Below are positions 1 through 64,000 of a stretch of 64,000 nucleotides of DNA, piece after piece (the first letter of the stretch is position 1; every line of letters begins with the position of its first letter). A program made the translations under genes and the position numbers. This stretch comes from Oscillospiraceae bacterium (lineage in GTDB: Bacteria > Bacillota > Clostridia > Oscillospirales > Acutalibacteraceae), in assembly GCA_015066225.1 (NCBI GenBank), contig SVOT01000001.1, positions 186,001 to 250,000 on the forward strand, given 5' to 3'. The notes beneath the pieces are model-generated. The model worked only from the letters and a program-made list of their open reading frames with translations. It was not told the origin of the DNA and made no database searches.

Positions 1-374
1 CCGGTTTCAAGGTCTAAGAATCTTTCGTAGTTTTTTCGCGGAAGGATTGCCTTGTAATCAATTGAAATATCACACAAGGGCATATATGCCTGTGAACAGT
101 TGGCGAGCACATCAGCCTCTATAAGATCCTGACCCTTTCTGTATTCGCCGTTCATAACAAGCTCACGTGCTTTTATGAAGCTTTCGTTTGCTTTTTCGGT
201 CAGGATTGATTTTCTTGGGTAGCCTGTCCACAAAGTGTCAGAATTCATAGCTATTGTTTCTTTATCTGTTCTGCCGTAAACCATTGCACCCAAAAAGCCG
301 TTACCCAAGGGCATTGCCTGTAACCAGCTTCTTGCCGCTGATTTATAATATAATGTTTTTGAATCGTTTAGCAT
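1..374 (-). CDS. GH95-family glycoside hydrolase (alpha-L-fucosidase type), N-terminal part
   Basis: Partial gene, absent from the ORF track because it runs off the left edge. Reading leftwards from ATG at 374, about 124 codons are open. The N-terminus carries PLGNGFLGAMVYG followed by MNSDTLWTGYP, which matches the conserved start of family 95 glycoside hydrolases (family consensus like LPLGNGRLGAMVFG and LNEDTLWSG). GH95 enzymes are inverting alpha-L-fucosidases or galactosidases acting on plant or host glycans. An AGGTGG ribosome site lies 8 bases before the ATG. No signal peptide is seen, so a cytoplasmic enzyme on imported oligosaccharide is an inference. The catalytic region is outside the window, so specificity cannot be judged. 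Confidence 0.8.
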   Translation of the reverse strand, partial: MLNDSKTLYYKSAARSWLQAMPLGNGFLGAMVYGRTDKETIAMNSDTLWTGYPRKSILTEKANESFIKARELVMNGEYRKGQDLIEADVLANCSQAYMPLCDISIDYKAILPRKNYERFLDLET

Positions 375-509
375 AAAGACACCACCTGTATAAATTTAGT
401 ATATTTTACATTAATTTTGATATAAAATCAATATATTTATGTTATAGGTGTTGTAAAAAAAATATAATTATGATATATTTGTATCGTATTTTGGAATTGA
501 GGTGTGCAA

Positions 510-1757
510 ATGAAAGCTTTTAATGAATTTTTTGATGAAAAGAAACTGGGGTTTGATTCCACTGTCGAATATATGGTGAAAAAAATCACCGATATTTGTG
601 AAAAAATCGGTCCTCGTGCCCCCGGTAGCAAAGAAGAACTTGAAGCCCAAAAATTAATGGGTAAAGACCTTGAACAGTGGGCAGATAAAATTGAAATAGA
701 AGATTTTACCGTTCACAGACAGGCGTTTATGGGCTTTATTCCTTTTACTGTTGCTATGGCGATTGTTGCAACAATTTTCTTCTTTTTCTATCCCTTGATC
801 AGCTTCATTGCTACTGTTATCGCTTTTATTCCCCTTGTTCTTGAATTTTTGATGTATAAACAATTTATTGACCCTTTGTTTTTCGGTCATCCCTCCCATA
901 ACCTTATTGCAACAAGAAAGCCAAAGGGTGAGGTAAAGAAAAGAATTATACTTATTGCTCACTCCGACTCACAGTATGAATGGATTCTTAACTATAAGCT
1001 CGGCGGCACAGGAATGAAGCTTTTTCTTATCCCTGCGGTTGTCGGTTTGGTTGTTTGCTGTATTGCAAGCCTTGTTAAGGGCATTGTTGTTGATTTTAAA
1101 GGTATCGAAACCCCGGCTTCTTCAACATTCTTCCTTATCGTAGGAATAATTCTTTGCATCTTTATTATTCCCTACATAGGCTTCCTTTTTTTCCAAAGCT
1201 ACACCAAGAGCGTCCCCGGTGCAAATGACAATCTCTCAGGTTGTTTGTCAGTAATGTCAGTTTTAAAACTCCTTGACGAGTCTGACATCAGATTTGAAAA
1301 CACAGAAGTCAGAGTTATTCTTTCAGGCTCTGAAGAAGCGGGCTTGCGTGGTGCGAAAGCTTATGCCGAAGCACATAAGCATGAGCTTCGTGAAATTGAA
1401 ACAGTCGTAGTAGCTTGTGACACAATGCGTGATTTAAAAGATATGGCGGTTTATGACCGTGATCTGAGCGGTACCTTGAAGCACGATAAACAGGTTAAAG
1501 AGCTTGTTAAACAGGCAGCCGCAAACTGTGGTTGGGATATTCCCTATGCTTCTATTTACCTTGGTGCTTGCGATGCTGCTGCCTTCACACAGAAGGGGAT
1601 TAAAGCAACAGGCTTTGCTGCTATGGATCCCACACCGCCCAGATATTATCACACAAGACTCGATGCTCCGGATATGCTTGTTCCCGAAGCATTAAAGGTC
1701 GGTGCTGAAATCTTACTTGAAACTGTCTGCCTTTATGATCTTGAAGGTTTGAAATAA
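510..1757 (+). CDS. M28-family membrane metallopeptidase
   Basis: A 415-residue zinc aminopeptidase-like protein. Expected di-zinc ligands of M28 are visible: H151 in LIAHSDSQ, D240 in GANDNLSG, E275/E276 in GSEEAG, D304 in ACDTM and H381 in YYHTRLD. Hydrophobic segments lie at about 73-95, 97-117, 170-193 and 206-230; the last two sit inside the catalytic domain between H151 and D240, which is unusual. The track starts at GTG 504, but GAGGTG overlaps that codon and places ATG 510 at proper spacing. The substrate is unknown; the active site is probably close to the membrane. It is followed by a stem-loop and an exonuclease gene on the same strand. Confidence 0.85.
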   Translation: MKAFNEFFDEKKLGFDSTVEYMVKKITDICEKIGPRAPGSKEELEAQKLMGKDLEQWADKIEIEDFTVHRQAFMGFIPFTVAMAIVATIFFFFYPLISFIATVIAFIPLVLEFLMYKQFIDPLFFGHPSHNLIATRKPKGEVKKRIILIAHSDSQYEWILNYKLGGTGMKLFLIPAVVGLVVCCIASLVKGIVVDFKGIETPASSTFFLIVGIILCIFIIPYIGFLFFQSYTKSVPGANDNLSGCLSVMSVLKLLDESDIRFENTEVRVILSGSEEAGLRGAKAYAEAHKHELREIETVVVACDTMRDLKDMAVYDRDLSGTLKHDKQVKELVKQAAANCGWDIPYASIYLGACDAAAFTQKGIKATGFAAMDPTPPRYYHTRLDAPDMLVPEALKVGAEILLETVCLYDLEGLK

Positions 1758-1764
1758 TTGTTAT

Positions 1765-1791
1765 TTGTGACCGCTTTTTGGGCGGTCACAA
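1765..1791 (+). other. Intercistronic stem-loop
   Basis: Ten-base perfect arms TTGTGACCGC / GCGGTCACAA around a 7-nt loop, in the 54-bp gap after the M28 gene. No T-run follows, so it looks more like an mRNA-processing or stability hairpin than a terminator. Confidence 0.5.
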
Positions 1792-1811
1792 GTTCAGTTT
1801 AGGAGAATTCG

Positions 1812-2729
1812 ATGAACTATATTATATTAGACCTTGAGTGGAATAACGCCTATTGTAAAAAGAAAAAGGGCTTTATGAATGAGATTATTGAGATAGGTGC
1901 CGTAAAGCTTAATGATGAGTTGCAGGTAATTGATACGTTTTCAATTTTCATTAAAGCACAGTTAGGGAAAAAACTCCATTCAAGAGTCAAAGAATTAACT
2001 AATATTACAAACGATGATATAAGCACGGGTAAACCGTTTTCACAGGCTATGTCGATGTTCAGAAAGTGGGTTTCAAACGAACCGAACATAATAATGACTT
2101 GGGGCGATACCGATATCAGAGTAATGATTGAAAACTTTCGCTATTTCAACGGTATTGGGTTTATTCCTTTTCTGAGCAACTATGTGAATTTGCAGAAATA
2201 TGCTCAGGCATTTATGAATATACCTAAAGCCGAGCAGATCGGTCTTTCTCATGCAGCAGAAAAATTAGGCATAGATTTTGAGAATTACTCGTTGCATCGT
2301 GCACTGGATGACAGCAAGCTGACCGCTGACTTGTTTAAAACAATGTATAACAAGAGTATGCTTGATTCTTACACTCATATTTGCGACGCATCTTTTTACA
2401 CAAGACTCACATTCAAACCCAAGCCCATTACCGATATCAACAGTCCGCTTATTGACAAGACAAAAATGCGTTGTGTATGTGATATCTGCGGCAACCCTTG
2501 TGACAGGGTTTCTGAATGGAAAATTGTCAATCACTCGTTTAAGGCAATTTTTAATTGCAAAAAATGCAAACGAAAAATGCGCTTTTTAATCCGATTCAAG
2601 GAATATTATGACAGAGTTGATATTAAAACATCAACAGTTCCGTTTATTGAGAAAAAAGAGATAATTAACGTTGTGGCTGTTGAACAGCAAAGCACAACCG
2701 AGCAAAATGAAATCAAAGGTGAAGAATAA
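1812..2729 (+). CDS. DEDDh 3'-5' exonuclease family protein
   Basis: A 305-residue protein with the DEDDh exonuclease layout: DLEWN near the N-terminus (first D and E), a D in TWGDTD near residue 97, and H and D in SLHRALDDSK near residue 160. This is the DnaQ/KapD-type exonuclease family, acting on RNA or DNA 3' ends with two metal ions. The C-terminal 100 residues add two CxxC-type pairs (CDICGNPC and CKKCKRK), suggesting a zinc ribbon that may bind nucleic acid. RBS AGGAG lies 7 bases before the ATG. Its stop overlaps the next start (TAATG), so it is translationally coupled to manA. The actual substrate is not deducible. Confidence 0.8.
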   Translation: MNYIILDLEWNNAYCKKKKGFMNEIIEIGAVKLNDELQVIDTFSIFIKAQLGKKLHSRVKELTNITNDDISTGKPFSQAMSMFRKWVSNEPNIIMTWGDTDIRVMIENFRYFNGIGFIPFLSNYVNLQKYAQAFMNIPKAEQIGLSHAAEKLGIDFENYSLHRALDDSKLTADLFKTMYNKSMLDSYTHICDASFYTRLTFKPKPITDINSPLIDKTKMRCVCDICGNPCDRVSEWKIVNHSFKAIFNCKKCKRKMRFLIRFKEYYDRVDIKTSTVPFIEKKEIINVVAVEQQSTTEQNEIKGEE

Positions 2730-3685
2730 TGAATTATCCTATAAAATTGAAACCTGTTTTTAAAGAAATCGTATGGGGCGGTAACCGTCTTAAAAATGAT
2801 TATGGCTTTGAATCCAACCTCAATAATATTGCCGAGGCCTGGATGCTTTGTGCAAGGGACGATGGCGACAACATTGTTGAAAATGGCGTATTCAGTGGCA
2901 AATCATTTAAAGAGGTTGTTGCAGAAAACAAAAGTCTTCTCGGTAGAAAAGGCGAGAAATATGCTGAATTCCCCTTGCTCATAAAGTTTATTGATGCAAA
3001 ATCAGATTTATCTGTCCAGGTTCATCCGGATGATGAATATGCACGTATTCACGAAAACAGTTACGGCAAAACAGAGGCTTGGTATATTCTCGATTGTGAT
3101 GAGGGTGCTCAGCTTATATATGGCTTTAAAAATGAACTTAGTAGAGATGAGTTCAGAAAATCTATTGAAGATAATACTTTCCTTGAAAACGTTAACAAGG
3201 TTAACGTAAAAAAGGGCGATATTTTCTTTATAAAGGCGGGTACACTTCACGCTATCGGTGGCGGTATTCTTCTTGCTGAGGTTCAGCAGAACTGCAATAC
3301 AACATACAGAGTTTATGATTATGGAAGACTTGTTAACGGTGTGCCCCGTGAGCTACATATTGAAAAAGCGATAGACGTTACAGATACCGTTCCACCTACT
3401 GATTCAAACGAGCCTGTTTGCGTCAAGTCAGGTGATGGATTTGAATTTAAAAACCTTTGCTCCTGCGAGTTCTTTAATATGGATACAATTACCGTAGAAG
3501 GCAACTATAAAATTAGCGGTACTGATGATACATTTATATCTTTACTTGTTTTGAACGGCAACGGTTCAGTTTCATTTAACGGTACAACTGTTGATGCAAA
3601 ATCGGGTGACAGTATTTTTATACCCGCAGGTAAGGGTGATATTTTGATTTCAGGCAAAATGGAGATTTTGAGCAGTACTTTGTAA
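2729..3685 (+). CDS. manA: Mannose-6-phosphate isomerase, class I
   Basis: A 318-residue cupin enzyme interconverting mannose-6-phosphate and fructose-6-phosphate, feeding glycolysis or GDP-mannose synthesis. Family motifs are clear: SVQVHPDDEYA with zinc-binding H, KTEAWYIL, and AGTLHAIGGGILLAEVQQ followed by TYRVYDYGR. The length matches the short Firmicutes type (about 310-320 residues). It starts within the stop codon of the exonuclease gene (TAATG) and precedes the ABC-F gene by 15 bp, consistent with one transcript. Confidence 0.92.
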   Translation: MNYPIKLKPVFKEIVWGGNRLKNDYGFESNLNNIAEAWMLCARDDGDNIVENGVFSGKSFKEVVAENKSLLGRKGEKYAEFPLLIKFIDAKSDLSVQVHPDDEYARIHENSYGKTEAWYILDCDEGAQLIYGFKNELSRDEFRKSIEDNTFLENVNKVNVKKGDIFFIKAGTLHAIGGGILLAEVQQNCNTTYRVYDYGRLVNGVPRELHIEKAIDVTDTVPPTDSNEPVCVKSGDGFEFKNLCSCEFFNMDTITVEGNYKISGTDDTFISLLVLNGNGSVSFNGTTVDAKSGDSIFIPAGKGDILISGKMEILSSTL

Positions 3686-3700
3686 AATCAGGTGGTAATT

Positions 3701-5590
3701 ATGTCTTTGTTGACAGCGCAAAATTTAACATTTGGTTTTCTTGACGGCGTCTTGTTTAAAGACGCCGCTTTTAAGGTTGAGGAAAACGATCGAATCGGCT
3801 TAATAGGTGCCAACGGGACAGGTAAAACGTCGCTATTCAAACTGATTATTTCTGAGTATTCGCCTAACAACGGTGGAATTGTTCGCGGTAAAGATGTTCG
3901 CATCGGTTATATGGAGCAGTACCTCGTTTGTGATGATGCTCAAACCCTGTATAACGAAGCTCTCAGCGTTTTTAATGACGTATCCGAAATGGAGGCAGAG
4001 CTTGAAGAAATTAACCTTAAATTGCTTGAAAATAACTCTGATTTTTTAATTGAACGTCAGCTTTTTCTAACCGATGAAATTGAGAAGCGTGATGGCCTTG
4101 TTTACCGAGCCAAGACAAAATCTGCTCTGCTTGGTCTGGGATTTTCGGAAAGTGATCTGGACTTGCCTGTAAACTCCCTTAGCGGTGGTCAACGTTCGAA
4201 GTTGTCTTTGTGCAAATTACTTCTTTCAAATGCAAATTTGCTTTTGTTGGACGAGCCCACCAATAATCTTGATATTGACGCCGTAAACTGGCTCGAGGAC
4301 TTTCTGTGCAAATATAAAGGGGCTTTTATTGTTGTTTCTCACGACAGATTTTTTCTTGATAAGGTTACAACGTCAACGATGGAGATTTGTCATAAGAAAA
4401 TTACTCTTATAAAGGGTAATTACAGTGTTTTCAAGAAAATTAAAGCTGAAAGAGAGCTTGCTATTGAGCGTGAGTATGAAAAAAATGTCGCTGAAATTAA
4501 ACGCATCGAGGGCATTATAGAGCAGCAAAAACGCTTTAACCAGGAGCGCAACTACATAACAATAGCCAGCAAGCAAAAACAAATCGACCGAATAAAAGAA
4601 ACACTTGTTGTGCCTGATAAGGCTGTTGACACTTTAAAATTTTCTTTTAACAGCGAACTAAGAAGTGGTGATGATGTTCTTGCGGTCGAGAATTTATCAA
4701 AATCATTCGGCGAAAAGCATTTGTTTTCCGCTTTTAATATGAATATATACAGAGATGATAGGGTATTCCTGTTGGGACCCAACGGATGTGGAAAATCCAC
4801 TTTTTTAAAAATTGTTAATAAAGAAATTATGCAGAATATGGGTACTGTAAGGTACGGCTCAAATCTCAAAATCGGGTACTTTGACCAGAATATTGATAAG
4901 CTTGATTCAGATAAAACTGTTTTAGACGAGGTGTGGGATATTTACCCATTTATGACCGAGACAGAAATCAGAAATGCACTGGCAATTTTCTTGTTTAAAG
5001 GCGAAGATGTGTTTAAAAAAGTGCAATCAATAAGCGGCGGTGAGCGTGCGAAGCTTTCATTGCTCAAAATTATGTTGTCTAAGCCAAACTTTTTAATTCT
5101 GGACGAGCCGACCAACCACCTTGATATAACCTCACGTGAGGCGTTGGAGCATGCTTTGTTGAATTATAACGGAACGTTGCTTGTTGTTTCCCATGACAGA
5201 TATTTTATCAACACTCTTTCCAGCAAAATTATTTATCTGACAAATACAGGAGCTGTAAACATCAACGGCAACTATGACAGTTATATCGAATATAAAGAAT
5301 CCCTCCATTCCGAAGCCGTTCAGCCACAACCTAAAAAAGGTGGTGGTGAGGAATACAAACAGCGTAAAGAACAGGCAAGCCTTGAAAGAAAGCGAAAAAC
5401 AAGAATTGCAAAGCTTGAGGATATGATTTCTGATTCAGAGGAGAAACTTAATATTCTTCAAAATAGTCTTTTGCTTCCCGAGATTTCGGGTGACTATGAA
5501 AAGCTCCTTGAAACCACAAATTCAATTCAGAGCTTAAAAGATGAATTAGATAATATGTATTCAGAATGGGAGTACTTGCAAACAGAATAA
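3701..5590 (+). CDS. ABC-F family ATPase (Uup/YfmR type)
   Basis: A 629-residue soluble protein with two tandem ABC cassettes and no membrane domain. Cassette 1 has Walker A GANGTGKTS, signature LSGGQRSKLSL and Walker B LLLLDEPTNNLD; cassette 2 has GPNGCGKST, ISGGERAKLSL and FLILDEPTNHLD. The linker between them is charged and helical, and the C-terminal ~80 residues (QRKEQASLERKRKTRIAKL) look like a coiled coil. ABC-F proteins bind the ribosomal E site and relieve stalling; some give antibiotic resistance, but nothing here points to a resistance variant. ATG 3701 is chosen over the track's GTG 3692 because AGGTGG at 3690-3695 fits it. Confidence 0.9.
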   Translation: MSLLTAQNLTFGFLDGVLFKDAAFKVEENDRIGLIGANGTGKTSLFKLIISEYSPNNGGIVRGKDVRIGYMEQYLVCDDAQTLYNEALSVFNDVSEMEAELEEINLKLLENNSDFLIERQLFLTDEIEKRDGLVYRAKTKSALLGLGFSESDLDLPVNSLSGGQRSKLSLCKLLLSNANLLLLDEPTNNLDIDAVNWLEDFLCKYKGAFIVVSHDRFFLDKVTTSTMEICHKKITLIKGNYSVFKKIKAERELAIEREYEKNVAEIKRIEGIIEQQKRFNQERNYITIASKQKQIDRIKETLVVPDKAVDTLKFSFNSELRSGDDVLAVENLSKSFGEKHLFSAFNMNIYRDDRVFLLGPNGCGKSTFLKIVNKEIMQNMGTVRYGSNLKIGYFDQNIDKLDSDKTVLDEVWDIYPFMTETEIRNALAIFLFKGEDVFKKVQSISGGERAKLSLLKIMLSKPNFLILDEPTNHLDITSREALEHALLNYNGTLLVVSHDRYFINTLSSKIIYLTNTGAVNINGNYDSYIEYKESLHSEAVQPQPKKGGGEEYKQRKEQASLERKRKTRIAKLEDMISDSEEKLNILQNSLLLPEISGDYEKLLETTNSIQSLKDELDNMYSEWEYLQTE

Positions 5591-5593
5591 AAG

Positions 5594-5629
5594 AAAAATC
5601 ACCTGCATATAATTTTGCAGGTGATTTTT
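5594..5629 (+). terminator. Terminator-like hairpin that contains the next gene's ribosome site
   Basis: Perfect 14-bp stem AAAAATCACCTGCA / TGCAGGTGATTTTT with an 8-nt loop, ending in five Ts. It follows the ABC-F stop by 3 bp. The 3' arm contains AGGTG, the only Shine-Dalgarno sequence for the M23 gene, whose ATG begins at the next base (5630). Confidence 0.75.
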
Positions 5630-6427
5630 ATGAATAAAAAGGATTATTTAATTAAAACAATATTTTTTCAACTTCTGATCTGCACTTTACTGTTTATAAT
5701 TGTTTTTGCGTTAAAAATGAACGGAAACACCCTTTTTATTGAGTTAGACAATCTTCTTTATGACAAATTAAGCAATAATTCAGTAGTAGAAGAGGTTGTT
5801 GATGTTTTTTCGAAACAAAAAACTAACGATAACAGAAAAACGGACGAAGAATTCACAACTGAACAACAAATTAATAACGAAAAAATTGAGAGCGAAACAG
5901 TTTTTGTGCCGTTTGAGGAGCCGTCTTTGGCCGCAGAAATCAAAGGTACAGGTGGTGCTGATATTCAAATTAATTCTAAAATGGATATCCCCGAAAACGT
6001 CAGTATATCATTATATAAACTGAATCAGAAAATGATTAAACCATTATCCGGAACTATAACTTCTGAGTTCGGACCAAGAATACATCCTATTGACGGCGAT
6101 TTGAGGTTTCATGCAGGCATAGATATAGCTGCCGATAAGGGAACACCGATATATGCTGCTTTTGACGGTGCTGTTGAAGAAGCGGGATACGATAAATGGA
6201 ATGGATATTATATAAAATTAAAGCACGATAATAATATTATGACTGTTTATTGCCACTGCGAAAAGCTCAACGTAAAAAATAAACAGGTAATCAGAGCAGG
6301 TGAGTGTGTTGCAACAGTTGGCTCCACAGGTAGCTCCACAGGCCCGCATTTGCACTTTGAATTAAGAATTAATAATAAATCATTCGACCCGTCAATTGCA
6401 CTGAAAGAGGCAAATGATGCGGTTTAA
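5630..6427 (+). CDS. SpoIVFA-like membrane M23 (LytM) peptidase
   Basis: A 265-residue protein with one N-terminal membrane segment (about 7-29), an acidic linker and a C-terminal M23 domain. The zinc ligands look intact: H161 and D165 in RFHAGIDIA, then GPHLHFE. In Bacillus, SpoIVFA is an M23-type membrane protein encoded just before the protease SpoIVFB, which it anchors and restrains in the outer forespore membrane; the same order occurs here, with a 14-bp overlap to an M50 protease gene. The intact ligands leave room for true endopeptidase activity. ATG 5630 is chosen because AGGTG at 5619 fits; this site lies in a strong hairpin. SpoIIQ-like would be the alternative name. Confidence 0.75.
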   Translation: MNKKDYLIKTIFFQLLICTLLFIIVFALKMNGNTLFIELDNLLYDKLSNNSVVEEVVDVFSKQKTNDNRKTDEEFTTEQQINNEKIESETVFVPFEEPSLAAEIKGTGGADIQINSKMDIPENVSISLYKLNQKMIKPLSGTITSEFGPRIHPIDGDLRFHAGIDIAADKGTPIYAAFDGAVEEAGYDKWNGYYIKLKHDNNIMTVYCHCEKLNVKNKQVIRAGECVATVGSTGSSTGPHLHFELRINNKSFDPSIALKEANDAV

Positions 6428-7004
6428 TATAAAAGATATACACTTCAATCTGAGTTTTACGTTTTTTGCGGTTTTTCTGTTTTACTATCTGAATAATAGT
6501 TTGTTGATTTATTTTTATGCTATAATTTCAGTGCTTGTGCACGAAAGCATTCATTTATTATTGATTATGCTTTGTGGCGGTAAAATTGACTGTATAAAGT
6601 TTAATATTTTCGGCGGAACAATTCAAAGAAATTCAAATGTAATTATCAGCGATTACGCAGAAGCGCTGATCAGTATTTCAGCACCTATTACAAATATAAT
6701 TCTGTTTCTTCTGGATTATATAATAAAATGTGAAATTACCGATTGGGGAGCGGTAAACATAGTATTAGGAGCAATAAATATAGCACCGTATTATAGCTTT
6801 GACGGCGGTAGATTTCTGTATTTTATATTACGAAGAAGATATTCTGAAAGAATTTTGTTCTTAATTCAGTTTACTCTCTCTTTATCTTTAACGATTATTT
6901 TAACAGCTTTCACAATTGCTTTAACAATGCTGAATAAAAGCAGTTTTATACTGATTTTATTTAATATATACGTGATATTTTCACTATTTTTCATCAAAAG
7001 TTAA
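6414..7004 (+). CDS. spoIVFB: SpoIVFB-like site-2 (M50) intramembrane protease
   Basis: A 196-residue polytopic membrane protein with the M50 zinc motif HESIH (HExxH) in the second membrane segment and NIAPYYSFDGGR (NxxPxxxxDG type) further on. In sporulation SpoIVFB cleaves pro-SigK in the mother cell. The neighbours fit: an M23 SpoIVFA-like gene overlaps its start and the TIGR03960/TIGR03936 pair lies downstream, an order known from Clostridia, and sigK is elsewhere in this window. Starts at ATG 6414 or, better spaced from GAGG at 6407-6410, ATG 6417. The protein is short compared with Bacillus SpoIVFB (about 290), lacking a C-terminal CBS domain. Confidence 0.8.
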   Translation: MMRFNIKDIHFNLSFTFFAVFLFYYLNNSLLIYFYAIISVLVHESIHLLLIMLCGGKIDCIKFNIFGGTIQRNSNVIISDYAEALISISAPITNIILFLLDYIIKCEITDWGAVNIVLGAINIAPYYSFDGGRFLYFILRRRYSERILFLIQFTLSLSLTIILTAFTIALTMLNKSSFILILFNIYVIFSLFFIKS

Positions 7005-7026
7005 TATAAATTCAATTATGACATAT

Positions 7027-7051
7027 GTTACAAATATTAAGATTTTGTAAC
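7027..7051. repeat. 8-bp inverted repeat upstream of a promoter
   Basis: GTTACAAA and TTTGTAAC separated by 9 bp, just before the putative -35 box of the next gene. It could be an operator, or just an AT-rich chance palindrome. Confidence 0.3.
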
Positions 7052-7056
7052 AATTA

Positions 7057-7084
7057 TTGAATTATTTCGGTTTTCGTTTATAAT
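7057..7084 (+). promoter_or_regulatory. Putative SigA-type promoter for the O-antigen-ligase-like gene
   Basis: TTGAAT, a 16-bp spacer, then TATAAT, placing transcription start near 7091, about 29 bp before ATG 7120. Confidence 0.5.
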
Positions 7085-7119
7085 TAGTTTAATAAAATTA
7101 ATTTTTGTGTGGTATAAAA

Positions 7120-8574
7120 ATGGAATATATATTTAAATCCGAAACGTCGCTTAAACGAATTCAAGACATTCGTGAATTCCTTCTCAGCGATAAATGGATG
7201 CTTATTCTTTCGCTCGTTGCTGCCGTTTTTGCGTGTCTGCATTCATATCATATAAAAGGTGATTATCAGATTTGGGGAACAGTTGTTCTTGCTTATATTA
7301 CCGGTTTCTGTTTTTTGATGTCCGGTGACATTATAACAATGCTTATACCTACGATGTTTACCTATATGATTGCTATGCGATGCTACAATTCGCTTGCAAA
7401 ATTTTTAGACATAGCGTGGCTGTTTGTTCCGCTTGTTCCCATGGCTTTATTCAACCTTATAGCATACAGAAAAAAGCCAACCACAAAAGGCTCGCAGTTC
7501 AAGCCAATGCTGTTTGTATCTATTGCTGTTATCTTAGGCGGTGTTGGCTTTATTTCGCCTAAAGAGTATTTTTCCGGTACCTCTCTTTACCATATGTTGG
7601 GCATCGGTTTTGCAATGCTTTTGATATATTGCTACTTTTACGCTAAAATAGATGTTCCGAAAGACTATTCATTAATTGAAAAGATAACAAAAATTATGGT
7701 TGTTATGGGGCTTTTCGCCTCTTTTATGGTAATAGCCCATTATATGATTAACATTCAGAAGGCAATTGAAAATCAAGGCCTGCTCTATGTCAGGTGGCGA
7801 AACAACCTTTCGACAATTTTAATGATTGTTATGCCTTTTGCATTTCTTATGGCAAGAAACAAGTCTTATGCTACGATTTTCGGCTTCTTGTTTTATTTTG
7901 CTATGCTTATAACAGGTTCACGTGGCGCAATGGTGTTCGGAACAATCGAAATTGTTATGTGTACTGTTATGTTTGTGCTGTACGACAAGCGCAGGAGACT
8001 CGCATACGGCATAATCTGTGGTTGTATAGTCGTTGCAGCCTTAATGTTCCTGCCGCAGATACTGACATTCTTCGATTACACAATAGACCGTCTTTTCAGA
8101 GTATTTAATCAGTTTATATTAGGCGGTGGCGAAGATTCCGAAACCAGAGTTAAGCATTATGCACGTGGTATTCAGGATTTCTTAAACAGACCAATTTTCG
8201 GCACCGGTCTTGGTTATATGGGTAATCGTGACATTTTCCAGAATAAAGCAGGTTCTCTTTGCTGGTACCATTGTGAGCCCATACAAATTGCCGCAAGCTT
8301 TGGTATTGTTGGTATTATTGCTTTTATTTATCAGTTCATTAAAAGGAATGCTTTGATTTGGAAAAAAGCAACTTTCTTTAATATGACAATTTTCCTTTCC
8401 TACTTCAGTCTTGAAATGATGTCACTTGTTAACCCCGGAATACTTTGTCCAATGCCATACTTATTATTGGTAACTTTGTTTATGGTTATTGTTGAAAAAT
8501 GCAACAATGAAGTGCAACAGGAAAAAATCCCGATTCTGAAAAAATTCAGAAATAAACTTCAAGAGAAGAAATAA
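7120..8574 (+). CDS. O-antigen ligase/polymerase-like membrane protein
   Basis: A 484-residue protein with roughly 11-12 hydrophobic segments and a longer extracytoplasmic stretch near residues 340-400 containing GTGLGYMGNRD, the pattern seen in the WaaL/Wzy (Wzy_C) superfamily. Such enzymes join or polymerise lipid-linked glycans at the outer face of the membrane; a Gram-positive member would act on surface polysaccharide or teichoic-type polymer. Start ATG 7120 is chosen over the track's TTG 7105. The ribosome site is poor (GTGG). It has its own promoter and terminator and looks monocistronic. Its exact substrate is unknown. Confidence 0.75.
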   Translation: MEYIFKSETSLKRIQDIREFLLSDKWMLILSLVAAVFACLHSYHIKGDYQIWGTVVLAYITGFCFLMSGDIITMLIPTMFTYMIAMRCYNSLAKFLDIAWLFVPLVPMALFNLIAYRKKPTTKGSQFKPMLFVSIAVILGGVGFISPKEYFSGTSLYHMLGIGFAMLLIYCYFYAKIDVPKDYSLIEKITKIMVVMGLFASFMVIAHYMINIQKAIENQGLLYVRWRNNLSTILMIVMPFAFLMARNKSYATIFGFLFYFAMLITGSRGAMVFGTIEIVMCTVMFVLYDKRRRLAYGIICGCIVVAALMFLPQILTFFDYTIDRLFRVFNQFILGGGEDSETRVKHYARGIQDFLNRPIFGTGLGYMGNRDIFQNKAGSLCWYHCEPIQIAASFGIVGIIAFIYQFIKRNALIWKKATFFNMTIFLSYFSLEMMSLVNPGILCPMPYLLLVTLFMVIVEKCNNEVQQEKIPILKKFRNKLQEKK

Positions 8575-8583
8575 ACAAGAATT

Positions 8584-8620
8584 GAGCTGTAAAAAACTTT
8601 CGTTTTTTTACAGCTCCTTT
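8584..8620. terminator. Intrinsic terminator
   Basis: GAGCTGTAAAAAAC / GTTTTTTTACAGCTC stem with TTTC loop, followed by CTTTT, 10 bp after the O-antigen-ligase-like gene. Nearly the same hairpin recurs at 37271-37310, so this may be a dispersed terminator-type repeat. Confidence 0.75.
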
Positions 8621-8682
8621 TACTTGATTATTATTCTTCATTATAGTAAAATGTAAACATATAATGTTCTGGAGTTGTAAAA

Positions 8683-10545
8683 ATGTTAAAAGATAAGATA
8701 GAAAAAATTCTTCCCTTAGTTCAAAAACCCGCAAGATACACCGGTGGGGAATTGAACTCTGTTGTAAAAAACAAAAAGAATACAGATATAAGATTTGCTT
8801 TTTGTTTCCCCGATACATATGAAATTGGTATGTCGCACCTCGGGATGAAAATTTTATATAGCTTAATTAACTCACGAGAGAATTATTGGTGTGAGCGTGT
8901 ATTTGCACCAGATGTTGATATGGAAGAGGTTATGCGCGAAAACGATATACCTCTCTTTGCTCTTGAGAGCAGAGATGCTTTGGCGGATTTTGACGTTGTT
9001 GGTTTTACAATTCAATATGAATTATGTTACACCAACATCCTTAATATGCTTAATTTGGCAAAAATCCCCCTTAAAAGTTACGAAAGAGGCGATTCATTAG
9101 ATATTCCGATAATTATCGCCGGCGGTCCCTGCGTCTGTAACCCTGAACCGTTAGCTGATTTTATTGATGCTTTTCAAATTGGTGAGGGCGAAGAAATGAT
9201 GCTCGAATTTCTTGATTTGCTTAATGAATGCAAAAAGAACCACACTTCCAGGAAAGAGTTTTTAAAGCAGGCTTCGCAAATCAAGGGTATTTACGTGCCT
9301 TCACTTTATAATGTTGAGTATAACAGTGACGGAACTATAAAAAAGGTTACACCTATCGAGGGTGCACCCGAAAAGGTTGATAAACGTGTTGTTGCCGATC
9401 TTGATAACATTTTTTACCCCGATAAGTTCGTTGTTCCCTTTGTTGAAGTTGTTCACGACAGGGTAGTTCACGAAATTTTCCGTGGATGTATCCGTGGTTG
9501 TCGCTTTTGTCAAGCAGGCTTCTGGTATAGACCAATTAGAGAGAAAAATGTCGATACAATCAGCAAACAGAGTCGTAAATTAGCTTGCACAACAGGCTAT
9601 GATGAATTATCCTTATGCTCTCTTTCCAGTAGCGATTATACTAAAATCACCGAGCTTCTCGAGGTTCTTCTGGGATGGGCTACTCCTCAAAAAATCAATA
9701 TTGCTTTACCTTCTCTGAGAATTGATAATTTCTCTGATGAATTAAAAGAAAAGCTTGCTCTTGTAAGACGCTCGGGCTTAACGTTTGCCGCCGAAGCGGG
9801 TACGCAAAGAATGCGTGACGTAATAAACAAAAATATTACGGAATCAGAAATTTTAACAACCTGCAGAAAAGCATTTGTTGGTGGTTGGACAGCTGTTAAA
9901 CTGTACTTTATGATAGGTCTTCCTACTGAAACAGATGAAGACGTAATCGGAATTAACGAACTTTCTCAAAAGGTTGTTGAAGAATTCTATTCTAATCCCG
10001 ATAAACCAAAAGGCAAAGGTGTTTCGGTAAGTGCGGGTGTATCATCGTTTGTGCCAAAGCCCTGTACTCCCTTCCAATGGGAGCCCCAGGATACCGTTGA
10101 TGAATTAAAACGAAAACAGCAGCTGCTTTTAGCAACCTGCACCTCAAAGAAAATTACTTTCAGATTTCATAACGTAAACCTAACTTATCTTGAAGGCATT
10201 TTTGCCCGCGGTGACAGAAGACTTGGTAAGGTTATTGAAACAGCGTATAACAAGGGTTGCACCTTTGATAGTTGGGATGATAAATTCAACTTTGACGCCT
10301 GGATGGAAGCCTTTGATGAGTGTAACAGCGACAAAGCTTTTTACGCTAACAGGCGCAGAGATTATGATGAAATTTTACCTTGGGATCATATTAATTCTGG
10401 TATAAAAAAATCATTCTTAATTAATGAGAACGAAAAAGCAAAAGCCGCCCAAACAACACCCCATTGTCGACAGAATTGTGCTGCCTGTGGCTCAAATTCA
10501 TTGAACGGAGGAAAGTGCCATGCGCTCAATAAGAATTTGGTTTAA
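8683..10545 (+). CDS. TIGR03960-type B12-binding radical SAM protein
   Basis: A 620-residue protein. The N-terminal ~220 residues resemble a cobalamin-binding Rossmann region (TYEIGMSHLGMKILY, then IIIAGGPCVCNPEPLADF), and the radical SAM core carries CIRGCRFC (CxxxCxxC) near residue 270, with AAEAGTQRMRDVINKNI further on. This family is found next to spoIVFB and the TIGR03936 gene in many Clostridia; its reaction is not established, although a role in tRNA or ribosome-linked modification is often suspected. It overlaps the next gene by 26 bp, so the two are coupled. C-terminal CRQNCAACG may bind a further cluster or zinc. Confidence 0.88.
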   Translation: MLKDKIEKILPLVQKPARYTGGELNSVVKNKKNTDIRFAFCFPDTYEIGMSHLGMKILYSLINSRENYWCERVFAPDVDMEEVMRENDIPLFALESRDALADFDVVGFTIQYELCYTNILNMLNLAKIPLKSYERGDSLDIPIIIAGGPCVCNPEPLADFIDAFQIGEGEEMMLEFLDLLNECKKNHTSRKEFLKQASQIKGIYVPSLYNVEYNSDGTIKKVTPIEGAPEKVDKRVVADLDNIFYPDKFVVPFVEVVHDRVVHEIFRGCIRGCRFCQAGFWYRPIREKNVDTISKQSRKLACTTGYDELSLCSLSSSDYTKITELLEVLLGWATPQKINIALPSLRIDNFSDELKEKLALVRRSGLTFAAEAGTQRMRDVINKNITESEILTTCRKAFVGGWTAVKLYFMIGLPTETDEDVIGINELSQKVVEEFYSNPDKPKGKGVSVSAGVSSFVPKPCTPFQWEPQDTVDELKRKQQLLLATCTSKKITFRFHNVNLTYLEGIFARGDRRLGKVIETAYNKGCTFDSWDDKFNFDAWMEAFDECNSDKAFYANRRRDYDEILPWDHINSGIKKSFLINENEKAKAAQTTPHCRQNCAACGSNSLNGGKCHALNKNLV

Positions 10546-11182
10546 TAAGAAAGATTCTGCGAAATACATTTCACACCTTGATTTAACCCGTTGTCTTATC
10601 CGCGCTTTTCGCAGAACAGATATTCCGCTATGGTACACCGAGGGATTTAATCCTCATCCGCATCTTGTATTTGGTTTACCCTTACCCCTTGGTGTTGAGG
10701 GTATGCGCGAAACACTTGATATCAGATTAAATGACGACAGTTATCCGAATGAAAAGGTTTTGGAGCAGCTTAATCTGGCAACAGTGCCCGGTATAGATTT
10801 TATAGAAATTGCTGAGCCTGTTTTAAAGCCTCTTGCTGTTGTTTTTGGTGATTATACTGTATCCATCCCCAACGTTAATAATGCCGATGAGTTTATTGAA
10901 AAAATTAAAAGAGCCCTTAATGGTGGCGACATAACAATAGAAAAGAAGACCAAAAAAGGTGAGTTCAAGCAAATTAACGTTTGCGAACATATATCCGATG
11001 TCAGTTTTTATGCTGATGATACAACAGTTATGTTTAATTTCAGATTACCTGCGGGCAATGATTTTACAGTTAACCCGGTTCTTTTCTGCAAATCGCTGTT
11101 TTCGAAGATTGACTCATCTGACCTACTCCACAGAATAGTTCGAAACAGACTTTTAACTAAGGATTTGGAAGAATTCAGATAA
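10520..11182 (+). CDS. TIGR03936 family (DUF2344) radical-SAM-linked protein
   Basis: A 220-residue protein starting within the end of the TIGR03960 gene, with RBS GGAGGAAAG. N-terminal IRIWFNKKDSAKYISHLDL and IPLWYTEGFNPHPHLVFGLPL match the DUF2344 family, which is regularly encoded beside, or fused to, the TIGR03960 radical SAM protein. No function is proven; the coupling suggests a partner subunit or substrate-recognition protein. In many Clostridia an RNase G gene follows, but here cwlD does. Confidence 0.85.
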   Translation: MRSIRIWFNKKDSAKYISHLDLTRCLIRAFRRTDIPLWYTEGFNPHPHLVFGLPLPLGVEGMRETLDIRLNDDSYPNEKVLEQLNLATVPGIDFIEIAEPVLKPLAVVFGDYTVSIPNVNNADEFIEKIKRALNGGDITIEKKTKKGEFKQINVCEHISDVSFYADDTTVMFNFRLPAGNDFTVNPVLFCKSLFSKIDSSDLLHRIVRNRLLTKDLEEFR

Positions 11183-11222
11183 TTATAACAAGAAATTTTT
11201 CATATAATTAACAGGTGATTGT

Positions 11223-11936
11223 ATGAAAAAGCTTCTTTTTGCGATAATTCCCGTATTATTATCGTTAATTATTTTTATTTCTTCAATATTTTTCCCTGCA
11301 TCAATACCTCAAAACGTCAATTTGACTCAGGGCTATTCCTTGCCGGTTATAATTATTGATCCCGGTCACGGCGGTTTTGACGGGGGAGCTGTGTCAGTAA
11401 ACGGCACACCTGAAAAACATATTAACCTTCAAATTTGCTTGCTGCTCAATGAGTATCTTACTTCGTTTGGCTATAAAACAATAATTACGAGAGAAACAGA
11501 TATTTCACTTGAGGATACCGGCTTAAAAACAATCCGTTCTAAGAAAACATCTGACTTACACAACAGAATGAGCATTATGAGCAAAACAGAAAATGCCGTT
11601 TTCGTTTGTATTCATCAAAACTCTTCTACTAACTCAAGCTATAAAGGCTTTCAGGTGTTTTATTCACCGAATTTCAAGTCTAAAAGCGAGCTTCTGGCCA
11701 ATTGCATTCAAGAATCTGCTCTTACGGTTTTGCGAGAAGAAAAGCCTCGTAAGATTAAAGAATGTGGAAGCTCAGTATTTTTGATTTATAAAGCAGTTAA
11801 GCCTGCTGTATTAGTCGAGTGTGGGTTTATTTCTAATGCAGAAGAAGCAAATCTTTTGGAGTCAATACCACATCAGGAAAGAATTGCCTTTAGCATCGCT
11901 AACGGTATTCAAAAATATTTATCACAGGAATGGTAA
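11223..11936 (+). CDS. cwlD: N-acetylmuramoyl-L-alanine amidase, CwlD type
   Basis: A 237-residue amidase_3 enzyme with an N-terminal signal/anchor (about 4-22). Zinc-site motifs: IIDPGHGGFDGGAV (first H), a glutamate in PEKHINLQI, FVCIHQNSS (second H), and the catalytic-side EC in VLVECGFISN. It removes the peptide stem from N-acetylmuramic acid. The single domain, size and anchor fit CwlD, which starts muramic-delta-lactam formation in spore cortex, matching the sporulation neighbours. RBS AGGTGAT. One base separates its stop from radA. Confidence 0.85.
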   Translation: MKKLLFAIIPVLLSLIIFISSIFFPASIPQNVNLTQGYSLPVIIIDPGHGGFDGGAVSVNGTPEKHINLQICLLLNEYLTSFGYKTIITRETDISLEDTGLKTIRSKKTSDLHNRMSIMSKTENAVFVCIHQNSSTNSSYKGFQVFYSPNFKSKSELLANCIQESALTVLREEKPRKIKECGSSVFLIYKAVKPAVLVECGFISNAEEANLLESIPHQERIAFSIANGIQKYLSQEW

Positions 11937-11937
11937 T

Positions 11938-13308
11938 ATGGCTAAAACAAAAACGTTATTTGTGTGTAATAATTGCGGATATGAAACCGCAAAATGGTTT
12001 GGCAAATGCCCATCGTGCAGCGAATGGGATACAATGGAGGAACAGGTAGTGATTAATGAGCCTGCAAAAGGCTCCAGAAATCATTTATCTTCAGCCCCTG
12101 GTAAAGCACTGCCATTATCCAAAATCGATTCAAGCAACGAAATCCGCTATAATACGGGTATCGGTGAGTTTAACCGTGTTTTGGGAGGTGGACTTGTTAA
12201 GGGTTCATTGGTTTTAATTTGCGGTGATCCCGGTATTGGTAAATCTACAATTTTATTACAGATTTGTGAGCTTTTGAATAGAGATTTATCTATTCTTTAC
12301 GTATCGGGTGAAGAATCTGCTTATCAGATTAAAATGAGAGCACAAAGACTTAACGTTTCAAGCGATAGGCTTTCAATAATGTGCGAAACCGATGCAGAAA
12401 TAATAAGTGAATATATTAAAAGCGAAAAGCCGGACGTTGTTATGATCGACTCAATTCAGACTATGAGTATAAACGACGTAGCCTCAACAGCCGGTAGCCT
12501 CACACAGGTAAGAGAATGTACAAACCTTTTTATGAGAACGGCGAAGAATTTTGATATTCCAATTATCCTCGTCGGTCACGTTAATAAGGATGGCAATATT
12601 GCAGGACCAAAAGCGCTCGAACACATAGTTGATACTGTTTTATATTTTGAGGGTGAGCGCAATCTTACATACAGAATTTTAAGAACAACAAAAAACCGTT
12701 TCGGTTCAACTAACGAAATCGGCGTTTTTGAAATGACAGGCAAAGGCTTGAATGAAATAGAAAGTCCGTCACTTGCAATGATATCCGGCAGACCTGTTAA
12801 CGTATCGGGTACCTGTGTGACGTGCCTAATCGAGGGCTCAAGACCAATTCTCGCCGAGGTACAAGGTCTTGCAACTGCTTCCGGCTACGGCAACCCACGA
12901 CGTATGGCTGCAGGTTTTGATTACAACAGAATGGCAATGCTCATTGCTATTCTCGAAAAGCGTTCCGGTTATTTCCTTGGTAATATGGATTGTTTTGTAA
13001 ATATAGTCGGAGGTCTCAAAGCGGATGAGCCTGCATGTGACCTTGCGGTTGCTTTGTCGCTTATTTCAAGCTTCAAAGACTCTGTTATAGACAGCTCTAC
13101 AATCGTCTTTGGCGAAATCGGATTAGCGGGTGAAATCAGAACAGTCACAAACTGTGAGCAACGTATCCGAGAGTGTCAGCGTTTAGGCTTCAAGCGCTGC
13201 ATTGTGCCCCGTCAGAACTTATCAACTCTTCCAAAAAACAGCTTTACTGATATTGAAATTATTGGTGTTAGAAATATCAGAGAGGCCTTTGAATCTGCAA
13301 TATTATGA
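11938..13308 (+). CDS. radA: DNA repair protein RadA
   Basis: A 456-residue RecA-like ATPase helping branch migration in recombination. Order of parts: N-terminal zinc finger (CNNCGYETAKWFGKCPSC), Walker A GDPGIGKST near residue 100, the RadA-specific KNRFG motif near 255, and a Lon-protease-like C-terminal domain (GGLKADEPACDLAVALS). The track begins at 11821 inside cwlD; ATG 11938 gives the normal MAKTKTLFVC start, with AGGAATGG upstream. It overlaps the following gene by 4 bp (ATGA). Confidence 0.95.
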   Translation: MAKTKTLFVCNNCGYETAKWFGKCPSCSEWDTMEEQVVINEPAKGSRNHLSSAPGKALPLSKIDSSNEIRYNTGIGEFNRVLGGGLVKGSLVLICGDPGIGKSTILLQICELLNRDLSILYVSGEESAYQIKMRAQRLNVSSDRLSIMCETDAEIISEYIKSEKPDVVMIDSIQTMSINDVASTAGSLTQVRECTNLFMRTAKNFDIPIILVGHVNKDGNIAGPKALEHIVDTVLYFEGERNLTYRILRTTKNRFGSTNEIGVFEMTGKGLNEIESPSLAMISGRPVNVSGTCVTCLIEGSRPILAEVQGLATASGYGNPRRMAAGFDYNRMAMLIAILEKRSGYFLGNMDCFVNIVGGLKADEPACDLAVALSLISSFKDSVIDSSTIVFGEIGLAGEIRTVTNCEQRIRECQRLGFKRCIVPRQNLSTLPKNSFTDIEIIGVRNIREAFESAIL

Positions 13309-14051
13309 GTAAACTGGTATCTTCACCTAATTTGCCTGAAAATAAAGTAAAAAAGCTTATTATCGGAAAGTGTAATACAAAAGAAATTGCCGAATTAAAC
13401 GAACTGAGCATTGATACGGTATGCATTGAAGGCGGTAACAGCCTTGATTCAGAAATACGCTCACACGCCGACGTTCTTTGCTTTAACACAGGAAAAGGGG
13501 AGTTGTTCGTTTCACCGGAGCTTAATGAATTGAATTTAACATCTGACCGATTCAAGGTTACACAAATAAAGAATAGTGTCAGGTCGCCTTATCCTGAAGA
13601 TGTACCATTGAATTGTGCTTTTATAGGTGATAAGATTATTTGCAACACAAAATATGTTTCTGATGAAATTGTCTCGTTTGCAGAAAAGAACAAACTAACA
13701 ATTATTCATACAAACCAAGGATATTCAAAATGCTCATTATGTGTTGTAAATAAAAATGCTGTTATTACAGAAGATGCCGGATTGTATAGATTGTTAAAAT
13801 TTTATCAATTTGATGTCCTGAAAATTGAATCCGGACAAGTTTATTTATCAAAAAACCATAGTGGATTTATTGGTGGAGCCTCAGGTTTACTCAGTAATAA
13901 GTTAATTTACTTTAGCGGGAACATTTACAGCCACAAAAACTACAATAATATAAAATGCTTTTTAGATAATTATTCAATAAACATTTATTGTAATAAATCA
14001 CGTCAATTAAGAGATTTCGGCGGAATTATTCAATTAACGGAAGAAAACTGA
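13305..14051 (+). CDS. GME-fold protein, DUF6873-like
   Basis: A 248-residue protein coupled to radA through an ATGA overlap. I do not see a standard enzyme motif that proves function. The pattern of short repeated beta-alpha units, ADVLCFNTGKGELFV in the N-terminal half and GGASGLLSNKLIYFSGNI in the C-terminal half, resembles the DUF6873 'GME fold' family (guanidino-group-modifying-enzyme fold) that accompanies radA in Clostridia; this rests on memory of the family. Whether it has amidinotransferase-type catalysis is unknown. A weak hairpin (AACTGA...TCAGTT plus T-run) follows its stop. Confidence 0.6.
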   Translation: MSKLVSSPNLPENKVKKLIIGKCNTKEIAELNELSIDTVCIEGGNSLDSEIRSHADVLCFNTGKGELFVSPELNELNLTSDRFKVTQIKNSVRSPYPEDVPLNCAFIGDKIICNTKYVSDEIVSFAEKNKLTIIHTNQGYSKCSLCVVNKNAVITEDAGLYRLLKFYQFDVLKIESGQVYLSKNHSGFIGGASGLLSNKLIYFSGNIYSHKNYNNIKCFLDNYSINIYCNKSRQLRDFGGIIQLTEEN

Positions 14052-14133
14052 AAAAATCCGTTTAATCAGTTTTTTTAAAATGATGAAAGCATCGTCAGAA
14101 AAATTTCTGTTAAAGTAGAAAGGAATCAATATT

Positions 14134-14238
14134 ATGAAAAATCCCGAGAAAAACGCAGTAGCCAAGCTTGGCTACACAGTTACAATGATTGTGGTTACAT
14201 CTGCAATTCTTGTTGTTATGAAGAAATATAAAAAATAA
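14134..14238 (+). CDS. Small single-pass membrane protein (34 aa)
   Basis: Too short for the ORF track. ATG 14134 is preceded by GAAAGGA with 9-bp spacing. The peptide starts MKNPEKNAVAKLG, then a hydrophobic run of about 18 residues (VTMIVVTSAILVV), then a basic tail MKKYKK, so a single membrane helix with N-out/C-in is likely by the positive-inside rule. It is on the same strand as radA and the GME-fold gene, between a weak terminator and the recombinase gene. Function unknown. Good ribosome site and coding-like ends argue that it is real. Confidence 0.55.
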   Translation: MKNPEKNAVAKLGYTVTMIVVTSAILVVMKKYKK

Positions 14239-14285
14239 TAGTTTATCTGGTTAACTTAATTTTTTTATTCTTTTTCCCTGCCCCT

Positions 14286-14315
14286 AATTATACAAAACTT
14301 TAATTTTGTATAATT
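14286..14315. repeat. Perfect 12-6-12 palindrome before the recombinase gene (dif-like candidate)
   Basis: AATTATACAAAA, six bases CTTTAA, then TTTTGTATAATT. It ends 6 bp before the first ATG of the Xer-like gene. Two inverted recombinase half-sites about a 6-bp centre is the architecture of Xer/dif sites, although the bases do not match the common dif consensus. It also contains TATAAT, so an operator or promoter role is possible. Confidence 0.45.
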
Positions 14316-14321
14316 AATTCT

Positions 14322-15380
14322 ATGAAAATTAGAGGTATTAACTTGAAAAAACAAGATTTCTGGGAAATATTCCCCCCTTTTGTTGCTGAGTTTTTAAATT
14401 ACAACAGCGTTATAAAAAACAGGTCTGACCTGACCGTAATTGAATACGGTAATGATTTGCAGACTTTTTTCAGGTTTTTAAAAGTTATCCGTGGATTAGT
14501 TGACAGAGAAACTCCTTTTGAAGAAATCGCAGTAAATGACATTTCTATTGAGATGATTTCAACAGTTTCTCTCAACGATGCTTATATGTTTCTTGTTTAC
14601 TGCAAAGACAATAGAGATAACAATGAACGTACAAGGGCCCGAAAAGCAACTACCCTGCGAATGTTTTACAAATACTTAACCGTTCAGAAGAAATTATTAG
14701 ATGAGAATCCCCTGCAGGAGCTCGATAGCCCTAAAATAAAAAAGACTCTCCCCAAATATCTAACCCTTGAGGAAAGCCTTCAGCTTTTAAACGCTGTTGA
14801 CGGCAAATATAAGGAACGCGATTATTGTATTCTTACAATGTTTTTAAACTGCGGATTACGTCTTTCTGAGCTTGTTTCTTTAGATTTAACAGATATCCGT
14901 TCAAACAACACTCTTGTAGTTACAGGTAAAGGTAATAAAGAGCGCACTATTTACTTGAATGACGCCTGTATAGATGCAATTAATGCCTATCTCCCCTTTC
15001 GCAAGGTTGACGGCGTAAAAGACAGCGACAGAAATGCGTTGTTTATCAGCCATCAAAAAACAAGAATCAGCCCAAAAACTGTTCAATACATAGTAAAATC
15101 CAACTTAGAAAAGGCAGGTTTGGCAGGTAGAGAGCTTTCGACCCATAAACTAAGACATACAGCAGCAACACTGATGTATCAATATGGTAACGTTGATGTT
15201 CTGGCAATCAAAGAGATCCTTGGTCACGAAAGCCTCAGCACAACGCAAATTTATACTCATATTATGGATGAACAGCTTCAAAAAGCGGCTCAGGCAAACC
15301 CGCTAAGTGGTGTTAAAGCACCCAAGAGAGCTGATTACGACCTTAATAAACTAAATGATGCCGAAGAAGCCGATAAATAG
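14322..15380 (+). CDS. Xer-like tyrosine recombinase
   Basis: A 352-residue site-specific recombinase. The C-terminal catalytic set is complete: R in CGLRLSELVSL, K in TGKGNKERTI, HKLRHTAATLM (HxxR), LGHESLSTTQIYTH (H and the nucleophile Y). The N-terminal SAM-like DNA-binding part is longer than in XerC/XerD (about 295-300), making the protein closer in length to XerS/XerH-type single recombinases. ATG 14322 has no ribosome site; TTG 14343, in frame with AGAGGT 6 bp before, is a serious alternative start. It overlaps the spoIIM-like gene tail-to-tail by 30 bp. xerD/ripX lies near spoIIM in Bacillus as well, which supports a chromosome-resolution role. Confidence 0.85.
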   Translation: MKIRGINLKKQDFWEIFPPFVAEFLNYNSVIKNRSDLTVIEYGNDLQTFFRFLKVIRGLVDRETPFEEIAVNDISIEMISTVSLNDAYMFLVYCKDNRDNNERTRARKATTLRMFYKYLTVQKKLLDENPLQELDSPKIKKTLPKYLTLEESLQLLNAVDGKYKERDYCILTMFLNCGLRLSELVSLDLTDIRSNNTLVVTGKGNKERTIYLNDACIDAINAYLPFRKVDGVKDSDRNALFISHQKTRISPKTVQYIVKSNLEKAGLAGRELSTHKLRHTAATLMYQYGNVDVLAIKEILGHESLSTTQIYTHIMDEQLQKAAQANPLSGVKAPKRADYDLNKLNDAEEADK

Positions 15381-15992
15381 CTTTATTCCAATTGTTTTTA
15401 TGATGCTGCCAATTAACAACGGTAAACACATCACGCAATAATACATAGCAATATCTCTTAACGAATAACAAGCTTTTGATGCTCTTCCGTTAATTACCAC
15501 ACAAAATAATTCAACAGACATTTTCATACTTTCACAGCAGCACTTTAACAAAGTCGCTGCTGTTATTGCGTAAAAAGGGATATTTCCAAGAACACAAAAA
15601 ATAAAACCCGTTAATCCATAGTTAGTAAAATAACAACAAATGCTACTGCCAAAAATTAACCCCAGAACGAATGGTAATAAACATAAAGCAGGTGTTCCGA
15701 CAGCACAGAAACCTAAAATAAAAGCAAAAAAAACAAATAGCAGCGATATTAAAAAGTATGTAAAAAAACAATTAATAAAGCTTAATTTACTGCAAGAAAA
15801 CAAAAAACTGTCAAATAGGTTGCAAAGCACATTATTATCACTTTTTAACAGTCTTGAAGAAGTGAAAATACCAAGAATGAGCCCGCATATCAAAACAGAA
15901 CTTAAAATTATAACCACTTTATCAAATTTGAATTTATTGATATTTTTTAAATTTAATCTGTTAGCTTTAATAACTATACTTTTTTTCATCAT
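15351..15992 (-). CDS. Stage II sporulation protein M-like membrane protein
   Basis: A 213-residue protein with about five hydrophobic segments. The core FAFILGFCAVGTPALCLLPFVLGLIFG resembles the SpoIIM family, whose Bacillus member acts with SpoIID and SpoIIP in septal peptidoglycan removal during engulfment. spoIIM stands near the XerD-type gene in Bacillus too. RBS AGAGG, 6 bp before ATG 15992. It is cysteine-rich (several CC pairs), unlike its neighbours. Its 3' end overlaps the recombinase gene by 30 bp in antisense. It follows the TIGR04086 gene by 11 bp, so it probably ends the yajC transcript. Confidence 0.7.
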   Translation of the reverse strand: MMKKSIVIKANRLNLKNINKFKFDKVVIILSSVLICGLILGIFTSSRLLKSDNNVLCNLFDSFLFSCSKLSFINCFFTYFLISLLFVFFAFILGFCAVGTPALCLLPFVLGLIFGSSICCYFTNYGLTGFIFCVLGNIPFYAITAATLLKCCCESMKMSVELFCVVINGRASKACYSLRDIAMYYCVMCLPLLIGSIIKTIGIKLFIGFFGII

Positions 15993-16003
15993 TTAAAACC
16001 TCT

Positions 16004-16387
16004 TTATTTTCGTGAATTAGCCGCCAATACTCCACCAACTACGCAACTTAGTACAGCTACAAGACCCATTAAAAGCGAGAACGCCGAAACATTAAAACAA
16101 AATAAATACGATATCAGAAACAGAAGCAAAGAATACAACACACCCGCCTTGATTCCTGCTTCAAATCCCCTGTTACTCGAGTTTTTATAAAGAAATTTTG
16201 ATGAAATCAAGCCACCGATAGCAATAAAAATATAAGGAATGTAAAATATAAGCCTTGAATCAGTCGAGGTATAAAATAATATGATTGCGGTTATGGCTAC
16301 ACCCAAAAGAAAGAACGCAAGACCACTAAAAATTGAAATTACATATTTTTTGATTATGTTTTTTAAAAGTGTATTATCTGAAGACAT
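16004..16387 (-). CDS. TIGR04086-family membrane protein
   Basis: A 127-residue protein with four hydrophobic helices (about 15-35, 42-62, 78-98, 103-122) and a short basic tail. Size, topology and position beside yajC match the TIGR04086 family of Clostridia, which has no known function. Its ribosome site GGAGG is half buried in the 3' arm of a hairpin immediately upstream, so translation may depend on melting of that stem, for example by read-through ribosomes or RNA polymerase from yajC. Confidence 0.75.
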   Translation of the reverse strand: MSSDNTLLKNIIKKYVISIFSGLAFFLLGVAITAIILFYTSTDSRLIFYIPYIFIAIGGLISSKFLYKNSSNRGFEAGIKAGVLYSLLLFLISYLFCFNVSAFSLLMGLVAVLSCVVGGVLAANSRK

Positions 16388-16428
16388 AAAAAAACCTCCG
16401 CATAGCCTTTTTTCAAGGATATGCGGAG
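16388..16428 (-). terminator. Terminator-like hairpin overlapping the TIGR04086 ribosome site
   Basis: On the minus strand CTCCGCATA / TATGCGGAG (9 bp), extended by 4 bp after one mismatch, followed by G and seven Ts and then the ATG of the next gene. It lies 10 bp after yajC. GGAG of the GGAGG site is within the stem. Confidence 0.7.
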
Positions 16429-16438
16429 ATTCGCAATT

Positions 16439-16912
16439 TTATTCTGCTTTTTCTTCAACTGTTGATTCAACATTTGCGTCTTCTGTCTCGCCAATGTTTT
16501 CAACCTTTTTTGTTTTTTTCTTTTTGCCTTCAACTGCTTTATCGATAGCAGCCTGTTCATTTTTTGCCTGTTTAGCCTCTGCAGCAGCCTTTCTTTCAGC
16601 TTCCATACGAGCGTTTGCTGTATCATTTGTCTGAATAGCCCAACGCTGGAACTTCATCTTAATTCTGTCTGCACCTGTTTCAAGAACGATACTGTCCTCT
16701 TTAACAGTAACAACTCTGCCCATAATGCCGCCGATTGTTGTGATTTCGTCACCAATCTGGATTGAATCACGCATCTGCTGCTCTTGCTTCTGTTTCTTCT
16801 TCTGAGGACGAATCATAAGAAAATACATAGCAGGAATCATTAAAAGCATAAGAATCATGCCCATAGGACTGCCATTAGGTGTTTCACCGGCTAATAAAAT
16901 AAAATCAAACAT
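16439..16912 (-). CDS. yajC: Preprotein translocase subunit YajC
   Basis: A 157-residue protein: one N-terminal membrane helix (about 13-31, ending MIRPQKKKQKQ, the YajC hallmark), a small beta domain (IGDEITTIGGIMGRVV), then an unusually long Lys/Glu/Ala-rich tail of about 70 residues, where the typical protein has about 90-110 residues in all. YajC associates with SecDF/YidC. The start is ATG 16912 rather than the track's 16927, because GGAGGA precedes it. It has a promoter (16945-16972) and seems to lead the transcript into TIGR04086 and the spoIIM-like gene. Position downstream of tgt/queA is the common bacterial order. Confidence 0.92.
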   Translation of the reverse strand: MFDFILLAGETPNGSPMGMILMLLMIPAMYFLMIRPQKKKQKQEQQMRDSIQIGDEITTIGGIMGRVVTVKEDSIVLETGADRIKMKFQRWAIQTNDTANARMEAERKAAAEAKQAKNEQAAIDKAVEGKKKKTKKVENIGETEDANVESTVEEKAE

Positions 16913-16944
16913 TATAAAATCCTCCAAAAAATTCGTACCAATGT

Positions 16945-16972
16945 ATTATACTATATTTTTAAAAATATACAA
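16945..16972 (-). promoter_or_regulatory. Putative SigA-type promoter for yajC
   Basis: Minus strand TTGTAT, 16-bp spacer, TATAAT; start point near 16938, about 26 bp before ATG 16912. Confidence 0.55.
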
Positions 16973-16989
16973 TAGTTTTTCACAAAATA

Positions 16990-18120
16990 TTATATTCTTT
17001 TGTCTAAAACATCAACGTATTTATTTTTAAATTCAGAGAAGGTTCCGTTATCTAACTCGTCTCTGATTCTTTTCATCAGGTTATTATAAAAATAAAGGTT
17101 ATGAGTTACTGCCAATCTCATGGCAAGCACTTCTTTCGCTTTGAAAAGGTGATGTAAATATGCCCTGGAAAATTTCTGACAGGTCGGGCAATTACACTCT
17201 ACATCAATAGGTGAATCATCGGTAGCATATTTAGCGTTGTTCATATTAATTATACCGTTCCACGTAAACAAATGCCCATGTCGAGCGTTACGGCTTGGCA
17301 TAACACAGTCGAATAAATCAACACCCCTGCTGACACCCTCAATGATGTTGCCCGGTGTACCGACGCCCATAAGATAACGAATTTTATCTTTAGGTGCGAA
17401 GGGTTCAACAGCAGAAATGATTCTGTACATATCCTCCTTAGGCTCACCAACAGCAAGACCACCGATAGCATAACCGTCCAAATCAAGCTCTGCGATTTCT
17501 TTCATATGCTCAACACGCAAATCATCAAACGTTGCCCCTTGGTTAATACCGAACAAAAGCTGATTCGGGTTGGTTGCACTCCCCGATTCATTCAGATTTT
17601 TCATTTCAATCCGGCATCTTTTGAGCCAACGTGTAGTTCTTGCAATTGATTCTTTGGCATATTTATATTCAGCGGGATTTTTCACACATTCATCAAAAGC
17701 CATAGCTATTGTTGAACCAAGATTAGATTGAATCCGCATACTTTCTTCCGGTCCCATAAAGATTTTTTTACCATCAATATGAGAATTGAAGGTAACGCCC
17801 TCTTCTTTGATTTTTCTTAAACCTGCCAAGGAAAAAACTTGAAATCCACCGCTGTCTGTAAGAATAGGTCCGCTCCAGCCGGTAAATTTATGAAGACCTC
17901 CAAGATCTTTTATTAGCTTGTCACCGGGTCTCACGTGAAGATGATAGGTATTGCAAAGCTGAACCTGGCAGTCAATTTCTTTTAAATCATAAGCAGAAAG
18001 ACCGCCTTTGATTGCCGCACAGGTGGCAACGTTCTGAAAAGCAGGCGTCTGAACAACGCCGTGAACTGTGTGAAATTCACCGCGACGTGCAGTCCCCTCA
18101 GTTTTTAGAAGTTTAAACAT
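16990..18120 (-). CDS. tgt: Queuine tRNA-ribosyltransferase (Tgt)
   Basis: A 376-residue enzyme exchanging guanine-34 for preQ1 in GUN-anticodon tRNAs. Motifs: DSGGFQVFSL with the catalytic-site Asp, GINQGATFDDLR, CVMPSRNARHG with the nucleophilic Asp just before (LFDCVMP), and the zinc site CNCPTCQ plus H in YLHHLF. Full family length. AAGGAG lies 7 bp before the ATG. Twenty-five base pairs after queA, with which it forms the classical queA-tgt queuosine pair. Confidence 0.95.
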   Translation of the reverse strand: MFKLLKTEGTARRGEFHTVHGVVQTPAFQNVATCAAIKGGLSAYDLKEIDCQVQLCNTYHLHVRPGDKLIKDLGGLHKFTGWSGPILTDSGGFQVFSLAGLRKIKEEGVTFNSHIDGKKIFMGPEESMRIQSNLGSTIAMAFDECVKNPAEYKYAKESIARTTRWLKRCRIEMKNLNESGSATNPNQLLFGINQGATFDDLRVEHMKEIAELDLDGYAIGGLAVGEPKEDMYRIISAVEPFAPKDKIRYLMGVGTPGNIIEGVSRGVDLFDCVMPSRNARHGHLFTWNGIINMNNAKYATDDSPIDVECNCPTCQKFSRAYLHHLFKAKEVLAMRLAVTHNLYFYNNLMKRIRDELDNGTFSEFKNKYVDVLDKRI

Positions 18121-18145
18121 AAATACTCCTTATTAGTTAAATAAA

Positions 18146-19177
18146 TTAAACGATAAGCATTGCGTCGCCAAAGGAAAAAAATCTGTATTTTTCCTCTACC
18201 GCTGTTTTATACGCAAAAAGCGTTTTATTGTAGCCATAGAAAGCAGAAACAAGCATAATTAACGTGCTTTCAGGTAAATGGAAATTAGTCAGAAGACCGT
18301 CGATGCACTTAAAGCTATAACCGGGATAAATAAATATATCTGTCATTCTTTCATCCTCGCAGATTTCACCACGAAAGGTTGCACATGATTCGAGCGTTCT
18401 GCAGCTTGTTGTTCCTACAGCGATAACTCTGCCGCCGTTTTTCTTTGTTCTGTTAATCAAGTCCGCAGTTTCTTGGGGCAAAAAATAGTGTTCAGAATGC
18501 ATTAAATGGTCTTCTATGCGCTCTGCTTTTACCGGGCGAAACGTACCCAAACCAACGTGAAGCGTAACGTAACCGATATTTACACCTTTTGCTTTTAGTT
18601 TTTCTAAAATCTCATTTGTAAAATGCAAACCGGCAGTTGGTGCGGCTGCAGAGCCGAGCTCCTTTGAATACACTGTCTGATAACGTTCTTTATCCTGCAG
18701 TTCTTCTGTAATATAGTGAGGAAGCGGCATCTCGCCGATTTTATCAAGAATATTAAAAATGTTGTCATTTTTATCATATATGAAACGGATAATTCTATTA
18801 CCGTTATCAAGAACACCTTCAACCTTAGCAGTTAATATACCGCCACCAAAAGTAAATTCCGTGCCCTCTTTCGCCCTTTTACCGGGACCCGCAAGTGTTT
18901 CCCATACATTAGTTTCAATTTGCTTTAATAACAAAAACTCAACGACAGCACCTGTCCCGTTCTTTGTACCGTAAATTCGAGCAGGAAGTACACGCGTGTT
19001 ATTAAGAATAAGACAATCACCGGCTTTTAAATAATCACATATATCGTAAAAATGCTTATGCTCAATTTCGGTACTTTCTTTAGAAAGCACCATCAGCCTT
19101 GAACTGTCTCTCGGCTCCAAGGGATGTTGGGCAATGAGAGATTCTGGTAAATCATAGAAAAAATCAGACTTGTTCAT
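18146..19177 (-). CDS. queA: S-adenosylmethionine:tRNA ribosyltransferase-isomerase (QueA)
   Basis: A 343-residue enzyme that moves the ribosyl part of SAM to preQ1-tRNA, giving epoxyqueuosine. Typical segments: [19 protein letters not shown] at the N-terminus, [29 protein letters not shown] and [19 protein letters not shown]. Length is normal. RBS AGAGGA. First gene of the leftward queA-tgt pair, diverging from asd. Confidence 0.95.
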
Positions 19178-19208
19178 ATTTATTCCTCTATAAATTAACT
19201 AAAAAAGA

Positions 19209-19237
19209 TTGACTTAACTTTTCATTAATGGTATTAT
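19209..19237 (+). promoter_or_regulatory. SigA-type promoter for asd-dapA-dapB
   Basis: TTGACT, 17-bp spacer, TATTAT; start near 19244, leaving a leader of about 75 nt. No lysine-riboswitch pattern is evident in this short leader. Confidence 0.6.
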
Positions 19238-19319
19238 ATATAATCGTTAAAAAGCGGAATATATTATAAAACATTTGCTTCGCATTTACAAGTATTATTT
19301 TAAAATACGGAGGTTACTT

Positions 19320-20402
19320 ATGAAAAAGTACAAAGTTGGTATTATCGGTGCAACAGGTATGGTTGGTCAGAGATTTGCACTTTTGCTTGCAGATCACCCG
19401 TGGTATGACGTAACAGTTCTTGCCGCCTCATCACGTTCTGCCGGTCAGAGCTACAAAGAGGCACTTGGCAACCGTTGGTGCATGGAAGAACCCACACCGG
19501 CAAAATATCTTGATATGACAGTTCTTGATGCAGAAAAAGACATTGAAAAAATTGCTTCTGAAGTTGATTTTGTTTTCTGCGCCGTTAACCTTTCAAAAGC
19601 AGAAACAAAAGAGCTTGAAGAAAAATATGCTAAGGCTGAATGTCCCGTTGTTTCCAACAACAGCGCACACAGAATGACTGCAGACGTTCCTATGGTTGTT
19701 CCGGAGCTTAACCCCGAGCATATTGAAGTCATTCATTCCCAGAGAAAGCGTCTCGGCACAAAAAGAGGCTTCATTGCAGTTAAGTCAAACTGCTCTTTGC
19801 AGTCTTACGTTCCCGCTCTCTTCCCTCTTCACGATAAATACACGGTTAAGGACGTTGTAGTTTGTACATATCAGGCAATCTCAGGCGCAGGCAAAACTTT
19901 TGAAAGATGGCCCGAAATGGTAGACAACGTTATCCCCTTTATCGGTGGTGAAGAAGAAAAGAGTGAGAAAGAGCCCCTCAAGCTCTGGGGTAAAATCGTT
20001 GGTGACGAAATTGTTTCTGCAACCGAGCCGCACTTTACAGCTCAGTGTATTCGTGTTCCCGTTTCCGACGGTCATATGGGTGCTGTTTTCGTAAGATTCG
20101 AAAACAAGCCTGAAAAAGAAGAAATGATTGAAATGTGGAAGAATTTCAAGGGCAGAGCACAGGAGCTCGACCTCCCCTCTGCTCCCAAGCAGTTCCTTCA
20201 CTATTTTGAAGAGGATAACATGCCTCAGACAAAGCTTCACAGAAACCTTGAAAACGGTATGGCTGTTTCTATTGGTCGTCTTCGTGAAGATACACAGTAT
20301 GATTATAAATTCGTATGCCTTGCACACAACACTCTTCGTGGTGCTGCGGGTGGTGCTGTTCTTCTTGCAGAGCTTCTTTGTGCAGAAGGCTATATGGATT
20401 AA
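19320..20402 (+). CDS. asd: Aspartate-semialdehyde dehydrogenase
   Basis: A 360-residue NADP-linked enzyme reducing aspartyl-phosphate to aspartate semialdehyde, branch point to lysine/diaminopimelate and threonine/methionine. GATGMVGQRF is the nucleotide-binding loop, KSNCSLQSY holds the catalytic cysteine, and the histidine is probably in RVPVSDGHMG. NNSAHRMTADVPMVVPELN resembles the archaeal/fungal-type Asd. The start ATG 19320, 6 bp after CGGAGG, replaces the track's 19275. Followed at 26 bp by dapA. Confidence 0.93.
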   Translation: MKKYKVGIIGATGMVGQRFALLLADHPWYDVTVLAASSRSAGQSYKEALGNRWCMEEPTPAKYLDMTVLDAEKDIEKIASEVDFVFCAVNLSKAETKELEEKYAKAECPVVSNNSAHRMTADVPMVVPELNPEHIEVIHSQRKRLGTKRGFIAVKSNCSLQSYVPALFPLHDKYTVKDVVVCTYQAISGAGKTFERWPEMVDNVIPFIGGEEEKSEKEPLKLWGKIVGDEIVSATEPHFTAQCIRVPVSDGHMGAVFVRFENKPEKEEMIEMWKNFKGRAQELDLPSAPKQFLHYFEEDNMPQTKLHRNLENGMAVSIGRLREDTQYDYKFVCLAHNTLRGAAGGAVLLAELLCAEGYMD

Positions 20403-20428
20403 TAATATATTAAATGGAGGTTTTCGCT

Positions 20429-21319
20429 GTGAAAAAACCGATTTTCACGGGTGCCGGTGTTGCAATTGTAACACCTTTTAAAGGCGAGGATTTAAAAATC
20501 AACTTCTCTCTTTTTGAGGAGATAATCGAAAACCAGATACAAAACGGAACAGATGCGATTGTAGTTTGCGGAACAACAGGTGAAAAATCCACACTTGTTT
20601 ACGATGAACACGTTGAAGCTATCCGTACAGCTGTACGTGTTACAAACGGCAGAATTCCTGTTATTGCAGGAACAGGCAGTAATGACACTGTTCATGCAGT
20701 AAAGCTCTCAAACGACGCTGAAAAATGCGGAGTTGACGGTCTTCTTATGGTAACCCCCTACTACAACAAAGCTTCTCAGGACGGACTTATAGAGTCATAT
20801 ACCTATATCGAAAAACGTGTTTCAACACCTATTATTCTTTATAACGTACCCTCAAGAACAGGGGTTAATATTAAACCTGAGACTTATCTTGAACTATCAA
20901 AGCTCCCGCTTATAAACGGTGCAAAGGAAGCCAGCGGTGATATATCTGCTTTTGCAAAAACCGTTGCACTTTGTGGTGATAATCTTAATTTTTATTCAGG
21001 TAACGATGACCAGATTACAGCCTTCACCGCTTTGGGGGCAAAAGGTGTTATTTCTGTTCTTTCAAACATAGCTCCGAAGCTTGCACATAATATTGCTATG
21101 CTGGGTATTGAAGGAAAAACCGAAGAAAGCGCAAAGCTGCAGCTTGAATATATTGATTTATGCAATGCTCTTTTCTGTGATGTTAATCCCATCCCCGTCA
21201 AAGCAGCTATGTGTATGATGGGAATTGACGTGGGAAGATGCAGAATGCCTCTTTCCCCTCTTAATGAAGCTAACACTAAGCTTCTTGAGTCTGTTCTAAA
21301 AAAACACAATATGATATAA
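20429..21319 (+). CDS. dapA: 4-hydroxy-tetrahydrodipicolinate synthase
   Basis: A 296-residue class I aldolase joining pyruvate and aspartate semialdehyde. VVCGTTGEKSTL, YYNKASQDGL, YNVPSRTGVNI and the Schiff-base lysine in NGAKEASGD are all present; the arginine of the active site is in the VPSRTG segment. GTG 20429 is chosen, since GGAGG at 20416-20420 overlaps the upstream ATG 20414 used in the track. Lies between asd and dapB; a second family member is at 29521. Confidence 0.93.
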   Translation: MKKPIFTGAGVAIVTPFKGEDLKINFSLFEEIIENQIQNGTDAIVVCGTTGEKSTLVYDEHVEAIRTAVRVTNGRIPVIAGTGSNDTVHAVKLSNDAEKCGVDGLLMVTPYYNKASQDGLIESYTYIEKRVSTPIILYNVPSRTGVNIKPETYLELSKLPLINGAKEASGDISAFAKTVALCGDNLNFYSGNDDQITAFTALGAKGVISVLSNIAPKLAHNIAMLGIEGKTEESAKLQLEYIDLCNALFCDVNPIPVKAAMCMMGIDVGRCRMPLSPLNEANTKLLESVLKKHNMI

Positions 21320-21324
21320 TTTGC

Positions 21325-21344
21325 GGGACGGATTTTTCCGTCCC
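21325..21344 (+). other. Intercistronic hairpin between dapA and dapB
   Basis: GGGACGGA / TCCGTCCC with a TTTT loop, without a following T-run. It may moderate transcription or protect the mRNA end ahead of dapB. Confidence 0.5.
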
Positions 21345-21372
21345 ATAACACTAAATAAAGGAAGTAAATTTT

Positions 21373-22125
21373 ATGACAAGAATACTTTTAAGCGGTTGTT
21401 GCGGCAAAATGGGCAGAAATGTCATTAGCATCGTTAACGAACGCAAGGATTGCGAAATAGTTGCAGGCATAGATATTGTTGATGACTCATCAATCGGTTT
21501 TCCAATTTTCCAAAGCTACGACGAGGTAGAGATCAAAGCAGACGTAATTATAGATTTTTCCAACCCCTCTTTACTTCCCGATATGCTTTCTTTTGCCGAA
21601 AAGAATAACACTGCCGTTGTTCTTGCAACAACCGGTCTTAACGAAGAACAAATTAAAAGTGTTGAAAACGTCTCTGAAAAGGTTCCCGTATTTTTTTCAT
21701 ACAATATGTCAATCGGTGTTAGCCTTCTTTGTGAAATATCAAAAACAGTTGCAAAGGTACTGGGAAATGGTTTTGACGTTGAAATTATCGAAGCTCACCA
21801 CAACAAAAAAATTGACGCACCAAGCGGTACGGCAATAATGTTAGGTAATGCTGTTAAAGAAGAACTTCCCGACCACTACTTTGAATATGACCGTTTTTCA
21901 AAAAGGCAAAAAAGAGAAGCAAATGAAATCGGCATTCATTCAATTCGCGGTGGCACAATAGTTGGCGAACATCAGGTTGTTTTCGCGGGAAACGACGAGA
22001 TATTAACCTTGAGCCACAGTGCTCGTTCAAGAGCAATTTTTGCGACAGGTGCAGTTAATGCCGCTGTTTTCATCGCAGAAAAAGAAAACGGTATGTTCAA
22101 TATGTCAGATTTAATAAACGGATAA
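21373..22125 (+). CDS. dapB: 4-hydroxy-tetrahydrodipicolinate reductase
   Basis: A 250-residue NAD(P)H-dependent enzyme following DapA. GCCGKMGRNV is the nucleotide loop; IIEAHHNKKIDAPSGTA contains the catalytic histidines and lysine. SIRGGTIVGEHQVVFAG is the conserved substrate-site stretch. RBS AAGGAAG. Last gene of asd-dapA-dapB, ended by the strong hairpin at 22127. Confidence 0.95.
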   Translation: MTRILLSGCCGKMGRNVISIVNERKDCEIVAGIDIVDDSSIGFPIFQSYDEVEIKADVIIDFSNPSLLPDMLSFAEKNNTAVVLATTGLNEEQIKSVENVSEKVPVFFSYNMSIGVSLLCEISKTVAKVLGNGFDVEIIEAHHNKKIDAPSGTAIMLGNAVKEELPDHYFEYDRFSKRQKREANEIGIHSIRGGTIVGEHQVVFAGNDEILTLSHSARSRAIFATGAVNAAVFIAEKENGMFNMSDLING

Positions 22126-22126
22126 A

Positions 22127-22160
22127 TTAAGCGGTAGATACAGTTGTATCTACCGCTTAA
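22127..22160. terminator. Bidirectional terminator between dapB and pcrA
   Basis: Sixteen-base complementary arms TTAAGCGGTAGATACA / TGTATCTACCGCTTAA with T-rich flanks on both sides. It can serve both converging genes. Confidence 0.85.
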
Positions 22161-22163
22161 TTT

Positions 22164-24584
22164 TTAAAGCTTTGTAAGCTTTGCCATTTTCGCCATTATT
22201 TTTTTTGTTCCGCAAGAATCAAAAGCAATTTCAAGCACCATATCGCCACCAACAGCATTAGCGCCAATAATCAAGCCCTGACCAAAGGTTTTATGCTCTA
22301 CCCTGTCACCAACCTTGAAATCAAGGTTGACTGCGGATTTTGAAGTCGAAGCAGGTTTTGAACCTGAGAACCCACCAAATCCTGAGAACCCGCTTGAGGT
22401 TGCAGTTTTTTTGGGTGCTCCTGCCCTGTTACCAACGCTTGAAGCTGAATAGGTACGTGTATTGCTACCGTAACCACCAAAACTATTAACAGGTTGTTTC
22501 TTTTCTGTTTCTGTTAATTCCTCGGGTATCTCCGCAAGAAATCTTGAAGGTCTTGTAAAGTTTGTATTACCGTAAATCATTCTGGAGTGTGCATTAGTTA
22601 TATATAACTTTTCCTTTGCACGCGTTATACCAACGTAACAAAGACGACGCTCCTCCTCCAGCTCACTCGGGTCATACATTACTTGGTTACCGGGGAAAAG
22701 CCCCTCCTCCATACCAACAATGAAAACAACCGGGAATTCCAGTCCTTTTGCAGAATGAAGCGTCATAAGAACAACAACCTCATCCTTTTCATCAAGATTG
22801 TCGAGATCGGTTGTTAACGCAATCTCTTCCAAAAAGCCGCTGAGAGAAGCTTCTTCACCGTTATTATCCATATAATCAACTAATCCGTTAAGAAGCTCAA
22901 AAACGTCAGATTTGCGTTCTTCTGCTGTTTCTCTGTCAGCGTCAAGTGACTCCATATATCCGCTGTCATTGATAACATCAATAAAGAACTCTTTAATATC
23001 CTTTTCTTCTAACGAAGCGGCAAAGCCTTTAATTAACGTGGCAAATTCCATTAATTTTGATGCACTTCGGGAAAGAATGGGGTACTCATTGGCGTTAGAG
23101 ATAACTTCAAATAAACTAAGACCCAAGCTGTCTGCAATCTGCATAGCATTATTAATCGTTGTGTCACCAATTCCCCTTTTAGGTTCATTAATAATTCGTT
23201 TTAATCTTACGGTATCAGAGGGATTTGTTATAACAGACAAATAAGCCATTACGTCTTTAATATGCTTTCTGTCATAGAACTTAAATCCACCGATGACCTT
23301 ATATTTTATTCTGCCGTTTGTAAGAGCATTTTCAATGCTCCTTGATTGGTTATTTGTTCTGTATAAAATAGCAATGTCCGAGGGCTTGTACTTACTTGAA
23401 ACGTTAATAAAATTATATATTTCATCAGCTACAAAGCGACCCTCTTCACGCTCATCTGCCAGGGTGCGGACCTTAATTTTGTCACCGCCATCCTTCTCTG
23501 TCCAGAGAGTTTTACCCTTTCTGCCCCTGTTATTTTTAATAACGGCATTAGCGGCATCGAGAATAACAGAAGTTGAGCGGTAGTTTTGCTCAAGTCTTAT
23601 AACCTTTGTATCATCATACTGATTCTCGAAAGAAAGAATATTCTCGATTGTAGCACCTCTGAACTTATAGATACTCTGGTCATCGTCACCAACAACACAA
23701 ATATTGTTGTATCCGCCTGCAAGAAGAGAAGTGAAAATATATTGCGCGTGGTTAGTGTCCTGATACTCATCAACCATAACGTATCTGAATTTTCTCTGAT
23801 AATACTCCAGTATATCGGGATTTTCTTTCAAAAGCTTTACGGCATTGACAATAATATCATCAAAATCCATTGCATCAGCTTTTTTCAGGCGTTCCTCGTA
23901 TTTATAATATGCCTGAGCAATCAGTTTTTTATTAACATCAAAGGGTGTTAAAGAATTTTCGTAATCCTCAGGCGTCATTAAAGAATCTTTTGCCTTGCTG
24001 ATTTCTGATAAAACAAGCTTCGGAGGCAATCTTTTTTCATCAATGTCAAGAGAACGCAAAACATCCTTCATAACTCTTCTTGAATCATCTGTATCATAAA
24101 TAGTAAAATGCTTTGAAAAACCGATTCTGTCGCAATCACGGCGAAGAATACGAACACAGCAGGAGTGAAAGGTGCTTGCCCATACATCATTACCTTTTTC
24201 ACCAAGCATTGCTTCAAGTCGTGCTTTCAACTCGTTAGCGGCTTTATTCGTAAATGTTATAGCAAGAATCTGCCATGGTGCAGGAACATCTACCCCAAGC
24301 ATTCTTTCAAGGTCTGCAGAAAGCTCGCCGCCGTTTTCAATATAATTACGCAAAACCTCTTCATCATTAAAGCTTGGCACTCTGTACGAAAAATCAGAGT
24401 TATAAGCATTACCGTATTTTATCAGATACGCTATTCGGTTAACAAGAACCGTTGTTTTACCGCTACCGGCACCGGCAAGAATAAGAACGGCGCCATTCAC
24501 GGTAAAAACAGCTTCTTTTTGCATATCATTCATTCTTGAAAACTCTTTTTCAATCAGTTTTCTTCTTAATTCGTAGAAACCCAT
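22164..24584 (-). CDS. pcrA: ATP-dependent DNA helicase PcrA/UvrD
   Basis: An 806-residue SF1A 3'-5' helicase of replication and repair. Walker A GAGSGKTT near residue 40, AITFTNKAANELK (motif Ia), VDEYQDTN (motif II), VGDDDQSIYKFRGA (motif III), LEQNYRS (IV), TLHSAKGLEF (V) and VGITRAKEKLYI (VI). The C-terminal 120 residues are Gly/Ser-rich followed by VGDRVEHKTFGQG, the Tudor-like PcrA end that binds RNA polymerase. Last gene of the divIVA-led transcript. Confidence 0.95.
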   Translation of the reverse strand: MGFYELRRKLIEKEFSRMNDMQKEAVFTVNGAVLILAGAGSGKTTVLVNRIAYLIKYGNAYNSDFSYRVPSFNDEEVLRNYIENGGELSADLERMLGVDVPAPWQILAITFTNKAANELKARLEAMLGEKGNDVWASTFHSCCVRILRRDCDRIGFSKHFTIYDTDDSRRVMKDVLRSLDIDEKRLPPKLVLSEISKAKDSLMTPEDYENSLTPFDVNKKLIAQAYYKYEERLKKADAMDFDDIIVNAVKLLKENPDILEYYQRKFRYVMVDEYQDTNHAQYIFTSLLAGGYNNICVVGDDDQSIYKFRGATIENILSFENQYDDTKVIRLEQNYRSTSVILDAANAVIKNNRGRKGKTLWTEKDGGDKIKVRTLADEREEGRFVADEIYNFINVSSKYKPSDIAILYRTNNQSRSIENALTNGRIKYKVIGGFKFYDRKHIKDVMAYLSVITNPSDTVRLKRIINEPKRGIGDTTINNAMQIADSLGLSLFEVISNANEYPILSRSASKLMEFATLIKGFAASLEEKDIKEFFIDVINDSGYMESLDADRETAEERKSDVFELLNGLVDYMDNNGEEASLSGFLEEIALTTDLDNLDEKDEVVVLMTLHSAKGLEFPVVFIVGMEEGLFPGNQVMYDPSELEEERRLCYVGITRAKEKLYITNAHSRMIYGNTNFTRPSRFLAEIPEELTETEKKQPVNSFGGYGSNTRTYSASSVGNRAGAPKKTATSSGFSGFGGFSGSKPASTSKSAVNLDFKVGDRVEHKTFGQGLIIGANAVGGDMVLEIAFDSCGTKKIMAKMAKLTKL

Positions 24585-24585
24585 A

Positions 24586-25140
24586 TCAATTATTTATTAA
24601 TATCCTTTCAATTTGTGAAAAAGTCGTTTTTAACGTTTGGGATAATTCAAATAAAGATGCATAAACTGTGTATCTTAACAACGGCTGTTGCTCAACGCCG
24701 CTAATACAATCCTTGATTTTCTTCTGAATGTAAAAAGATGTGTTTGAGGTAACACTCAAACTCTCGGAACACTCATTTAAAACCTGTTTTTTATTTTTAA
24801 AATCCACTAAAGATGACAACAGCCTTTCTTGCCGTTTTAAAATATCTGCTAAAAGACCGTTGGTTTTTCTGACATCATACCAGAATAGTGAAGAAAACTC
24901 ACTGATAACTCTGATACAATGCATCTGCTCAGTCAGACAATCAGCAATAACATAAATATCATCACGGGATATAGGGGTAATAAATTCGTTACACAGCTGA
25001 TAATTTAATTCTTTCTTTAAAGAAAAAAAGGTCATTCTGCTAAACTCAATGTTTCTGTTGTTTAAAACGTCAGAAAATGCCTTTGAAACGTCATTTGATA
25101 AATCATTTAACATCTTGAAATAGTTATAAGATTTCTTCAA
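24586..25140 (-). CDS. DUF47/PhoU-like protein
   Basis: About 184 residues, all-helical. The segment FITPISRDDIYVIADCLTEQM matches the central signature of DUF47 (family pattern TPxDREDIxxLxxxLD), the PhoU-like proteins that usually accompany low-affinity phosphate (Pit) transporters. No transporter gene is nearby, so the usual partner is missing here. Divergence is high, so function is tentative. The track starts at GTG 25146, but GAGG overlaps it; TTG 25140 has proper spacing. Confidence 0.65.
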   Translation of the reverse strand: MKKSYNYFKMLNDLSNDVSKAFSDVLNNRNIEFSRMTFFSLKKELNYQLCNEFITPISRDDIYVIADCLTEQMHCIRVISEFSSLFWYDVRKTNGLLADILKRQERLLSSLVDFKNKKQVLNECSESLSVTSNTSFYIQKKIKDCISGVEQQPLLRYTVYASLFELSQTLKTTFSQIERILINN

Positions 25141-25147
25141 ATACACC

Positions 25148-25678
25148 TCATAAATTATATAAACTTTTACCCGTTGAATCTATTGCAACAATAACAGGAA
25201 AATCCCTGATTATTAATTTCTTAACCGATTCACATCCAAGATGTGGGAAAGCAACAACCTCACAGGATTCAACACAGCAAGAATACAACGCACCGGCTCC
25301 GCCGATTGCGGCAAAATAAACACATTTATTCTTGATTATGGCATCATAAACGTCTTTGTTGCGGTCGCCTTTACCAATCATTGCCTTTAATCCCAAGGAA
25401 AGTAGCTGTGGGGCAAATACATCCATTCGCGAAGACGTTGTAGGACCAATGCTGCCAACAGCCAAGCCATTCTTTGCAGGAGTGGGTCCGGCATAATAAA
25501 TCACAGTATTTTTGATATCAAAAGGAAGGCTCTCGCCTTCCTTTATCAAATTAATGAAATTCTTATGAGCAGCATCTCTTGCGGTGTATATAGCACCGGA
25601 TAAATAAACCTTGTCACCTGCTGAAAGCGTTTGTGCCCATTCATTAATATTATTTGTATCTAAAAAATATTCACTCAA
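25148..25678 (-). CDS. Fe-S hydro-lyase (class I fumarase/tartrate dehydratase) beta subunit, alone
   Basis: A 176-residue protein matching the beta (C-terminal) part of class I fumarases: AGDKVYLSGAIYTARDAAHK, YYAGPTPAKNGLAVGSIGPTT, RMDVFAPQLLSLGLKAMIGKG. The beta subunit holds part of the active site; the alpha subunit carries the 4Fe-4S cluster. No alpha gene lies next to it or elsewhere in the window, whereas the two are usually adjacent. Start TTG 25678 overlaps the divIVA-like stop (TTGA), a translation-coupled start without a strong ribosome site. Enzyme activity therefore depends on an alpha subunit elsewhere. Confidence 0.85.
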   Translation of the reverse strand: MSEYFLDTNNINEWAQTLSAGDKVYLSGAIYTARDAAHKNFINLIKEGESLPFDIKNTVIYYAGPTPAKNGLAVGSIGPTTSSRMDVFAPQLLSLGLKAMIGKGDRNKDVYDAIIKNKCVYFAAIGGAGALYSCCVESCEVVAFPHLGCESVKKLIIRDFPVIVAIDSTGKSLYNL

Positions 25679-26415
25679 TATTCATCATCGCCTAAATCAG
25701 ATTCTTCCGAAACAGAAACTTCACTTGAAACAACTGCCGTTGGTAATATTTTTTCTGTATAGCCTGTATCAGAAATTAGCGCCTGAGCCGTTTTGCTCAT
25801 ATCACCGGTAAGCACTTTAATACGCAATTCAACCTCTTCAACAGATTTAGTGAAGTTCCTTGCTATTTCACCGATACCTGCAGAAAGATCATCAATCTTA
25901 ATAGCAGTCTCACCGATTGCTTCATAAACAGACTTTGTAACGTCATTAGCTCTTTCGCGCGCAGCTTCAACAAGCTCTTCCGAGTGCGCTCTGGCGTCAA
26001 GCATAGCAACACCCACCTGTCTTTCAAGGTCGCGTTTTTTGTCAAGCTCAGCAACAAGTCGTAAATTCTCAGCCTTGAGTGCATCAATTTCTTCTTGTGC
26101 ACCCTCATTAGCCTCGGCCTTAGAAACACGTTGTGTCAACTCAGTAATTAAATCGTCCTTATCACTCAAAGAACTCTCCAAATTAACAATTTCGGCATTA
26201 AGAGAAGCGTTTTCTGAACGCAATTTACTCAAATCATCAAGCTCATTCTGAAGCTGAGTAAGTTGGGCTGCGAGCTGAGTTTTTTCAGCATTCATTGTCG
26301 CTAAAGCTCTTTCGAGATTACTTTTTTCTGAGAGGACGTTTTCGATAAAACTCATAACGTCGTCTTTTTTAAAGCCACCAAAGGCTGAGGTTCTGAACAA
26401 AACATCATTAGCCAT
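25675..26415 (-). CDS. DivIVA-domain coiled-coil protein
   Basis: A 246-residue protein. The N-terminal FRTSAFGGFKKDDVMSFIE is a DivIVA-type membrane-binding start, followed by about 100 residues of heptad-like coiled coil (LERALATMNAEKTQLAAQL) and an acidic C-terminus. DivIVA proteins sense curved membrane and recruit division, growth or chromosome-anchoring factors. Begins the divIVA-fum-DUF47-pcrA transcript, with a promoter at 26444-26472. Confidence 0.8.
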   Translation of the reverse strand: MANDVLFRTSAFGGFKKDDVMSFIENVLSEKSNLERALATMNAEKTQLAAQLTQLQNELDDLSKLRSENASLNAEIVNLESSLSDKDDLITELTQRVSKAEANEGAQEEIDALKAENLRLVAELDKKRDLERQVGVAMLDARAHSEELVEAARERANDVTKSVYEAIGETAIKIDDLSAGIGEIARNFTKSVEEVELRIKVLTGDMSKTAQALISDTGYTEKILPTAVVSSEVSVSEESDLGDDEY

Positions 26416-26443
26416 ACTTTAACCCCCATTTTTAACTCTAATA

Positions 26444-26472
26444 AGTATAGCAGATAAATTATCATAAAACAA
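26444..26472 (-). promoter_or_regulatory. Putative promoter of the divIVA-like operon
   Basis: Minus strand TTGTTT, 17-bp spacer, TATACT; about 22 bp between the likely start point and ATG 26415. Confidence 0.5.
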
Positions 26473-26551
26473 CAAAAATTTGTTTTTTTTATTTATTTTT
26501 GAGACAATGTGTAGTATAATCTAATAAAAAACAAGTAAAGGTTGTGAACGT

Positions 26552-27499
26552 ATGAAAAAAACAACAAAGCTTCTTTTAGGCGGTGCAGGACTTTTCGCTG
26601 GAATAGGCACTGTAATGAACACAATGGTTTTAACACGTGTTTCAAAAAAAATCAGTGATAAAAACCATGAGCTTGAAGAAAAAAAGAATCCCCGTGACCC
26701 TTCTGCACCCAAAGAAATACTCAGAGCTGAGGGCGATGCTTGGTTAGATTCAAAACAACACAGCCACATTGTAATACAGAACAGTGAAAACAAACCTATA
26801 CACGGTTACATAGTAAAAGCAAATGAGCCCTCGGATAAATGGCTTATCTGCATACACGGCTACACAAGCTCACCTAAAGGTATGGGTAGTTACGCTCTTC
26901 ATTACCATAACCGTGGCTACAACGTATTGCTTCCCTGTCTGAGGGGTCATGACATCAGCGAACACCGTTCCATTTCTATGGGTTGGCTCGACAGACTTGA
27001 TATCCTTGATTGGATAAAATATCTGATTGACATTTACGGCGATATTCAGATTGTTTTGCACGGCGTTTCAATGGGCGCCGCAACAGTTATGATGACTACA
27101 GGCGAAGATCTCCCGAAAAATGTTAAGTGTGCAGTTGCTGATTGTGGTTTTTCTTCTGTGTGGGATGAATTTAAAAACGAAATGAAAGAAACCTACCATG
27201 TACCTGCATTCCCTGTTCTTTATGCAGGCGACCTGGCAACAAGAGTAATAGCAGGATACGGTTTCAAAGAGGCCTCCAGTCTCAAGCAGGTTGCAAAATC
27301 AAAAACACCCACCATTTTCATACACGGTGAAAAGGATTTATTTGTTCCGTACAGAATGCTTGATCTCAACTACAATGCTGCTGCGTGTGAAAAAGAAAAA
27401 CTCTCAATTCCTGATGCAGAGCACGCTGAAGCACACCTTGTTCACCCCGAATTATACTGGGAAAATACATTCAGATTTGTTGAAAAATACGTCAAATAA
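26552..27499 (+). CDS. Alpha/beta hydrolase
   Basis: A 315-residue protein with an N-terminal hydrophobic anchor (about 7-28) and an alpha/beta-hydrolase fold: HGYTSSPKGMG oxyanion region, nucleophile elbow GVSMGAAT, acid in HGEKDLFVP and final histidine in DAEHAEAHL. Such membrane-tethered serine hydrolases (YqkD/BAAT-like) act on esters or peptides; the substrate is unknown. Single gene with its own terminator. Confidence 0.85.
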   Translation: MKKTTKLLLGGAGLFAGIGTVMNTMVLTRVSKKISDKNHELEEKKNPRDPSAPKEILRAEGDAWLDSKQHSHIVIQNSENKPIHGYIVKANEPSDKWLICIHGYTSSPKGMGSYALHYHNRGYNVLLPCLRGHDISEHRSISMGWLDRLDILDWIKYLIDIYGDIQIVLHGVSMGAATVMMTTGEDLPKNVKCAVADCGFSSVWDEFKNEMKETYHVPAFPVLYAGDLATRVIAGYGFKEASSLKQVAKSKTPTIFIHGEKDLFVPYRMLDLNYNAAACEKEKLSIPDAEHAEAHLVHPELYWENTFRFVEKYVK

Positions 27500-27511
27500 A
27501 TTTCTTTAATC

Positions 27512-27540
27512 AACTCCCCGTATTTATGGGGAGTTTTTTT
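27512..27540 (+). terminator. Intrinsic terminator
   Basis: AACTCCCC / GGGGAGTT stem, 8-nt loop, followed by a run of Ts; 12 bp after the hydrolase gene. Confidence 0.85.
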
Positions 27541-27579
27541 ATATAATAGTACTAAAATTATATAATTTTGAAAAATCAG

Positions 27580-27608
27580 TTGAATTTAGCTAAAAATTGG
27601 TGTATTAT
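27580..27608 (+). promoter_or_regulatory. SigA-type promoter for pckG
   Basis: TTGAAT, 17-bp spacer, TATTAT; expected start near 27615, 46 bp before the ATG. Confidence 0.55.
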
Positions 27609-27660
27609 GGTAACGATTACAGAATAGGTAATTTTGGACAAATTTTAGGAGGTTTTTGTT

Positions 27661-29439
27661 ATGGCATTAACTACAAACAAGAGCGTTCTCTCCTGGATCG
27701 ATGAAAAGGTTGAACTTGTAAAACCCGACAACATCGTTTGGATCGACGGCTCAAAAGAACAGATCGAGGAGCTCAGAGCAACTGCTTGCTCAACAGGCGA
27801 ACTCATCAAACTTAATCAGGAACTTCTCCCCGACTGCTATCTTCACAGAACTGCAGTAAACGACGTTGCTCGTGTTGAAGGCAGAACATTCATTTGTGCA
27901 AGCACAAAAGAAGAAGCCGGCCCCACAAACAACTGGATGGAACCTTCAGAAGCATATAAAATGCTTTACGACATTGCTCGCGACAGCTACAAGGGCAGAA
28001 CAATGTACGTTATCCCCTATTCTATGGGTCCTGTTGGCTCTCCTTTCGCAAAAGTCGGTATCGAGCTTACTGACTCAATCTACGTTGTTCTTAACATGGT
28101 TATCATGACAAGAGTCGGCAAAGACGTTCTCGAGGTTCTCGGCGACAGCAACGATTGGGTACGTGGTCTTCACTGCCGTTGTGACATTGACGAGGAAAAG
28201 AGATACATCTGCCAGTTCCCTCAGGATAACACAATTATTTCTGTTAACTCCGGCTACGGCGGAAACGTTCTTCTCGGTAAAAAATGCTTCGCACTTCGTA
28301 TTGCTTCTTACCAGGGTTGGAAAGAAGGCTGGCAGGCAGAGCACATGCTCATCCTCGGTATTGAAAATCCCCAGGGCGAAGTTAAATATATCTGTGCAGC
28401 TTTCCCCTCAGCTTGCGGCAAAACAAACCTTGCTATGCTTATTCCTCCGGAGCTTTACAAGGAAAAGGGCTATAAAGTATGGTGTGTCGGTGACGATATT
28501 TCCTGGATCCGCAAAGGTCCCGACGGAAGACTTTACGCTATTAACCCTGAAAACGGTTTCTTTGGTGTTGCTCCCGGTACTAACGTAAAATCCAACCCCA
28601 ACGCTCTTGCTTCCACAAAGAAAGGCACAATTTTCACAAACGTTGCTCACAACCTTGATGACAACACAGTTTGGTGGGAAGGTCTTGATAAAAATCCCCC
28701 TGCAAATGCAGTTGAATGGAAGGGTAACCCCTGGAATGGCCAGGAAAGTGAAGAAAAAGGCGCACATCCCAACAGCCGTTTCACAGCTCCTGCTGTAAAC
28801 TGTCCTTGCCTCAGCCCCGAATTTGAGAACCCCAACGGTGTTCCGATTTCAGCAATCGTATTCGGCGGCAGACGTGCAAAGCTTGCACCCCTCGTTTATC
28901 AGTCACGTGACTGGAACCACGGTGTATTCGTAGGTTCAATTATGGCTTCCGAAACAACAGCTGCAGCTGCAGGTGCAGTTGGTGTTGTTCGTCGTGATCC
29001 CATGGCTATGCTTCCCTTCTGCGGCTACAATATGGCTGACTACTGGCAGCATTGGATTGACATCGGTGCAACTCTTGATCCCGAAAAAGCACCCAAAATT
29101 TTCAACGTTAACTGGTTCCGTAAGGATGACGAAGGCAACTTTATGTGGCCCGGCTTCGGTGATAACCTTCGTGTACTTGAATGGATTATCAACCGTTGTG
29201 AAGGCAAGGTAGATGCTAAGGATACAGAAATCGGCTATATCCCCTACGCTAAAGACATCAATATTGAAGGTCTTGAGGGCGAAGTATCTCTCGAATCTCT
29301 CGAAAGCATCCTTGAAGTTGAAAAAGAGCTCTGGCAGGAGGATGCAAAGGGCATCGAAGAATTCTACGCTAAATTCGGCGATAAAATCCCTGCTGTTCTT
29401 GCAGAGGAACTTGCTACACTCAAGAAAAACGTTCAGTAA
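27661..29439 (+). CDS. pckG: Phosphoenolpyruvate carboxykinase (GTP)
   Basis: A 592-residue enzyme interconverting oxaloacetate plus GTP with phosphoenolpyruvate plus CO2. The GTP-type family is recognised by FPSACGKTNLAML (P-loop with the reactive cysteine), NSGYGGNVLLGKKCFALRIAS and RDWNHGVFVGS. Strong RBS AGGAGG. Codon use is biased and C-ending more than the neighbours (many AAC, TAC, CTC), which suggests high expression. In anaerobic gut bacteria it often runs in the carboxylating direction; here this is inference. Confidence 0.95.
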   Translation: MALTTNKSVLSWIDEKVELVKPDNIVWIDGSKEQIEELRATACSTGELIKLNQELLPDCYLHRTAVNDVARVEGRTFICASTKEEAGPTNNWMEPSEAYKMLYDIARDSYKGRTMYVIPYSMGPVGSPFAKVGIELTDSIYVVLNMVIMTRVGKDVLEVLGDSNDWVRGLHCRCDIDEEKRYICQFPQDNTIISVNSGYGGNVLLGKKCFALRIASYQGWKEGWQAEHMLILGIENPQGEVKYICAAFPSACGKTNLAMLIPPELYKEKGYKVWCVGDDISWIRKGPDGRLYAINPENGFFGVAPGTNVKSNPNALASTKKGTIFTNVAHNLDDNTVWWEGLDKNPPANAVEWKGNPWNGQESEEKGAHPNSRFTAPAVNCPCLSPEFENPNGVPISAIVFGGRRAKLAPLVYQSRDWNHGVFVGSIMASETTAAAAGAVGVVRRDPMAMLPFCGYNMADYWQHWIDIGATLDPEKAPKIFNVNWFRKDDEGNFMWPGFGDNLRVLEWIINRCEGKVDAKDTEIGYIPYAKDINIEGLEGEVSLESLESILEVEKELWQEDAKGIEEFYAKFGDKIPAVLAEELATLKKNVQ

Positions 29440-29452
29440 TTAAACAGTTATA

Positions 29453-29478
29453 AAGGGTTGTGCTTCGGTACAGCCCTT
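29453..29478 (+). other. Stem-loop with C(UUCG)G tetraloop after pckG
   Basis: Eleven-pair stem with a UUCG tetraloop closed by C-G, one of the most stable RNA loops. No T-run follows, so it probably stabilises the pckG mRNA end or attenuates entry into the next gene. Confidence 0.55.
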
Positions 29479-29520
29479 ATAAACTTTATAAAAAATCATT
29501 ACAGAAAGAAGTCGTTCTAA

Positions 29521-30423
29521 ATGGCAAAGCTTACAAGAGAAACAAAAGACGGTATTTATTCACTTATGCTCACTCCTTTCTTTGAGGACAGAAGCATTGA
29601 CTACAATACATATGAAGAATATGCAGATTGGCAGGTTTCACAGGGTGTTGACCACCTTTTCGCGGTTTGCGGAAGCTCTGAAATGACACTACTTTCACTC
29701 GAGGAAAGGCTCAAACTTGCAGAACTCACCGTTAAACACAAAGGTAACACAACTGTTGTTGCCACTGCAAATATTGAAGCAACAAAAGAAGAAAATCTTG
29801 AAGAAATCAAAAAAATGGAGCAGACCGGTGTTGATGGAATCGTTCTCACAACTAAAGGTCTTGGCGATGATGATGAAAAGCTTGTTGAGTACATCAGCGA
29901 GCTTGCTTCAAGCGCAACCGTTCCTGTTTTTCTTTATGAATTCCCCGGCTTTCAGCCCCACCTTATGAGCGGTAAAGCATACGGTGAACTCACAAAAGAC
30001 GGACTTATCTGGGGAATCAAGGATACAACCTGTTCACTTGAAATGATTAAAGATAAAATTGCAAACAAAGGTGATTCCACAATCATTCAGGCTAATATGC
30101 CCTATCTCTTTGATTCATACGTTGCAGGTGCAAGAGGCGTTATGGCTACCCCCACATCCTGCGGTGGTGCATTCTTCCAGCGTTTCCACGAAGCATTTGT
30201 AAGCGGTGATATGGCCCTTGCCGAACAGCGTTACAACGAAATCATTCTTCTTGACAACGCTATCGACAGCGGCTTCTGCGCAAGTGCTAAAGAGCTTATT
30301 CGTCTCCAGGGAGTTGAAGGCTTTAACTGGTACACAAGAGGCTCACACAACCTCAGCCCCGCAAGACTTCGCTCAATCAAATCCTTCCATGATTGGTGCG
30401 TAGCTAACGGCTTAATGAAGTAA
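29521..30423 (+). CDS. Dihydrodipicolinate synthase-family aldolase
   Basis: A 300-residue paralogue of dapA. It has the family barrel with Schiff-base lysine in WGIKDTTCS and YEFPGF in place of the YNVPSRT of true DapA, so the arginine that binds aspartate semialdehyde is missing. This argues for another aldolase (for example a sugar-acid or N-acetylneuraminate-lyase-like activity) rather than lysine synthesis. It follows pckG by 81 bp with C-rich codon use like pckG, so it may be co-expressed. Substrate unknown. Confidence 0.85.
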   Translation: MAKLTRETKDGIYSLMLTPFFEDRSIDYNTYEEYADWQVSQGVDHLFAVCGSSEMTLLSLEERLKLAELTVKHKGNTTVVATANIEATKEENLEEIKKMEQTGVDGIVLTTKGLGDDDEKLVEYISELASSATVPVFLYEFPGFQPHLMSGKAYGELTKDGLIWGIKDTTCSLEMIKDKIANKGDSTIIQANMPYLFDSYVAGARGVMATPTSCGGAFFQRFHEAFVSGDMALAEQRYNEIILLDNAIDSGFCASAKELIRLQGVEGFNWYTRGSHNLSPARLRSIKSFHDWCVANGLMK

Positions 30424-30435
30424 TTTATATATAAC

Positions 30436-30465
30436 AAAAGCACCGTAGTTTTCTACGGTGCTTTT
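30436..30465. terminator. Bidirectional terminator
   Basis: AAAAGCACCGTAG / CTACGGTGCTTTT, 13-bp stem, TTTT loop, between the converging aldolase and proS genes. Confidence 0.85.
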
Positions 30466-30479
30466 TATTATGTGTTTTA

Positions 30480-31919
30480 TTAATATGCTTTACCCCAGCA
30501 AACCATATGCTTTGCAGGTTTACCGCAGCAAACGCAGGTATCGGCAAGTTTTTCTTGCTCAAAGGGGATACAACGTGAGCCAACACCGGTTAACTCCTTA
30601 ACCTTGTCTTCGCATTCTTCTTCGCCACACCACATTGCTTTAACAAAGCCATCGCCGTTTTCAGCAAGAGCATTGTTGATTTCATCAATTGAAGTGCAAT
30701 TATATGAATGCTTCTTAACGTTTTCAAGAGCTTTGTTATATATTGCTTCGGCAAAAGCATTAAGCGCGTTACTGATACCCTCTTCGAGGTTATCAAGAGA
30801 AACAAAAATCTTTTCTCTGTTATCTCTTCTAACGAGAACACACTGATTATTTTCAATGTCCTTGGGTCCGATTTCAAGACGAATGGGAACGCCCTTCATC
30901 TCATATTCAGCAAATTTCCAGCCAGCGGAGTTATCGCTTGAATCAAGCTTAACTCTGAATTTCTCGGAAAGACGATTTTTAAGTTCGTTTGCTTTGTCAA
31001 GAACCCCCTCCTTATGCTGTGCAATGGGAACAATAACAACCTGAATAGGTGCAACAGCAGGAGGAAGAACAAGACCGTTATTGTCACCGTGTGACATAAT
31101 GATGGCACCGATAAGGCGTGTTGTCGAGCCCCAAGATGTCTGATGAACGTATGAAAGCTTATTGTTTTTATCCTGATATGTCATATCAAAAGCTCTGGCA
31201 AATCCATCACCGAAATAGTGGCTCGTAGCTGCCTGTAAAGCCTTGCCATCGTGCATTAAAGCCTCAATAGCGTATGTAGCAACAGCTCCTGCGAATTTGT
31301 CACTCTCAGTTTTAACGCCCTTAACGACAGGCATACAAAGTGATTTCTCACAGAAATCAGCATAAACATTGAGCATCTGTTCTGTTTCCTGAATAGCTTC
31401 TTCAGCAGTTGCGTGAACAGTGTGACCCTCCTGCCAAAGAAATTCTCTTGTTCTGAGGAAGGGACGAGTTGTTTTCTCCCAACGAACAACACTGCACCAC
31501 TGATTGTAAAGCTTTGGCAAATCCCTGTGAGACTGAACAACCTTAGCATAATGCTCGCAGAATAATGTTTCTGAAGTGGGGCGAACGCAAAGACGCTCTT
31601 CAAGCTCAGCACTACCGCCGTGTGTAACCCAGGCAACCTCAGGAGCAAAGCCTTCAACATGGTCCTTCTCCTTCTGCAAAAGGCTTTCGGGAATAAACAT
31701 AGGCATATATACATTTTCGTGACCAAGCTGCTTGAATCTTGTATCAAGAATATTCTGAATATTTTCCCAGATTGCATAACCATAGGGGCGAATAATCATG
31801 CATCCCTTAACACTTGAATAGTCAACAAGATCCGCTTTCTTTACAACGTCTGTATACCATTGCGCAAAATCCACTTCCATAGAAGTGATAGCTTCTACCA
31901 TTTTTTTCTGTTCTGCCAT
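30480..31919 (-). CDS. proS: Prolyl-tRNA synthetase, eukaryotic/archaeal-like type
   Basis: A 479-residue class II synthetase. The order [43 protein letters not shown], and [17 protein letters not shown] is that of the short (type 3) ProS without the bacterial editing insertion; the C-terminus has a cysteine-rich zinc end (CGEEEC ... [18 protein letters not shown]). The start is moved to ATG 31919, after AGAGGA; the track's 31952 would run into the carrier-protein gene. Sixteen base pairs separate it from that gene, so the two are probably co-transcribed. Confidence 0.93.
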
Positions 31920-31935
31920 TTTAAAATCCTCTTTA

Positions 31936-32163
31936 TCATAAATTTTCTTCAATATACTTAACTAAATCGCCAACTGTTTCAAGCTTTTCAGAAGCTTCCC
32001 AGGTGACCTCAATGCCAAATTCATCTTCAACAGACATACATAAATCGGCTATATCAATTTCATCCAAACCGAAATCAACAGCAAATGAAGAATCTAACTC
32101 AACAACATCATCTTCATCTAAAAATTCATCCAAGATAATTTCTTTGAGTTTTTGAAAAACCAT
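31936..32163 (-). CDS. Acyl-carrier-protein-like protein without the attachment serine
   Basis: A 75-residue acidic protein with the four-helix ACP sequence pattern: [10 protein letters not shown], then [27 protein letters not shown] (motif shown in parts: [11 protein letters not shown]). In carrier proteins the DSL serine receives phosphopantetheine; here the codons read GAT GAA ATT, giving D-E-I, so Glu35 replaces it. The remaining helix II ([14 protein letters not shown]) is well kept. It therefore cannot carry an acyl chain in the usual way, and may be a regulatory or binding-only relative. Encoded just before proS on the same strand. Confidence 0.8.
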
Positions 32164-32295
32164 TATTCAACCCCATTTCAGAGTAATAATAAATCTCAAA
32201 TATAGATTTTATAAACTTACAGAGTTTTTGTCAATAGTTTTGCACCATTTTCAAAAACTCTATAACATATTATATGCAAGAAAAAACTGAATCAA

Positions 32296-32862
32296 TTATT
32301 TTCTTGATATTTTTTCATATTCTTTTAGAAGTGTCGGTGCAATAAGGTTATAAATAAGAACATTAGCACCCGCTTTTATAAAGTTAAACGCAACACAAAC
32401 ACCTAAAAAGCCTTTTATAAAGGATATTGCATCCATATGCATAAAAGCAGATGCAAGCCAGATATTCATCGGTATCATAACAATAACAACGACAATTACA
32501 CCACACAAGGATGAAACCAATACACCTTTAAGTCCACTGAATTTTTTTCTTAACAAATAAATTGTCAAAATCATTAAACCCGAGGATAAAAAGTGCATCA
32601 AAAAACCAATAATACCACTTGATGCGCTGACAGTTAAAGCCTGGATAAGACAAACCACAAAAAGTGTTGCCAGACCGTAAATCGGTCCAAAAAGTGTTGA
32701 GCAAACAAGAATAGGCACATCTGCAAACTCCATTTCATAGAACGGTGCAGACGGGAAAATTGAAAATCTGATGGTCACCATCAGAACAATTGATAACGCC
32801 GCAAGGACGGCAGATATCGTGAGTCTTTGAAGCTTTTGATCACTACTTTTTGATGTTTTCAT
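32296..32862 (-). CDS. ribU: Riboflavin ECF transporter S component (RibU-like)
   Basis: A 188-residue membrane protein with about six helices, and MEFADVPILVCSTLFGPIYG typical of ECF S components. Specificity for riboflavin is inferred from the FMN riboswitch directly upstream. RibU captures the vitamin and works with a shared EcfT-EcfA module encoded elsewhere. The track extends the start to 32928 through the riboswitch terminator; ATG 32862, after AAAGGTG, is the true start. Confidence 0.88.
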   Translation of the reverse strand: MKTSKSSDQKLQRLTISAVLAALSIVLMVTIRFSIFPSAPFYEMEFADVPILVCSTLFGPIYGLATLFVVCLIQALTVSASSGIIGFLMHFLSSGLMILTIYLLRKKFSGLKGVLVSSLCGVIVVVIVMIPMNIWLASAFMHMDAISFIKGFLGVCVAFNFIKAGANVLIYNLIAPTLLKEYEKISRK

Positions 32863-32881
32863 AAAAACACACCTTTCAAAT

Positions 32882-32913
32882 AAAAAATTCGCCCCGAAAG
32901 ACTCAGGGCGAAT
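32882..32913 (-). terminator. Riboswitch expression-platform terminator
   Basis: Minus strand ATTCGCCC / GGGCGAAT followed by a T-run, between the FMN aptamer and the ribU start. This supports FMN-triggered transcription termination. Confidence 0.75.
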
Positions 32914-32947
32914 AAAAGGTTTCAACAAAAGAATAACTTTTGAAATC

Positions 32948-33053
32948 TTCTTTCATCCGGACTATACCGTCGGTTCGGGAATTTCACCCAATCAACCGCA
33001 ATGCGGCTCGCAGACTTTACTGCCGGTGGGGAATCACACCCCGCCCTGAAGTT
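32948..33053 (-). ncRNA. FMN riboswitch (RFN element)
   Basis: Minus strand shows the conserved RFN blocks: CTTCAGGGCGGGGTG, CCCCACCGGCAGTA, GTCTGCGAGCC, GGGTGAAATTCCC, ACCGACGGTATAGTCCGGAT. It sits between a good promoter and a terminator hairpin ahead of ribU, so high FMN should shut off the transporter. Confidence 0.95.
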
Positions 33054-33063
33054 TCGTAAATAC

Positions 33064-33092
33064 ATATTAACACCATAATCAAAAAAAATCAA
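33064..33092 (-). promoter_or_regulatory. SigA-type promoter for the FMN riboswitch/ribU
   Basis: Minus strand TTGATT, exactly 17 bp, TAATAT; expected start near 33057, just before the aptamer. Confidence 0.6.
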
Positions 33093-33150
33093 GCATATTG
33101 TTAAACAAAAACAATTACTTAACTTATTAGTTCATAAACAGCAATAAACA

Positions 33151-33179
33151 TTGACTTTTATAGGTAAATATAATATAAT
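33151..33179 (+). promoter_or_regulatory. SigA-type promoter for tyrS
   Basis: TTGACT, 17-bp spacer, perfect TATAAT; the leader is only about 34 nt, too short for a T-box. Confidence 0.65.
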
Positions 33180-33219
33180 TTAGCTGTATGTAAAAATATC
33201 AAATACAGGAGAAATTCAA

Positions 33220-34443
33220 ATGGGTATTTATGAAGAATTAGTGGCTCGTGGGCTTATTGCTCAGGTTACTAACGAAACAGAAATTCGTGAAATGATTAAC
33301 AGCGGTAAAGCAAAGTTTTATATTGGCTTTGACTGCACGGCAGACAGCCTTACAGCCGGTCACTTTATGGCTCTTACTCTTATGAAACGTCTGCAGATGG
33401 CCGGTAACCAGCCTATCGCTCTTATCGGTGGCGGTACAACTATGATTGGCGACCCCTCCGGCAGAACAGATATGAGAAAAATGCTTACAAAAGAAGATAT
33501 TGACCATAACGCTGATTGCTTCAAGCGTCAGATGGAGCGCTTCATTGAATTCGGCGAGGGAAAGGCACAGATGGTTAACAATGCCGAGTGGCTTTTGAAC
33601 CTCAACTACGTTGAACTCCTTCGTGAGGTAGGTGCTTGCTTCTCAGTTAACAATATGCTTCGTGCCGAGTGCTACAAACAGCGTATGGAAAAGGGTCTAA
33701 GCTTTCTTGAATTCAACTATATGATTATGCAGAGCTATGACTTCTATTATCTTTTCAAAAACTACGGCTGTAATATGCAGTTCGGTGGTGACGACCAATG
33801 GAGCAATATGTTGGGCGGTACAGAGCTTATCCGTAAAAAGCTCGGTGCAGATGCCCACGCTATGACAATCACTCTCCTCACCGATTCACAGGGCAAAAAG
33901 ATGGGTAAAACAGCAGGCAACGCTGTTTGGCTTGATGCTAACAAAACGAGCCCCTACGAGTTCTATCAGTATTGGAGAAATGTTGCTGACGGCGACGTTC
34001 TCAAGTGCATCAGAATGCTCACCTTCCTCCCCCTTGAGCAGATTGACGAAATGGATAAATGGGAAGGCAGTGAGCTTAACAAAGCAAAAGAGATTCTTGC
34101 TTATGAACTCACCGCCCTTGTTCACGGTAAAGACGAAGCAGAAAAGGCACAAAATGCAGCAAAAGCAATCTTCGCAGGGGCAGGCAACTCTGAAAATATG
34201 CCCTCAACCACTCTTGAAGCAAGCGATTTTTCAGACGAGGGTCTTAACATAATTGATGCGTTGACAAAAGCAGGTCTTTGCCCCTCCAGAGGTGAAGCAA
34301 GACGACTTATTCAGCAGGGCGGTGTAAGCGTTGATGACGTTAAAATTAGTGAGCCCAATTACATAATACCGGTTTCTGATTTTGAAAAAGGTTATGTAAT
34401 CATCAAAAAAGGCAAAAAAGTCTTCCACAAAATCATAAAGTAA
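33220..34443 (+). CDS. tyrS: Tyrosyl-tRNA synthetase
   Basis: A 407-residue class I synthetase. FDCTADSLTAGHFM is the HIGH-region (CTADSLTAGH variant), SQGKKMGKTAG the KMSKS loop with MGK substitution, and the C-terminal GLCPSRGEARRLIQQGGVSV an S4 RNA-binding domain. RBS AGGAG. No T-box leader exists, unlike many Firmicute tyrS genes. C-rich codon use suggests high expression. Confidence 0.95.
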   Translation: MGIYEELVARGLIAQVTNETEIREMINSGKAKFYIGFDCTADSLTAGHFMALTLMKRLQMAGNQPIALIGGGTTMIGDPSGRTDMRKMLTKEDIDHNADCFKRQMERFIEFGEGKAQMVNNAEWLLNLNYVELLREVGACFSVNNMLRAECYKQRMEKGLSFLEFNYMIMQSYDFYYLFKNYGCNMQFGGDDQWSNMLGGTELIRKKLGADAHAMTITLLTDSQGKKMGKTAGNAVWLDANKTSPYEFYQYWRNVADGDVLKCIRMLTFLPLEQIDEMDKWEGSELNKAKEILAYELTALVHGKDEAEKAQNAAKAIFAGAGNSENMPSTTLEASDFSDEGLNIIDALTKAGLCPSRGEARRLIQQGGVSVDDVKISEPNYIIPVSDFEKGYVIIKKGKKVFHKIIK

Positions 34444-34456
34444 TCCCGGTGATATA

Positions 34457-34996
34457 ATGAGTAAATTATATGATGCCTACATCTCTTCTTACCGTATGGA
34501 TGCCCCCGATTGGGAAAGCTTTCTGAAAACTGCAGGTGATATTTATTTTTCACCACAGGTTCAGAGCTTGGAGCAATTTGAGCAGCATTTTAAAATCAAC
34601 AGACTTCAGCATATAAGAAGTGTTGCATACCTCAGCTTTCTTATAACAAGAAAATTGGGCTTGGATTACAAAAGCACTGCTCGCGCCGCAACAATGCACG
34701 ACCTTTTCTATTACGATTGGCGTGAAAAAGATTTAAGTCACAAGCTCCACGGCTATCGTCACCCAGGCGTTGCTCACAAAAACGCCTGGTATTTGTGCGG
34801 TTATCTTAACAAAAAAGAAGAAGATATTATAAAAAAACATATGTGGCCGCTCACCATTATCCCCCCGAGATACCTTGAAAGCCTTGTGGTATCATCAATG
34901 GACAAATATTGCGCCACAATTGAAGTATTTTACTCATCATCATCAAAATACAGAGATAAATTCCACAAATTAACCGGAATAGGTGGTGAACAATGA
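34457..34996 (+). CDS. HD-domain phosphohydrolase
   Basis: A 179-residue protein with an HD pattern: HIRSVAYLSFLI (first H), ATMHDLFYYDW (HD), then HGYRHPGVAH with further histidines. HD proteins hydrolyse phosphate esters of nucleotides. It follows tyrS by 13 bp and overlaps the next gene by 4 bp (ATGA). Substrate unknown. Confidence 0.8.
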   Translation: MSKLYDAYISSYRMDAPDWESFLKTAGDIYFSPQVQSLEQFEQHFKINRLQHIRSVAYLSFLITRKLGLDYKSTARAATMHDLFYYDWREKDLSHKLHGYRHPGVAHKNAWYLCGYLNKKEEDIIKKHMWPLTIIPPRYLESLVVSSMDKYCATIEVFYSSSSKYRDKFHKLTGIGGEQ

Positions 34997-35808
34997 GCGT
35001 TCTTGATTATATATTTTATTTCTTTTTATATAGCTTTGTCGGTTGGTTTTTTGAATCATGTTATTGCTCAATAAGGCCAAAAAAATGGATCAACCGCGGC
35101 TTTTTGCGGGGCCCGATTTGTCCCATTTACGGAGCCGGAGGTATGGTAATTTTACTGTTACTTGTGCCATTGCGTGATCTTACCAGCAACCTTTATATTA
35201 ACGAAGCAATAATTTTCGTTGTGGGTATGGTTGCTTGCGATATTGTTGAATTTTTGACAAGCTATATTATGGAAAAATTGTTCCATGCCCGCTGGTGGGA
35301 TTACTCCAACAAGAAATTTAACATTCAAGGCAGAATTTGTCTTACCCACACCTTCTATTGGGGCACTTGTTCTTGTTTATTTGTTTTTATCCTGCAACCG
35401 CTTGTTGATATTTACCTTGTCAGCCAGGTTCCGGAGCAGTCAAGAAACATTTTAACATATATTTTCCTTACAATACTCGTTTTTGACCTGATTGACACAG
35501 TAATCAACGCTCTCGGAATCAGAAGTATGCTGACCAATTACGAGAAAATCTCAAACGATATAAGTAATTTTGCCATTGATGCCTACACATCCCTTGGCGG
35601 CAAAACAGACAAGGATGAGTTGCAGAAGCGATTTGCCGAGCAACGCACGAGATACGACAATTTCAAGAAGGATTTTTCAGAAAAGAAAAACAAAAGCAAG
35701 CAACGTCTTTTTAAAGCTTTCCCCTTTCTTAGAGACGGAATGGCAAAACAAGATAAAATCCTTGAGGATTTGCTGAACGATTTAAAAGAAAAAATCAATA
35801 AAAATTAA
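34993..35808 (+). CDS. CmpB-type (ABC_trans_CmpB) membrane protein
   Basis: A 271-residue protein: five or six hydrophobic helices in the first 185 residues, then a soluble charged tail of about 80 residues. FLYSFVGWFFESCY, RGFLRGPICPIYGAGG and HARWWDYSNKKFNIQGRICL are the signature of the 'putative ABC-transporter type IV/CmpB' family (PF06541), common in Clostridia. No ATPase is next to it, so transport is unproven. Coupled to the HD gene by ATGA. Confidence 0.85.
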   Translation: MSVLDYIFYFFLYSFVGWFFESCYCSIRPKKWINRGFLRGPICPIYGAGGMVILLLLVPLRDLTSNLYINEAIIFVVGMVACDIVEFLTSYIMEKLFHARWWDYSNKKFNIQGRICLTHTFYWGTCSCLFVFILQPLVDIYLVSQVPEQSRNILTYIFLTILVFDLIDTVINALGIRSMLTNYEKISNDISNFAIDAYTSLGGKTDKDELQKRFAEQRTRYDNFKKDFSEKKNKSKQRLFKAFPFLRDGMAKQDKILEDLLNDLKEKINKN

Positions 35809-35821
35809 CGGAGGTAAACGT

Positions 35822-37027
35822 ATGAGTATTAAACACACATATTACAGAGCCTATCAGAAAACAATGAAATTTGCAGTTAATTTCCTTGATTGGACTCCCC
35901 CGAAGCTCATTAAGGGCGCCGGTGCTGTTCTTCAGTTGCCCGAGCTTGTTAAAAAAGAGGGGCTTAACAACGTACTGGTTGTAACAGATAAGGGTCTTAT
36001 GGGTCTTGGTCTTCTCAATCCTCTTTTTGAAGCACTTGAAAAGGCAGGCATCAAATATTCCGTATTTGACAGCGTTCAGCCCAACCCCACAATCTACAAC
36101 GTTGAGGATGCGCTCAAAATGTATAAAGAAAACGGTTGCCAGGGCTTTATCGCTTTTGGTGGCGGCTCACCTATGGACTGTGCTAAGGTCACAGCCGCAA
36201 GAGTTGTTAAACCTAAACAGACACCATCAGATATGCGTGGCGTTCTCAAGGTACTTAAAAAGCTGCCACCCTTCTTTGCTGTTCCCACAACAGCGGGCAC
36301 AGGCTCAGAATGCACCATTGCCGCCGTTATTTCAAACCCCGACACACACGAAAAGAATTCTATTATGGACCCTGTTCTTCGTCCTAAATACGCTATTCTT
36401 GACCCTGAGCTTACAGTTGGACTTCCGCCCCATATAACCTCAACAACGGGTATGGATGCCCTTACACACGCCGTAGAGGCATACATAGGCAAGAGCAATA
36501 CCAAGCAGACTGAAGAAGATGCAATTATTGCCACAAAGCTGATTTTCAACAATATTAAAACTGCCTATGAAGACGGTAAAAACATCGAAGCACGTGAGAA
36601 TATGCTCGTTGGTTCTTTCCATGCGGGTCTTGCATTCACAAGAGCATACGTTGGCTATGTTCATGCAATTGCCCACAACCTTGGCGGTATGTACAACATA
36701 CCCCACGGTCTTGCAAATGCTGTTATTCTCCCCTATGTTCTTGAGTTCTTTGGCGAGAGCGCATACAAGCGACTTGCAGAGCTTGCAGACATTGCCGGTG
36801 TTTCCGGTGCGGCACAGGGCGACAGAGAAAAAGCAAAAAACTTCATTGCTGCTATAAAGAAGCTCAATGAAGAAATGAATATCCCCGATAAATTTGACCA
36901 GATTAAGGACGAAGATATCGAGCTTATTGCGGAACGTGCACTTATGGAAGGCAATCCCCTTTACCCCGTTCCGAGAATTATGAATCTCGAAGAGTGCAAA
37001 GCAATAATAAAAAAGCTTCAGAAATAA
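35822..37027 (+). CDS. Iron-containing alcohol dehydrogenase
   Basis: A 401-residue group III dehydrogenase. GGGSPMDCAKV binds NAD(P); the metal ligands are expected in LTHAVEAYIG, HAIAHNLGG and NIPHGLANA. Such enzymes reduce aldehydes (butanol, propanediol and similar) in fermentation. RBS GGAGG. Thirteen base pairs after the CmpB gene, so probably the last gene of the tyrS run. It ends with a hairpin terminator at 37081. Confidence 0.93.
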   Translation: MSIKHTYYRAYQKTMKFAVNFLDWTPPKLIKGAGAVLQLPELVKKEGLNNVLVVTDKGLMGLGLLNPLFEALEKAGIKYSVFDSVQPNPTIYNVEDALKMYKENGCQGFIAFGGGSPMDCAKVTAARVVKPKQTPSDMRGVLKVLKKLPPFFAVPTTAGTGSECTIAAVISNPDTHEKNSIMDPVLRPKYAILDPELTVGLPPHITSTTGMDALTHAVEAYIGKSNTKQTEEDAIIATKLIFNNIKTAYEDGKNIEARENMLVGSFHAGLAFTRAYVGYVHAIAHNLGGMYNIPHGLANAVILPYVLEFFGESAYKRLAELADIAGVSGAAQGDREKAKNFIAAIKKLNEEMNIPDKFDQIKDEDIELIAERALMEGNPLYPVPRIMNLEECKAIIKKLQK

Positions 37028-37030
37028 TTT

Positions 37031-37310
37031 AAAAGGGGCTGTAAAAAAAGCGCAGACCGCACAAAACTATATAAATAAAGGGACTTTTATTAGGTTTAAA
37101 GCCTATAAAAGTCCTATTTTTTAATAAAGAACGAAATACTTGTGTTTTGTGCTACAAACAAACCTCGCCACTCGACGTACCTTTGTACGCCTTCGGGCAA
37201 ACAAAATAAGTCTGAAGCCTTGTTTTTGCTCGGTTTGTCCGTTCTGCATCTTTTTTTCCTATCCCCTGAAAAGGAGCTGTAAAAAAACGTTCGTTTTTTT
37301 ACAGCTCCTT
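37031..37310. repeat. Intergenic element bounded by AAAAGGRGCTGTAAAAAAA copies
   Basis: About 280 bp without a believable gene. It begins with AAAAGGGGCTGTAAAAAAAG at 37031 and ends in a complete hairpin of the same sequence at 37271; the same motif forms the terminator at 8584. Between them are a terminator stem (37081-37114) and GC-richer sequence with short palindromes. The ORF 37114..37464 across it overlaps the subtilase C-terminus and is not believed. Confidence 0.45.
37081..37122 (+). terminator. Terminator of the alcohol dehydrogenase gene
   Basis: GGACTTTTAT / ATAAAAGTCC with an extra AGG/CCT pairing, followed by TATTTTTT. Confidence 0.75.
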
Positions 37311-37312
37311 TT
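37271..37312. terminator. Strong bidirectional terminator
   Basis: Nineteen-base arms, 5' AAGGAGCTGTAAAAAAACG, with only a TT centre, then a T-run. Three bp from the stop of the leftward subtilase gene. Confidence 0.8.
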
Positions 37313-40300
37313 TTATGATGCCATAAATTGATTAACAAACTCCTGGTAATCCGCAACAGTAATTGTATTGCCGCTTGTTGCGCCGACAACGTTTGCCGCT
37401 GTATATGCACAGCCAACGAAATATGTTGACTTATCAATGGAACGTTCAACTTCCTGAACGTCAAGAACGTCGCTTACACCATCTTGATTAACGTCACCTT
37501 TTATTACAAACTGAAAATCAAATGAATACGTATTTAATACTTTTATAGTTGCCTTTGTACCGGTTGCCAGGTAATCCACCCCACCGGCTACGTGAGTTAA
37601 ACTCATTTCAAGCCCTGTAACCTCACTGTTAAAGCCAATAACATCAAAAATATCACTATGTATTGCGTTATCGCCCACATAAACTGTATAGGGCTTTACC
37701 CTTGAATCAATATACACATCATCATTTATCGGATAATAATATTTGTAATCTCTATTTAATATATAAATAGATTCAAAAGAATACGAAGTGTCACCAAAGG
37801 TGTTTGTAATAACGCAACAATAATACGGCCACGATGAATCAGAGGGAACAAGCGTGTTGCCTGTAGCTACACTTCGTTTTGTATCATCATTATTGTAATC
37901 CTTACTGTGTAAGCCATACCATACACACTTTGAATTCAAACCAATATAATCAACTGTGATGGGTTGTGAAGCATCTGTAATAACCTTTGGAGCATTAGTT
38001 ACAAACGTTGTTTCATCAGTCAAAACGATGTAATTCAAGCACAATTCTTCAGCCTTTTTGTGGGCGGTTGTTCCATTAAAAACATACATAACACAATTAT
38101 CGTTTTCTGCTATATCCAAGGTAATCATATATGGTGAAATAACCGCAAACCCTTGGTCAGGTAAATCATAAACTGCTGAAACAGTATTAAGATAAGTCTT
38201 TTCAAGGTTACATTCATCAAAGCAACCGTCGGTTACTGTTCTGAGGTTTTTGAATTCAGCAGTCTTTATCGGAGTTTTGCCCAAAGCGGCTTTCCCCAAG
38301 GTTTCGGCATCACTAACATTTATATTTACCAAACCCGTGCAACCATAGAAAGCATAATCTCCAATGTACTTTATTGAAGTTGAATTTATAGTATCAAGCA
38401 AATAACAACCGTAAAAAGCTTCTTTACCCACTTTTTCAAGAGCCAAAAGACTTACCTCAACAAGGTTTTCGGCATTTTTAAAGGCACCATCAGGTAACTC
38501 TGTTAACGAGTCAGCCCAAAACTGAGCCAGTTTAGGACAATTTGCAGGAATGAAGTGATTCCCCGAATCCGATTCTAAGTTTAGTAAAGAATTAAGTTTA
38601 AGCGTTAATAAATTGTCGCAATTATCAAAGATGCCATCTGATAATAACTCAACAGATGATGCCGAAACATAAGACAACGCCTCACAATTATAAAACAAAT
38701 TTTCAGGAAACTCGGTAATTCTGAAGCTGTTAAAATATTCAAGCTCCGTACACTCAGCAAAGGCACCTTTACCGATTTGAGTACAAACGTCAAGACTTAT
38801 GCTGGTAACCGCTGAACTATAAAACGCTCTGTCTCCAAGCTCAATAATCGAGTTGGGGCCCGGAGTTACGAGGGAGCTATTGTTCTCGAAGGCACTTTCA
38901 CCAATATATTGAGTGGTGATAAGATTAACTGAATTCAGCTTGTGACAATCTTTAAAAGCATTGTCCCCGATTCTTTCAACTACGCTCGTGTTAACTCTTG
39001 TAAGGTTATCGCAACCCTCAAAAGCGCTGTCACCAATAACTGAACAACCTGCCGCTCTTATATACTCAAGAGAATCACAATTTTTAAAAGCACTGTTACC
39101 AATTTGGGTCATTGCCGGCAAAAAGCCGACACTTCTCAATCCCGAGTTTTCAAAAGCACCGTCAGCAACCGAAACAACGTAAATGCCGTTGACAATTCTT
39201 GGCACAACAATATCTGTATCATTGCCGGTGTAGCCGGTTAGCGCGCCGTTTTCATCGACTGTGAACAACGATGCATCTGAAACAGCCCTGGTATATGAAT
39301 AACTCATATTGTAACTTGGCTTTGAGCCTTCACGAACCGCAAAAGCAGTAACAGTCATATCGTAACAAACCGTTATCGGCTCCGTGAACACCTCGTATGT
39401 GCCGGGGTCCATAAGCGAAGTGTTATAATATATTGTAGCATCAGCATCTTTACAGGTAAAAGATAAATCAAAGCTGCTTGTAAATGTAGATGACCTGTAG
39501 CTGAAAACGGGGCTTGATGTTTTTGCTTTTTCTCGGGTAAGATACTCTGCATTGACATATTTAATTGATTTGTTGCCTAAACAAAACGATGCATTATCAT
39601 CTAATTTGCCGATTATATCATCTTTTGTGACAGCGCCGCCAAACATTGCAAAGGTCACAGCGGCGGTAATAAACGGCGTTGCCATGCTTGTACCTGACAT
39701 TTTTCTGTATGCATTATTAATATAAGTACTTACTATTTCTTCACCGGGAGCGGCAAAATTACATTTAGTACCGTAGTTTGAAAATGACGGTATTTTGTGT
39801 GAATCATCGCAAGCCATAACAGTAATAACTTCATCAAAGCAAGCCGGTGAACAATAAATGTCGTCAATGTTTACACCGTCATTACCCGCTGCGGCAACGG
39901 TTATTATCCCCTCATTGTGCGCATTTGTAACAGCCTCGTGTAAAAGAGCGTTTTCACCTTTCACGCTAAGGCTAAGGTTTATAACATCAACGTCATCTTC
40001 AACAGCCGCCTGAATACCGAGGTACACCTGCAGAGCTGTTCCTTTACCGTCAGCACCAAGCACCTTATATGGCTTAATTTTAACGTTTTCTATTGTGTTT
40101 GCAACAATTATTCCTGCAACGTGAGTGCCGTGACCGCGGTCATCATAACAGCTCATTTCGGGATTGATACTGTTAAAGCCAGTTGGGATAACTCTGCCCT
40201 TCAAAAAATCGTGGTCATTACACACACCCGTGTCAACAACTGCAACAATCAAATCATTTTCATATACAATTTCGTTATCGGAAATATACTTTTTAACAGC

Positions 40301-40819
40301 ATTATACCCGAATTTTTCTGACTGGCTCTGTGTAGGAATTGCATCATAAATCAGGTTATCGGGTGTTCCCACCTCGTCTGAAGAAACGCTTTCCTCGCAC
40401 ACTAAATCTTCCTGCACAAATTCAACGCTATCAAGAGATAAGTAATATTGATATGCATTTATAAAATCTTCTGAATTTTTAAACTGTAAAACGTGAAGAT
40501 CATTGTAGCCACAGATATGAGCAACAGCATTCATCGAATCTATTTCTCTGTGCGATTTTACAACAAGTCTGTTTGTATATTCTACGTTAGCTTTCGCATC
40601 TGCTAAAGAGCTTTCAGCCTCTGTTTGAGAATCACCATAATATTTTCCAACTGAACCGCTTATAGACATCTGATTATTACCTTCAATTAAGCTACTGACC
40701 TCGGACATAAACTCACGAAGAGCAGCGGATGAATAAGAATCATCGGCAAACACAGATAAAACTCCCACAGACGGGAGCAACAAACAAATTGTTAAAATTA
40801 AACACAAAAAACGTTTCAT
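37313..40819 (-). CDS. Secreted subtilisin/BspA-repeat protein with dockerin-like end (1168 aa)
   Basis: Signal peptide (1-25, VGVLSVFADD), a propeptide-like region to about 150, then an S8 subtilisin domain with D196 (VAVVDTGV), H230 (DRGHGTHVAG), the oxyanion Asn near 313 (AAAGNDG) and S378 (SGTSMATPF). Residues about 430-515 resemble a chitobiase/Fn3-associated module (ATIYYNTSLMDPGTYEVF). From about 530 to 880 there are BspA-type LRR_5 repeats (IGDSAFEGCDNLTRV pattern). The C-terminus carries GDVNQDGVSDVLDVQEVE, a type I dockerin calcium loop, with a degenerate second half. The catalytic triad is complete. It is a paralogue of the next upstream gene. Role inferred: surface or cellulosome-like protease; no cohesin gene is in view. 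Confidence 0.88.
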   Translation of the reverse strand: MKRFLCLILTICLLLPSVGVLSVFADDSYSSAALREFMSEVSSLIEGNNQMSISGSVGKYYGDSQTEAESSLADAKANVEYTNRLVVKSHREIDSMNAVAHICGYNDLHVLQFKNSEDFINAYQYYLSLDSVEFVQEDLVCEESVSSDEVGTPDNLIYDAIPTQSQSEKFGYNAVKKYISDNEIVYENDLIVAVVDTGVCNDHDFLKGRVIPTGFNSINPEMSCYDDRGHGTHVAGIIVANTIENVKIKPYKVLGADGKGTALQVYLGIQAAVEDDVDVINLSLSVKGENALLHEAVTNAHNEGIITVAAAGNDGVNIDDIYCSPACFDEVITVMACDDSHKIPSFSNYGTKCNFAAPGEEIVSTYINNAYRKMSGTSMATPFITAAVTFAMFGGAVTKDDIIGKLDDNASFCLGNKSIKYVNAEYLTREKAKTSSPVFSYRSSTFTSSFDLSFTCKDADATIYYNTSLMDPGTYEVFTEPITVCYDMTVTAFAVREGSKPSYNMSYSYTRAVSDASLFTVDENGALTGYTGNDTDIVVPRIVNGIYVVSVADGAFENSGLRSVGFLPAMTQIGNSAFKNCDSLEYIRAAGCSVIGDSAFEGCDNLTRVNTSVVERIGDNAFKDCHKLNSVNLITTQYIGESAFENNSSLVTPGPNSIIELGDRAFYSSAVTSISLDVCTQIGKGAFAECTELEYFNSFRITEFPENLFYNCEALSYVSASSVELLSDGIFDNCDNLLTLKLNSLLNLESDSGNHFIPANCPKLAQFWADSLTELPDGAFKNAENLVEVSLLALEKVGKEAFYGCYLLDTINSTSIKYIGDYAFYGCTGLVNINVSDAETLGKAALGKTPIKTAEFKNLRTVTDGCFDECNLEKTYLNTVSAVYDLPDQGFAVISPYMITLDIAENDNCVMYVFNGTTAHKKAEELCLNYIVLTDETTFVTNAPKVITDASQPITVDYIGLNSKCVWYGLHSKDYNNDDTKRSVATGNTLVPSDSSWPYYCCVITNTFGDTSYSFESIYILNRDYKYYYPINDDVYIDSRVKPYTVYVGDNAIHSDIFDVIGFNSEVTGLEMSLTHVAGGVDYLATGTKATIKVLNTYSFDFQFVIKGDVNQDGVSDVLDVQEVERSIDKSTYFVGCAYTAANVVGATSGNTITVADYQEFVNQFMAS

Positions 40820-40870
40820 AAATACCCTCTAAATAAATTTATAATAATACTATACACCCTCAACCTTACA

Positions 40871-40906
40871 GCTATATTGTGAAATTATGAATAATTTGTA
40901 AATAAA
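40871..40906 (-). promoter_or_regulatory. Upstream motif shared by both subtilase paralogues (copy 1)
   Basis: Minus strand TTTACAAATTATTCATAATT, about 50-85 bp before the start. The same words (TTTACARATTRTTCATA) occur at 46122-46149 at the same distance before the larger paralogue, suggesting shared promoter or regulator binding. Confidence 0.4.
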
Positions 40907-40934
40907 GCCGACTATCTGTCAAGACAGTCGGCTT
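40905..40934 (-). terminator. Terminator of the 1708-aa subtilase gene
   Basis: AAGCCGACT / AGTCGGCTT, 12-nt loop, 4 bp past the stop, with AT-rich flank. Confidence 0.65.
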
Positions 40935-40938
40935 ATAT

Positions 40939-43900
40939 TCACCAAGATAACGCCTGGTTTACGGCTTGCTGATAATCCAAAGAGTCAATTGAACCATTTT
41001 GATTTGTGTCTGCAGCTGTTTTAAATAAATCTAAAAACTGACGTTTACCACTTGATACACGCTCAATCGCCCGAACATCTAAAACATCAACAACGCCGTC
41101 AGCATTAACGTCTGAGTAAACCACAAGGGTATATGAATCGGCAACAACGCCATCGTGATAAATATCGAGTGTTGTTCCTGTGCCGTAGCACTCCAGTCCT
41201 GCTGTTGTTGAATACGGGGTTAATTCAATATCGCCGTCAACAATCAAGGCGTTTTCGATTGTTCCCACGTTATTGGGGCTATACGTATAAATATAACATT
41301 CCATATAATCAACATTTGTCACGTCTTCATCAACTGTTCTTATTACATTGAACAAATTGTGGCAAAGAGAGCTGCGTATCTTTACTTCGTTGCCGTTATC
41401 CGTGCTTGTTGCTTCGCAGTAATAGTATTTATAATCCGCCTCTCTGCCTTCTTCATACAAGAACTCAATGGGGTCCTCAACATTTTCATCAAGCCCTTCA
41501 AGAACAACGGCATCAGTGCGATTTTCATTGTTACATCCGTACCATTTATATGTAAGATTAAAGCCAAAGCTTTCGAACATAAGAGCATCGGCGGAGTTAT
41601 AATAACCTGCGACATCTGTGATTACGGATTCCTTTTCACCTAAAGCAACAAAGGAGATATCATTGCTGTCACAATAATTTTCAACAACGGAACCGCTGTG
41701 ACCGATAACAACGCTATTCTTTTGGTCAGCGCTGAAGCTTTTTATTCCGGAGCCGATTAAAACATAGTCTGCTACCGGCAAAGAATATAATTCCACAACA
41801 TTTTCAAGATAAAGGCAATCAAAGCTCAGACCATTAAACGCACCAACCTCGGCGGTTTTTAACCCTTTCATTTCGAACTTACCTGTTTCCATTAAGCCAC
41901 TTGCGTTCAAAGCATTTTTGCCGATATATTCAAGTATATCAAACTCAAAAGCATCGGCAGTAATTCTCTTGCAGCCCGCAAAGGCTTCTTCGTTTATCTT
42001 TTTCACGTGCTTGTAATCACATCTTGAGTTCGATGCACTAAGATATGAGCAATTCTTGAAGCATCCCTTAGGTATTTCAGTAAACCTAACCGGAAGCACA
42101 ACAGTTGCTAAATTACCACAATTTGCAAAAGCATATTCGCCCAGTGAATTAATTTTTGTAATTGTTGCATTACTTAAGTTGTCGCAATATGCAAAAGCAT
42201 ATTCGCCAATATCGGTGATACTTTCCAAAGTCGGGTAACTAATTTTATCACAGTTATAAAAGCAGTAATCGCCAACTGAAGTTAAAACCGGCATATCTAT
42301 TTTTGTAAGATACACATTGTTTTTAAAAGCACTCGCCGGCAAGGCTTCAACAAGAGGAAGTGCTACCTCAGCATTAACCGAACACTCTGCAAAAGCTCCG
42401 TCACCAATTTGTGTTACAAGCGGGAAGCTGACTTTTTTGATTTTCGTTCCATAGAATGCTTCATTGCCTATTTCAACAACAGACGATAAATAGTAAGTGT
42501 TCAAGGGAGTGTTATAAAAAGCTCTGTCACCAATAACCTCCGCTTTATTAAAATGAACGATGGTTATCAACGGACAACCTGACAGGAAATTTGCAGGAAC
42601 TTCTTTTAACGAATTAAGGGAAACTGTACGTAATTTTTCAGAATTCGGAAAAGCAATGCTGCCGTTTTCAGTGGTCGGAAATTCAGTCAATGCATCAAAA
42701 GATATGCTCTGAACCGCACTGTTATCAAACGCAGAAAAATCAATATCAGTCGCTTTATCTGCCGTGATGCTGAAGAAATTAGAGCAACCGGAAAATACGT
42801 TTGACTCAATTCTTTTAGCATTGTTTATTGAACAAGTATATAATTCAGGACAGTTGTAAAAAGCACGCACACCCAAAACCTCAGCAGAGTCAATATAAAC
42901 ATAGTAAAGCTTAGGTAAATTCATAAAGCACTCATTAGGAATCGACTTTATTGCGTTACCGTAAAAGGTTTTCAGAGATGTAAAGCCTTGCATATTATCC
43001 GTTGAATCAAAACCGGTGGCGCCATCAACGTTTATATATGTGATGTTTGACTCAATGCCTTCAAAAGCATCAACATTGATTACCTTCAAATTTTTAAGAA
43101 CAACAGTTGTTAACGATGAACAACCTGAAAATGCATTGTCCGCTGCAGTCTCAAGCATTGGCAATTCAATTCGTGTAAGAGCTGTACCACAGAAAGCATT
43201 TTCCCCGATAGTTTTTGCTACAGGTAAGTTCACAGTTGTTAAATTTGCACAGCCAAAAAACATGCTCGCCTTGATATCTTGCAAGGTCATATCCGTATAT
43301 GATTCAAGAGAATACAATGAACCGGGCAAACCGTCGTAACGGCTTTCAAGGCTTTCGAAAACAACAGTTTTAATTGCCGAGGAATCGCTGAACGTTGTAT
43401 TATCAAAGCTCTTCAACTTGGGAAGATTTACAGATTCAAGAGTAGATATTTTTGAAAATGCATATTTGCCTGCTGATTCCAAACCGGAAAAGCTTGCAGA
43501 TGTAATGGCAGTGCCATAAAATCCATAATCACCGACACTTGTAATGCTCGATAATTCAACATTAGAAAGCTGCTTGCAATTTTTAAAGAAATTATCGGGC
43601 ACAGATGTAATTTCATTTGCAACAAAATCAGTAACGTTCGGAGCAAATTCACCCAAGAGTAAGTCTTTTGTTTCAAAGACCTCTGCACAGTTAAAGCTGA
43701 ATTTTTTAATGTTATTACAACCCTCGAAGTCACTTAAATCAACTGTAACTAAAGAATCAAAACACACCTCTTCAAGTGAAGCACAAGAAACAAATGCATC
43801 AACGCCGATTTCAGTTACCTTCTCGAATGCAGCACTTGCAAGTGCCGTGCCGTAAAATGCCTCTGAACCAATTTTTTCAGCATTAATAAATGTTGCGGAA

Positions 43901-46065
43901 TTTAATGCGGTGCAGCCACTGAACGCCTTGTCACCTATGCTGAGAACCTTTTCGGAGCTTATAGATTTAATTGTAACACAATTCTCAAACGCAGAAGCGC
44001 CGATAACCTCTGCATTTGTAATTATAGCACTAAACAAATTGGCGCAATCTGCGAAAGCGCCCTCACCTATAGTTGTGGCTTTACCTGATATAACAGAATT
44101 CACGCCCGATCCCGCAAAAGCACGTGTACCGATTATAGTAGCAGAGGAAACCGTTACCGTTTTTAAGGAAGTAGCATTTTCAAAACTATATTCCTGAACT
44201 TCAATAAGCTTTGGGAAATTGATAGAAGTCAATGATGAGCAACCGTAAAAAGCTTCTGCACCAATCTGAGTTACCGCCGTTGCAGAAATTGTCTTTAACG
44301 AATTGCATCCGGAAAATGCAGAATCTCCAATTTGTGTTAATCCGCTTGCAGATATATTTTCAAGATTAACGCAATCCTTGAATGCATTATTACCGATTTT
44401 AGTTATTGTTGAGTTAAGAGTAACTGAAGTAACTATCGCATTATTACGGAATGCATCATCTGCAACAGCTGTTATTTTTATATCATTATACGTCGCAGGT
44501 ATGCTCACCTGTGCATCCGAACCGTTATACGAAAGAACCGTTCCCGCCTCATCAATTGTAAAATAGGATGCATCAACATCAATTTTTGTTAGGGTTACGC
44601 TGGCAGGCGAACCTAGTAGCTTGCCTGTTTCAACACAATATGCCGAAACGGACACAGACTCTGAAAATGTCAGCGGAGCTTTGTATTCAAGATATGTATT
44701 CTTTGCCATTTTATCTGTTCTGTAAAGGATTTTGGCACCCGCAACAGAGCAGCTGATTTCTAACGAAACCGACCCCATAAACGAAGTTGAAGATTTATTA
44801 AAAACAGGTTTAACCGTTTGTTCTGCGTACGTAACGGGCGAACCCGGATAAACACATTTACCCGAAACACCACCGTAACAGGGCTGACTAATCTGAAGAA
44901 GCTTTGCTTTGACGCTGTCAGGCGAAAGAGAAGAGTTTTTAGACAATTGATATGTAACTGCGGCTACGATAAACGGTGCCGCCATAGAGGTTCCTGAGGA
45001 AGATTTATAAGTATTCCCTAAATATGAGCTTAAAATATTTTCTCCGGGTGCGGCAACGTCACATGATGTGCCGTGATTTGAAAATGAGCAAATACGCCTT
45101 GTATCATCACAAGCCATAACCGTTATTGCTTCCTCAAAACTTGCGGGCGAATATGTATTGTTTGAAATATCATAACCGTCATTACCCGCAGCGGCAACCA
45201 CAACAATACCCGCATTATATGCATTTCTGACGCCTTCGTGAAGAATTTCACTTTCACCCTGTCTGGAAAGGCTGAGATTTATTATATCGACACCATCTTC
45301 AATGGCAGCCTGAATACCCAGATACACCTGCGTATCCGTACCTCTACCACTGTCATCAAGAACCTTATAAGGTCTTATTTTAACGTTTGTTAAGGTGTTC
45401 GAAGCAATAATACCGGCAACCTGTGTGCCGTGACCCCTGTCATCATAGCATGAATCGCCGCCAACACTGTTGAAGCCTGTTGTCTGTACTCTGCCACTCA
45501 AAAGGTCATGGTCATTTTCAACGCCGGAATCCACAACTGCAACTGTAATTGTAGGCAAGCTACTCGCAGAGCCAAGCGAAGACATTGCGGATGTGTAGCC
45601 GAATTTTGCCGATTGAGCTTCCATAGGTCTTTGAACAACACTTTCGGAAACGACTGAGCCTTCTTCACAGAATTTATCTTCCTGAACGTAGTCAACATAA
45701 TCAAGCTCGGAATAGTACTTATATGCCTCAGAAAAAGACTCACCATCATCGAACTGAAGTATATGTAAATCATTATATCCGCATATATGATTTACACTGT
45801 CAAGTGAATCAATTTCATTTTTAGATTTAACAATCAATCTGTTTGTGCTATCGTTTTCGTCTTCTTCAGAAGAACTACCGTTATTATAAAACTTATCAAT
45901 GCTACCGCTGATTGTAAAACCGGAAGAACTAACCATATCGTTATATGAATTATTAAACTCTTGCAACGCCGATAATTCATCGGAATCTGCGGCAAAAGCC
46001 GAAAACACACCTATTGACGGCATAAGCAGGCATATTGATATTATTATGCACAATATTCTTTTCAT
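40939..46065 (-). CDS. Secreted subtilisin/BspA-repeat protein with dockerin-like end (1708 aa)
   Basis: Same architecture as the downstream paralogue but longer. Signal peptide 1-26 (GVFSAFAAD); S8 domain with D179 (VAVVDSGV), H212 (DRGHGTQVAG) and S360 (SGTSMAAPF); chitobiase-like module about 425-510; then about 900 residues of BspA-type LRR_5 repeats (AFSGCNSLKTI, AFYGCSSLTSI and so on, period about 23); C-terminal type I dockerin with two calcium loops, SDVNADGVVDVLDVRAIE and DTNQNGSIDSLDYQQAV. The second loop is better kept than in its paralogue. Tandem position and similar sequence imply gene duplication with repeat-number change. No LPXTG anchor; attachment would rely on the dockerin. 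Confidence 0.88.
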   Translation of the reverse strand: MKRILCIIISICLLMPSIGVFSAFAADSDELSALQEFNNSYNDMVSSSGFTISGSIDKFYNNGSSSEEDENDSTNRLIVKSKNEIDSLDSVNHICGYNDLHILQFDDGESFSEAYKYYSELDYVDYVQEDKFCEEGSVVSESVVQRPMEAQSAKFGYTSAMSSLGSASSLPTITVAVVDSGVENDHDLLSGRVQTTGFNSVGGDSCYDDRGHGTQVAGIIASNTLTNVKIRPYKVLDDSGRGTDTQVYLGIQAAIEDGVDIINLSLSRQGESEILHEGVRNAYNAGIVVVAAAGNDGYDISNNTYSPASFEEAITVMACDDTRRICSFSNHGTSCDVAAPGENILSSYLGNTYKSSSGTSMAAPFIVAAVTYQLSKNSSLSPDSVKAKLLQISQPCYGGVSGKCVYPGSPVTYAEQTVKPVFNKSSTSFMGSVSLEISCSVAGAKILYRTDKMAKNTYLEYKAPLTFSESVSVSAYCVETGKLLGSPASVTLTKIDVDASYFTIDEAGTVLSYNGSDAQVSIPATYNDIKITAVADDAFRNNAIVTSVTLNSTITKIGNNAFKDCVNLENISASGLTQIGDSAFSGCNSLKTISATAVTQIGAEAFYGCSSLTSINFPKLIEVQEYSFENATSLKTVTVSSATIIGTRAFAGSGVNSVISGKATTIGEGAFADCANLFSAIITNAEVIGASAFENCVTIKSISSEKVLSIGDKAFSGCTALNSATFINAEKIGSEAFYGTALASAAFEKVTEIGVDAFVSCASLEEVCFDSLVTVDLSDFEGCNNIKKFSFNCAEVFETKDLLLGEFAPNVTDFVANEITSVPDNFFKNCKQLSNVELSSITSVGDYGFYGTAITSASFSGLESAGKYAFSKISTLESVNLPKLKSFDNTTFSDSSAIKTVVFESLESRYDGLPGSLYSLESYTDMTLQDIKASMFFGCANLTTVNLPVAKTIGENAFCGTALTRIELPMLETAADNAFSGCSSLTTVVLKNLKVINVDAFEGIESNITYINVDGATGFDSTDNMQGFTSLKTFYGNAIKSIPNECFMNLPKLYYVYIDSAEVLGVRAFYNCPELYTCSINNAKRIESNVFSGCSNFFSITADKATDIDFSAFDNSAVQSISFDALTEFPTTENGSIAFPNSEKLRTVSLNSLKEVPANFLSGCPLITIVHFNKAEVIGDRAFYNTPLNTYYLSSVVEIGNEAFYGTKIKKVSFPLVTQIGDGAFAECSVNAEVALPLVEALPASAFKNNVYLTKIDMPVLTSVGDYCFYNCDKISYPTLESITDIGEYAFAYCDNLSNATITKINSLGEYAFANCGNLATVVLPVRFTEIPKGCFKNCSYLSASNSRCDYKHVKKINEEAFAGCKRITADAFEFDILEYIGKNALNASGLMETGKFEMKGLKTAEVGAFNGLSFDCLYLENVVELYSLPVADYVLIGSGIKSFSADQKNSVVIGHSGSVVENYCDSNDISFVALGEKESVITDVAGYYNSADALMFESFGFNLTYKWYGCNNENRTDAVVLEGLDENVEDPIEFLYEEGREADYKYYYCEATSTDNGNEVKIRSSLCHNLFNVIRTVDEDVTNVDYMECYIYTYSPNNVGTIENALIVDGDIELTPYSTTAGLECYGTGTTLDIYHDGVVADSYTLVVYSDVNADGVVDVLDVRAIERVSSGKRQFLDLFKTAADTNQNGSIDSLDYQQAVNQALSW

Positions 46066-46121
46066 AAAGCTCTCCTTTGGTTGTTCTCAAAATAATAATA
46101 ATTCATAATCTTAATATCTGC

Positions 46122-46149
46122 GTTGCAAAAATATGAACAATCTGTAAAC
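46122..46149 (-). promoter_or_regulatory. Upstream motif shared by both subtilase paralogues (copy 2)
   Basis: Minus strand TTTACAGATTGTTCATA followed by TTTTTGCAA, about 57-84 bp before ATG 46065; partner of the copy at 40871. Confidence 0.4.
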
Positions 46150-46151
46150 AA

Positions 46152-46188
46152 AAAAAGAGAGTCATCTACCTGCCCGGTAAATGACTCT
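46152..46188 (-). terminator. Terminator of the paaK-ACT operon
   Basis: Minus strand AGAGTCAT / ATGACTCT with inner ACC/GGT pairing, followed by a run of Ts. Confidence 0.8.
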
Positions 46189-46202
46189 TTATCAGATTTA
46201 TT

Positions 46203-46637
46203 TTAAAGCTTCTGAACATCTGCCTCGGTAATCATATGAATTCCTTGTTCAACAAGTGCATTCTGAGCGCCTGCTACGTCTTCAACACGGAAAATCATAT
46301 AAGCGTGCTTTGTAACACCGTTACCCATAAAAGCATACATATAGTCAATGTTAAAGCCCTTTGCCTCAAGGATATTAAGAACCTTGTTAAGACCGCCGGG
46401 AACATCAGGAATTTTAACACCCAAAACGTCAGTTAACGAGTGAATATAACCTTCATCCTTTAAAACGGTAGTTGCTTTATAAAGGTCTTTAACAATGATA
46501 CGAACAATACCAAAATCCCCTGTTTCCGCAAGAGAAAGGGCTCTCATATCAATTTCGTTTTTTGCAAGAACGCTTGTCATTGCGCTCATTGAACCGGGTT
46601 TATTTTCAACAAAAACTGAAATTTGTTTTATACTCAT
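46203..46637 (-). CDS. Two-ACT-domain protein linked to phenylacetate-CoA ligase
   Basis: A 144-residue protein of two ACT domains (residues 4-70: KQISVFVENKPGSMSAMT; 72-140: PGGLNKVLNILEAKGFNI), the fold that binds amino acids. Twelve base pairs after the ligase gene with RBS GAGGAGG, it forms the paaK-ACT pair widespread in anaerobes. Probable role: ligand sensing or control of the ligase; not proven. Confidence 0.85.
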   Translation of the reverse strand: MSIKQISVFVENKPGSMSAMTSVLAKNEIDMRALSLAETGDFGIVRIIVKDLYKATTVLKDEGYIHSLTDVLGVKIPDVPGGLNKVLNILEAKGFNIDYMYAFMGNGVTKHAYMIFRVEDVAGAQNALVEQGIHMITEADVQKL

Positions 46638-46649
46638 AGCAGCTCCTCC

Positions 46650-47951
46650 TCAGATTTTTCTTTTATCAATAATGCGAACAGCCTTACCTTCACTACGAAC
46701 GATTGATTTCGGAGCAACCAAGGTAACTTTAGCAGAAATACCGAGCATTGAGCGAAGACCGTCAACAAGCTCTTTTTGTCTCTTGTCAATTTCACCCATA
46801 TTATCAGTGAACATTTCAGGTGTCATTTCAACGTGAACGTCAAGAGTATCGGTATTTTTAACTCTGTCAACAATAATCTGGTAGTTAGCAGAATACCCCT
46901 TATTGAGAAGAACTGTTTCTATCTGTGAGGGGAACACGTTAACACCGCGAATAATCAGCATATCATCACTTCTGCCCATGGGCTTGCACATTTTAATAAA
47001 CGTACGTCCGCAAGAGCATTTTTCACGCTTGAGAACACAAATATCCTTAGTTCTGTAGCGAAGTATGGGGAAAGCTTCTTTTGTTATTGCAGTGAAAACA
47101 AGCTCACCCTTTGAGCCCTCGGGAAGAACCTCGAGTGTTTCGGGGTCAATAATCTCTGCAATAAAATGGTCTTCGTTTATATGCATACCGCTCTGTGCAG
47201 AGCATTCAAATGCAACACCCGGACCCGAAAGCTCCGTAAGGCCATATATATCATAAGCCTTGATTCCAAGAGCTTTTTCGATATCATGGCGCATCTCTTC
47301 ACTCCAGGCTTCTGCGCCGAAAATGCCCGCTTTAAGAGGAATCTGTTCGGGAGAAAGGCCCATTTCTTTCATTGACTCACCAAGATATGCAGCATATGAA
47401 GGTGTACAACAAAGGATGGTTGATTTTAAATCCTGCATAAACATAATCTGTCGCTCAGTATTACCCGAAGAAATCGGGATAGTAAGACAACCAACCTTAT
47501 GGCTACCGCCGTTAAGCCCGGCACCGCCTGTAAAAAGACCGTAACCGTATGCAACGTGACAAACATCCTCATTTGTTGCGCCTGCAGCTGTCAATGCACG
47601 AGCACAACAATCATCCCAAAGATCTATATCGTGCTGTGTGTAATATGCCATTACACGTTTACCTGTTGTACCTGATGTTGAGTGAATTCTCACACATTCA
47701 GACAGGGGCTTTGCAAGCAATCCGTAAGGATAACCCTCTCTTAAATCATCCTTAGTGACAAAGGGTAATTTATGTAAATCTTCCGTTCCTTTAATATCAT
47801 CAGGTGTAACGCCTGCATTTTCCATTTTTGCACGATAGAGAGGAACGTTATCCCACACATGCTTAACCTGTTTAACTAATCTCTCGTCCTGCCAAGCCTT
47901 GAGCTGTTCCGGGCTGGCAGTCTCAACCTCAGGTTGATAGTAATGTTCCAT
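46650..47951 (-). CDS. paaK: Phenylacetate-CoA ligase family protein
   Basis: A 433-residue adenylate-forming enzyme. The P-loop STSGTTGKRVM, IYGLTELSGPG, RYRTKDIC, and GRSDDMLIIRGVNVFPSQIE are the PaaK family signature, with CSCGR as a zinc-binding stretch. It activates aryl-acetates (phenylacetate, indoleacetate or similar) with ATP and CoA; in gut anaerobes it may serve aromatic amino-acid metabolism. No other phenylacetate genes occur nearby, so the real substrate is open. Confidence 0.9.
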   Translation of the reverse strand: MEHYYQPEVETASPEQLKAWQDERLVKQVKHVWDNVPLYRAKMENAGVTPDDIKGTEDLHKLPFVTKDDLREGYPYGLLAKPLSECVRIHSTSGTTGKRVMAYYTQHDIDLWDDCCARALTAAGATNEDVCHVAYGYGLFTGGAGLNGGSHKVGCLTIPISSGNTERQIMFMQDLKSTILCCTPSYAAYLGESMKEMGLSPEQIPLKAGIFGAEAWSEEMRHDIEKALGIKAYDIYGLTELSGPGVAFECSAQSGMHINEDHFIAEIIDPETLEVLPEGSKGELVFTAITKEAFPILRYRTKDICVLKREKCSCGRTFIKMCKPMGRSDDMLIIRGVNVFPSQIETVLLNKGYSANYQIIVDRVKNTDTLDVHVEMTPEMFTDNMGEIDKRQKELVDGLRSMLGISAKVTLVAPKSIVRSEGKAVRIIDKRKI

Positions 47952-48050
47952 AATTGTCTCCTTGAATAATATATCTATAAAATTACACTAAAGTGTATTT
48001 TTATACAGCAGATTATAAAACTCAAAAAAAGCAAAGTCAATAGATAATAT

Positions 48051-48500
48051 TCATTTTCTCTTGATTTTGTTTAAAATTGCTGTAAAAAACAACCTGACAA
48101 GTGATGCAGCGATAATACCGCCACCAATACCGACACCAACAGTCAAAGTTGTTAAAAAGTTTTTCGATGCCAAATCAAAATTCTCTGAAATCAAATTACT
48201 CATTGTATAATACAGGGTTCCGCCCGGAACCAAAGCAATACAACCGGGTAAAAGGAAAACAGTAGCCGGGGCTTTCCCTAATCTTGCAAAAGCCTCTGCT
48301 AACAATGCAACTGCAAAGGAAGCTACTGCGTTGGGTATAAAATCGCCACCAATGAGCTCACTCAAGCCAAAATACAATAAACAGGCTGCTAAACCGCATA
48401 TTGTAGCAAATGGCCATAATTTTACCTTCAACTTAAATATAATTGCAAAACCCAGAGTGCTGATGGTGCCGGCGATGATTTTTAAAAGAAACTCATCCAT
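48051..48500 (-). CDS. Threonine/serine exporter family, YjjB-like subunit
   Basis: A 149-residue membrane protein with four or five helices, matching the C-terminal (ThrE_2/DUF3815, YjjB-like) half of the ThrE exporter family. The start is ATG 48500, with GGGGGTG upstream; the track's 48542 is inside the preceding gene. Overlaps that gene by 8 bp. With its partner it forms a split exporter. Confidence 0.85.
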   Translation of the reverse strand: MDEFLLKIIAGTISTLGFAIIFKLKVKLWPFATICGLAACLLYFGLSELIGGDFIPNAVASFAVALLAEAFARLGKAPATVFLLPGCIALVPGGTLYYTMSNLISENFDLASKNFLTTLTVGVGIGGGIIAASLVRLFFTAILNKIKRK

Positions 48501-49317
48501 TAACAACACCCCCGAACACAAGAATGGCAACAATAAAGCCAAAAGCCACCATAATAGCCGTCAGAATAGCCTGAACAAGCTGTATAACACCGGAAACAGT
48601 ATCACCGAACAGCAAATCTCTTACTGCATTACCAAACGCCAGACCCGGAATTAACAGCATTATTGTGCCTATCATAACCATATCTATATTTTGTCCTATT
48701 CCAAAATGAACGAGAATCAAAGCACACATCGCACCTACAAAAGATGCAGCAACAGTATATAGCATCTGGTTAAAGAGCTTGACCTTATGAAGGTTAATTA
48801 TTGAAACAACGAGACCGGCAACGGCAGCTGCGAACGCATCCCAAAGATTGCCGCCAAAAAATACGGCAAACCCACCGGCAGCAATAATCCCGCCCAATAG
48901 TGTCAAAATCTTTGGAAAAGGCTTTTTATTCAATGCAACCGATATACAATTATCCACGTCACCTAAAGAAACAGCTCCGCAACAAACGTCTCTGGAGAGA
49001 TTATTCATTGCATCAAGTGTATACATATTATTTGAAGTTTTATAAATTCTTCTGACCTGTGAAGAAGTTGTGCCATCACTCATTCTTATACCAGCAATAA
49101 CTAGTGACGGTAAAGCAAATACATCTGTATGAACTGCGCCATATGCACTGCAAATGCGTTCGATGGTATCTTCAATTCGGTGGGGTTCACCACCACAACG
49201 AAGAATGTTCTCACCAATATCAAGAGCTTTACTCAAAATATAATCGGCAGTATATAATGATGCATCCGCAATTTCAAGCTTAGAAACAGCATTTTTAGGC
49301 TTCTTATTTTTAAACAA
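48493..49317 (-). CDS. Threonine/serine exporter family, YjjP-like subunit
   Basis: A 274-residue protein: soluble N-terminal region with ILRCGGEPHRIEDTIERICSA (DUF1212/ThrE_1 signature, including conserved H and E), then about five helices. Start is TTG 49317, with AAGGTGAT 6 bp upstream. It overlaps the YjjB-like gene. The pair exports serine/threonine or, in some bacteria, succinate; which one cannot be told. Confidence 0.88.
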   Translation of the reverse strand: MFKNKKPKNAVSKLEIADASLYTADYILSKALDIGENILRCGGEPHRIEDTIERICSAYGAVHTDVFALPSLVIAGIRMSDGTTSSQVRRIYKTSNNMYTLDAMNNLSRDVCCGAVSLGDVDNCISVALNKKPFPKILTLLGGIIAAGGFAVFFGGNLWDAFAAAVAGLVVSIINLHKVKLFNQMLYTVAASFVGAMCALILVHFGIGQNIDMVMIGTIMLLIPGLAFGNAVRDLLFGDTVSGVIQLVQAILTAIMVAFGFIVAILVFGGVVNG

Positions 49318-49329
49318 AAGAAATCACCT

Positions 49330-49749
49330 TTATGATTTATATTTTCTGGATTCAATAAAATCCTGCAGAATTATCTCTGCTGCAACGGCATCAACAACGT
49401 TTTTCCTTTTTTTGCCTCTTACGTTGTTTTCGCTAAGAATTCTGTGAGCAGAAACAGTTGTTAAGCGCTCATCCCAAAAAGAAACAGGAATTTCTGTCTT
49501 GGATTTAATCAACTCACCTAAATTCTCACAGGCTTCAGCTCTGAACCCCTTGGATCCATCCATATTTTTAGGTAACCCTACAACAATCATCTCTGCCTTT
49601 TTCTCGCAAGCAACAGCTACAATCTTTTCTGCAAGAGCTTCAGGATTCCATTCATTAATAACACAAACAGGTGACGCGAGCATTTCTAACTTGTCACAAA
49701 CTGCAACACCTGTTCTTTTATCGCCATAATCGACAGATAAAATAATCAT
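49330..49749 (-). CDS. ruvX: Putative Holliday junction resolvase RuvX/YqgF
   Basis: A 139-residue RNase-H-fold nuclease. SVDYGDKRTGVAVCD (first Asp), VVGLPKNMDGSKG (Glu is replaced by the usual GLP-NMDG segment) and DERLTTVSAHRIL with VDAVAAEIILQDFIESR (last Asp) are family marks. Acts in 16S rRNA end processing as well as recombination. RBS GAGAGG. Twelve base pairs before the ThrE pair. Confidence 0.92.
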   Translation of the reverse strand: MIILSVDYGDKRTGVAVCDKLEMLASPVCVINEWNPEALAEKIVAVACEKKAEMIVVGLPKNMDGSKGFRAEACENLGELIKSKTEIPVSFWDERLTTVSAHRILSENNVRGKKRKNVVDAVAAEIILQDFIESRKYKS

Positions 49750-49763
49750 ATTTAACCTCTCAA

Positions 49764-49793
49764 AAAGGCTGATAGCTAACTATCAGCCTTTTA
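49764..49793 (-). terminator. Terminator after the penicillin-binding-protein gene
   Basis: AAAAGGCTGATAG / CTATCAGCCTTTT with short centre, followed on the minus strand by TTT and the RuvX ribosome site. Confidence 0.8.
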
Positions 49794-49797
49794 TTAA

Positions 49798-52245
49798 TTA
49801 TTCTCCGCTTATTTCAACAGAGGGTTGTGGCTCTGTTGTAGCCGGCGGCGTTGGTTCTGTTGTAACGGGTGGCTCTGTTGTAGCCGGTTGTGTAACAACA
49901 GGTTCGGTTGTATTAATCGGCTTAGTGGGCTTGGGCTTAGTGGGTTTAGGTTTCTTAGTCGTAGGCTCTGTAGTTGAAGTGGCTGACGGTGCAGTTACTG
50001 CATCCGGAATTTCAGAACCAATTGCATGAATCATTGCACAATTCTTACACTTCGCCGGTACGTTTGACGATTTATAATAACCGGTACTTGTGTTAGCACA
50101 ACCATCACTTGCCAAATCGCCGGAAATCGTACAATATCTTCTTGCAACAACGCCACTGGCTGTCGGGTAAGACATTGAATCAAGATCTTTGTGAACATCA
50201 TTCATTATTTCACGGAAAATCTTACCGGCAGGGTTGCCACTTGTGTTTCTTATGGGCTTTGGTTGGTCATAGCCATACCAGACAGAAGCAACGTAGTAGG
50301 GCGTTCCACCAACAAACCAACGGTCTTTATCATCGGAGGTTGTACCGGTTTTAGCAAATGTTTCAAAGCCGTTAACACCGTAACCGCCACCTGTACCACC
50401 TGTGACAACAGTACGAAGAAGCTGTCGCATAACGCCTGCGGTGCTTTCATCAACAACCTGTTCGCCCTTGCTGTTGCCGGATTCAAGAAGAACATCTGTA
50501 CCATCGTGATTTGTAACCGAATAGTAGCAATACGGCTCGAAATAATAACCGTTGTTGCCAAAAATTGCAAACGCCGCAGTCATATCAAGTGTTGTAACGC
50601 CCTGACTTGTACCACCTACACAAAGTGAAGAAAAGTTTCCGTCATAATCGGGATCATCCTCGTCAGTAACAAAAGTTGAGATTTTCAAGTCATCAACAAG
50701 GAAGTCAAAGCAAGGTTCAATGCCGACTTTTCGTATAATCTGAGTCGGAACGGTATTCAAGGATTGTGCTAAAGCAGACTGAACAGTAACAAAACTTGTA
50801 GCAGAACCATAGGAACCGCCGTAGTTAACAGGCCAACGAGAAGAGCCAAGCTTTATACCGTAGTTCTGCACCTTTGTTGACCAGGTTATAACGTTATTCT
50901 CAATAGCGGGAGTATAAACAGAAATCGGTTTAATGGATGAACCGGGCTGACGCGGTGAATCGGTTGCTCTGTTAAGACCGCGGAACGTGGTTTTTTGACC
51001 TGCACCGCCAACCATAGCAACTACCCTGCCGCTATAATCCATAATTGTCATAGCAGACTGAACGGGTGGATTTTCTTTGTCGTTTAAATCCTCATCAGGG
51101 AACGTTTCTCGTTTAACATAAACATTTTCAGCGGACTCCTGAATATCAAGGTCAATAGCAGTGTAAATACGCAAACCACCAAAGAAAACTTTCTTCCATG
51201 CCTCGTTATATGAGAGTTTATATTCCTTTTGAAGGTCTTCTATAACTGTATCTATAACATATTCAACATAATACGAAGATTTTTCCGAATCAGTTTTGTC
51301 TGTGAATTTGATATCGTCTTCAGTGTAGTCTATATCCTCATCCTCTTCATCCTTTGTAACCTGGCTACCCTTATAATTTTCACTGTTTGTAAAGATAAGC
51401 TCAAACTCCATTGCTTCGTCATACTCTTTTTGAGTAAGACTGCCCTGTTCAAGCATACATTTAAGGCAATATTGCTGACGAGGAATATTATTTTCAGGCT
51501 CGGTAAGCGGGTCATATTCAGCGGGAGCCTTTGTTATTGAGGCAATAACAGCACATTCAGCGGCGTTAAGGTCCTCAACATTTTTGCCAAAGTATTTTTC
51601 TGCAGCTGTTCTGATGCCATAGCAGCCGTTACCAAGATAAACGGTGTTAAGGTAAAACTCCATTATTGTTTTCTTTGAATAAAAACGCTCAAGATTCAGA
51701 GCATTAAGGATTTCGTAAAACTTACGGGAAACCGTTCTGCCGTCTTCTTTTGTAAGGTTTTTAATCAACTGCTGGGTTATGGTGGAGGCACCACGCTCAA
51801 AACCTGATGACAGAACACCGAAAACAGTTCCGTACCAGTCAACACCCTTATGTTCATTGAAGCGCTTATCTTCAAGGTCACGGAAAGCGTCAACCATAGC
51901 TTTGGGAATTTCATCATATTCAATCCAGACTCGGTTCTGTGCACCATGAAGCCTCAGAAGTTCAACAAGCTGCTTATTGGAATCATAACCGTAAATAATA
52001 CTTGTCTGCTCCTGGTTAGCCTTGTATTCCTCAAGGTCAATCATCTTTTTGCCGTTAACATATTCATCAGCAAAATTGTAGATATAAGTGCAGGCAACAG
52101 TACCGCAAATAAGTCCGATTGCAATAATTACGAACGCAATGCGAAGCATCAGCCTTAATCTCGGATGTTTCTTTTTTGCGCTACCGTCTGTTTTGGATTT
52201 TTTTGCGCCAAAAGGTTTTTTTATTGGTTTGTGGCTATCTGCCAT
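49798..52245 (-). CDS. Class A penicillin-binding protein (PBP1a type)
   Basis: An 815-residue bifunctional peptidoglycan synthase. Cytoplasmic tail and one helix (about 33-53), GT51 glycosyltransferase (DLEDKRFNEHKGVDW with the catalytic Glu; GASTITQQLIKNLT), then transpeptidase with SxxK in GSSIKPI, SxN in AQSLNT and KTGTT. The last 60 residues are a Pro/Thr/Lys tail (TTKKPKPTKPKPTKP) of the wall-spanning kind. RBS GGAGG. Its stop is followed by a hairpin terminator. Confidence 0.95.
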   Translation of the reverse strand: MADSHKPIKKPFGAKKSKTDGSAKKKHPRLRLMLRIAFVIIAIGLICGTVACTYIYNFADEYVNGKKMIDLEEYKANQEQTSIIYGYDSNKQLVELLRLHGAQNRVWIEYDEIPKAMVDAFRDLEDKRFNEHKGVDWYGTVFGVLSSGFERGASTITQQLIKNLTKEDGRTVSRKFYEILNALNLERFYSKKTIMEFYLNTVYLGNGCYGIRTAAEKYFGKNVEDLNAAECAVIASITKAPAEYDPLTEPENNIPRQQYCLKCMLEQGSLTQKEYDEAMEFELIFTNSENYKGSQVTKDEEDEDIDYTEDDIKFTDKTDSEKSSYYVEYVIDTVIEDLQKEYKLSYNEAWKKVFFGGLRIYTAIDLDIQESAENVYVKRETFPDEDLNDKENPPVQSAMTIMDYSGRVVAMVGGAGQKTTFRGLNRATDSPRQPGSSIKPISVYTPAIENNVITWSTKVQNYGIKLGSSRWPVNYGGSYGSATSFVTVQSALAQSLNTVPTQIIRKVGIEPCFDFLVDDLKISTFVTDEDDPDYDGNFSSLCVGGTSQGVTTLDMTAAFAIFGNNGYYFEPYCYYSVTNHDGTDVLLESGNSKGEQVVDESTAGVMRQLLRTVVTGGTGGGYGVNGFETFAKTGTTSDDKDRWFVGGTPYYVASVWYGYDQPKPIRNTSGNPAGKIFREIMNDVHKDLDSMSYPTASGVVARRYCTISGDLASDGCANTSTGYYKSSNVPAKCKNCAMIHAIGSEIPDAVTAPSATSTTEPTTKKPKPTKPKPTKPINTTEPVVTQPATTEPPVTTEPTPPATTEPQPSVEISGE

Positions 52246-52347
52246 AAAGGATACCTCCTTTAGTGTTTTAAAGTTCAGATTTTATCAGAATTTTCGGAAT
52301 GTATAAATTGCAGAAAATAACTTAAACTGAATAAAAAGGTGAAAATT

Positions 52348-52656
52348 ATGAAAAAACGAACGTTAATTATCTCTTTAATTATTCTTCTCGTGGGTTATTT
52401 GACAATATTCGTATTATCAGACAGAAGCAACAATACAAACACAGCGATAATAACGACACAACAAGAAAATAAATATATGCTAAAAGAATTCAACGGTATG
52501 CTTGCATTATTTGAAAACGACTTATCACAACCAAAAGAAATCTATAACATTTCTATATCATCATTCCCGGAGGAAGATGTTGTAAAACTAAAAAAAGGAA
52601 TTGTTGTTAATGGGGCTGATGAGCTTAACAGACTATTGGAAGACTACACAAGCTAG
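52348..52656 (+). CDS. Small secreted BofC-like C-terminal-domain protein
   Basis: A 102-residue protein: N-terminal membrane anchor (about 6-22), then a short domain ending KKGIVVNGADELNRLLEDYTS. The stretch EFNGMLALFENDL ... IYNISISSFPEED resembles the C-terminal domain of BofC, a forespore protein that checks the SpoIVB signal leading to pro-SigK processing. ATG 52348 is preferred over GTG 52339. Its stop codon TAG forms one CTAG palindrome with the stop of the converging tarI-like gene. Identification is moderate. Confidence 0.6.
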   Translation: MKKRTLIISLIILLVGYLTIFVLSDRSNNTNTAIITTQQENKYMLKEFNGMLALFENDLSQPKEIYNISISSFPEEDVVKLKKGIVVNGADELNRLLEDYTS

Positions 52657-53363
52657 GGCGTATTCTCAATGATGGCCTGTGCAACCGCCATATCAAAGGG
52701 TGTTGTTATTTTAATATTATTGTCGCTACCCTCAACAAATTTCACAAAATAACCTCTGTCGTTGAAAATAGAAGCAACATCGGTATAAAACTCTAATTCA
52801 TCCTCAGGTAATGAGTTTATTACCTTATCAAGCTCTTTTAACCTGAAGCTTTGCGGAGTCTGTACTCTGTAAAGCTCCTTTCGGTTTAAAGAATCAAATG
52901 ACGAATCAGCAGATGCGGCTCTGATAACAGAATCATACACAGGCATTACCGTGTTAGCTGCACCATATTCGTTGACGGCGTTAATATTATCACGGATGAT
53001 TCTTGAATCAATAAAAGGTCTGACAGCATCGTGAGTTAATATAACATCGCTATCGGTAACGTTATAGTTATCCATCAAAAACCGACAACCGTTCTGAACA
53101 GATGAGTTTCTGTTTTTGCCACCGGGAACAACAAAAACTGTTTCGGGTGAAATGCGGTATTCAAGCAAAAGTGCTTTTGTATATTCGACCCAATCAACCG
53201 GGCAACAAACAACACCTGCCCTGAAGGAGCCGAAATCCGTGAAGTTTCTGATTGTCCTTATTAATATAGGTTCAGATTCAATTTTCAAATACTGCTTGGG
53301 TAGCTCCGGTGATTTCATTCGCGAACCTACGCCACCTGCAAGAATCATAAAAAATAAATTCAC
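52653..53363 (-). CDS. TarI/IspD-family cytidylyltransferase
   Basis: A 236-residue nucleotidyltransferase. MILAGGVGSRM and PKQYLKI bind CTP. LTHDAVRPFIDSRIIRDNI, YGAANTVMPVYDS and VQTPQSFRLKEL look more like TarI (CDP-ribitol synthesis for wall teichoic acid) than IspD (MEP pathway), which has VHDAARP. It overlaps a polyprenyl-phosphate sugar transferase gene (GTGA), which supports a cell-wall polymer role. Start GTG 53363 with AGAGGA; ATG 53348 would also work. IspD remains the alternative. Confidence 0.8.
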   Translation of the reverse strand: MNLFFMILAGGVGSRMKSPELPKQYLKIESEPILIRTIRNFTDFGSFRAGVVCCPVDWVEYTKALLLEYRISPETVFVVPGGKNRNSSVQNGCRFLMDNYNVTDSDVILTHDAVRPFIDSRIIRDNINAVNEYGAANTVMPVYDSVIRAASADSSFDSLNRKELYRVQTPQSFRLKELDKVINSLPEDELEFYTDVASIFNDRGYFVKFVEGSDNNIKITTPFDMAVAQAIIENTP

Positions 53364-54706
53364 TTATTATTTCCTCTTTTGTCGAACCCCTCAGTACTTT
53401 CCTTTTTAAAAAGTATCTGAAGAGTCATAAGTATAAGTTTAAAATCAAGTGCCAAAGAATAGTGCTGGATATATATCAAATCCATTTTTAGTTTATTATA
53501 CGCAGATGTATTATATTTTCCGTAAACCTGAGCATAACCCGTAAGACCACCCTTGACCTTATAACGGCAAACGAACTCAGGAATCTCGGCAGAATATTTT
53601 TCAACGTGCTCAATTCTTTCGGGTCTTGGACCAACAATAGACATTTCGCCGACAAGTATATTGATTATCTGCGGCAGCTCGTCAATTCTCAATGCACGAA
53701 TAACCTTTCCGACCGGAGTTATTCTTGAATCATTATCAACAGCAGGCTGAGGACCATTCTTTTCGGCATCTACAATCATACTGCGGAATTTTAAAATATC
53801 AAAGGTTTTTAAATCTCTGGTACAACGCTTTTGTTTATAGAAAACGGGGCCACCGTCATAAAGCTTAATTGCAAGTGAAACCACAAGGAAAACAGGTGAA
53901 AAAACAATAAGTGCAAATAAAGAGCCTAAAATATCAATTATTCTTTTAACAGCTCTTTGTTCCACGGTTAATCCGTTAGAAGAACATTTTATAATCGGCG
54001 AATCGAAATATGAAATATCCGAAGCACTTCTGATAACAATATCAGAAATTTTGGGAACTACATAAACATTTTTATTCTGCTGGTATGCATATTTCAGAAG
54101 GTCGTTACGCATACGCGCGGGAACATCACAGATTATAAGGCTCTCATATTTATCAATTTTACCCGTAAGTGATTCAAAGCCTTCATCAACATTTGCGGAT
54201 TCTACTATAACATAGCGTTCCTCGAGATTGCTCATTTTATAAACTATTTCAGTCGCAAGATGGCTACCGTAAATTATGAGCATTTTCTCAGGCGGGTTAA
54301 GCTTGTGAACAATAACAAACGCCAACAATGTCCAGACTATGAGAGCTGCAACTTGTGAAAGCAATATGTAAAGCATACCCCAGATGTTAGCAATAACAGC
54401 CTTGATAAGACAAATCTGAACATAGGCTATTGCATTTGTAAACAACAAAGCAATTACCTCGTAAAAAATTATTTCGCTTTTTCGCAATTCATCAATTCTT
54501 GAGGCACCCAATATAAGGCTCATAATAAACAAAACAGCAAAATAAACCACAGCCAGGAAAATTTTACCCTTACCCATAAACGGATGCTCAAAATCAGGGT
54601 TATAAACATTGTTCCAGACAAAGAAATATATTGCGGTTGCAACTATATCAAGAAGTGTAATTGCGACTACCCTTATGGTAGTTCGATATTGTTCAATTCT
54701 TTTCAT
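53360..54706 (-). CDS. Polyprenyl-phosphate sugar phosphotransferase
   Basis: A 448-residue protein: five N-terminal helices, a Rossmann-like middle (about 150-250), a further helix and a C-terminal bacterial sugar-transferase domain with KRIIDILGSLFALIVFSP, YKQKRCTRDLKTFDILKFRS, RIDELPQIINIL and MSIVGPRPE. It moves a sugar-1-phosphate to undecaprenyl phosphate, starting synthesis of a surface polysaccharide. The start is ATG 54706 (AGAGAGG), not the track's 54736. Coupled to the tarI-like gene. Confidence 0.9.
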   Translation of the reverse strand: MKRIEQYRTTIRVVAITLLDIVATAIYFFVWNNVYNPDFEHPFMGKGKIFLAVVYFAVLFIMSLILGASRIDELRKSEIIFYEVIALLFTNAIAYVQICLIKAVIANIWGMLYILLSQVAALIVWTLLAFVIVHKLNPPEKMLIIYGSHLATEIVYKMSNLEERYVIVESANVDEGFESLTGKIDKYESLIICDVPARMRNDLLKYAYQQNKNVYVVPKISDIVIRSASDISYFDSPIIKCSSNGLTVEQRAVKRIIDILGSLFALIVFSPVFLVVSLAIKLYDGGPVFYKQKRCTRDLKTFDILKFRSMIVDAEKNGPQPAVDNDSRITPVGKVIRALRIDELPQIINILVGEMSIVGPRPERIEHVEKYSAEIPEFVCRYKVKGGLTGYAQVYGKYNTSAYNKLKMDLIYIQHYSLALDFKLILMTLQILFKKESTEGFDKRGNNK

Positions 54707-54777
54707 AGTACCTCTCTTTTGCTTTTGGACTGGCAAATTACCAATAATTTTTCATATATTCTACGGAGGTGAACCGT

Positions 54778-55458
54778 ATGGATATATTCAGCTTAATCGG
54801 AAATATGCTCTGCTTGATTTTACATGTAACTGACACAGACTCTTTTCCAAAACCCCTGTCTAAAAAAGAAGAAGAAAGAGTTATTGAAAAATATGCAGCC
54901 GGTGACGAAAGTGCAAAAAATATGTTAATAGAACACAATCTGCGACTTGTTGCACATATAATTAAAAAGTATTATTCAAATTACAGCGAGCAGGATGACC
55001 TTATTTCTATCGGAACAATCGGTCTGATAAAAGGAATAAACAGCTTCAAGCCCGAAAAAGGAACAAAGCTTGCCACATATTGTGCACGCTGTATTGAAAA
55101 TGAAATTCTGATGTATTTCAGAAACAGTAAGAAATTATCTCAAGAAATATCATTCAACGAGCCAATAGACACCGACAACGACGGCAACCCGTTAACCTTG
55201 ATTGATATTATTTCAACAGATGACACAATCATAGATGACATTGACACAAAAATGAAATTAATAACGCTTGCAGATAAAATCAACAGTATTGAAAACCAAC
55301 GAGAAAAAACGATTATAATAAAACGTTATGGGCTCGACGGAAGCAAACCGTTAACCCAACGTGAAATAGCAAAAGAATTAAACATTTCACGTTCTTACGT
55401 TTCGCGTATAGAAAAGAAAATTCTTGAAGATATGAGAAGCTTATTCAATGGCTCTTGA
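54778..55458 (+). CDS. sigK: Sporulation sigma factor SigK (pro-form)
   Basis: A 226-residue sigma-70 relative with a hydrophobic pro-sequence of about 25 residues (IGNMLCLILHVTDTDSFP) and then LIEHNLRLVAHIIKKY, DLISIGTIGLIKGINSF, GTKLATYCARCIENEILM and a C-terminal REIAKELNISRSYVSRIEKK: the SigK/SigE sporulation type, matching SigK in the order NMLIEHNLRLVAH. The pro-sequence is what SpoIVFB removes. ATG 54778, after GGAGGTG, replaces the track's GTG 54769. No skin-type insertion interrupts the gene. CATATATT about 20 bp upstream could be part of a SigE-like -10; this is tentative. The end overlaps the HD-GYP gene by 18 bp. Confidence 0.9.
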   Translation: MDIFSLIGNMLCLILHVTDTDSFPKPLSKKEEERVIEKYAAGDESAKNMLIEHNLRLVAHIIKKYYSNYSEQDDLISIGTIGLIKGINSFKPEKGTKLATYCARCIENEILMYFRNSKKLSQEISFNEPIDTDNDGNPLTLIDIISTDDTIIDDIDTKMKLITLADKINSIENQREKTIIIKRYGLDGSKPLTQREIAKELNISRSYVSRIEKKILEDMRSLFNGS

Positions 55459-58400
55459 TATAACGCATTGAATCCTTAAAGGCGTGCCGTTTTCGTCAAC
55501 AGCACATAAAGCAGACAAATCAAACCACTGATACTTTTTCGCTACAGGGTCAACCAACAGCCTTGCTTTAAAGAAAACAGATTTCAAGGTCGTTCTTGTT
55601 CTTGCCAAAGCTGCAAGAACAGACTCAAGATCATCTTTATGAATAGTATCTGTTATTTTAAAGTTTTCCTTATCATTTATAGCCGCCAGAACATTGTAAC
55701 CAAAAACATTGTTAATGTTATAGGATGGTCTGAGCGTTTTATTCAAAATGTGATAAGTTATAATAGCACAACCGTTGTTTGCCATATCATAATAGAACAA
55801 GGCAGGATCAAGGGGCTCGACTTTAGATTCTTTAACCTGTGATGAATATTTTACTGTTTTGCATCTCAATTTATAATTTTCGATAAGTGCATTTGTGCCG
55901 AAAATTGCATCCTGGGCAACAGAAAAATCGCAGGCATCCGCTTCAAGCATCATTTTAATCTCATAGTCAGAAATCTGAGTGGGAATTGTGACATTCGTAA
56001 CATATGCCTTGAGATTATTGAGAGTCATAGCGGCATATTTCAGATTCTTTTCAGATGCGCCTGTAGAAATTGTGTGCTCAATAAATTCCGAAGTAACAAC
56101 GTGTCTGTCAAAAATATCATCGACGTAACAATAGTTGTGAATATATCTTGTACCGATAAGATATATTCCGATTTTGAATCCGAGACTCTTGATGGTATCA
56201 GCATAACTACGAAGCTTTCTGATGGTCACACCCTCAAGAAAATCCTGGGGAAAAATTATGCATACATCAAGACCCGAACAATCATTTTCTTCGGTAAAGC
56301 TCTTGATTTCTTGAATAAAGCTCGGCATATCGTCCGGCATTATCATTGTATAAACCGAGACAGGCGGAATCTTATGCCCCTGCTGTTTCATTTCAATCAA
56401 AACATACAACAATGATTTTAGTGAAATAATGCTTAAATTCTTTTTTGTTGCGTTTGATTTGTTGAGTTCGTAATAAACCTCTGTAGTAATCGCGATAGCA
56501 TCGTGAGAGGTTGAGAAAGGAATATAATCATAGCAAACCAACTCACCGGTTCTTGCATCACAAACAGGAACAAATTTGGGCTCGTGGTCATTTTTCATAT
56601 CCAACTGTATACCCACACCTGCTGAATCGTCTGAATATGCTGCAAGATGTCTCATACCAACGTTATAGAACGTATATGCGCTTTTTCCGCTGATTTTAGC
56701 TGATTTTGACGCATATTCGGCTGAAATAGCAAGCTTTTTGAAGTTTTTACCGTCATTTGGATACCGTGCAATACCCATTGTTGCAGTAAACTCACCGCTT
56801 TCAGTGGCAGTTCTGTAAGGTTTACGCAAAAGGTTATGGAGATTTTCAATAAACAAAACCATCTCAGACTGCTTCGTAACGTTTTTTACAAAAAGCAGGA
56901 ATTTATCCGATGCAGATTTGCAGATAATTTTATCTTTATCGGTAATACCCTTTAATTTAGCGGCAAATTCCTTAATAAGAGCATTACCGTATTCATAACC
57001 GAAAAGATTATTGCAAATGCTCATATCATCAATATCAATATGAACTAGTAAATTCTTAGAATTAGGATTGTTTTTTATATAAGAATCGACGTCAATCTCA
57101 AACTGTTTAGGCAAAAGAAGTCCTGTCAAACCGTCTGTAACGCCAAAACCGCGTTTTATATCAGAAAGAATTTCATCATCGTCATAGATACTGAACGCAC
57201 CGTCGAGGGCTATTATATCTTTATTATCATTAACTCTGAAAACGATGAAACCGACAGCCAGATATTCAACGCCATCTCTTATCACCCTGAACTCAAGTCG
57301 CGTTTTTCCTTTACCCATTTTTGCAAGCTCATTAAAACTTGCAAGGTTAACCTTATTAGAAAACCTGGGCAAATCAGCCGGGTGACAAATTTTGTGACAT
57401 TGGGAAACGAATTCAGCAAAATTCTTTGGAACATACGGAAAGAATTTATCCCACTTGCCCCTTGTTACCCTGAAAAGACCCTGTGCGATATCAGCTTCAA
57501 AAACAATATCATACGCAGATATTATAGCATCCTCACAAATATCAAGTGATTTATTTTTATTATCATTTGAATCGTTGGTATTTTCGGAAATGAACTTATT
57601 TTGCTCGCTTGGTGTCGTAGGAGCATCGTTTTTGAGCTCTCTTTCAATTTTTGCGAAATCATTAACCACAGATGAAAAACATTTAAGCAACTGAGGTGAA
57701 AATGCACCACAGGCACCGTTAAGAATGAGCTCTACCGCTTCTTCGTGTTTTAAAGCAGTTTTGTATGTTCTGTGGCTTGTCAAGGCATCATAACAGTCGG
57801 CAATTGCAACAATTTGTGCAGAAATGGGAGTTTCGTCGCCTTTGAGGCCGTTGGGATAACCGCTGCCGTCCCATCTTTCGTGGTGATAATGGCAGATTTC
57901 TTGACAATATTTGAAATATTCGTTACTTTCACTGATATCATCAAGCATACCAAGAAGCAAAGCACCACGTGTGGTGTGGGTTTTCATAATCTCAAACTCA
58001 TCCGGAGTAAGTCTGCCGGGCTTGAGCATTATAGCGTCCGGGATAGAAATTTTACCGATATCGTGAACAGAGGAAGCGTAGAAAATAAGCTCCTCCTGTT
58101 CTTTTGAAATGCCGTATTCGGGGCACATTTGTGCAACCGCAGACGTAAGTGCTTTTGTAAAAAATCGTATGCGTTTAATGTGCTGACCGGATTCCATATC
58201 ACGACTTTCAATCGCCGCAACAAGAAGCTCAACAAGGTCAAAGTTCATGCTCTGCATTTTTATATTTTGCTCACGGAGCTTGTTCGCCTGGCTGAGAATA
58301 CGCTTTGTATGAATTTTGGTAAGATTAAAAATCTGAAGCTTTAATTGACGTATTTCTGAAATGTTAATAAGCCTGCGAAGAGCCACATCATAGGAAAAGG

Positions 58401-58731
58401 GATCCGGCAGGATATCATATGCAAAGGATGAAAAGCCAGCGCTTTCAAAAACACGCATAGCCTCAAAGCTGGTGAAAAGAATCGGAACTTCTGCAAAGAC
58501 ATTATCTTCATATAATTTTGAAATCAACCACAACGCATCGTTTTCATCGGGCATTTCATCAAGAACAAACGCAGTGTTAAGATTAGAATAAAAGTCAACA
58601 TCATCCCACGAGTCGGCGGAATAAGAGCAAATGGTAAGATTGCTTTTTGATTCAAGCAATTTTATAAGCTGTTGATTTTTATCTTTATTGTCAGTGAAGA
58701 AAACAACAGAAAAATCCTTCAATACATTCAC
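55441..58731 (-). CDS. HD-GYP protein with degenerate GGDEF and EAL-like domains
   Basis: A 1096-residue cytoplasmic signalling protein. Order: receiver-like N-terminal domain (1-130), helical linker, HD-GYP domain (about 165-350) with SSVHDIGKI and HHERWDGSGYP (complete), PAS-like region (about 395-510), a GGDEF-fold domain from TDGLTGLLLPKQFEID in which the GGDEF loop reads SASDKF (so no cyclase is expected), an EAL-like region (about 690-920) in which I find no EAL triplet or acidic catalytic set, and a final PAS-like domain. The likely active part is HD-GYP, a cyclic-di-GMP phosphodiesterase. The ribosome site is close (GAGGTGAATG). Overlaps sigK by 18 bp, convergent. Confidence 0.85.
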   Translation of the reverse strand: MNVLKDFSVVFFTDNKDKNQQLIKLLESKSNLTICSYSADSWDDVDFYSNLNTAFVLDEMPDENDALWLISKLYEDNVFAEVPILFTSFEAMRVFESAGFSSFAYDILPDPFSYDVALRRLINISEIRQLKLQIFNLTKIHTKRILSQANKLREQNIKMQSMNFDLVELLVAAIESRDMESGQHIKRIRFFTKALTSAVAQMCPEYGISKEQEELIFYASSVHDIGKISIPDAIMLKPGRLTPDEFEIMKTHTTRGALLLGMLDDISESNEYFKYCQEICHYHHERWDGSGYPNGLKGDETPISAQIVAIADCYDALTSHRTYKTALKHEEAVELILNGACGAFSPQLLKCFSSVVNDFAKIERELKNDAPTTPSEQNKFISENTNDSNDNKNKSLDICEDAIISAYDIVFEADIAQGLFRVTRGKWDKFFPYVPKNFAEFVSQCHKICHPADLPRFSNKVNLASFNELAKMGKGKTRLEFRVIRDGVEYLAVGFIVFRVNDNKDIIALDGAFSIYDDDEILSDIKRGFGVTDGLTGLLLPKQFEIDVDSYIKNNPNSKNLLVHIDIDDMSICNNLFGYEYGNALIKEFAAKLKGITDKDKIICKSASDKFLLFVKNVTKQSEMVLFIENLHNLLRKPYRTATESGEFTATMGIARYPNDGKNFKKLAISAEYASKSAKISGKSAYTFYNVGMRHLAAYSDDSAGVGIQLDMKNDHEPKFVPVCDARTGELVCYDYIPFSTSHDAIAITTEVYYELNKSNATKKNLSIISLKSLLYVLIEMKQQGHKIPPVSVYTMIMPDDMPSFIQEIKSFTEENDCSGLDVCIIFPQDFLEGVTIRKLRSYADTIKSLGFKIGIYLIGTRYIHNYCYVDDIFDRHVVTSEFIEHTISTGASEKNLKYAAMTLNNLKAYVTNVTIPTQISDYEIKMMLEADACDFSVAQDAIFGTNALIENYKLRCKTVKYSSQVKESKVEPLDPALFYYDMANNGCAIITYHILNKTLRPSYNINNVFGYNVLAAINDKENFKITDTIHKDDLESVLAALARTRTTLKSVFFKARLLVDPVAKKYQWFDLSALCAVDENGTPLRIQCVISRAIE

Positions 58732-58758
58732 CTCAAAAGTGCGTAATTAAACAGAATA

Positions 58759-58787
58759 ATATTACCATTAAATATGCCAAAAGTCAA
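58759..58787 (-). promoter_or_regulatory. SigA-type promoter for the HD-GYP gene
   Basis: Minus strand TTGACT, 17-bp spacer, TAATAT, with start near 58752, about 20 bp before ATG 58731. Confidence 0.55.
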
Positions 58788-58855
58788 ATTTATTACAATA
58801 ATGTAAACTAATTGTAATAAACCACAAACATTTTTTCCTAATCGCCTGACAGACA

Positions 58856-58883
58856 TTGCATTTTTTAAAAATAGTGCTAAAAT
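58856..58883 (+). promoter_or_regulatory. Possible promoter for the metallophosphoesterase gene
   Basis: TTGCAT, 16-bp spacer, TAAAAT, 31 bp before ATG 58915. The -10 box is imperfect. Confidence 0.4.
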
Positions 58884-58914
58884 TAAATCATAAAATTAAC
58901 GGAGTGTATTTTTT

Positions 58915-60543
58915 ATGATTACAAAAACAGAATGGAAAAACATCAGGGGCTCTTCCCCTGTCCCCGACCAGATAATGCTATCAGTAAAGGGTAACCCTTC
59001 GAGTAATATGGCTGTGCGTTGGCGAACAGATACACAGGCAGACAGCGGCTTTGTTAAAATCCGTGAAAAGGATTCAACTGAATGGCGAATCATTTCGGCA
59101 CAGAGCATTGATTTTGAAACCGATATGGATTTCAGCCGTTTTCACTTTGCAGACCTCAGCGGGCTTTCTGAAGACACTTTTTACGAATATAACTGCGGTG
59201 ATGAAAAAAACCGAAGCGAAAACTATGTTTTCAAAACCACAAAAAAAGACTGCACTAAATTTTCTTTTCTTTGCATTTCAGACGTTCAAGCCGGTGACGC
59301 CGAGCCCCCTGCAGACTATTCGGCGTTAAACACCGTTCTCAAAGAAACATTAAAAAAGCACCCTCAGTGCGAATTCATTTTGACTGCGGGTGACAACACA
59401 AACTGCGGTCAGACAGATATTCAATGGACAGGACTTTTTGAGGGCTTAAAAGGAATAATTGAGTCAAAACCCATTATGTTCTGCATGGGTAACCACGACG
59501 ATATGGGCTTTGAAAACTACTTCACAAAGGAAGGTAAATATTACTCTGAATATGCTGAGTATTTTACTAATCAGCTTTGGGGCTCATACGAGCACAACGG
59601 CCCCAAGGACAGACCTGTGGCAAACTACGCTTTTGACTACGGCAACGTGCATTTCTGCGTAACAGGCACAAGCGGATATGAAGAAATGAATGAGTGGCTT
59701 GTTGACCAGATGAAAAACAGCGACAAAACCTGGAAATTTGCCGTTCACCACTTCCCTGTTAACTATTCCTCACCGGTTCTTGAAATTGAAGACACATACC
59801 CCGCTCTTCGTGAGGGAATGGATATGTGTGATATTGTTTTTTCGGGTCACGAGCACACCTTTGCACGCTCTTACCCAAGACGGGGTGAAGGTTTATTCGA
59901 CAAGCCCTCCGAGGGTACAATTCACTACAACCTCGGCTCAAGCCACAGAAACTCACCGGGGGCACGGGTTGTCAACAAGGTTTGGAACGTTAAGACATAT
60001 TGCCACGAAGAGCCCCTTTCAATGTATTCGGTTGTTGACATAGACGATAAAAAATGTACTCTTACAGCCTACGTTGAAGACGGCAGAGTTGTTGACGTTT
60101 GCGTGATTGATAAAAACAAAGATAACATCTCCCCTGCAGACCTTGCCCCGATTTACGACAAAACAAGGCTTCTTTTCAAGGGTTACGACCTTGGCATCTG
60201 CACACTTGCTACACTACCACAAAAGGTCAACGGTGTGTGGTATATACCAATCGGGCAAATAATCTCGTTCACAGGTGCCAACGTTGAAAGAGCACCGGGT
60301 AAAATTAAGGTTTCGATCTACGGCAGAACAAGCGAGTTTACCGAAAATTCAAACATTATAAAAACACAAAGTGGCGAAGAAGCAATGAGCTCCCCTTGTC
60401 TCAGGCTTGAACAAAATCAGCTTTACGTGCCCCTCGACGATTTCGGAAAAAACCTCAGAATGCACGGATATTATTATGAGCACAACAACTTCATCTCTAT
60501 TGAATCGGAAGTGCAACACCTTTCAATACCGCATCAGCCATAA
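58915..60543 (+). CDS. Purple-acid-phosphatase-like metallophosphoesterase
   Basis: A 542-residue protein: N-terminal Fn3-like domain (about 20-110; GNPSSNMAVRWRTDTQ), a calcineurin-type phosphoesterase with metal motifs CISDVQAGD, LTAGDNTNCG, MGNHDDMG, VHHFPVNY and FSGHEHTF, and a C-terminal module (about 425-530; WYIPIGQIISFTG ... LYVPLDDF) resembling the copper-amine-oxidase N-terminal stalk domain. The family is usually exported, yet there is no signal peptide here. Metal site complete. RBS GGAG. Ends with a strong terminator. Substrate unknown. Confidence 0.85.
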   Translation: MITKTEWKNIRGSSPVPDQIMLSVKGNPSSNMAVRWRTDTQADSGFVKIREKDSTEWRIISAQSIDFETDMDFSRFHFADLSGLSEDTFYEYNCGDEKNRSENYVFKTTKKDCTKFSFLCISDVQAGDAEPPADYSALNTVLKETLKKHPQCEFILTAGDNTNCGQTDIQWTGLFEGLKGIIESKPIMFCMGNHDDMGFENYFTKEGKYYSEYAEYFTNQLWGSYEHNGPKDRPVANYAFDYGNVHFCVTGTSGYEEMNEWLVDQMKNSDKTWKFAVHHFPVNYSSPVLEIEDTYPALREGMDMCDIVFSGHEHTFARSYPRRGEGLFDKPSEGTIHYNLGSSHRNSPGARVVNKVWNVKTYCHEEPLSMYSVVDIDDKKCTLTAYVEDGRVVDVCVIDKNKDNISPADLAPIYDKTRLLFKGYDLGICTLATLPQKVNGVWYIPIGQIISFTGANVERAPGKIKVSIYGRTSEFTENSNIIKTQSGEEAMSSPCLRLEQNQLYVPLDDFGKNLRMHGYYYEHNNFISIESEVQHLSIPHQP

Positions 60544-60549
60544 CAAACA

Positions 60550-60582
60550 AAAGCCACCCGGCGAGGGTGGCTTTGATTTTTT
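60550..60582 (+). terminator. Intrinsic terminator
   Basis: AAAGCCACCC / GGGTGGCTTT with GGCGA loop, followed by GATTTTTT. Confidence 0.85.
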
Positions 60583-60684
60583 AATTTAAAATTACGATAA
60601 TAACCACTATTACTTAATGAACAAACCTTTAATCTTATCAATTATTTTTCCCGAATCAGAGACAGGCTTATCTACAATCCAAGG

Positions 60685-60730
60685 CAAACATCCGTGTGTA
60701 GGCTTCGCCGAGGGTGCGTTCGAATCCCTG
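60685..60730. repeat. Degenerate half copy of the tRNA-linked repeat
   Basis: Shares GGCTTCGCCGAGGGTG and GTTCGAATCCC with the right half of units at 61815 and 61962, and begins AAACATCCG against AAACACCCG. The left half is missing. Confidence 0.65.
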
Positions 60731-60773
60731 TTTTTAAATTTCACAAGAAACCACAACATAACATATCCGGGAA

Positions 60774-61310
60774 TCAAATATTATTATGAAAATAATATAA
60801 AACTTCAGTTTCACTGTCGTATAAATAAATTGAATAAAAATCAAACTTCCTATAATTTAAATCTTCGTCAGGATCGTTGTGTTTGGTTTTGATATAAACA
60901 AAATCACCCTCGGTTATAGTTTTTCTATTAAAATCGTAGTTTTCTTTTAATTCATTTCCTATTTCATCAACCCAATTTTCAAAATTATCCATATACGAAT
61001 ACAATTCTGCAATATCATCCGAGGTAACAACAGAAAAATATTCGGATAACTCAAAGTCTTCAACCGAGATTTCATCAAAAGTATACTTTGCATAATCAGT
61101 ATAATCCTGAAATCCACCTGAAGTATAAAACTCTTTATTATTATACGGAGGTAAAGAATCAATTACAGGGTCGGAATAAGCATTATCAAACGGTGAAATA
61201 GATTTAAGAAATGCCCAAAAATCCTTATCCTCTGATTCAGAGGATAGTGAACAAGACGAAAAAGAGATAATGATTAATAAAACTAAAATAAATGATGTGA
61301 TTCGTTTCAT
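60774..61310 (-). CDS. Putative lipoprotein of unknown function
   Basis: A 178-residue protein starting MKRITSFILVLLIIISFSSC: a signal peptide ending in a lipobox-like FSSC, so it should be lipid-anchored outside the membrane. The mature part is rich in Tyr, Asp and Glu (YTDYAKYTFDEISVEDFELS) and shows no family I recognise. RBS AGGTG 11 bp before the start. It stands alone in a repeat-rich stretch, so it may be part of accessory DNA. Confidence 0.65.
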   Translation of the reverse strand: MKRITSFILVLLIIISFSSCSLSSESEDKDFWAFLKSISPFDNAYSDPVIDSLPPYNNKEFYTSGGFQDYTDYAKYTFDEISVEDFELSEYFSVVTSDDIAELYSYMDNFENWVDEIGNELKENYDFNRKTITEGDFVYIKTKHNDPDEDLNYRKFDFYSIYLYDSETEVLYYFHNNI

Positions 61311-61472
61311 AATTTAAACACCTCGTTTTCTTAAAAAAAGTTGTAAGTTTGTTTGAACACCATTTAAAAGAAAACTCTAAATCCGCCAGTAAAGAATTAT
61401 TCATATATTCCCCCTCGACTAGACTTTAACACAAACCCCCATTTTTTTCAACTGCCAGCGTTACAGGCGACT

Positions 61473-61526
61473 AATTAATTCACATAAAAAACAGCAACCA
61501 CCATTTATTGGTGATTGCTTTATTTG
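61473..61526 (-). repeat. Copy of the tRNA-Ser 3' terminator sequence, detached
   Basis: CACATAAAAAACAGCAACC and CACCATTTATTGGTGATTGC repeat the spacer/terminator that follows the tRNA at 62060-62108. Here no tRNA piece is attached to it. From 61311 to 61472 I see nothing else I can support. Confidence 0.65.
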
Positions 61527-61600
61527 TCTGTGGGCTACAAAAAAGATATATTCTGCTTTTTGTGTATGAATTCGAACTCTCACATAATCGTTAGCTTTTA

Positions 61601-61779
61601 GTGAAATCGTTCGCTTGCGCTCACGGTGAAATAATTCACTCCGTGAATTGTGAAATATTGCTCCCGTTGGTTGCAATGTGAAATAAAATTCGCCTCCTCA
61701 CATTTGCGGAGCAAATATTTCACAGCGAAGCTATTTCACTTGGCGAAGCCAAATTTCACTCGCCGCAGGCGAATTTCAT
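61601..61779. repeat. Nested palindrome: GTGAAAT/ATTTCAC array with mini-hairpins
   Basis: Four GTGAAAT copies (61601, 61626, 61650, 61678) then three ATTTCAC and one ATTTCAT (61717, 61733, 61753, 61773). Between them lie short hairpins, most with 3-nt loops: AATTCAC-TCC-GTGAATT, ATTTGC-GGA-GCAAAT, AGC-GAA-GCT, TTGGC-GAA-GCCAA, TCGCC-GCA-GGCGA. The halves are reverse complements in their spacers, so the whole folds on a centre near 61,700. Confidence 0.8.
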
Positions 61780-61780
61780 T

Positions 61781-61814
61781 GAAAAAAGCACTTGCTTTCG
61801 CAAGTGCTTTTTTC
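61781..61814. terminator. Perfect 15-bp terminator hairpin
   Basis: GAAAAAAGCACTTGC / GCAAGTGCTTTTTTC with TTTC loop; joins the nested palindrome to the first tRNA-linked unit. On the minus strand it follows a tRNA-like CCA end at once. Confidence 0.8.
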
Positions 61815-61909
61815 TGGCGCAGACGGTGGGATTCGATGGGCTCTGCCCATCGTTTGCTCCGCAAACACCCGATTGTGTTCGGTTCGCCGAGGGTGGGTTC
61901 GAATCCCAT
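61815..61909. repeat. tRNA-linked palindromic unit, copy 1 (95 bp)
   Basis: Starts TGGCGCAGACGGTGGGATTC, identical to the reverse complement of the tRNA-Ser 3' end, then diverges. Outer arms TGGGATTCGA / TCGAATCCCA enclose hairpins GATGGGC-TCT-GCCCATC and GTTTGC-TCC-GCAAAC. The third hairpin lost one base relative to copy 2 (GGTTCGCC against GGCTTCGCC). Confidence 0.85.
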
Positions 61910-61961
61910 TATTCATTTACATAAAAAACAGCAACCAACATTAATTAGCGGTTACTGTTTT
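61910..61961 (-). repeat. Diverged tRNA-terminator copy between units
   Basis: Minus strand ACAGTAACC / GGTTGCTGT stem followed by Ts. Compared with 62060-62108 the arms differ but still pair (one G-T wobble), so the stem is kept while sequence drifts. Confidence 0.65.
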
Positions 61962-62057
61962 TGGCGCAGACGGTGGGATTCGATGGGCTCTGCCCATCGT
62001 TTGCTCCGCAAACACCCGATTGTGTTCGGCTTCGCCGAGGGTGGGTTCGAATCCCAT
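61962..62057. repeat. tRNA-linked palindromic unit, copy 2 (96 bp)
   Basis: Matches copy 1 except for one extra C. Adds an intact CGGC-TTC-GCCG hairpin, giving three side hairpins inside one closing stem, a cloverleaf-like outline. The right end GGTGGGTTCGAATCCCAT looks like a tRNA T-arm in the direction opposite to the tRNA-Ser gene. Confidence 0.85.
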
Positions 62058-62059
62058 TT

Positions 62060-62108
62060 TTGATTTACATAAAGAAAGCAACCACCATTTATTGGTGATT
62101 GCTTTATT
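62060..62108 (-). terminator. Terminator of tRNA-Ser
   Basis: Minus strand GCAATCACC / GGTGGTTGC stem (one G-T/T-G pairing) and a T-rich tail, directly after the encoded CCA. Confidence 0.75.
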
Positions 62109-62199
62109 TGGCGCAGACGGTGGGATTCGAACCCACGAGCCCGGTTAAAGGCTAACGCATTTCGAGTGCGCCCCGTTATGACCACTTCGATACGTCTGC
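62109..62199 (-). tRNA. tRNA-Ser (anticodon CGA), CCA encoded
   Basis: Acceptor GCAGACG pairs with CGTCTGC, discriminator G, CCA encoded. Anticodon stem CGCA/TGCG closes the loop CTCGAAA, giving anticodon CGA (reads UCG). Long variable arm of the class II type, T-arm GTGGG-TTCGAAT-CCCAC. No intron. Confidence 0.95.
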
Positions 62200-62249
62200 A
62201 TTTATTGTTATATTCAAAACGATTGTTGCGGGGAAATAAACACTTCGGG

Positions 62250-62397
62250 GCTTGCCCCGTTATGTCCTGTTGCGGTGCCCGAAAAATCTGCATATCTGTC
62301 GATATTTGATTTTTCGACCGCTGCCACTCCTTATTGCTCGCTTACTCTGCCACCGGCAGCGCTCGCAAACGTCCCCACTTCGATACATCTTCATATG
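62250..62397 (-). pseudogene. Broken tRNA-Ser 5'-half copy interrupted by about 105 bp
   Basis: GCCCCGTTATG (near 62255) and CCACTTCGATACATCTTCAT (near 62376) match two parts of the tRNA-Ser D-arm/acceptor region that lie next to each other in the intact gene. Between them lies palindrome-bearing DNA (CGAAAAATC / GATTTTTCG). The anticodon and 3' half are absent. The rest of 62200-62580 holds only the promoter below. Confidence 0.5.
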
Positions 62398-62501
62398 TTT
62401 ATATATTTTTCATTTTGTCAACGCTTGATATTTTAGCAAAAGGTCACTATTATGTCAAGGAATTTTTGGTTATTTAGTTCGACTAATTTCCCCTAATTTT
62501 A

Positions 62502-62531
62502 TTGATTAAAAGGAAATGTTAATGTTATAAT
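62502..62531 (+). promoter_or_regulatory. Putative promoter of the radical SAM gene
   Basis: TTGATT, 18-bp spacer, TATAAT; start near 62538, about 42 bp before GTG 62580. Confidence 0.5.
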
Positions 62532-62579
62532 TAGTTCAATAACAGTAAGTTACAACATCTGAACACGGGAGGGTTTTAC

Positions 62580-63959
62580 GTGGGTATAAAAAACAAATTT
62601 GCACAATTCAGAGAATATAAGAACGGTATTCAACACTGCACCTTTAATCCGAACGGACCGGGTGTTGTGCGCATACATCTTGTGCCACCTAAGTTTTCAC
62701 TTTTTAAAAACAGCGCTTACATAGTTATTTTAAACGGATATTATATTCTGCCCATTGGCTACTCTTGGGCTTTAATCCTTTCGACGTTTATGAAAGAGGT
62801 TAATAAATACCACGGAAAACCAATTACCGAAAAAGATGAGAACAACATTTTTAACATTACCACAAAAAAAATCAAAGCGATCTACCCGACAATTCCGTTG
62901 TCCGAAATTGAAGAAGATTTGAGTGAAATCGTGGATGTCCTTTTCACGGTAGCACGTGGAGAAACACCACAAACACCTATCGAAAAACTTTCCGTTCGTG
63001 ATTACGCACCGAATATGACGGCACCTCACCGTTTCGACTTAATGGTCAGTGCAATGACAGATGAAAACGGAGCCTGGAAATGCAACCAAAGGTGCAGGTT
63101 TTGTTACGCAGCAGGGCAAGAAAAAAGCTGCTCCACTGAGCTTTCAACCCAAGAGTGGGAAAATGTCATCGACATTCTTTACAAAGCCGGTGTACCTATG
63201 GTCACCTTTACAGGTGGTGAACCCACGCTGAGAGAGGATCTTCCGCAACTTGTAAAACACGCTGAAAAGATGGTTACACGACTTAACACAAACGGCGTTA
63301 ATTTAACGGCTCAACTTTGTTCGGAGCTAGCATCTGCCGGTCTTGACAGCGTCCAGGTAACCCTGTATTCAAGCGATGAAAGCATCCACAACTGTCTTGT
63401 GGGATGTGAGCATTTCAGCGACACGGTTTCAGGCATTAAAAATGCTTTAGAAGCAGGACTTGACGTAAGTGTTAACACTCCCCTTTGCAAAACTAATTCC
63501 GATTACTTAACTACTCTTGAATTTATTAACGCTTTAGGTGTACGCTTTGTAACGGTAAGCGGATTAATTTGCACAGGAACAGCCCAAACCACTCATAACG
63601 ATTTTGATTTGTCTGAAGCTGAATTGTCTGATATTATAAAAAACGCCAAAAATTATTGTAACGAAAACGGAATGGAAATTGATTTCACTTCCCCGGGCCT
63701 TTTAAAGCCTGATTTTCTTGAAAGGCTCAAAATGAATGTTCCCATGTGTGGCGCGTGTCTTAGTAATATGGCTGTTTCCCCCGACGGAACGGTCGTTCCT
63801 TGCCAAAGCTGGTTGAATTCAAGCGCCTCATTAGGAAACGTTTTAACTGACGATTTCAAAGCAATATGGAGCAACCCCAGATGCGTTTCAATCAGAAATA
63901 TGAGCAATGAACAGGCACTATCTTGTCCGTTCAGAACACAAAGGGAGGGTAAATTTTGA
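62580..63959 (+). CDS. Radical SAM/SPASM-like protein
   Basis: A 459-residue enzyme. An N-terminal domain of about 140 residues without a motif I know is followed by the radical SAM core with C168, C172, C175 in CNQRCRFC, TFTGGEPTLREDLPQL, and a C-terminal auxiliary-cluster region CGACLSNMAVSPDGTVVPCQSW (SPASM/twitch type). Such proteins often modify peptides or other enzymes. GTG start after GGGAGGG. The following gene starts within its stop (TTG then TGA), so the two are coupled; the product and partner are unknown. An ordinary anaerobic-maturase role is as possible as a peptide-natural-product role. Confidence 0.85.
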   Translation: MGIKNKFAQFREYKNGIQHCTFNPNGPGVVRIHLVPPKFSLFKNSAYIVILNGYYILPIGYSWALILSTFMKEVNKYHGKPITEKDENNIFNITTKKIKAIYPTIPLSEIEEDLSEIVDVLFTVARGETPQTPIEKLSVRDYAPNMTAPHRFDLMVSAMTDENGAWKCNQRCRFCYAAGQEKSCSTELSTQEWENVIDILYKAGVPMVTFTGGEPTLREDLPQLVKHAEKMVTRLNTNGVNLTAQLCSELASAGLDSVQVTLYSSDESIHNCLVGCEHFSDTVSGIKNALEAGLDVSVNTPLCKTNSDYLTTLEFINALGVRFVTVSGLICTGTAQTTHNDFDLSEAELSDIIKNAKNYCNENGMEIDFTSPGLLKPDFLERLKMNVPMCGACLSNMAVSPDGTVVPCQSWLNSSASLGNVLTDDFKAIWSNPRCVSIRNMSNEQALSCPFRTQREGKF

Positions 63960-64000
63960 GTAAAAAAAGAACTGAACCTCACAAAATGAATAAACCTAAA
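63956..64000 (+). CDS. Start of a coupled downstream gene (partial)
   Basis: Only 15 codons are in the window. GGAGGG at 63944-63949 lies 6 bp before TTG 63956, which overlaps the radical SAM stop. The peptide begins (M)SKKRTEPHKMNKPK, basic and soluble. Too short for identification. An ATG at codon 11 is a second possible start but lacks a ribosome site. Confidence 0.5.
   Translation, partial: MSKKRTEPHKMNKPK

Follow-up and report, generated by a model that had tools for sequence, protein, structure and literature searches.

The tandem repeats behind the tRNA-Ser(CGA) gene belong to a family of DNA elements found at 21 tRNA types across one ruminant-gut Oscillospiraceae genus. Read in the sense of the tRNA, the elements share a general plan: the 3' end of their own tRNA from C56 to CCA, a terminator, a spacer, an inverted copy of tRNA nucleotides 51-63, and a core of mini-hairpins. 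We propose, with a probability of about 0.45, that the repeats are tRNA-anchored DNA elements which duplicate when the T-arm and the inverted T-arm pair in single-stranded DNA.

In the window (the whole 64,000-nucleotide stretch analysed), ARAGORN found a single tRNA gene, the tRNA-Ser(CGA) that anchors the array (62109..62199, minus strand; Rfam tRNA 52.5 bits), and the array features that follow are assigned to the same strand. Immediately 3' of the tRNA CCA lies terminator 1 (62071..62108; inverted repeat I8 and sequence). Unit 1 then has an inverted T-arm, tRNA nucleotides 51-63 read backwards (62041..62056; inverted repeat I6, 100% complementary to the tRNA T-arm), a core (61983..62040) whose three triloop mini-hairpins were delimited by folding and covariation (plus-strand positions 62026-62038, 61999-62013 and 61981-61999), and a tRNA copy from C56 to CCA (61962..61982). 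Terminator 2 with its spacer (61909..61961; repeats D1 and I16) leads to unit 2, which consists of an inverted T-arm (61893..61908; repeat I5), a core in which hairpin 1 is one base shorter (61836..61892; GGCGAACCGA vs GGCGAAGCCGA), and a second C56-to-CCA copy (61815..61835). On the plus strand both tRNA copies are the exact reverse complement of the tRNA 3' end, TGGCGCAGACGGTGGGATTCG, and the opposite-facing T-arm that closes each unit reads GTGGGTTCGAATCCCA. In tRNA sense the order is thus terminator, TGGGATTCGAACCCA (the backwards T-arm), a core (about 58 bases, three perfect mini-hairpins), CGAATCCCACCGTCTGCGCCA (C56 to CCA), and again a terminator, which follows each 3'-end copy, before the series repeats. 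Tandem Repeats Finder gave a period of 147 with 2.2 copies and 91% matches. Between the CCA of unit 2 and terminator copy 3 (61485..61521; repeats D1 and I1) lies an element with Gut-1 palindromes (61522..61814; Rfam RF01706, boundaries read from the sequence), and a gene for a 178-aa lipoprotein-like protein stands inside the array (60774..61310; no Pfam match; sister genomes have homologues close to other tRNAs). The segment with the palindromes and the gene ends at a third inverted T-arm, degenerate and with a truncated core (60701..60729).

An earlier note on this DNA had described two tandem units with the reverse-complemented tRNA-Ser(CGA) 3' end, a terminator copy beside each, and a closed stem with up to three hairpins and an opposite-facing T-arm. 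All of these were found again at the positions above, as was a palindromic element bounded by inverted T-arm sequence. The window units are palindromic tRNA-derived repeats, and the term 'cloverleaf-like' fits their fold alone, not a tRNA: the tRNA finders recognised no complete cloverleaf in the units and only the tRNA-Ser in the window. Folded as DNA, the window unit reached z -4.8 and beat 200 of 200 shuffles; folded as RNA, it reached z -3.2 and beat all shuffles except two.

The window unit matches many places in its own 2.03 Mb genome, in about 11 other regions, and repeat clusters lie directly 3' of 13 of the 43 tRNA genes, namely those for Ser (CGA, GGA, GCT), Leu (CAG, GAG, TAA), Tyr, Pro, Lys, Arg (CCG, ACG), Glu and fMet. 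The carrier is always the last tRNA of its operon, before the terminator, and tRNAs inside an operon are without repeats. The core motif matches 18 of 40 relatives, all of the same genus, and occurs in 71 named stretches, nearly all from ruminant-gut Oscillospiraceae/Clostridia MAGs. An inverted copy of the own T-arm stands 40-95 nt 3' of 65 of the 130 tRNAs examined, compared with 0.01 expected from shuffled windows, which rules out a chance origin. The sequence varies from copy to copy, and at least 17 genomes that were assembled independently contain arrays; an assembly artefact is thereby ruled out, and so is the earlier note's own caveat that the unit might be found only here. A phage element was likewise dismissed, the class A core motif having no match in viral contigs. 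These comparisons were made on stretches near tRNAs; within them, the examined tRNA loci of a sister species (G019) had no units, and those of three other genera of the family (G022-G024) lacked the architecture. A literature search returned no account of tRNA-linked repeats like these, which does not imply absence, most subscription papers being outside its coverage.

The common anatomy was determined from 75 extracted units at the 21 tRNA types, with about 95 copies of tRNA 3' ends. Nearly all of these copies, with a handful of exceptions, begin at the T55|C56 junction, in each of three core classes that share one frame, so that the T-loop is a fixed boundary as the earlier note had supposed. 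Every 3'-end copy is that of the tRNA of its own array. The match between the inverted arm and its own tRNA spans nucleotides 51-63 and hardly goes beyond. Nucleotides 51-52 of the inverted copy are unpaired inside the unit and would pair with the T-arm of the tRNA; there the match to the own tRNA is 94-96%, compared with about 50% for other tRNAs. At fMet and Thr-CGT, where the T-stem is not self-complementary at these positions, the inverted copy mostly follows the tRNA and not self-complementarity. The core is adapted to the tRNA as well: its base opposite tRNA nucleotide 57 forms a Watson-Crick pair in 46 of 52 cases and a G-T pair in 5, being C where nucleotide 57 is G and T where it is A. 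The same core class occurs at 18 tRNA types.

The cores fold on one strand. Perfect triloop hairpins are closed by C-G in 190 of 202 cases, and on the tRNA-sense strand 124 have a GNA loop while none has the complementary type, so that the fold belongs to the tRNA-sense strand. C(GNA)G triloops are exceptionally stable in DNA. Among 31 distinct units, 95.9% of the pair cells in the stems are paired, two-sided changes number 99 compared with 36 in shuffles, and G-U cells are few. Sliding the pairing partner abolishes the covariation signal. The covariation of the base stem is partly a mere reflection of the tRNA copies, whereas that of hairpins 1-3 does not depend on them.

Comparison of cores among loci bears on their age. 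Core identity is 0.96 between tandem neighbours, 0.79 between units at the same tRNA in other genomes, 0.69 between different tRNAs of the same genome, and 72% between different tRNAs in other genomes; arrays differ in length, and concerted evolution of the cores within one genome was not seen. Since a core resembles those at its tRNA in other genomes more than those at other tRNAs of its genome, and tandem copies are 96% alike, the elements appear to be old residents with local turnover, which probably took up their places behind the tRNAs before the species diverged; by these identities, ancient residence with local duplication and loss fits the data better than recent spread. The earlier note had considered a non-autonomous element using the T-loop as its target, or a tRNA-derived repeat spread by recombination. 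The T-loop boundary and the many copies agree with such a picture. Current jumping into T-loops is not supported, given the identities of 0.79 and 0.69, the derivation of every 3'-end copy from its own tRNA, and the enzyme searches of this genome: these found no serine recombinase, no reverse transcriptase, no dedicated integrase (integron IntI included) and no Y1 transposase, the last being absent also from G008, which like this genome is rich in arrays. As the genome is 95% complete, an enzyme gene could have been missed. Its sole tyrosine recombinase, the one PF00589 protein, is chromosomal Xer-like (window 14322-15380) and has orthologues in most sister genomes searched. Ordinary integrases are located at tRNAs in sister genomes.

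Some arrays hold more than tandem copies. The Pro-GGG array has cores of mixed class in the order A, B, A, A, and the Tyr array reads A, Gut-1, B, Gut-1, with two Gut-1-like insertions. The fMet array contains a 2.36 kb gene-bearing segment closed by a full site, and orthologous Thr-CGT loci hold different genes between their copies, with a tRNA boundary (k=12-13) longer than that of the hairpin units. A 9.6 kb island with a two-component system, ABC exporter and permease genes, and small unknown genes splits the Leu-TAA array between two units (L308 530-10160; G000:C15:18430-28060). The lipoprotein family is found close to Ser-CGA, Arg-ACG and Leu-CAA in three genomes, with two of its five homologues away from any tRNA. 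Truncated sites are mostly at the far end of an array. From the mixed arrays, the gene segments, the island and the lipoprotein genes near three tRNAs, it follows that insertions occur too. From exactly CCA onward, L170 and L038 have the same downstream flank, after Leu-TAA in one genome and after Pro-GGG in the other, which suggests exchange between arrays of different tRNAs.

The earlier note had also pointed to flanking tRNA pieces and empty sites. The pieces could all be assigned to their own tRNAs; a clean empty site for the window locus was not found among 22 genomes, four of which have the tRNA-Ser(CGA), in the two readable ones elsewhere and without units. At Glu-TTC, the far terminator of a filled locus (L128) resembles that of an empty one (L119). 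When filled and empty sites were compared at Glu-TTC and Leu-CAA, both terminators were alike in most loci, so that insertion and deletion are not distinguishable there. We also considered the terminator as part of a mobile unit and rejected this, the excess similarity of terminators across tRNAs being weak and confounded by lineage.

The GTGAAAT palindromes of the window match the Rfam family Gut-1 (RF01706) at 61712-61781 (minus strand, 69.8 bits) and 61599-61689 (plus strand, 50.9 bits). Gut-1 has hitherto been an orphan RNA known solely from environmental sequences (PMC2864571). Here its palindromes are inserted exactly 3' of tRNA CCA ends and also flank genes for 23S rRNA intervening-sequence proteins (PF05635); the cases are in the window (61522-61814), at L032, L037, L226, L227, L230 and L186, and at G000:C17:104905-105511. 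Of 30 such protein genes, 9 have a Gut-1 match within 600 bp, compared with about 1% expected for each. Rather than an RNA gene, Gut-1 may be a palindrome that terminates a small mobile element. A third palindromic family (GTGTTTGTGTCCGCAAGGACACAAC...) lies directly 3' of the tRNA terminator at Ala-GGC (L229), Thr-GGT (L222) and Cys-GCA (L220). Asn-GTT (L218) and Pro-TGG (L224) carry unit-like repeats with other cores, whose boundary lies further upstream in the tRNA, in the variable loop or anticodon stem; at Pro-TGG the inverted copy is shifted to match.

The duplication we propose starts from the observed anatomy, covariation and distribution of the repeats. The tRNA strand would become single-stranded, perhaps as the lagging strand, and the inverted copy would pair with the T-arm of the upstream tRNA. 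A growing DNA end could then stall past the hairpin core and re-prime at T55|C56, halfway along the T-arm that has been freed, so that the tRNA 3' end, the terminator, the inverted arm and the core would be copied anew as an exact tandem duplication. Such an event would need no dedicated recombinase and would leave the tRNA intact, although the strand, the enzyme and the direction of growth are themselves inferred. Units would be lost by homologous exchange between repeats, and hairpin-templated correction, selection or both would keep the arms paired and matched to the tRNA. We prefer hairpin-directed duplication because it accounts for the exact junction in the T-loop and the match over nucleotides 51-63, and equally for 3' ends that are always those of the own tRNA, for the likeness of neighbouring copies and for the absence of a dedicated enzyme. 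The fold kept by paired changes on the tRNA-sense strand, its GNA triloops, the core base that covaries with nucleotide 57, the near-identical copies within arrays, and the tyrT repeats of E. coli also support it; the tyrT repeats have the same plan, and an E. coli genome with any match has between 1 and 9 of them (median 2). Local duplication alone cannot yield arrays of mixed cores or one core class at 18 tRNA types, and the gene-bearing segments between copies require insertion besides duplication. The low G-U frequency is compatible also with templated correction without function. The first arrival of the cores at about 20 tRNA types, probably early in the genus, is left unaccounted for by duplication.

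That first spread and the mixed arrays are better explained by an integron-like process, which we consider possible but doubtful overall. Here the folded inverted T-arm, hairpins and T-arm would be an attC-like single-strand site and the tRNA T-arm the attachment site, and cassettes, empty or gene-bearing, would enter at T55|C56 through a recombinase acting in trans, perhaps the housekeeping Xer. The attC-like architecture with its strand-specific fold, the single junction across three core classes, the gene segments between 3'-end copies (the 2.36 kb fMet segment closed by a full site among them), the different genes at orthologous Thr-CGT loci, the placement of lipoprotein genes of one family near three tRNAs, in as many genomes, and the truncated sites mainly at the far end all agree with it. 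However, this genome has no integrase besides the chromosomal Xer, no cassette carries the 3' end of another tRNA, cores do not move among the tRNAs of one genome, two of the five lipoprotein homologues lie away from tRNAs, and the k=12-13 boundary of the Thr-CGT gene segments is longer than that of hairpin units. We judge it unlikely that recombination of folded, single-stranded T-arm/inverted-T-arm sites by a host enzyme such as Xer turns tRNA genes into attachment sites of integron-like gene-cassette arrays without an integron integrase, in which case the tyrT repeats of E. coli would be left over from the same process in a distant phylum.

Selection on RNA could likewise yield covariation: read-through of the terminator would give a trailer RNA, like the RtT RNA of E. 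coli, that acts by itself or protects or tunes tRNA 3' processing. The stems do covary in the tRNA sense, the repeats are confined to terminal tRNAs, a terminator is kept in each copy, and RtT of E. coli is annotated as an sRNA. We find such a function quite unlikely, however, because G-U intermediates are almost absent, the triloops are of the type exceptionally stable in DNA, the units sit 3' of the terminator, and they are missing from the examined tRNA loci of G019. Direct repeats of a tRNA 3' end are the usual scar of tRNA-targeting integrases, and by this token the units could be accretion relics, small CIME-like remnants bounded by attL and attR of integrative elements that used tRNA 3' ends, the inverted arm being what remains of an integrase arm site. 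Segments of 1-2.4 kb and the 9.6 kb island do split some arrays, and ordinary integrases do lie at tRNAs in sister genomes. But such relics predict neither an inverted copy matching each tRNA at 51-63, nor a core adapted to nucleotide 57, nor one core at 18 tRNA types, and we regard this origin as very unlikely.

The genus repeats can be set against several known systems. Integron arrays, with their attI and attC sites, also consist of tandem cassettes from one anchored end with some gene-bearing segments, and attC folds as a single strand into a site whose variable hairpins are enclosed by one inverted and one direct box, an arrangement that the genus repeats share. Unlike integrons, the repeats have no integron integrase, most units are gene-free, and there is little exchange between arrays; the R boxes RYYYAAC/GTTRRRY are absent, their place being taken by the tRNA's own GGGATTCGA/TCGAATCCC. 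CIME/ICE accretion and tRNA-targeting islands share the tRNA 3'-end direct repeats and tandem insertions at tRNA genes, whereas the genus units are about 150 bp, free of integrase, and equipped with an inverted T-arm and a conserved hairpin core. REP/BIME palindromes and MITEs are likewise short, non-coding, palindromic and present in many copies per genome, but the genus repeats are fixed relative to tRNA T-loops and have tRNA-matched flanks, in a genome without a RAYT-type Y1 transposase.

The closest parallel is the set of distal repeats at E. coli tyrT/tyrV (rttR/RtT RNA, RF00391), to our knowledge a single odd case whose origin has hitherto been unexplained. These too stand in tandem behind a tRNA and end in its 3' end, from T-loop to CCA. 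At tyrT (K-12 1286200-1287700), GGGGAAGGAT is followed by hairpins and then by ATCCTTCCCCCACCACCA, with a period of 178; as in the genus repeats, an inverted tRNA segment and the 3' end enclose hairpins (GGGGAAGGAT ... ATCCTTCCCC, 111 nt), and GNA-triloop hairpins, with GCA triloops, are on the tRNA-sense strand. The tyrT repeats differ in their confinement to a single tRNA locus, the period of 178, an inverted part of about tRNA nucleotides 59-68 rather than 51-63, an unrelated core sequence, the encoded tpr, and no terminator noted per unit; RF00391 was not among the Rfam matches at E<=1 in 60500-62400. On this comparison, the resemblance is best described as a likeness of plan and not demonstrated homology. 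Regardless, the tyrT plan now extends to about 20 tRNA types in one genus, where the inverted arm is matched to the tRNA, the junction is fixed and the covarying hairpins are of DNA type. Such repeats can accordingly be treated as a general class whose mechanism is open to test, be it hairpin-directed duplication or recombination of folded sites at the T-loop. They also suggest how new DNA may build up behind tRNA genes while the tRNA is unharmed.
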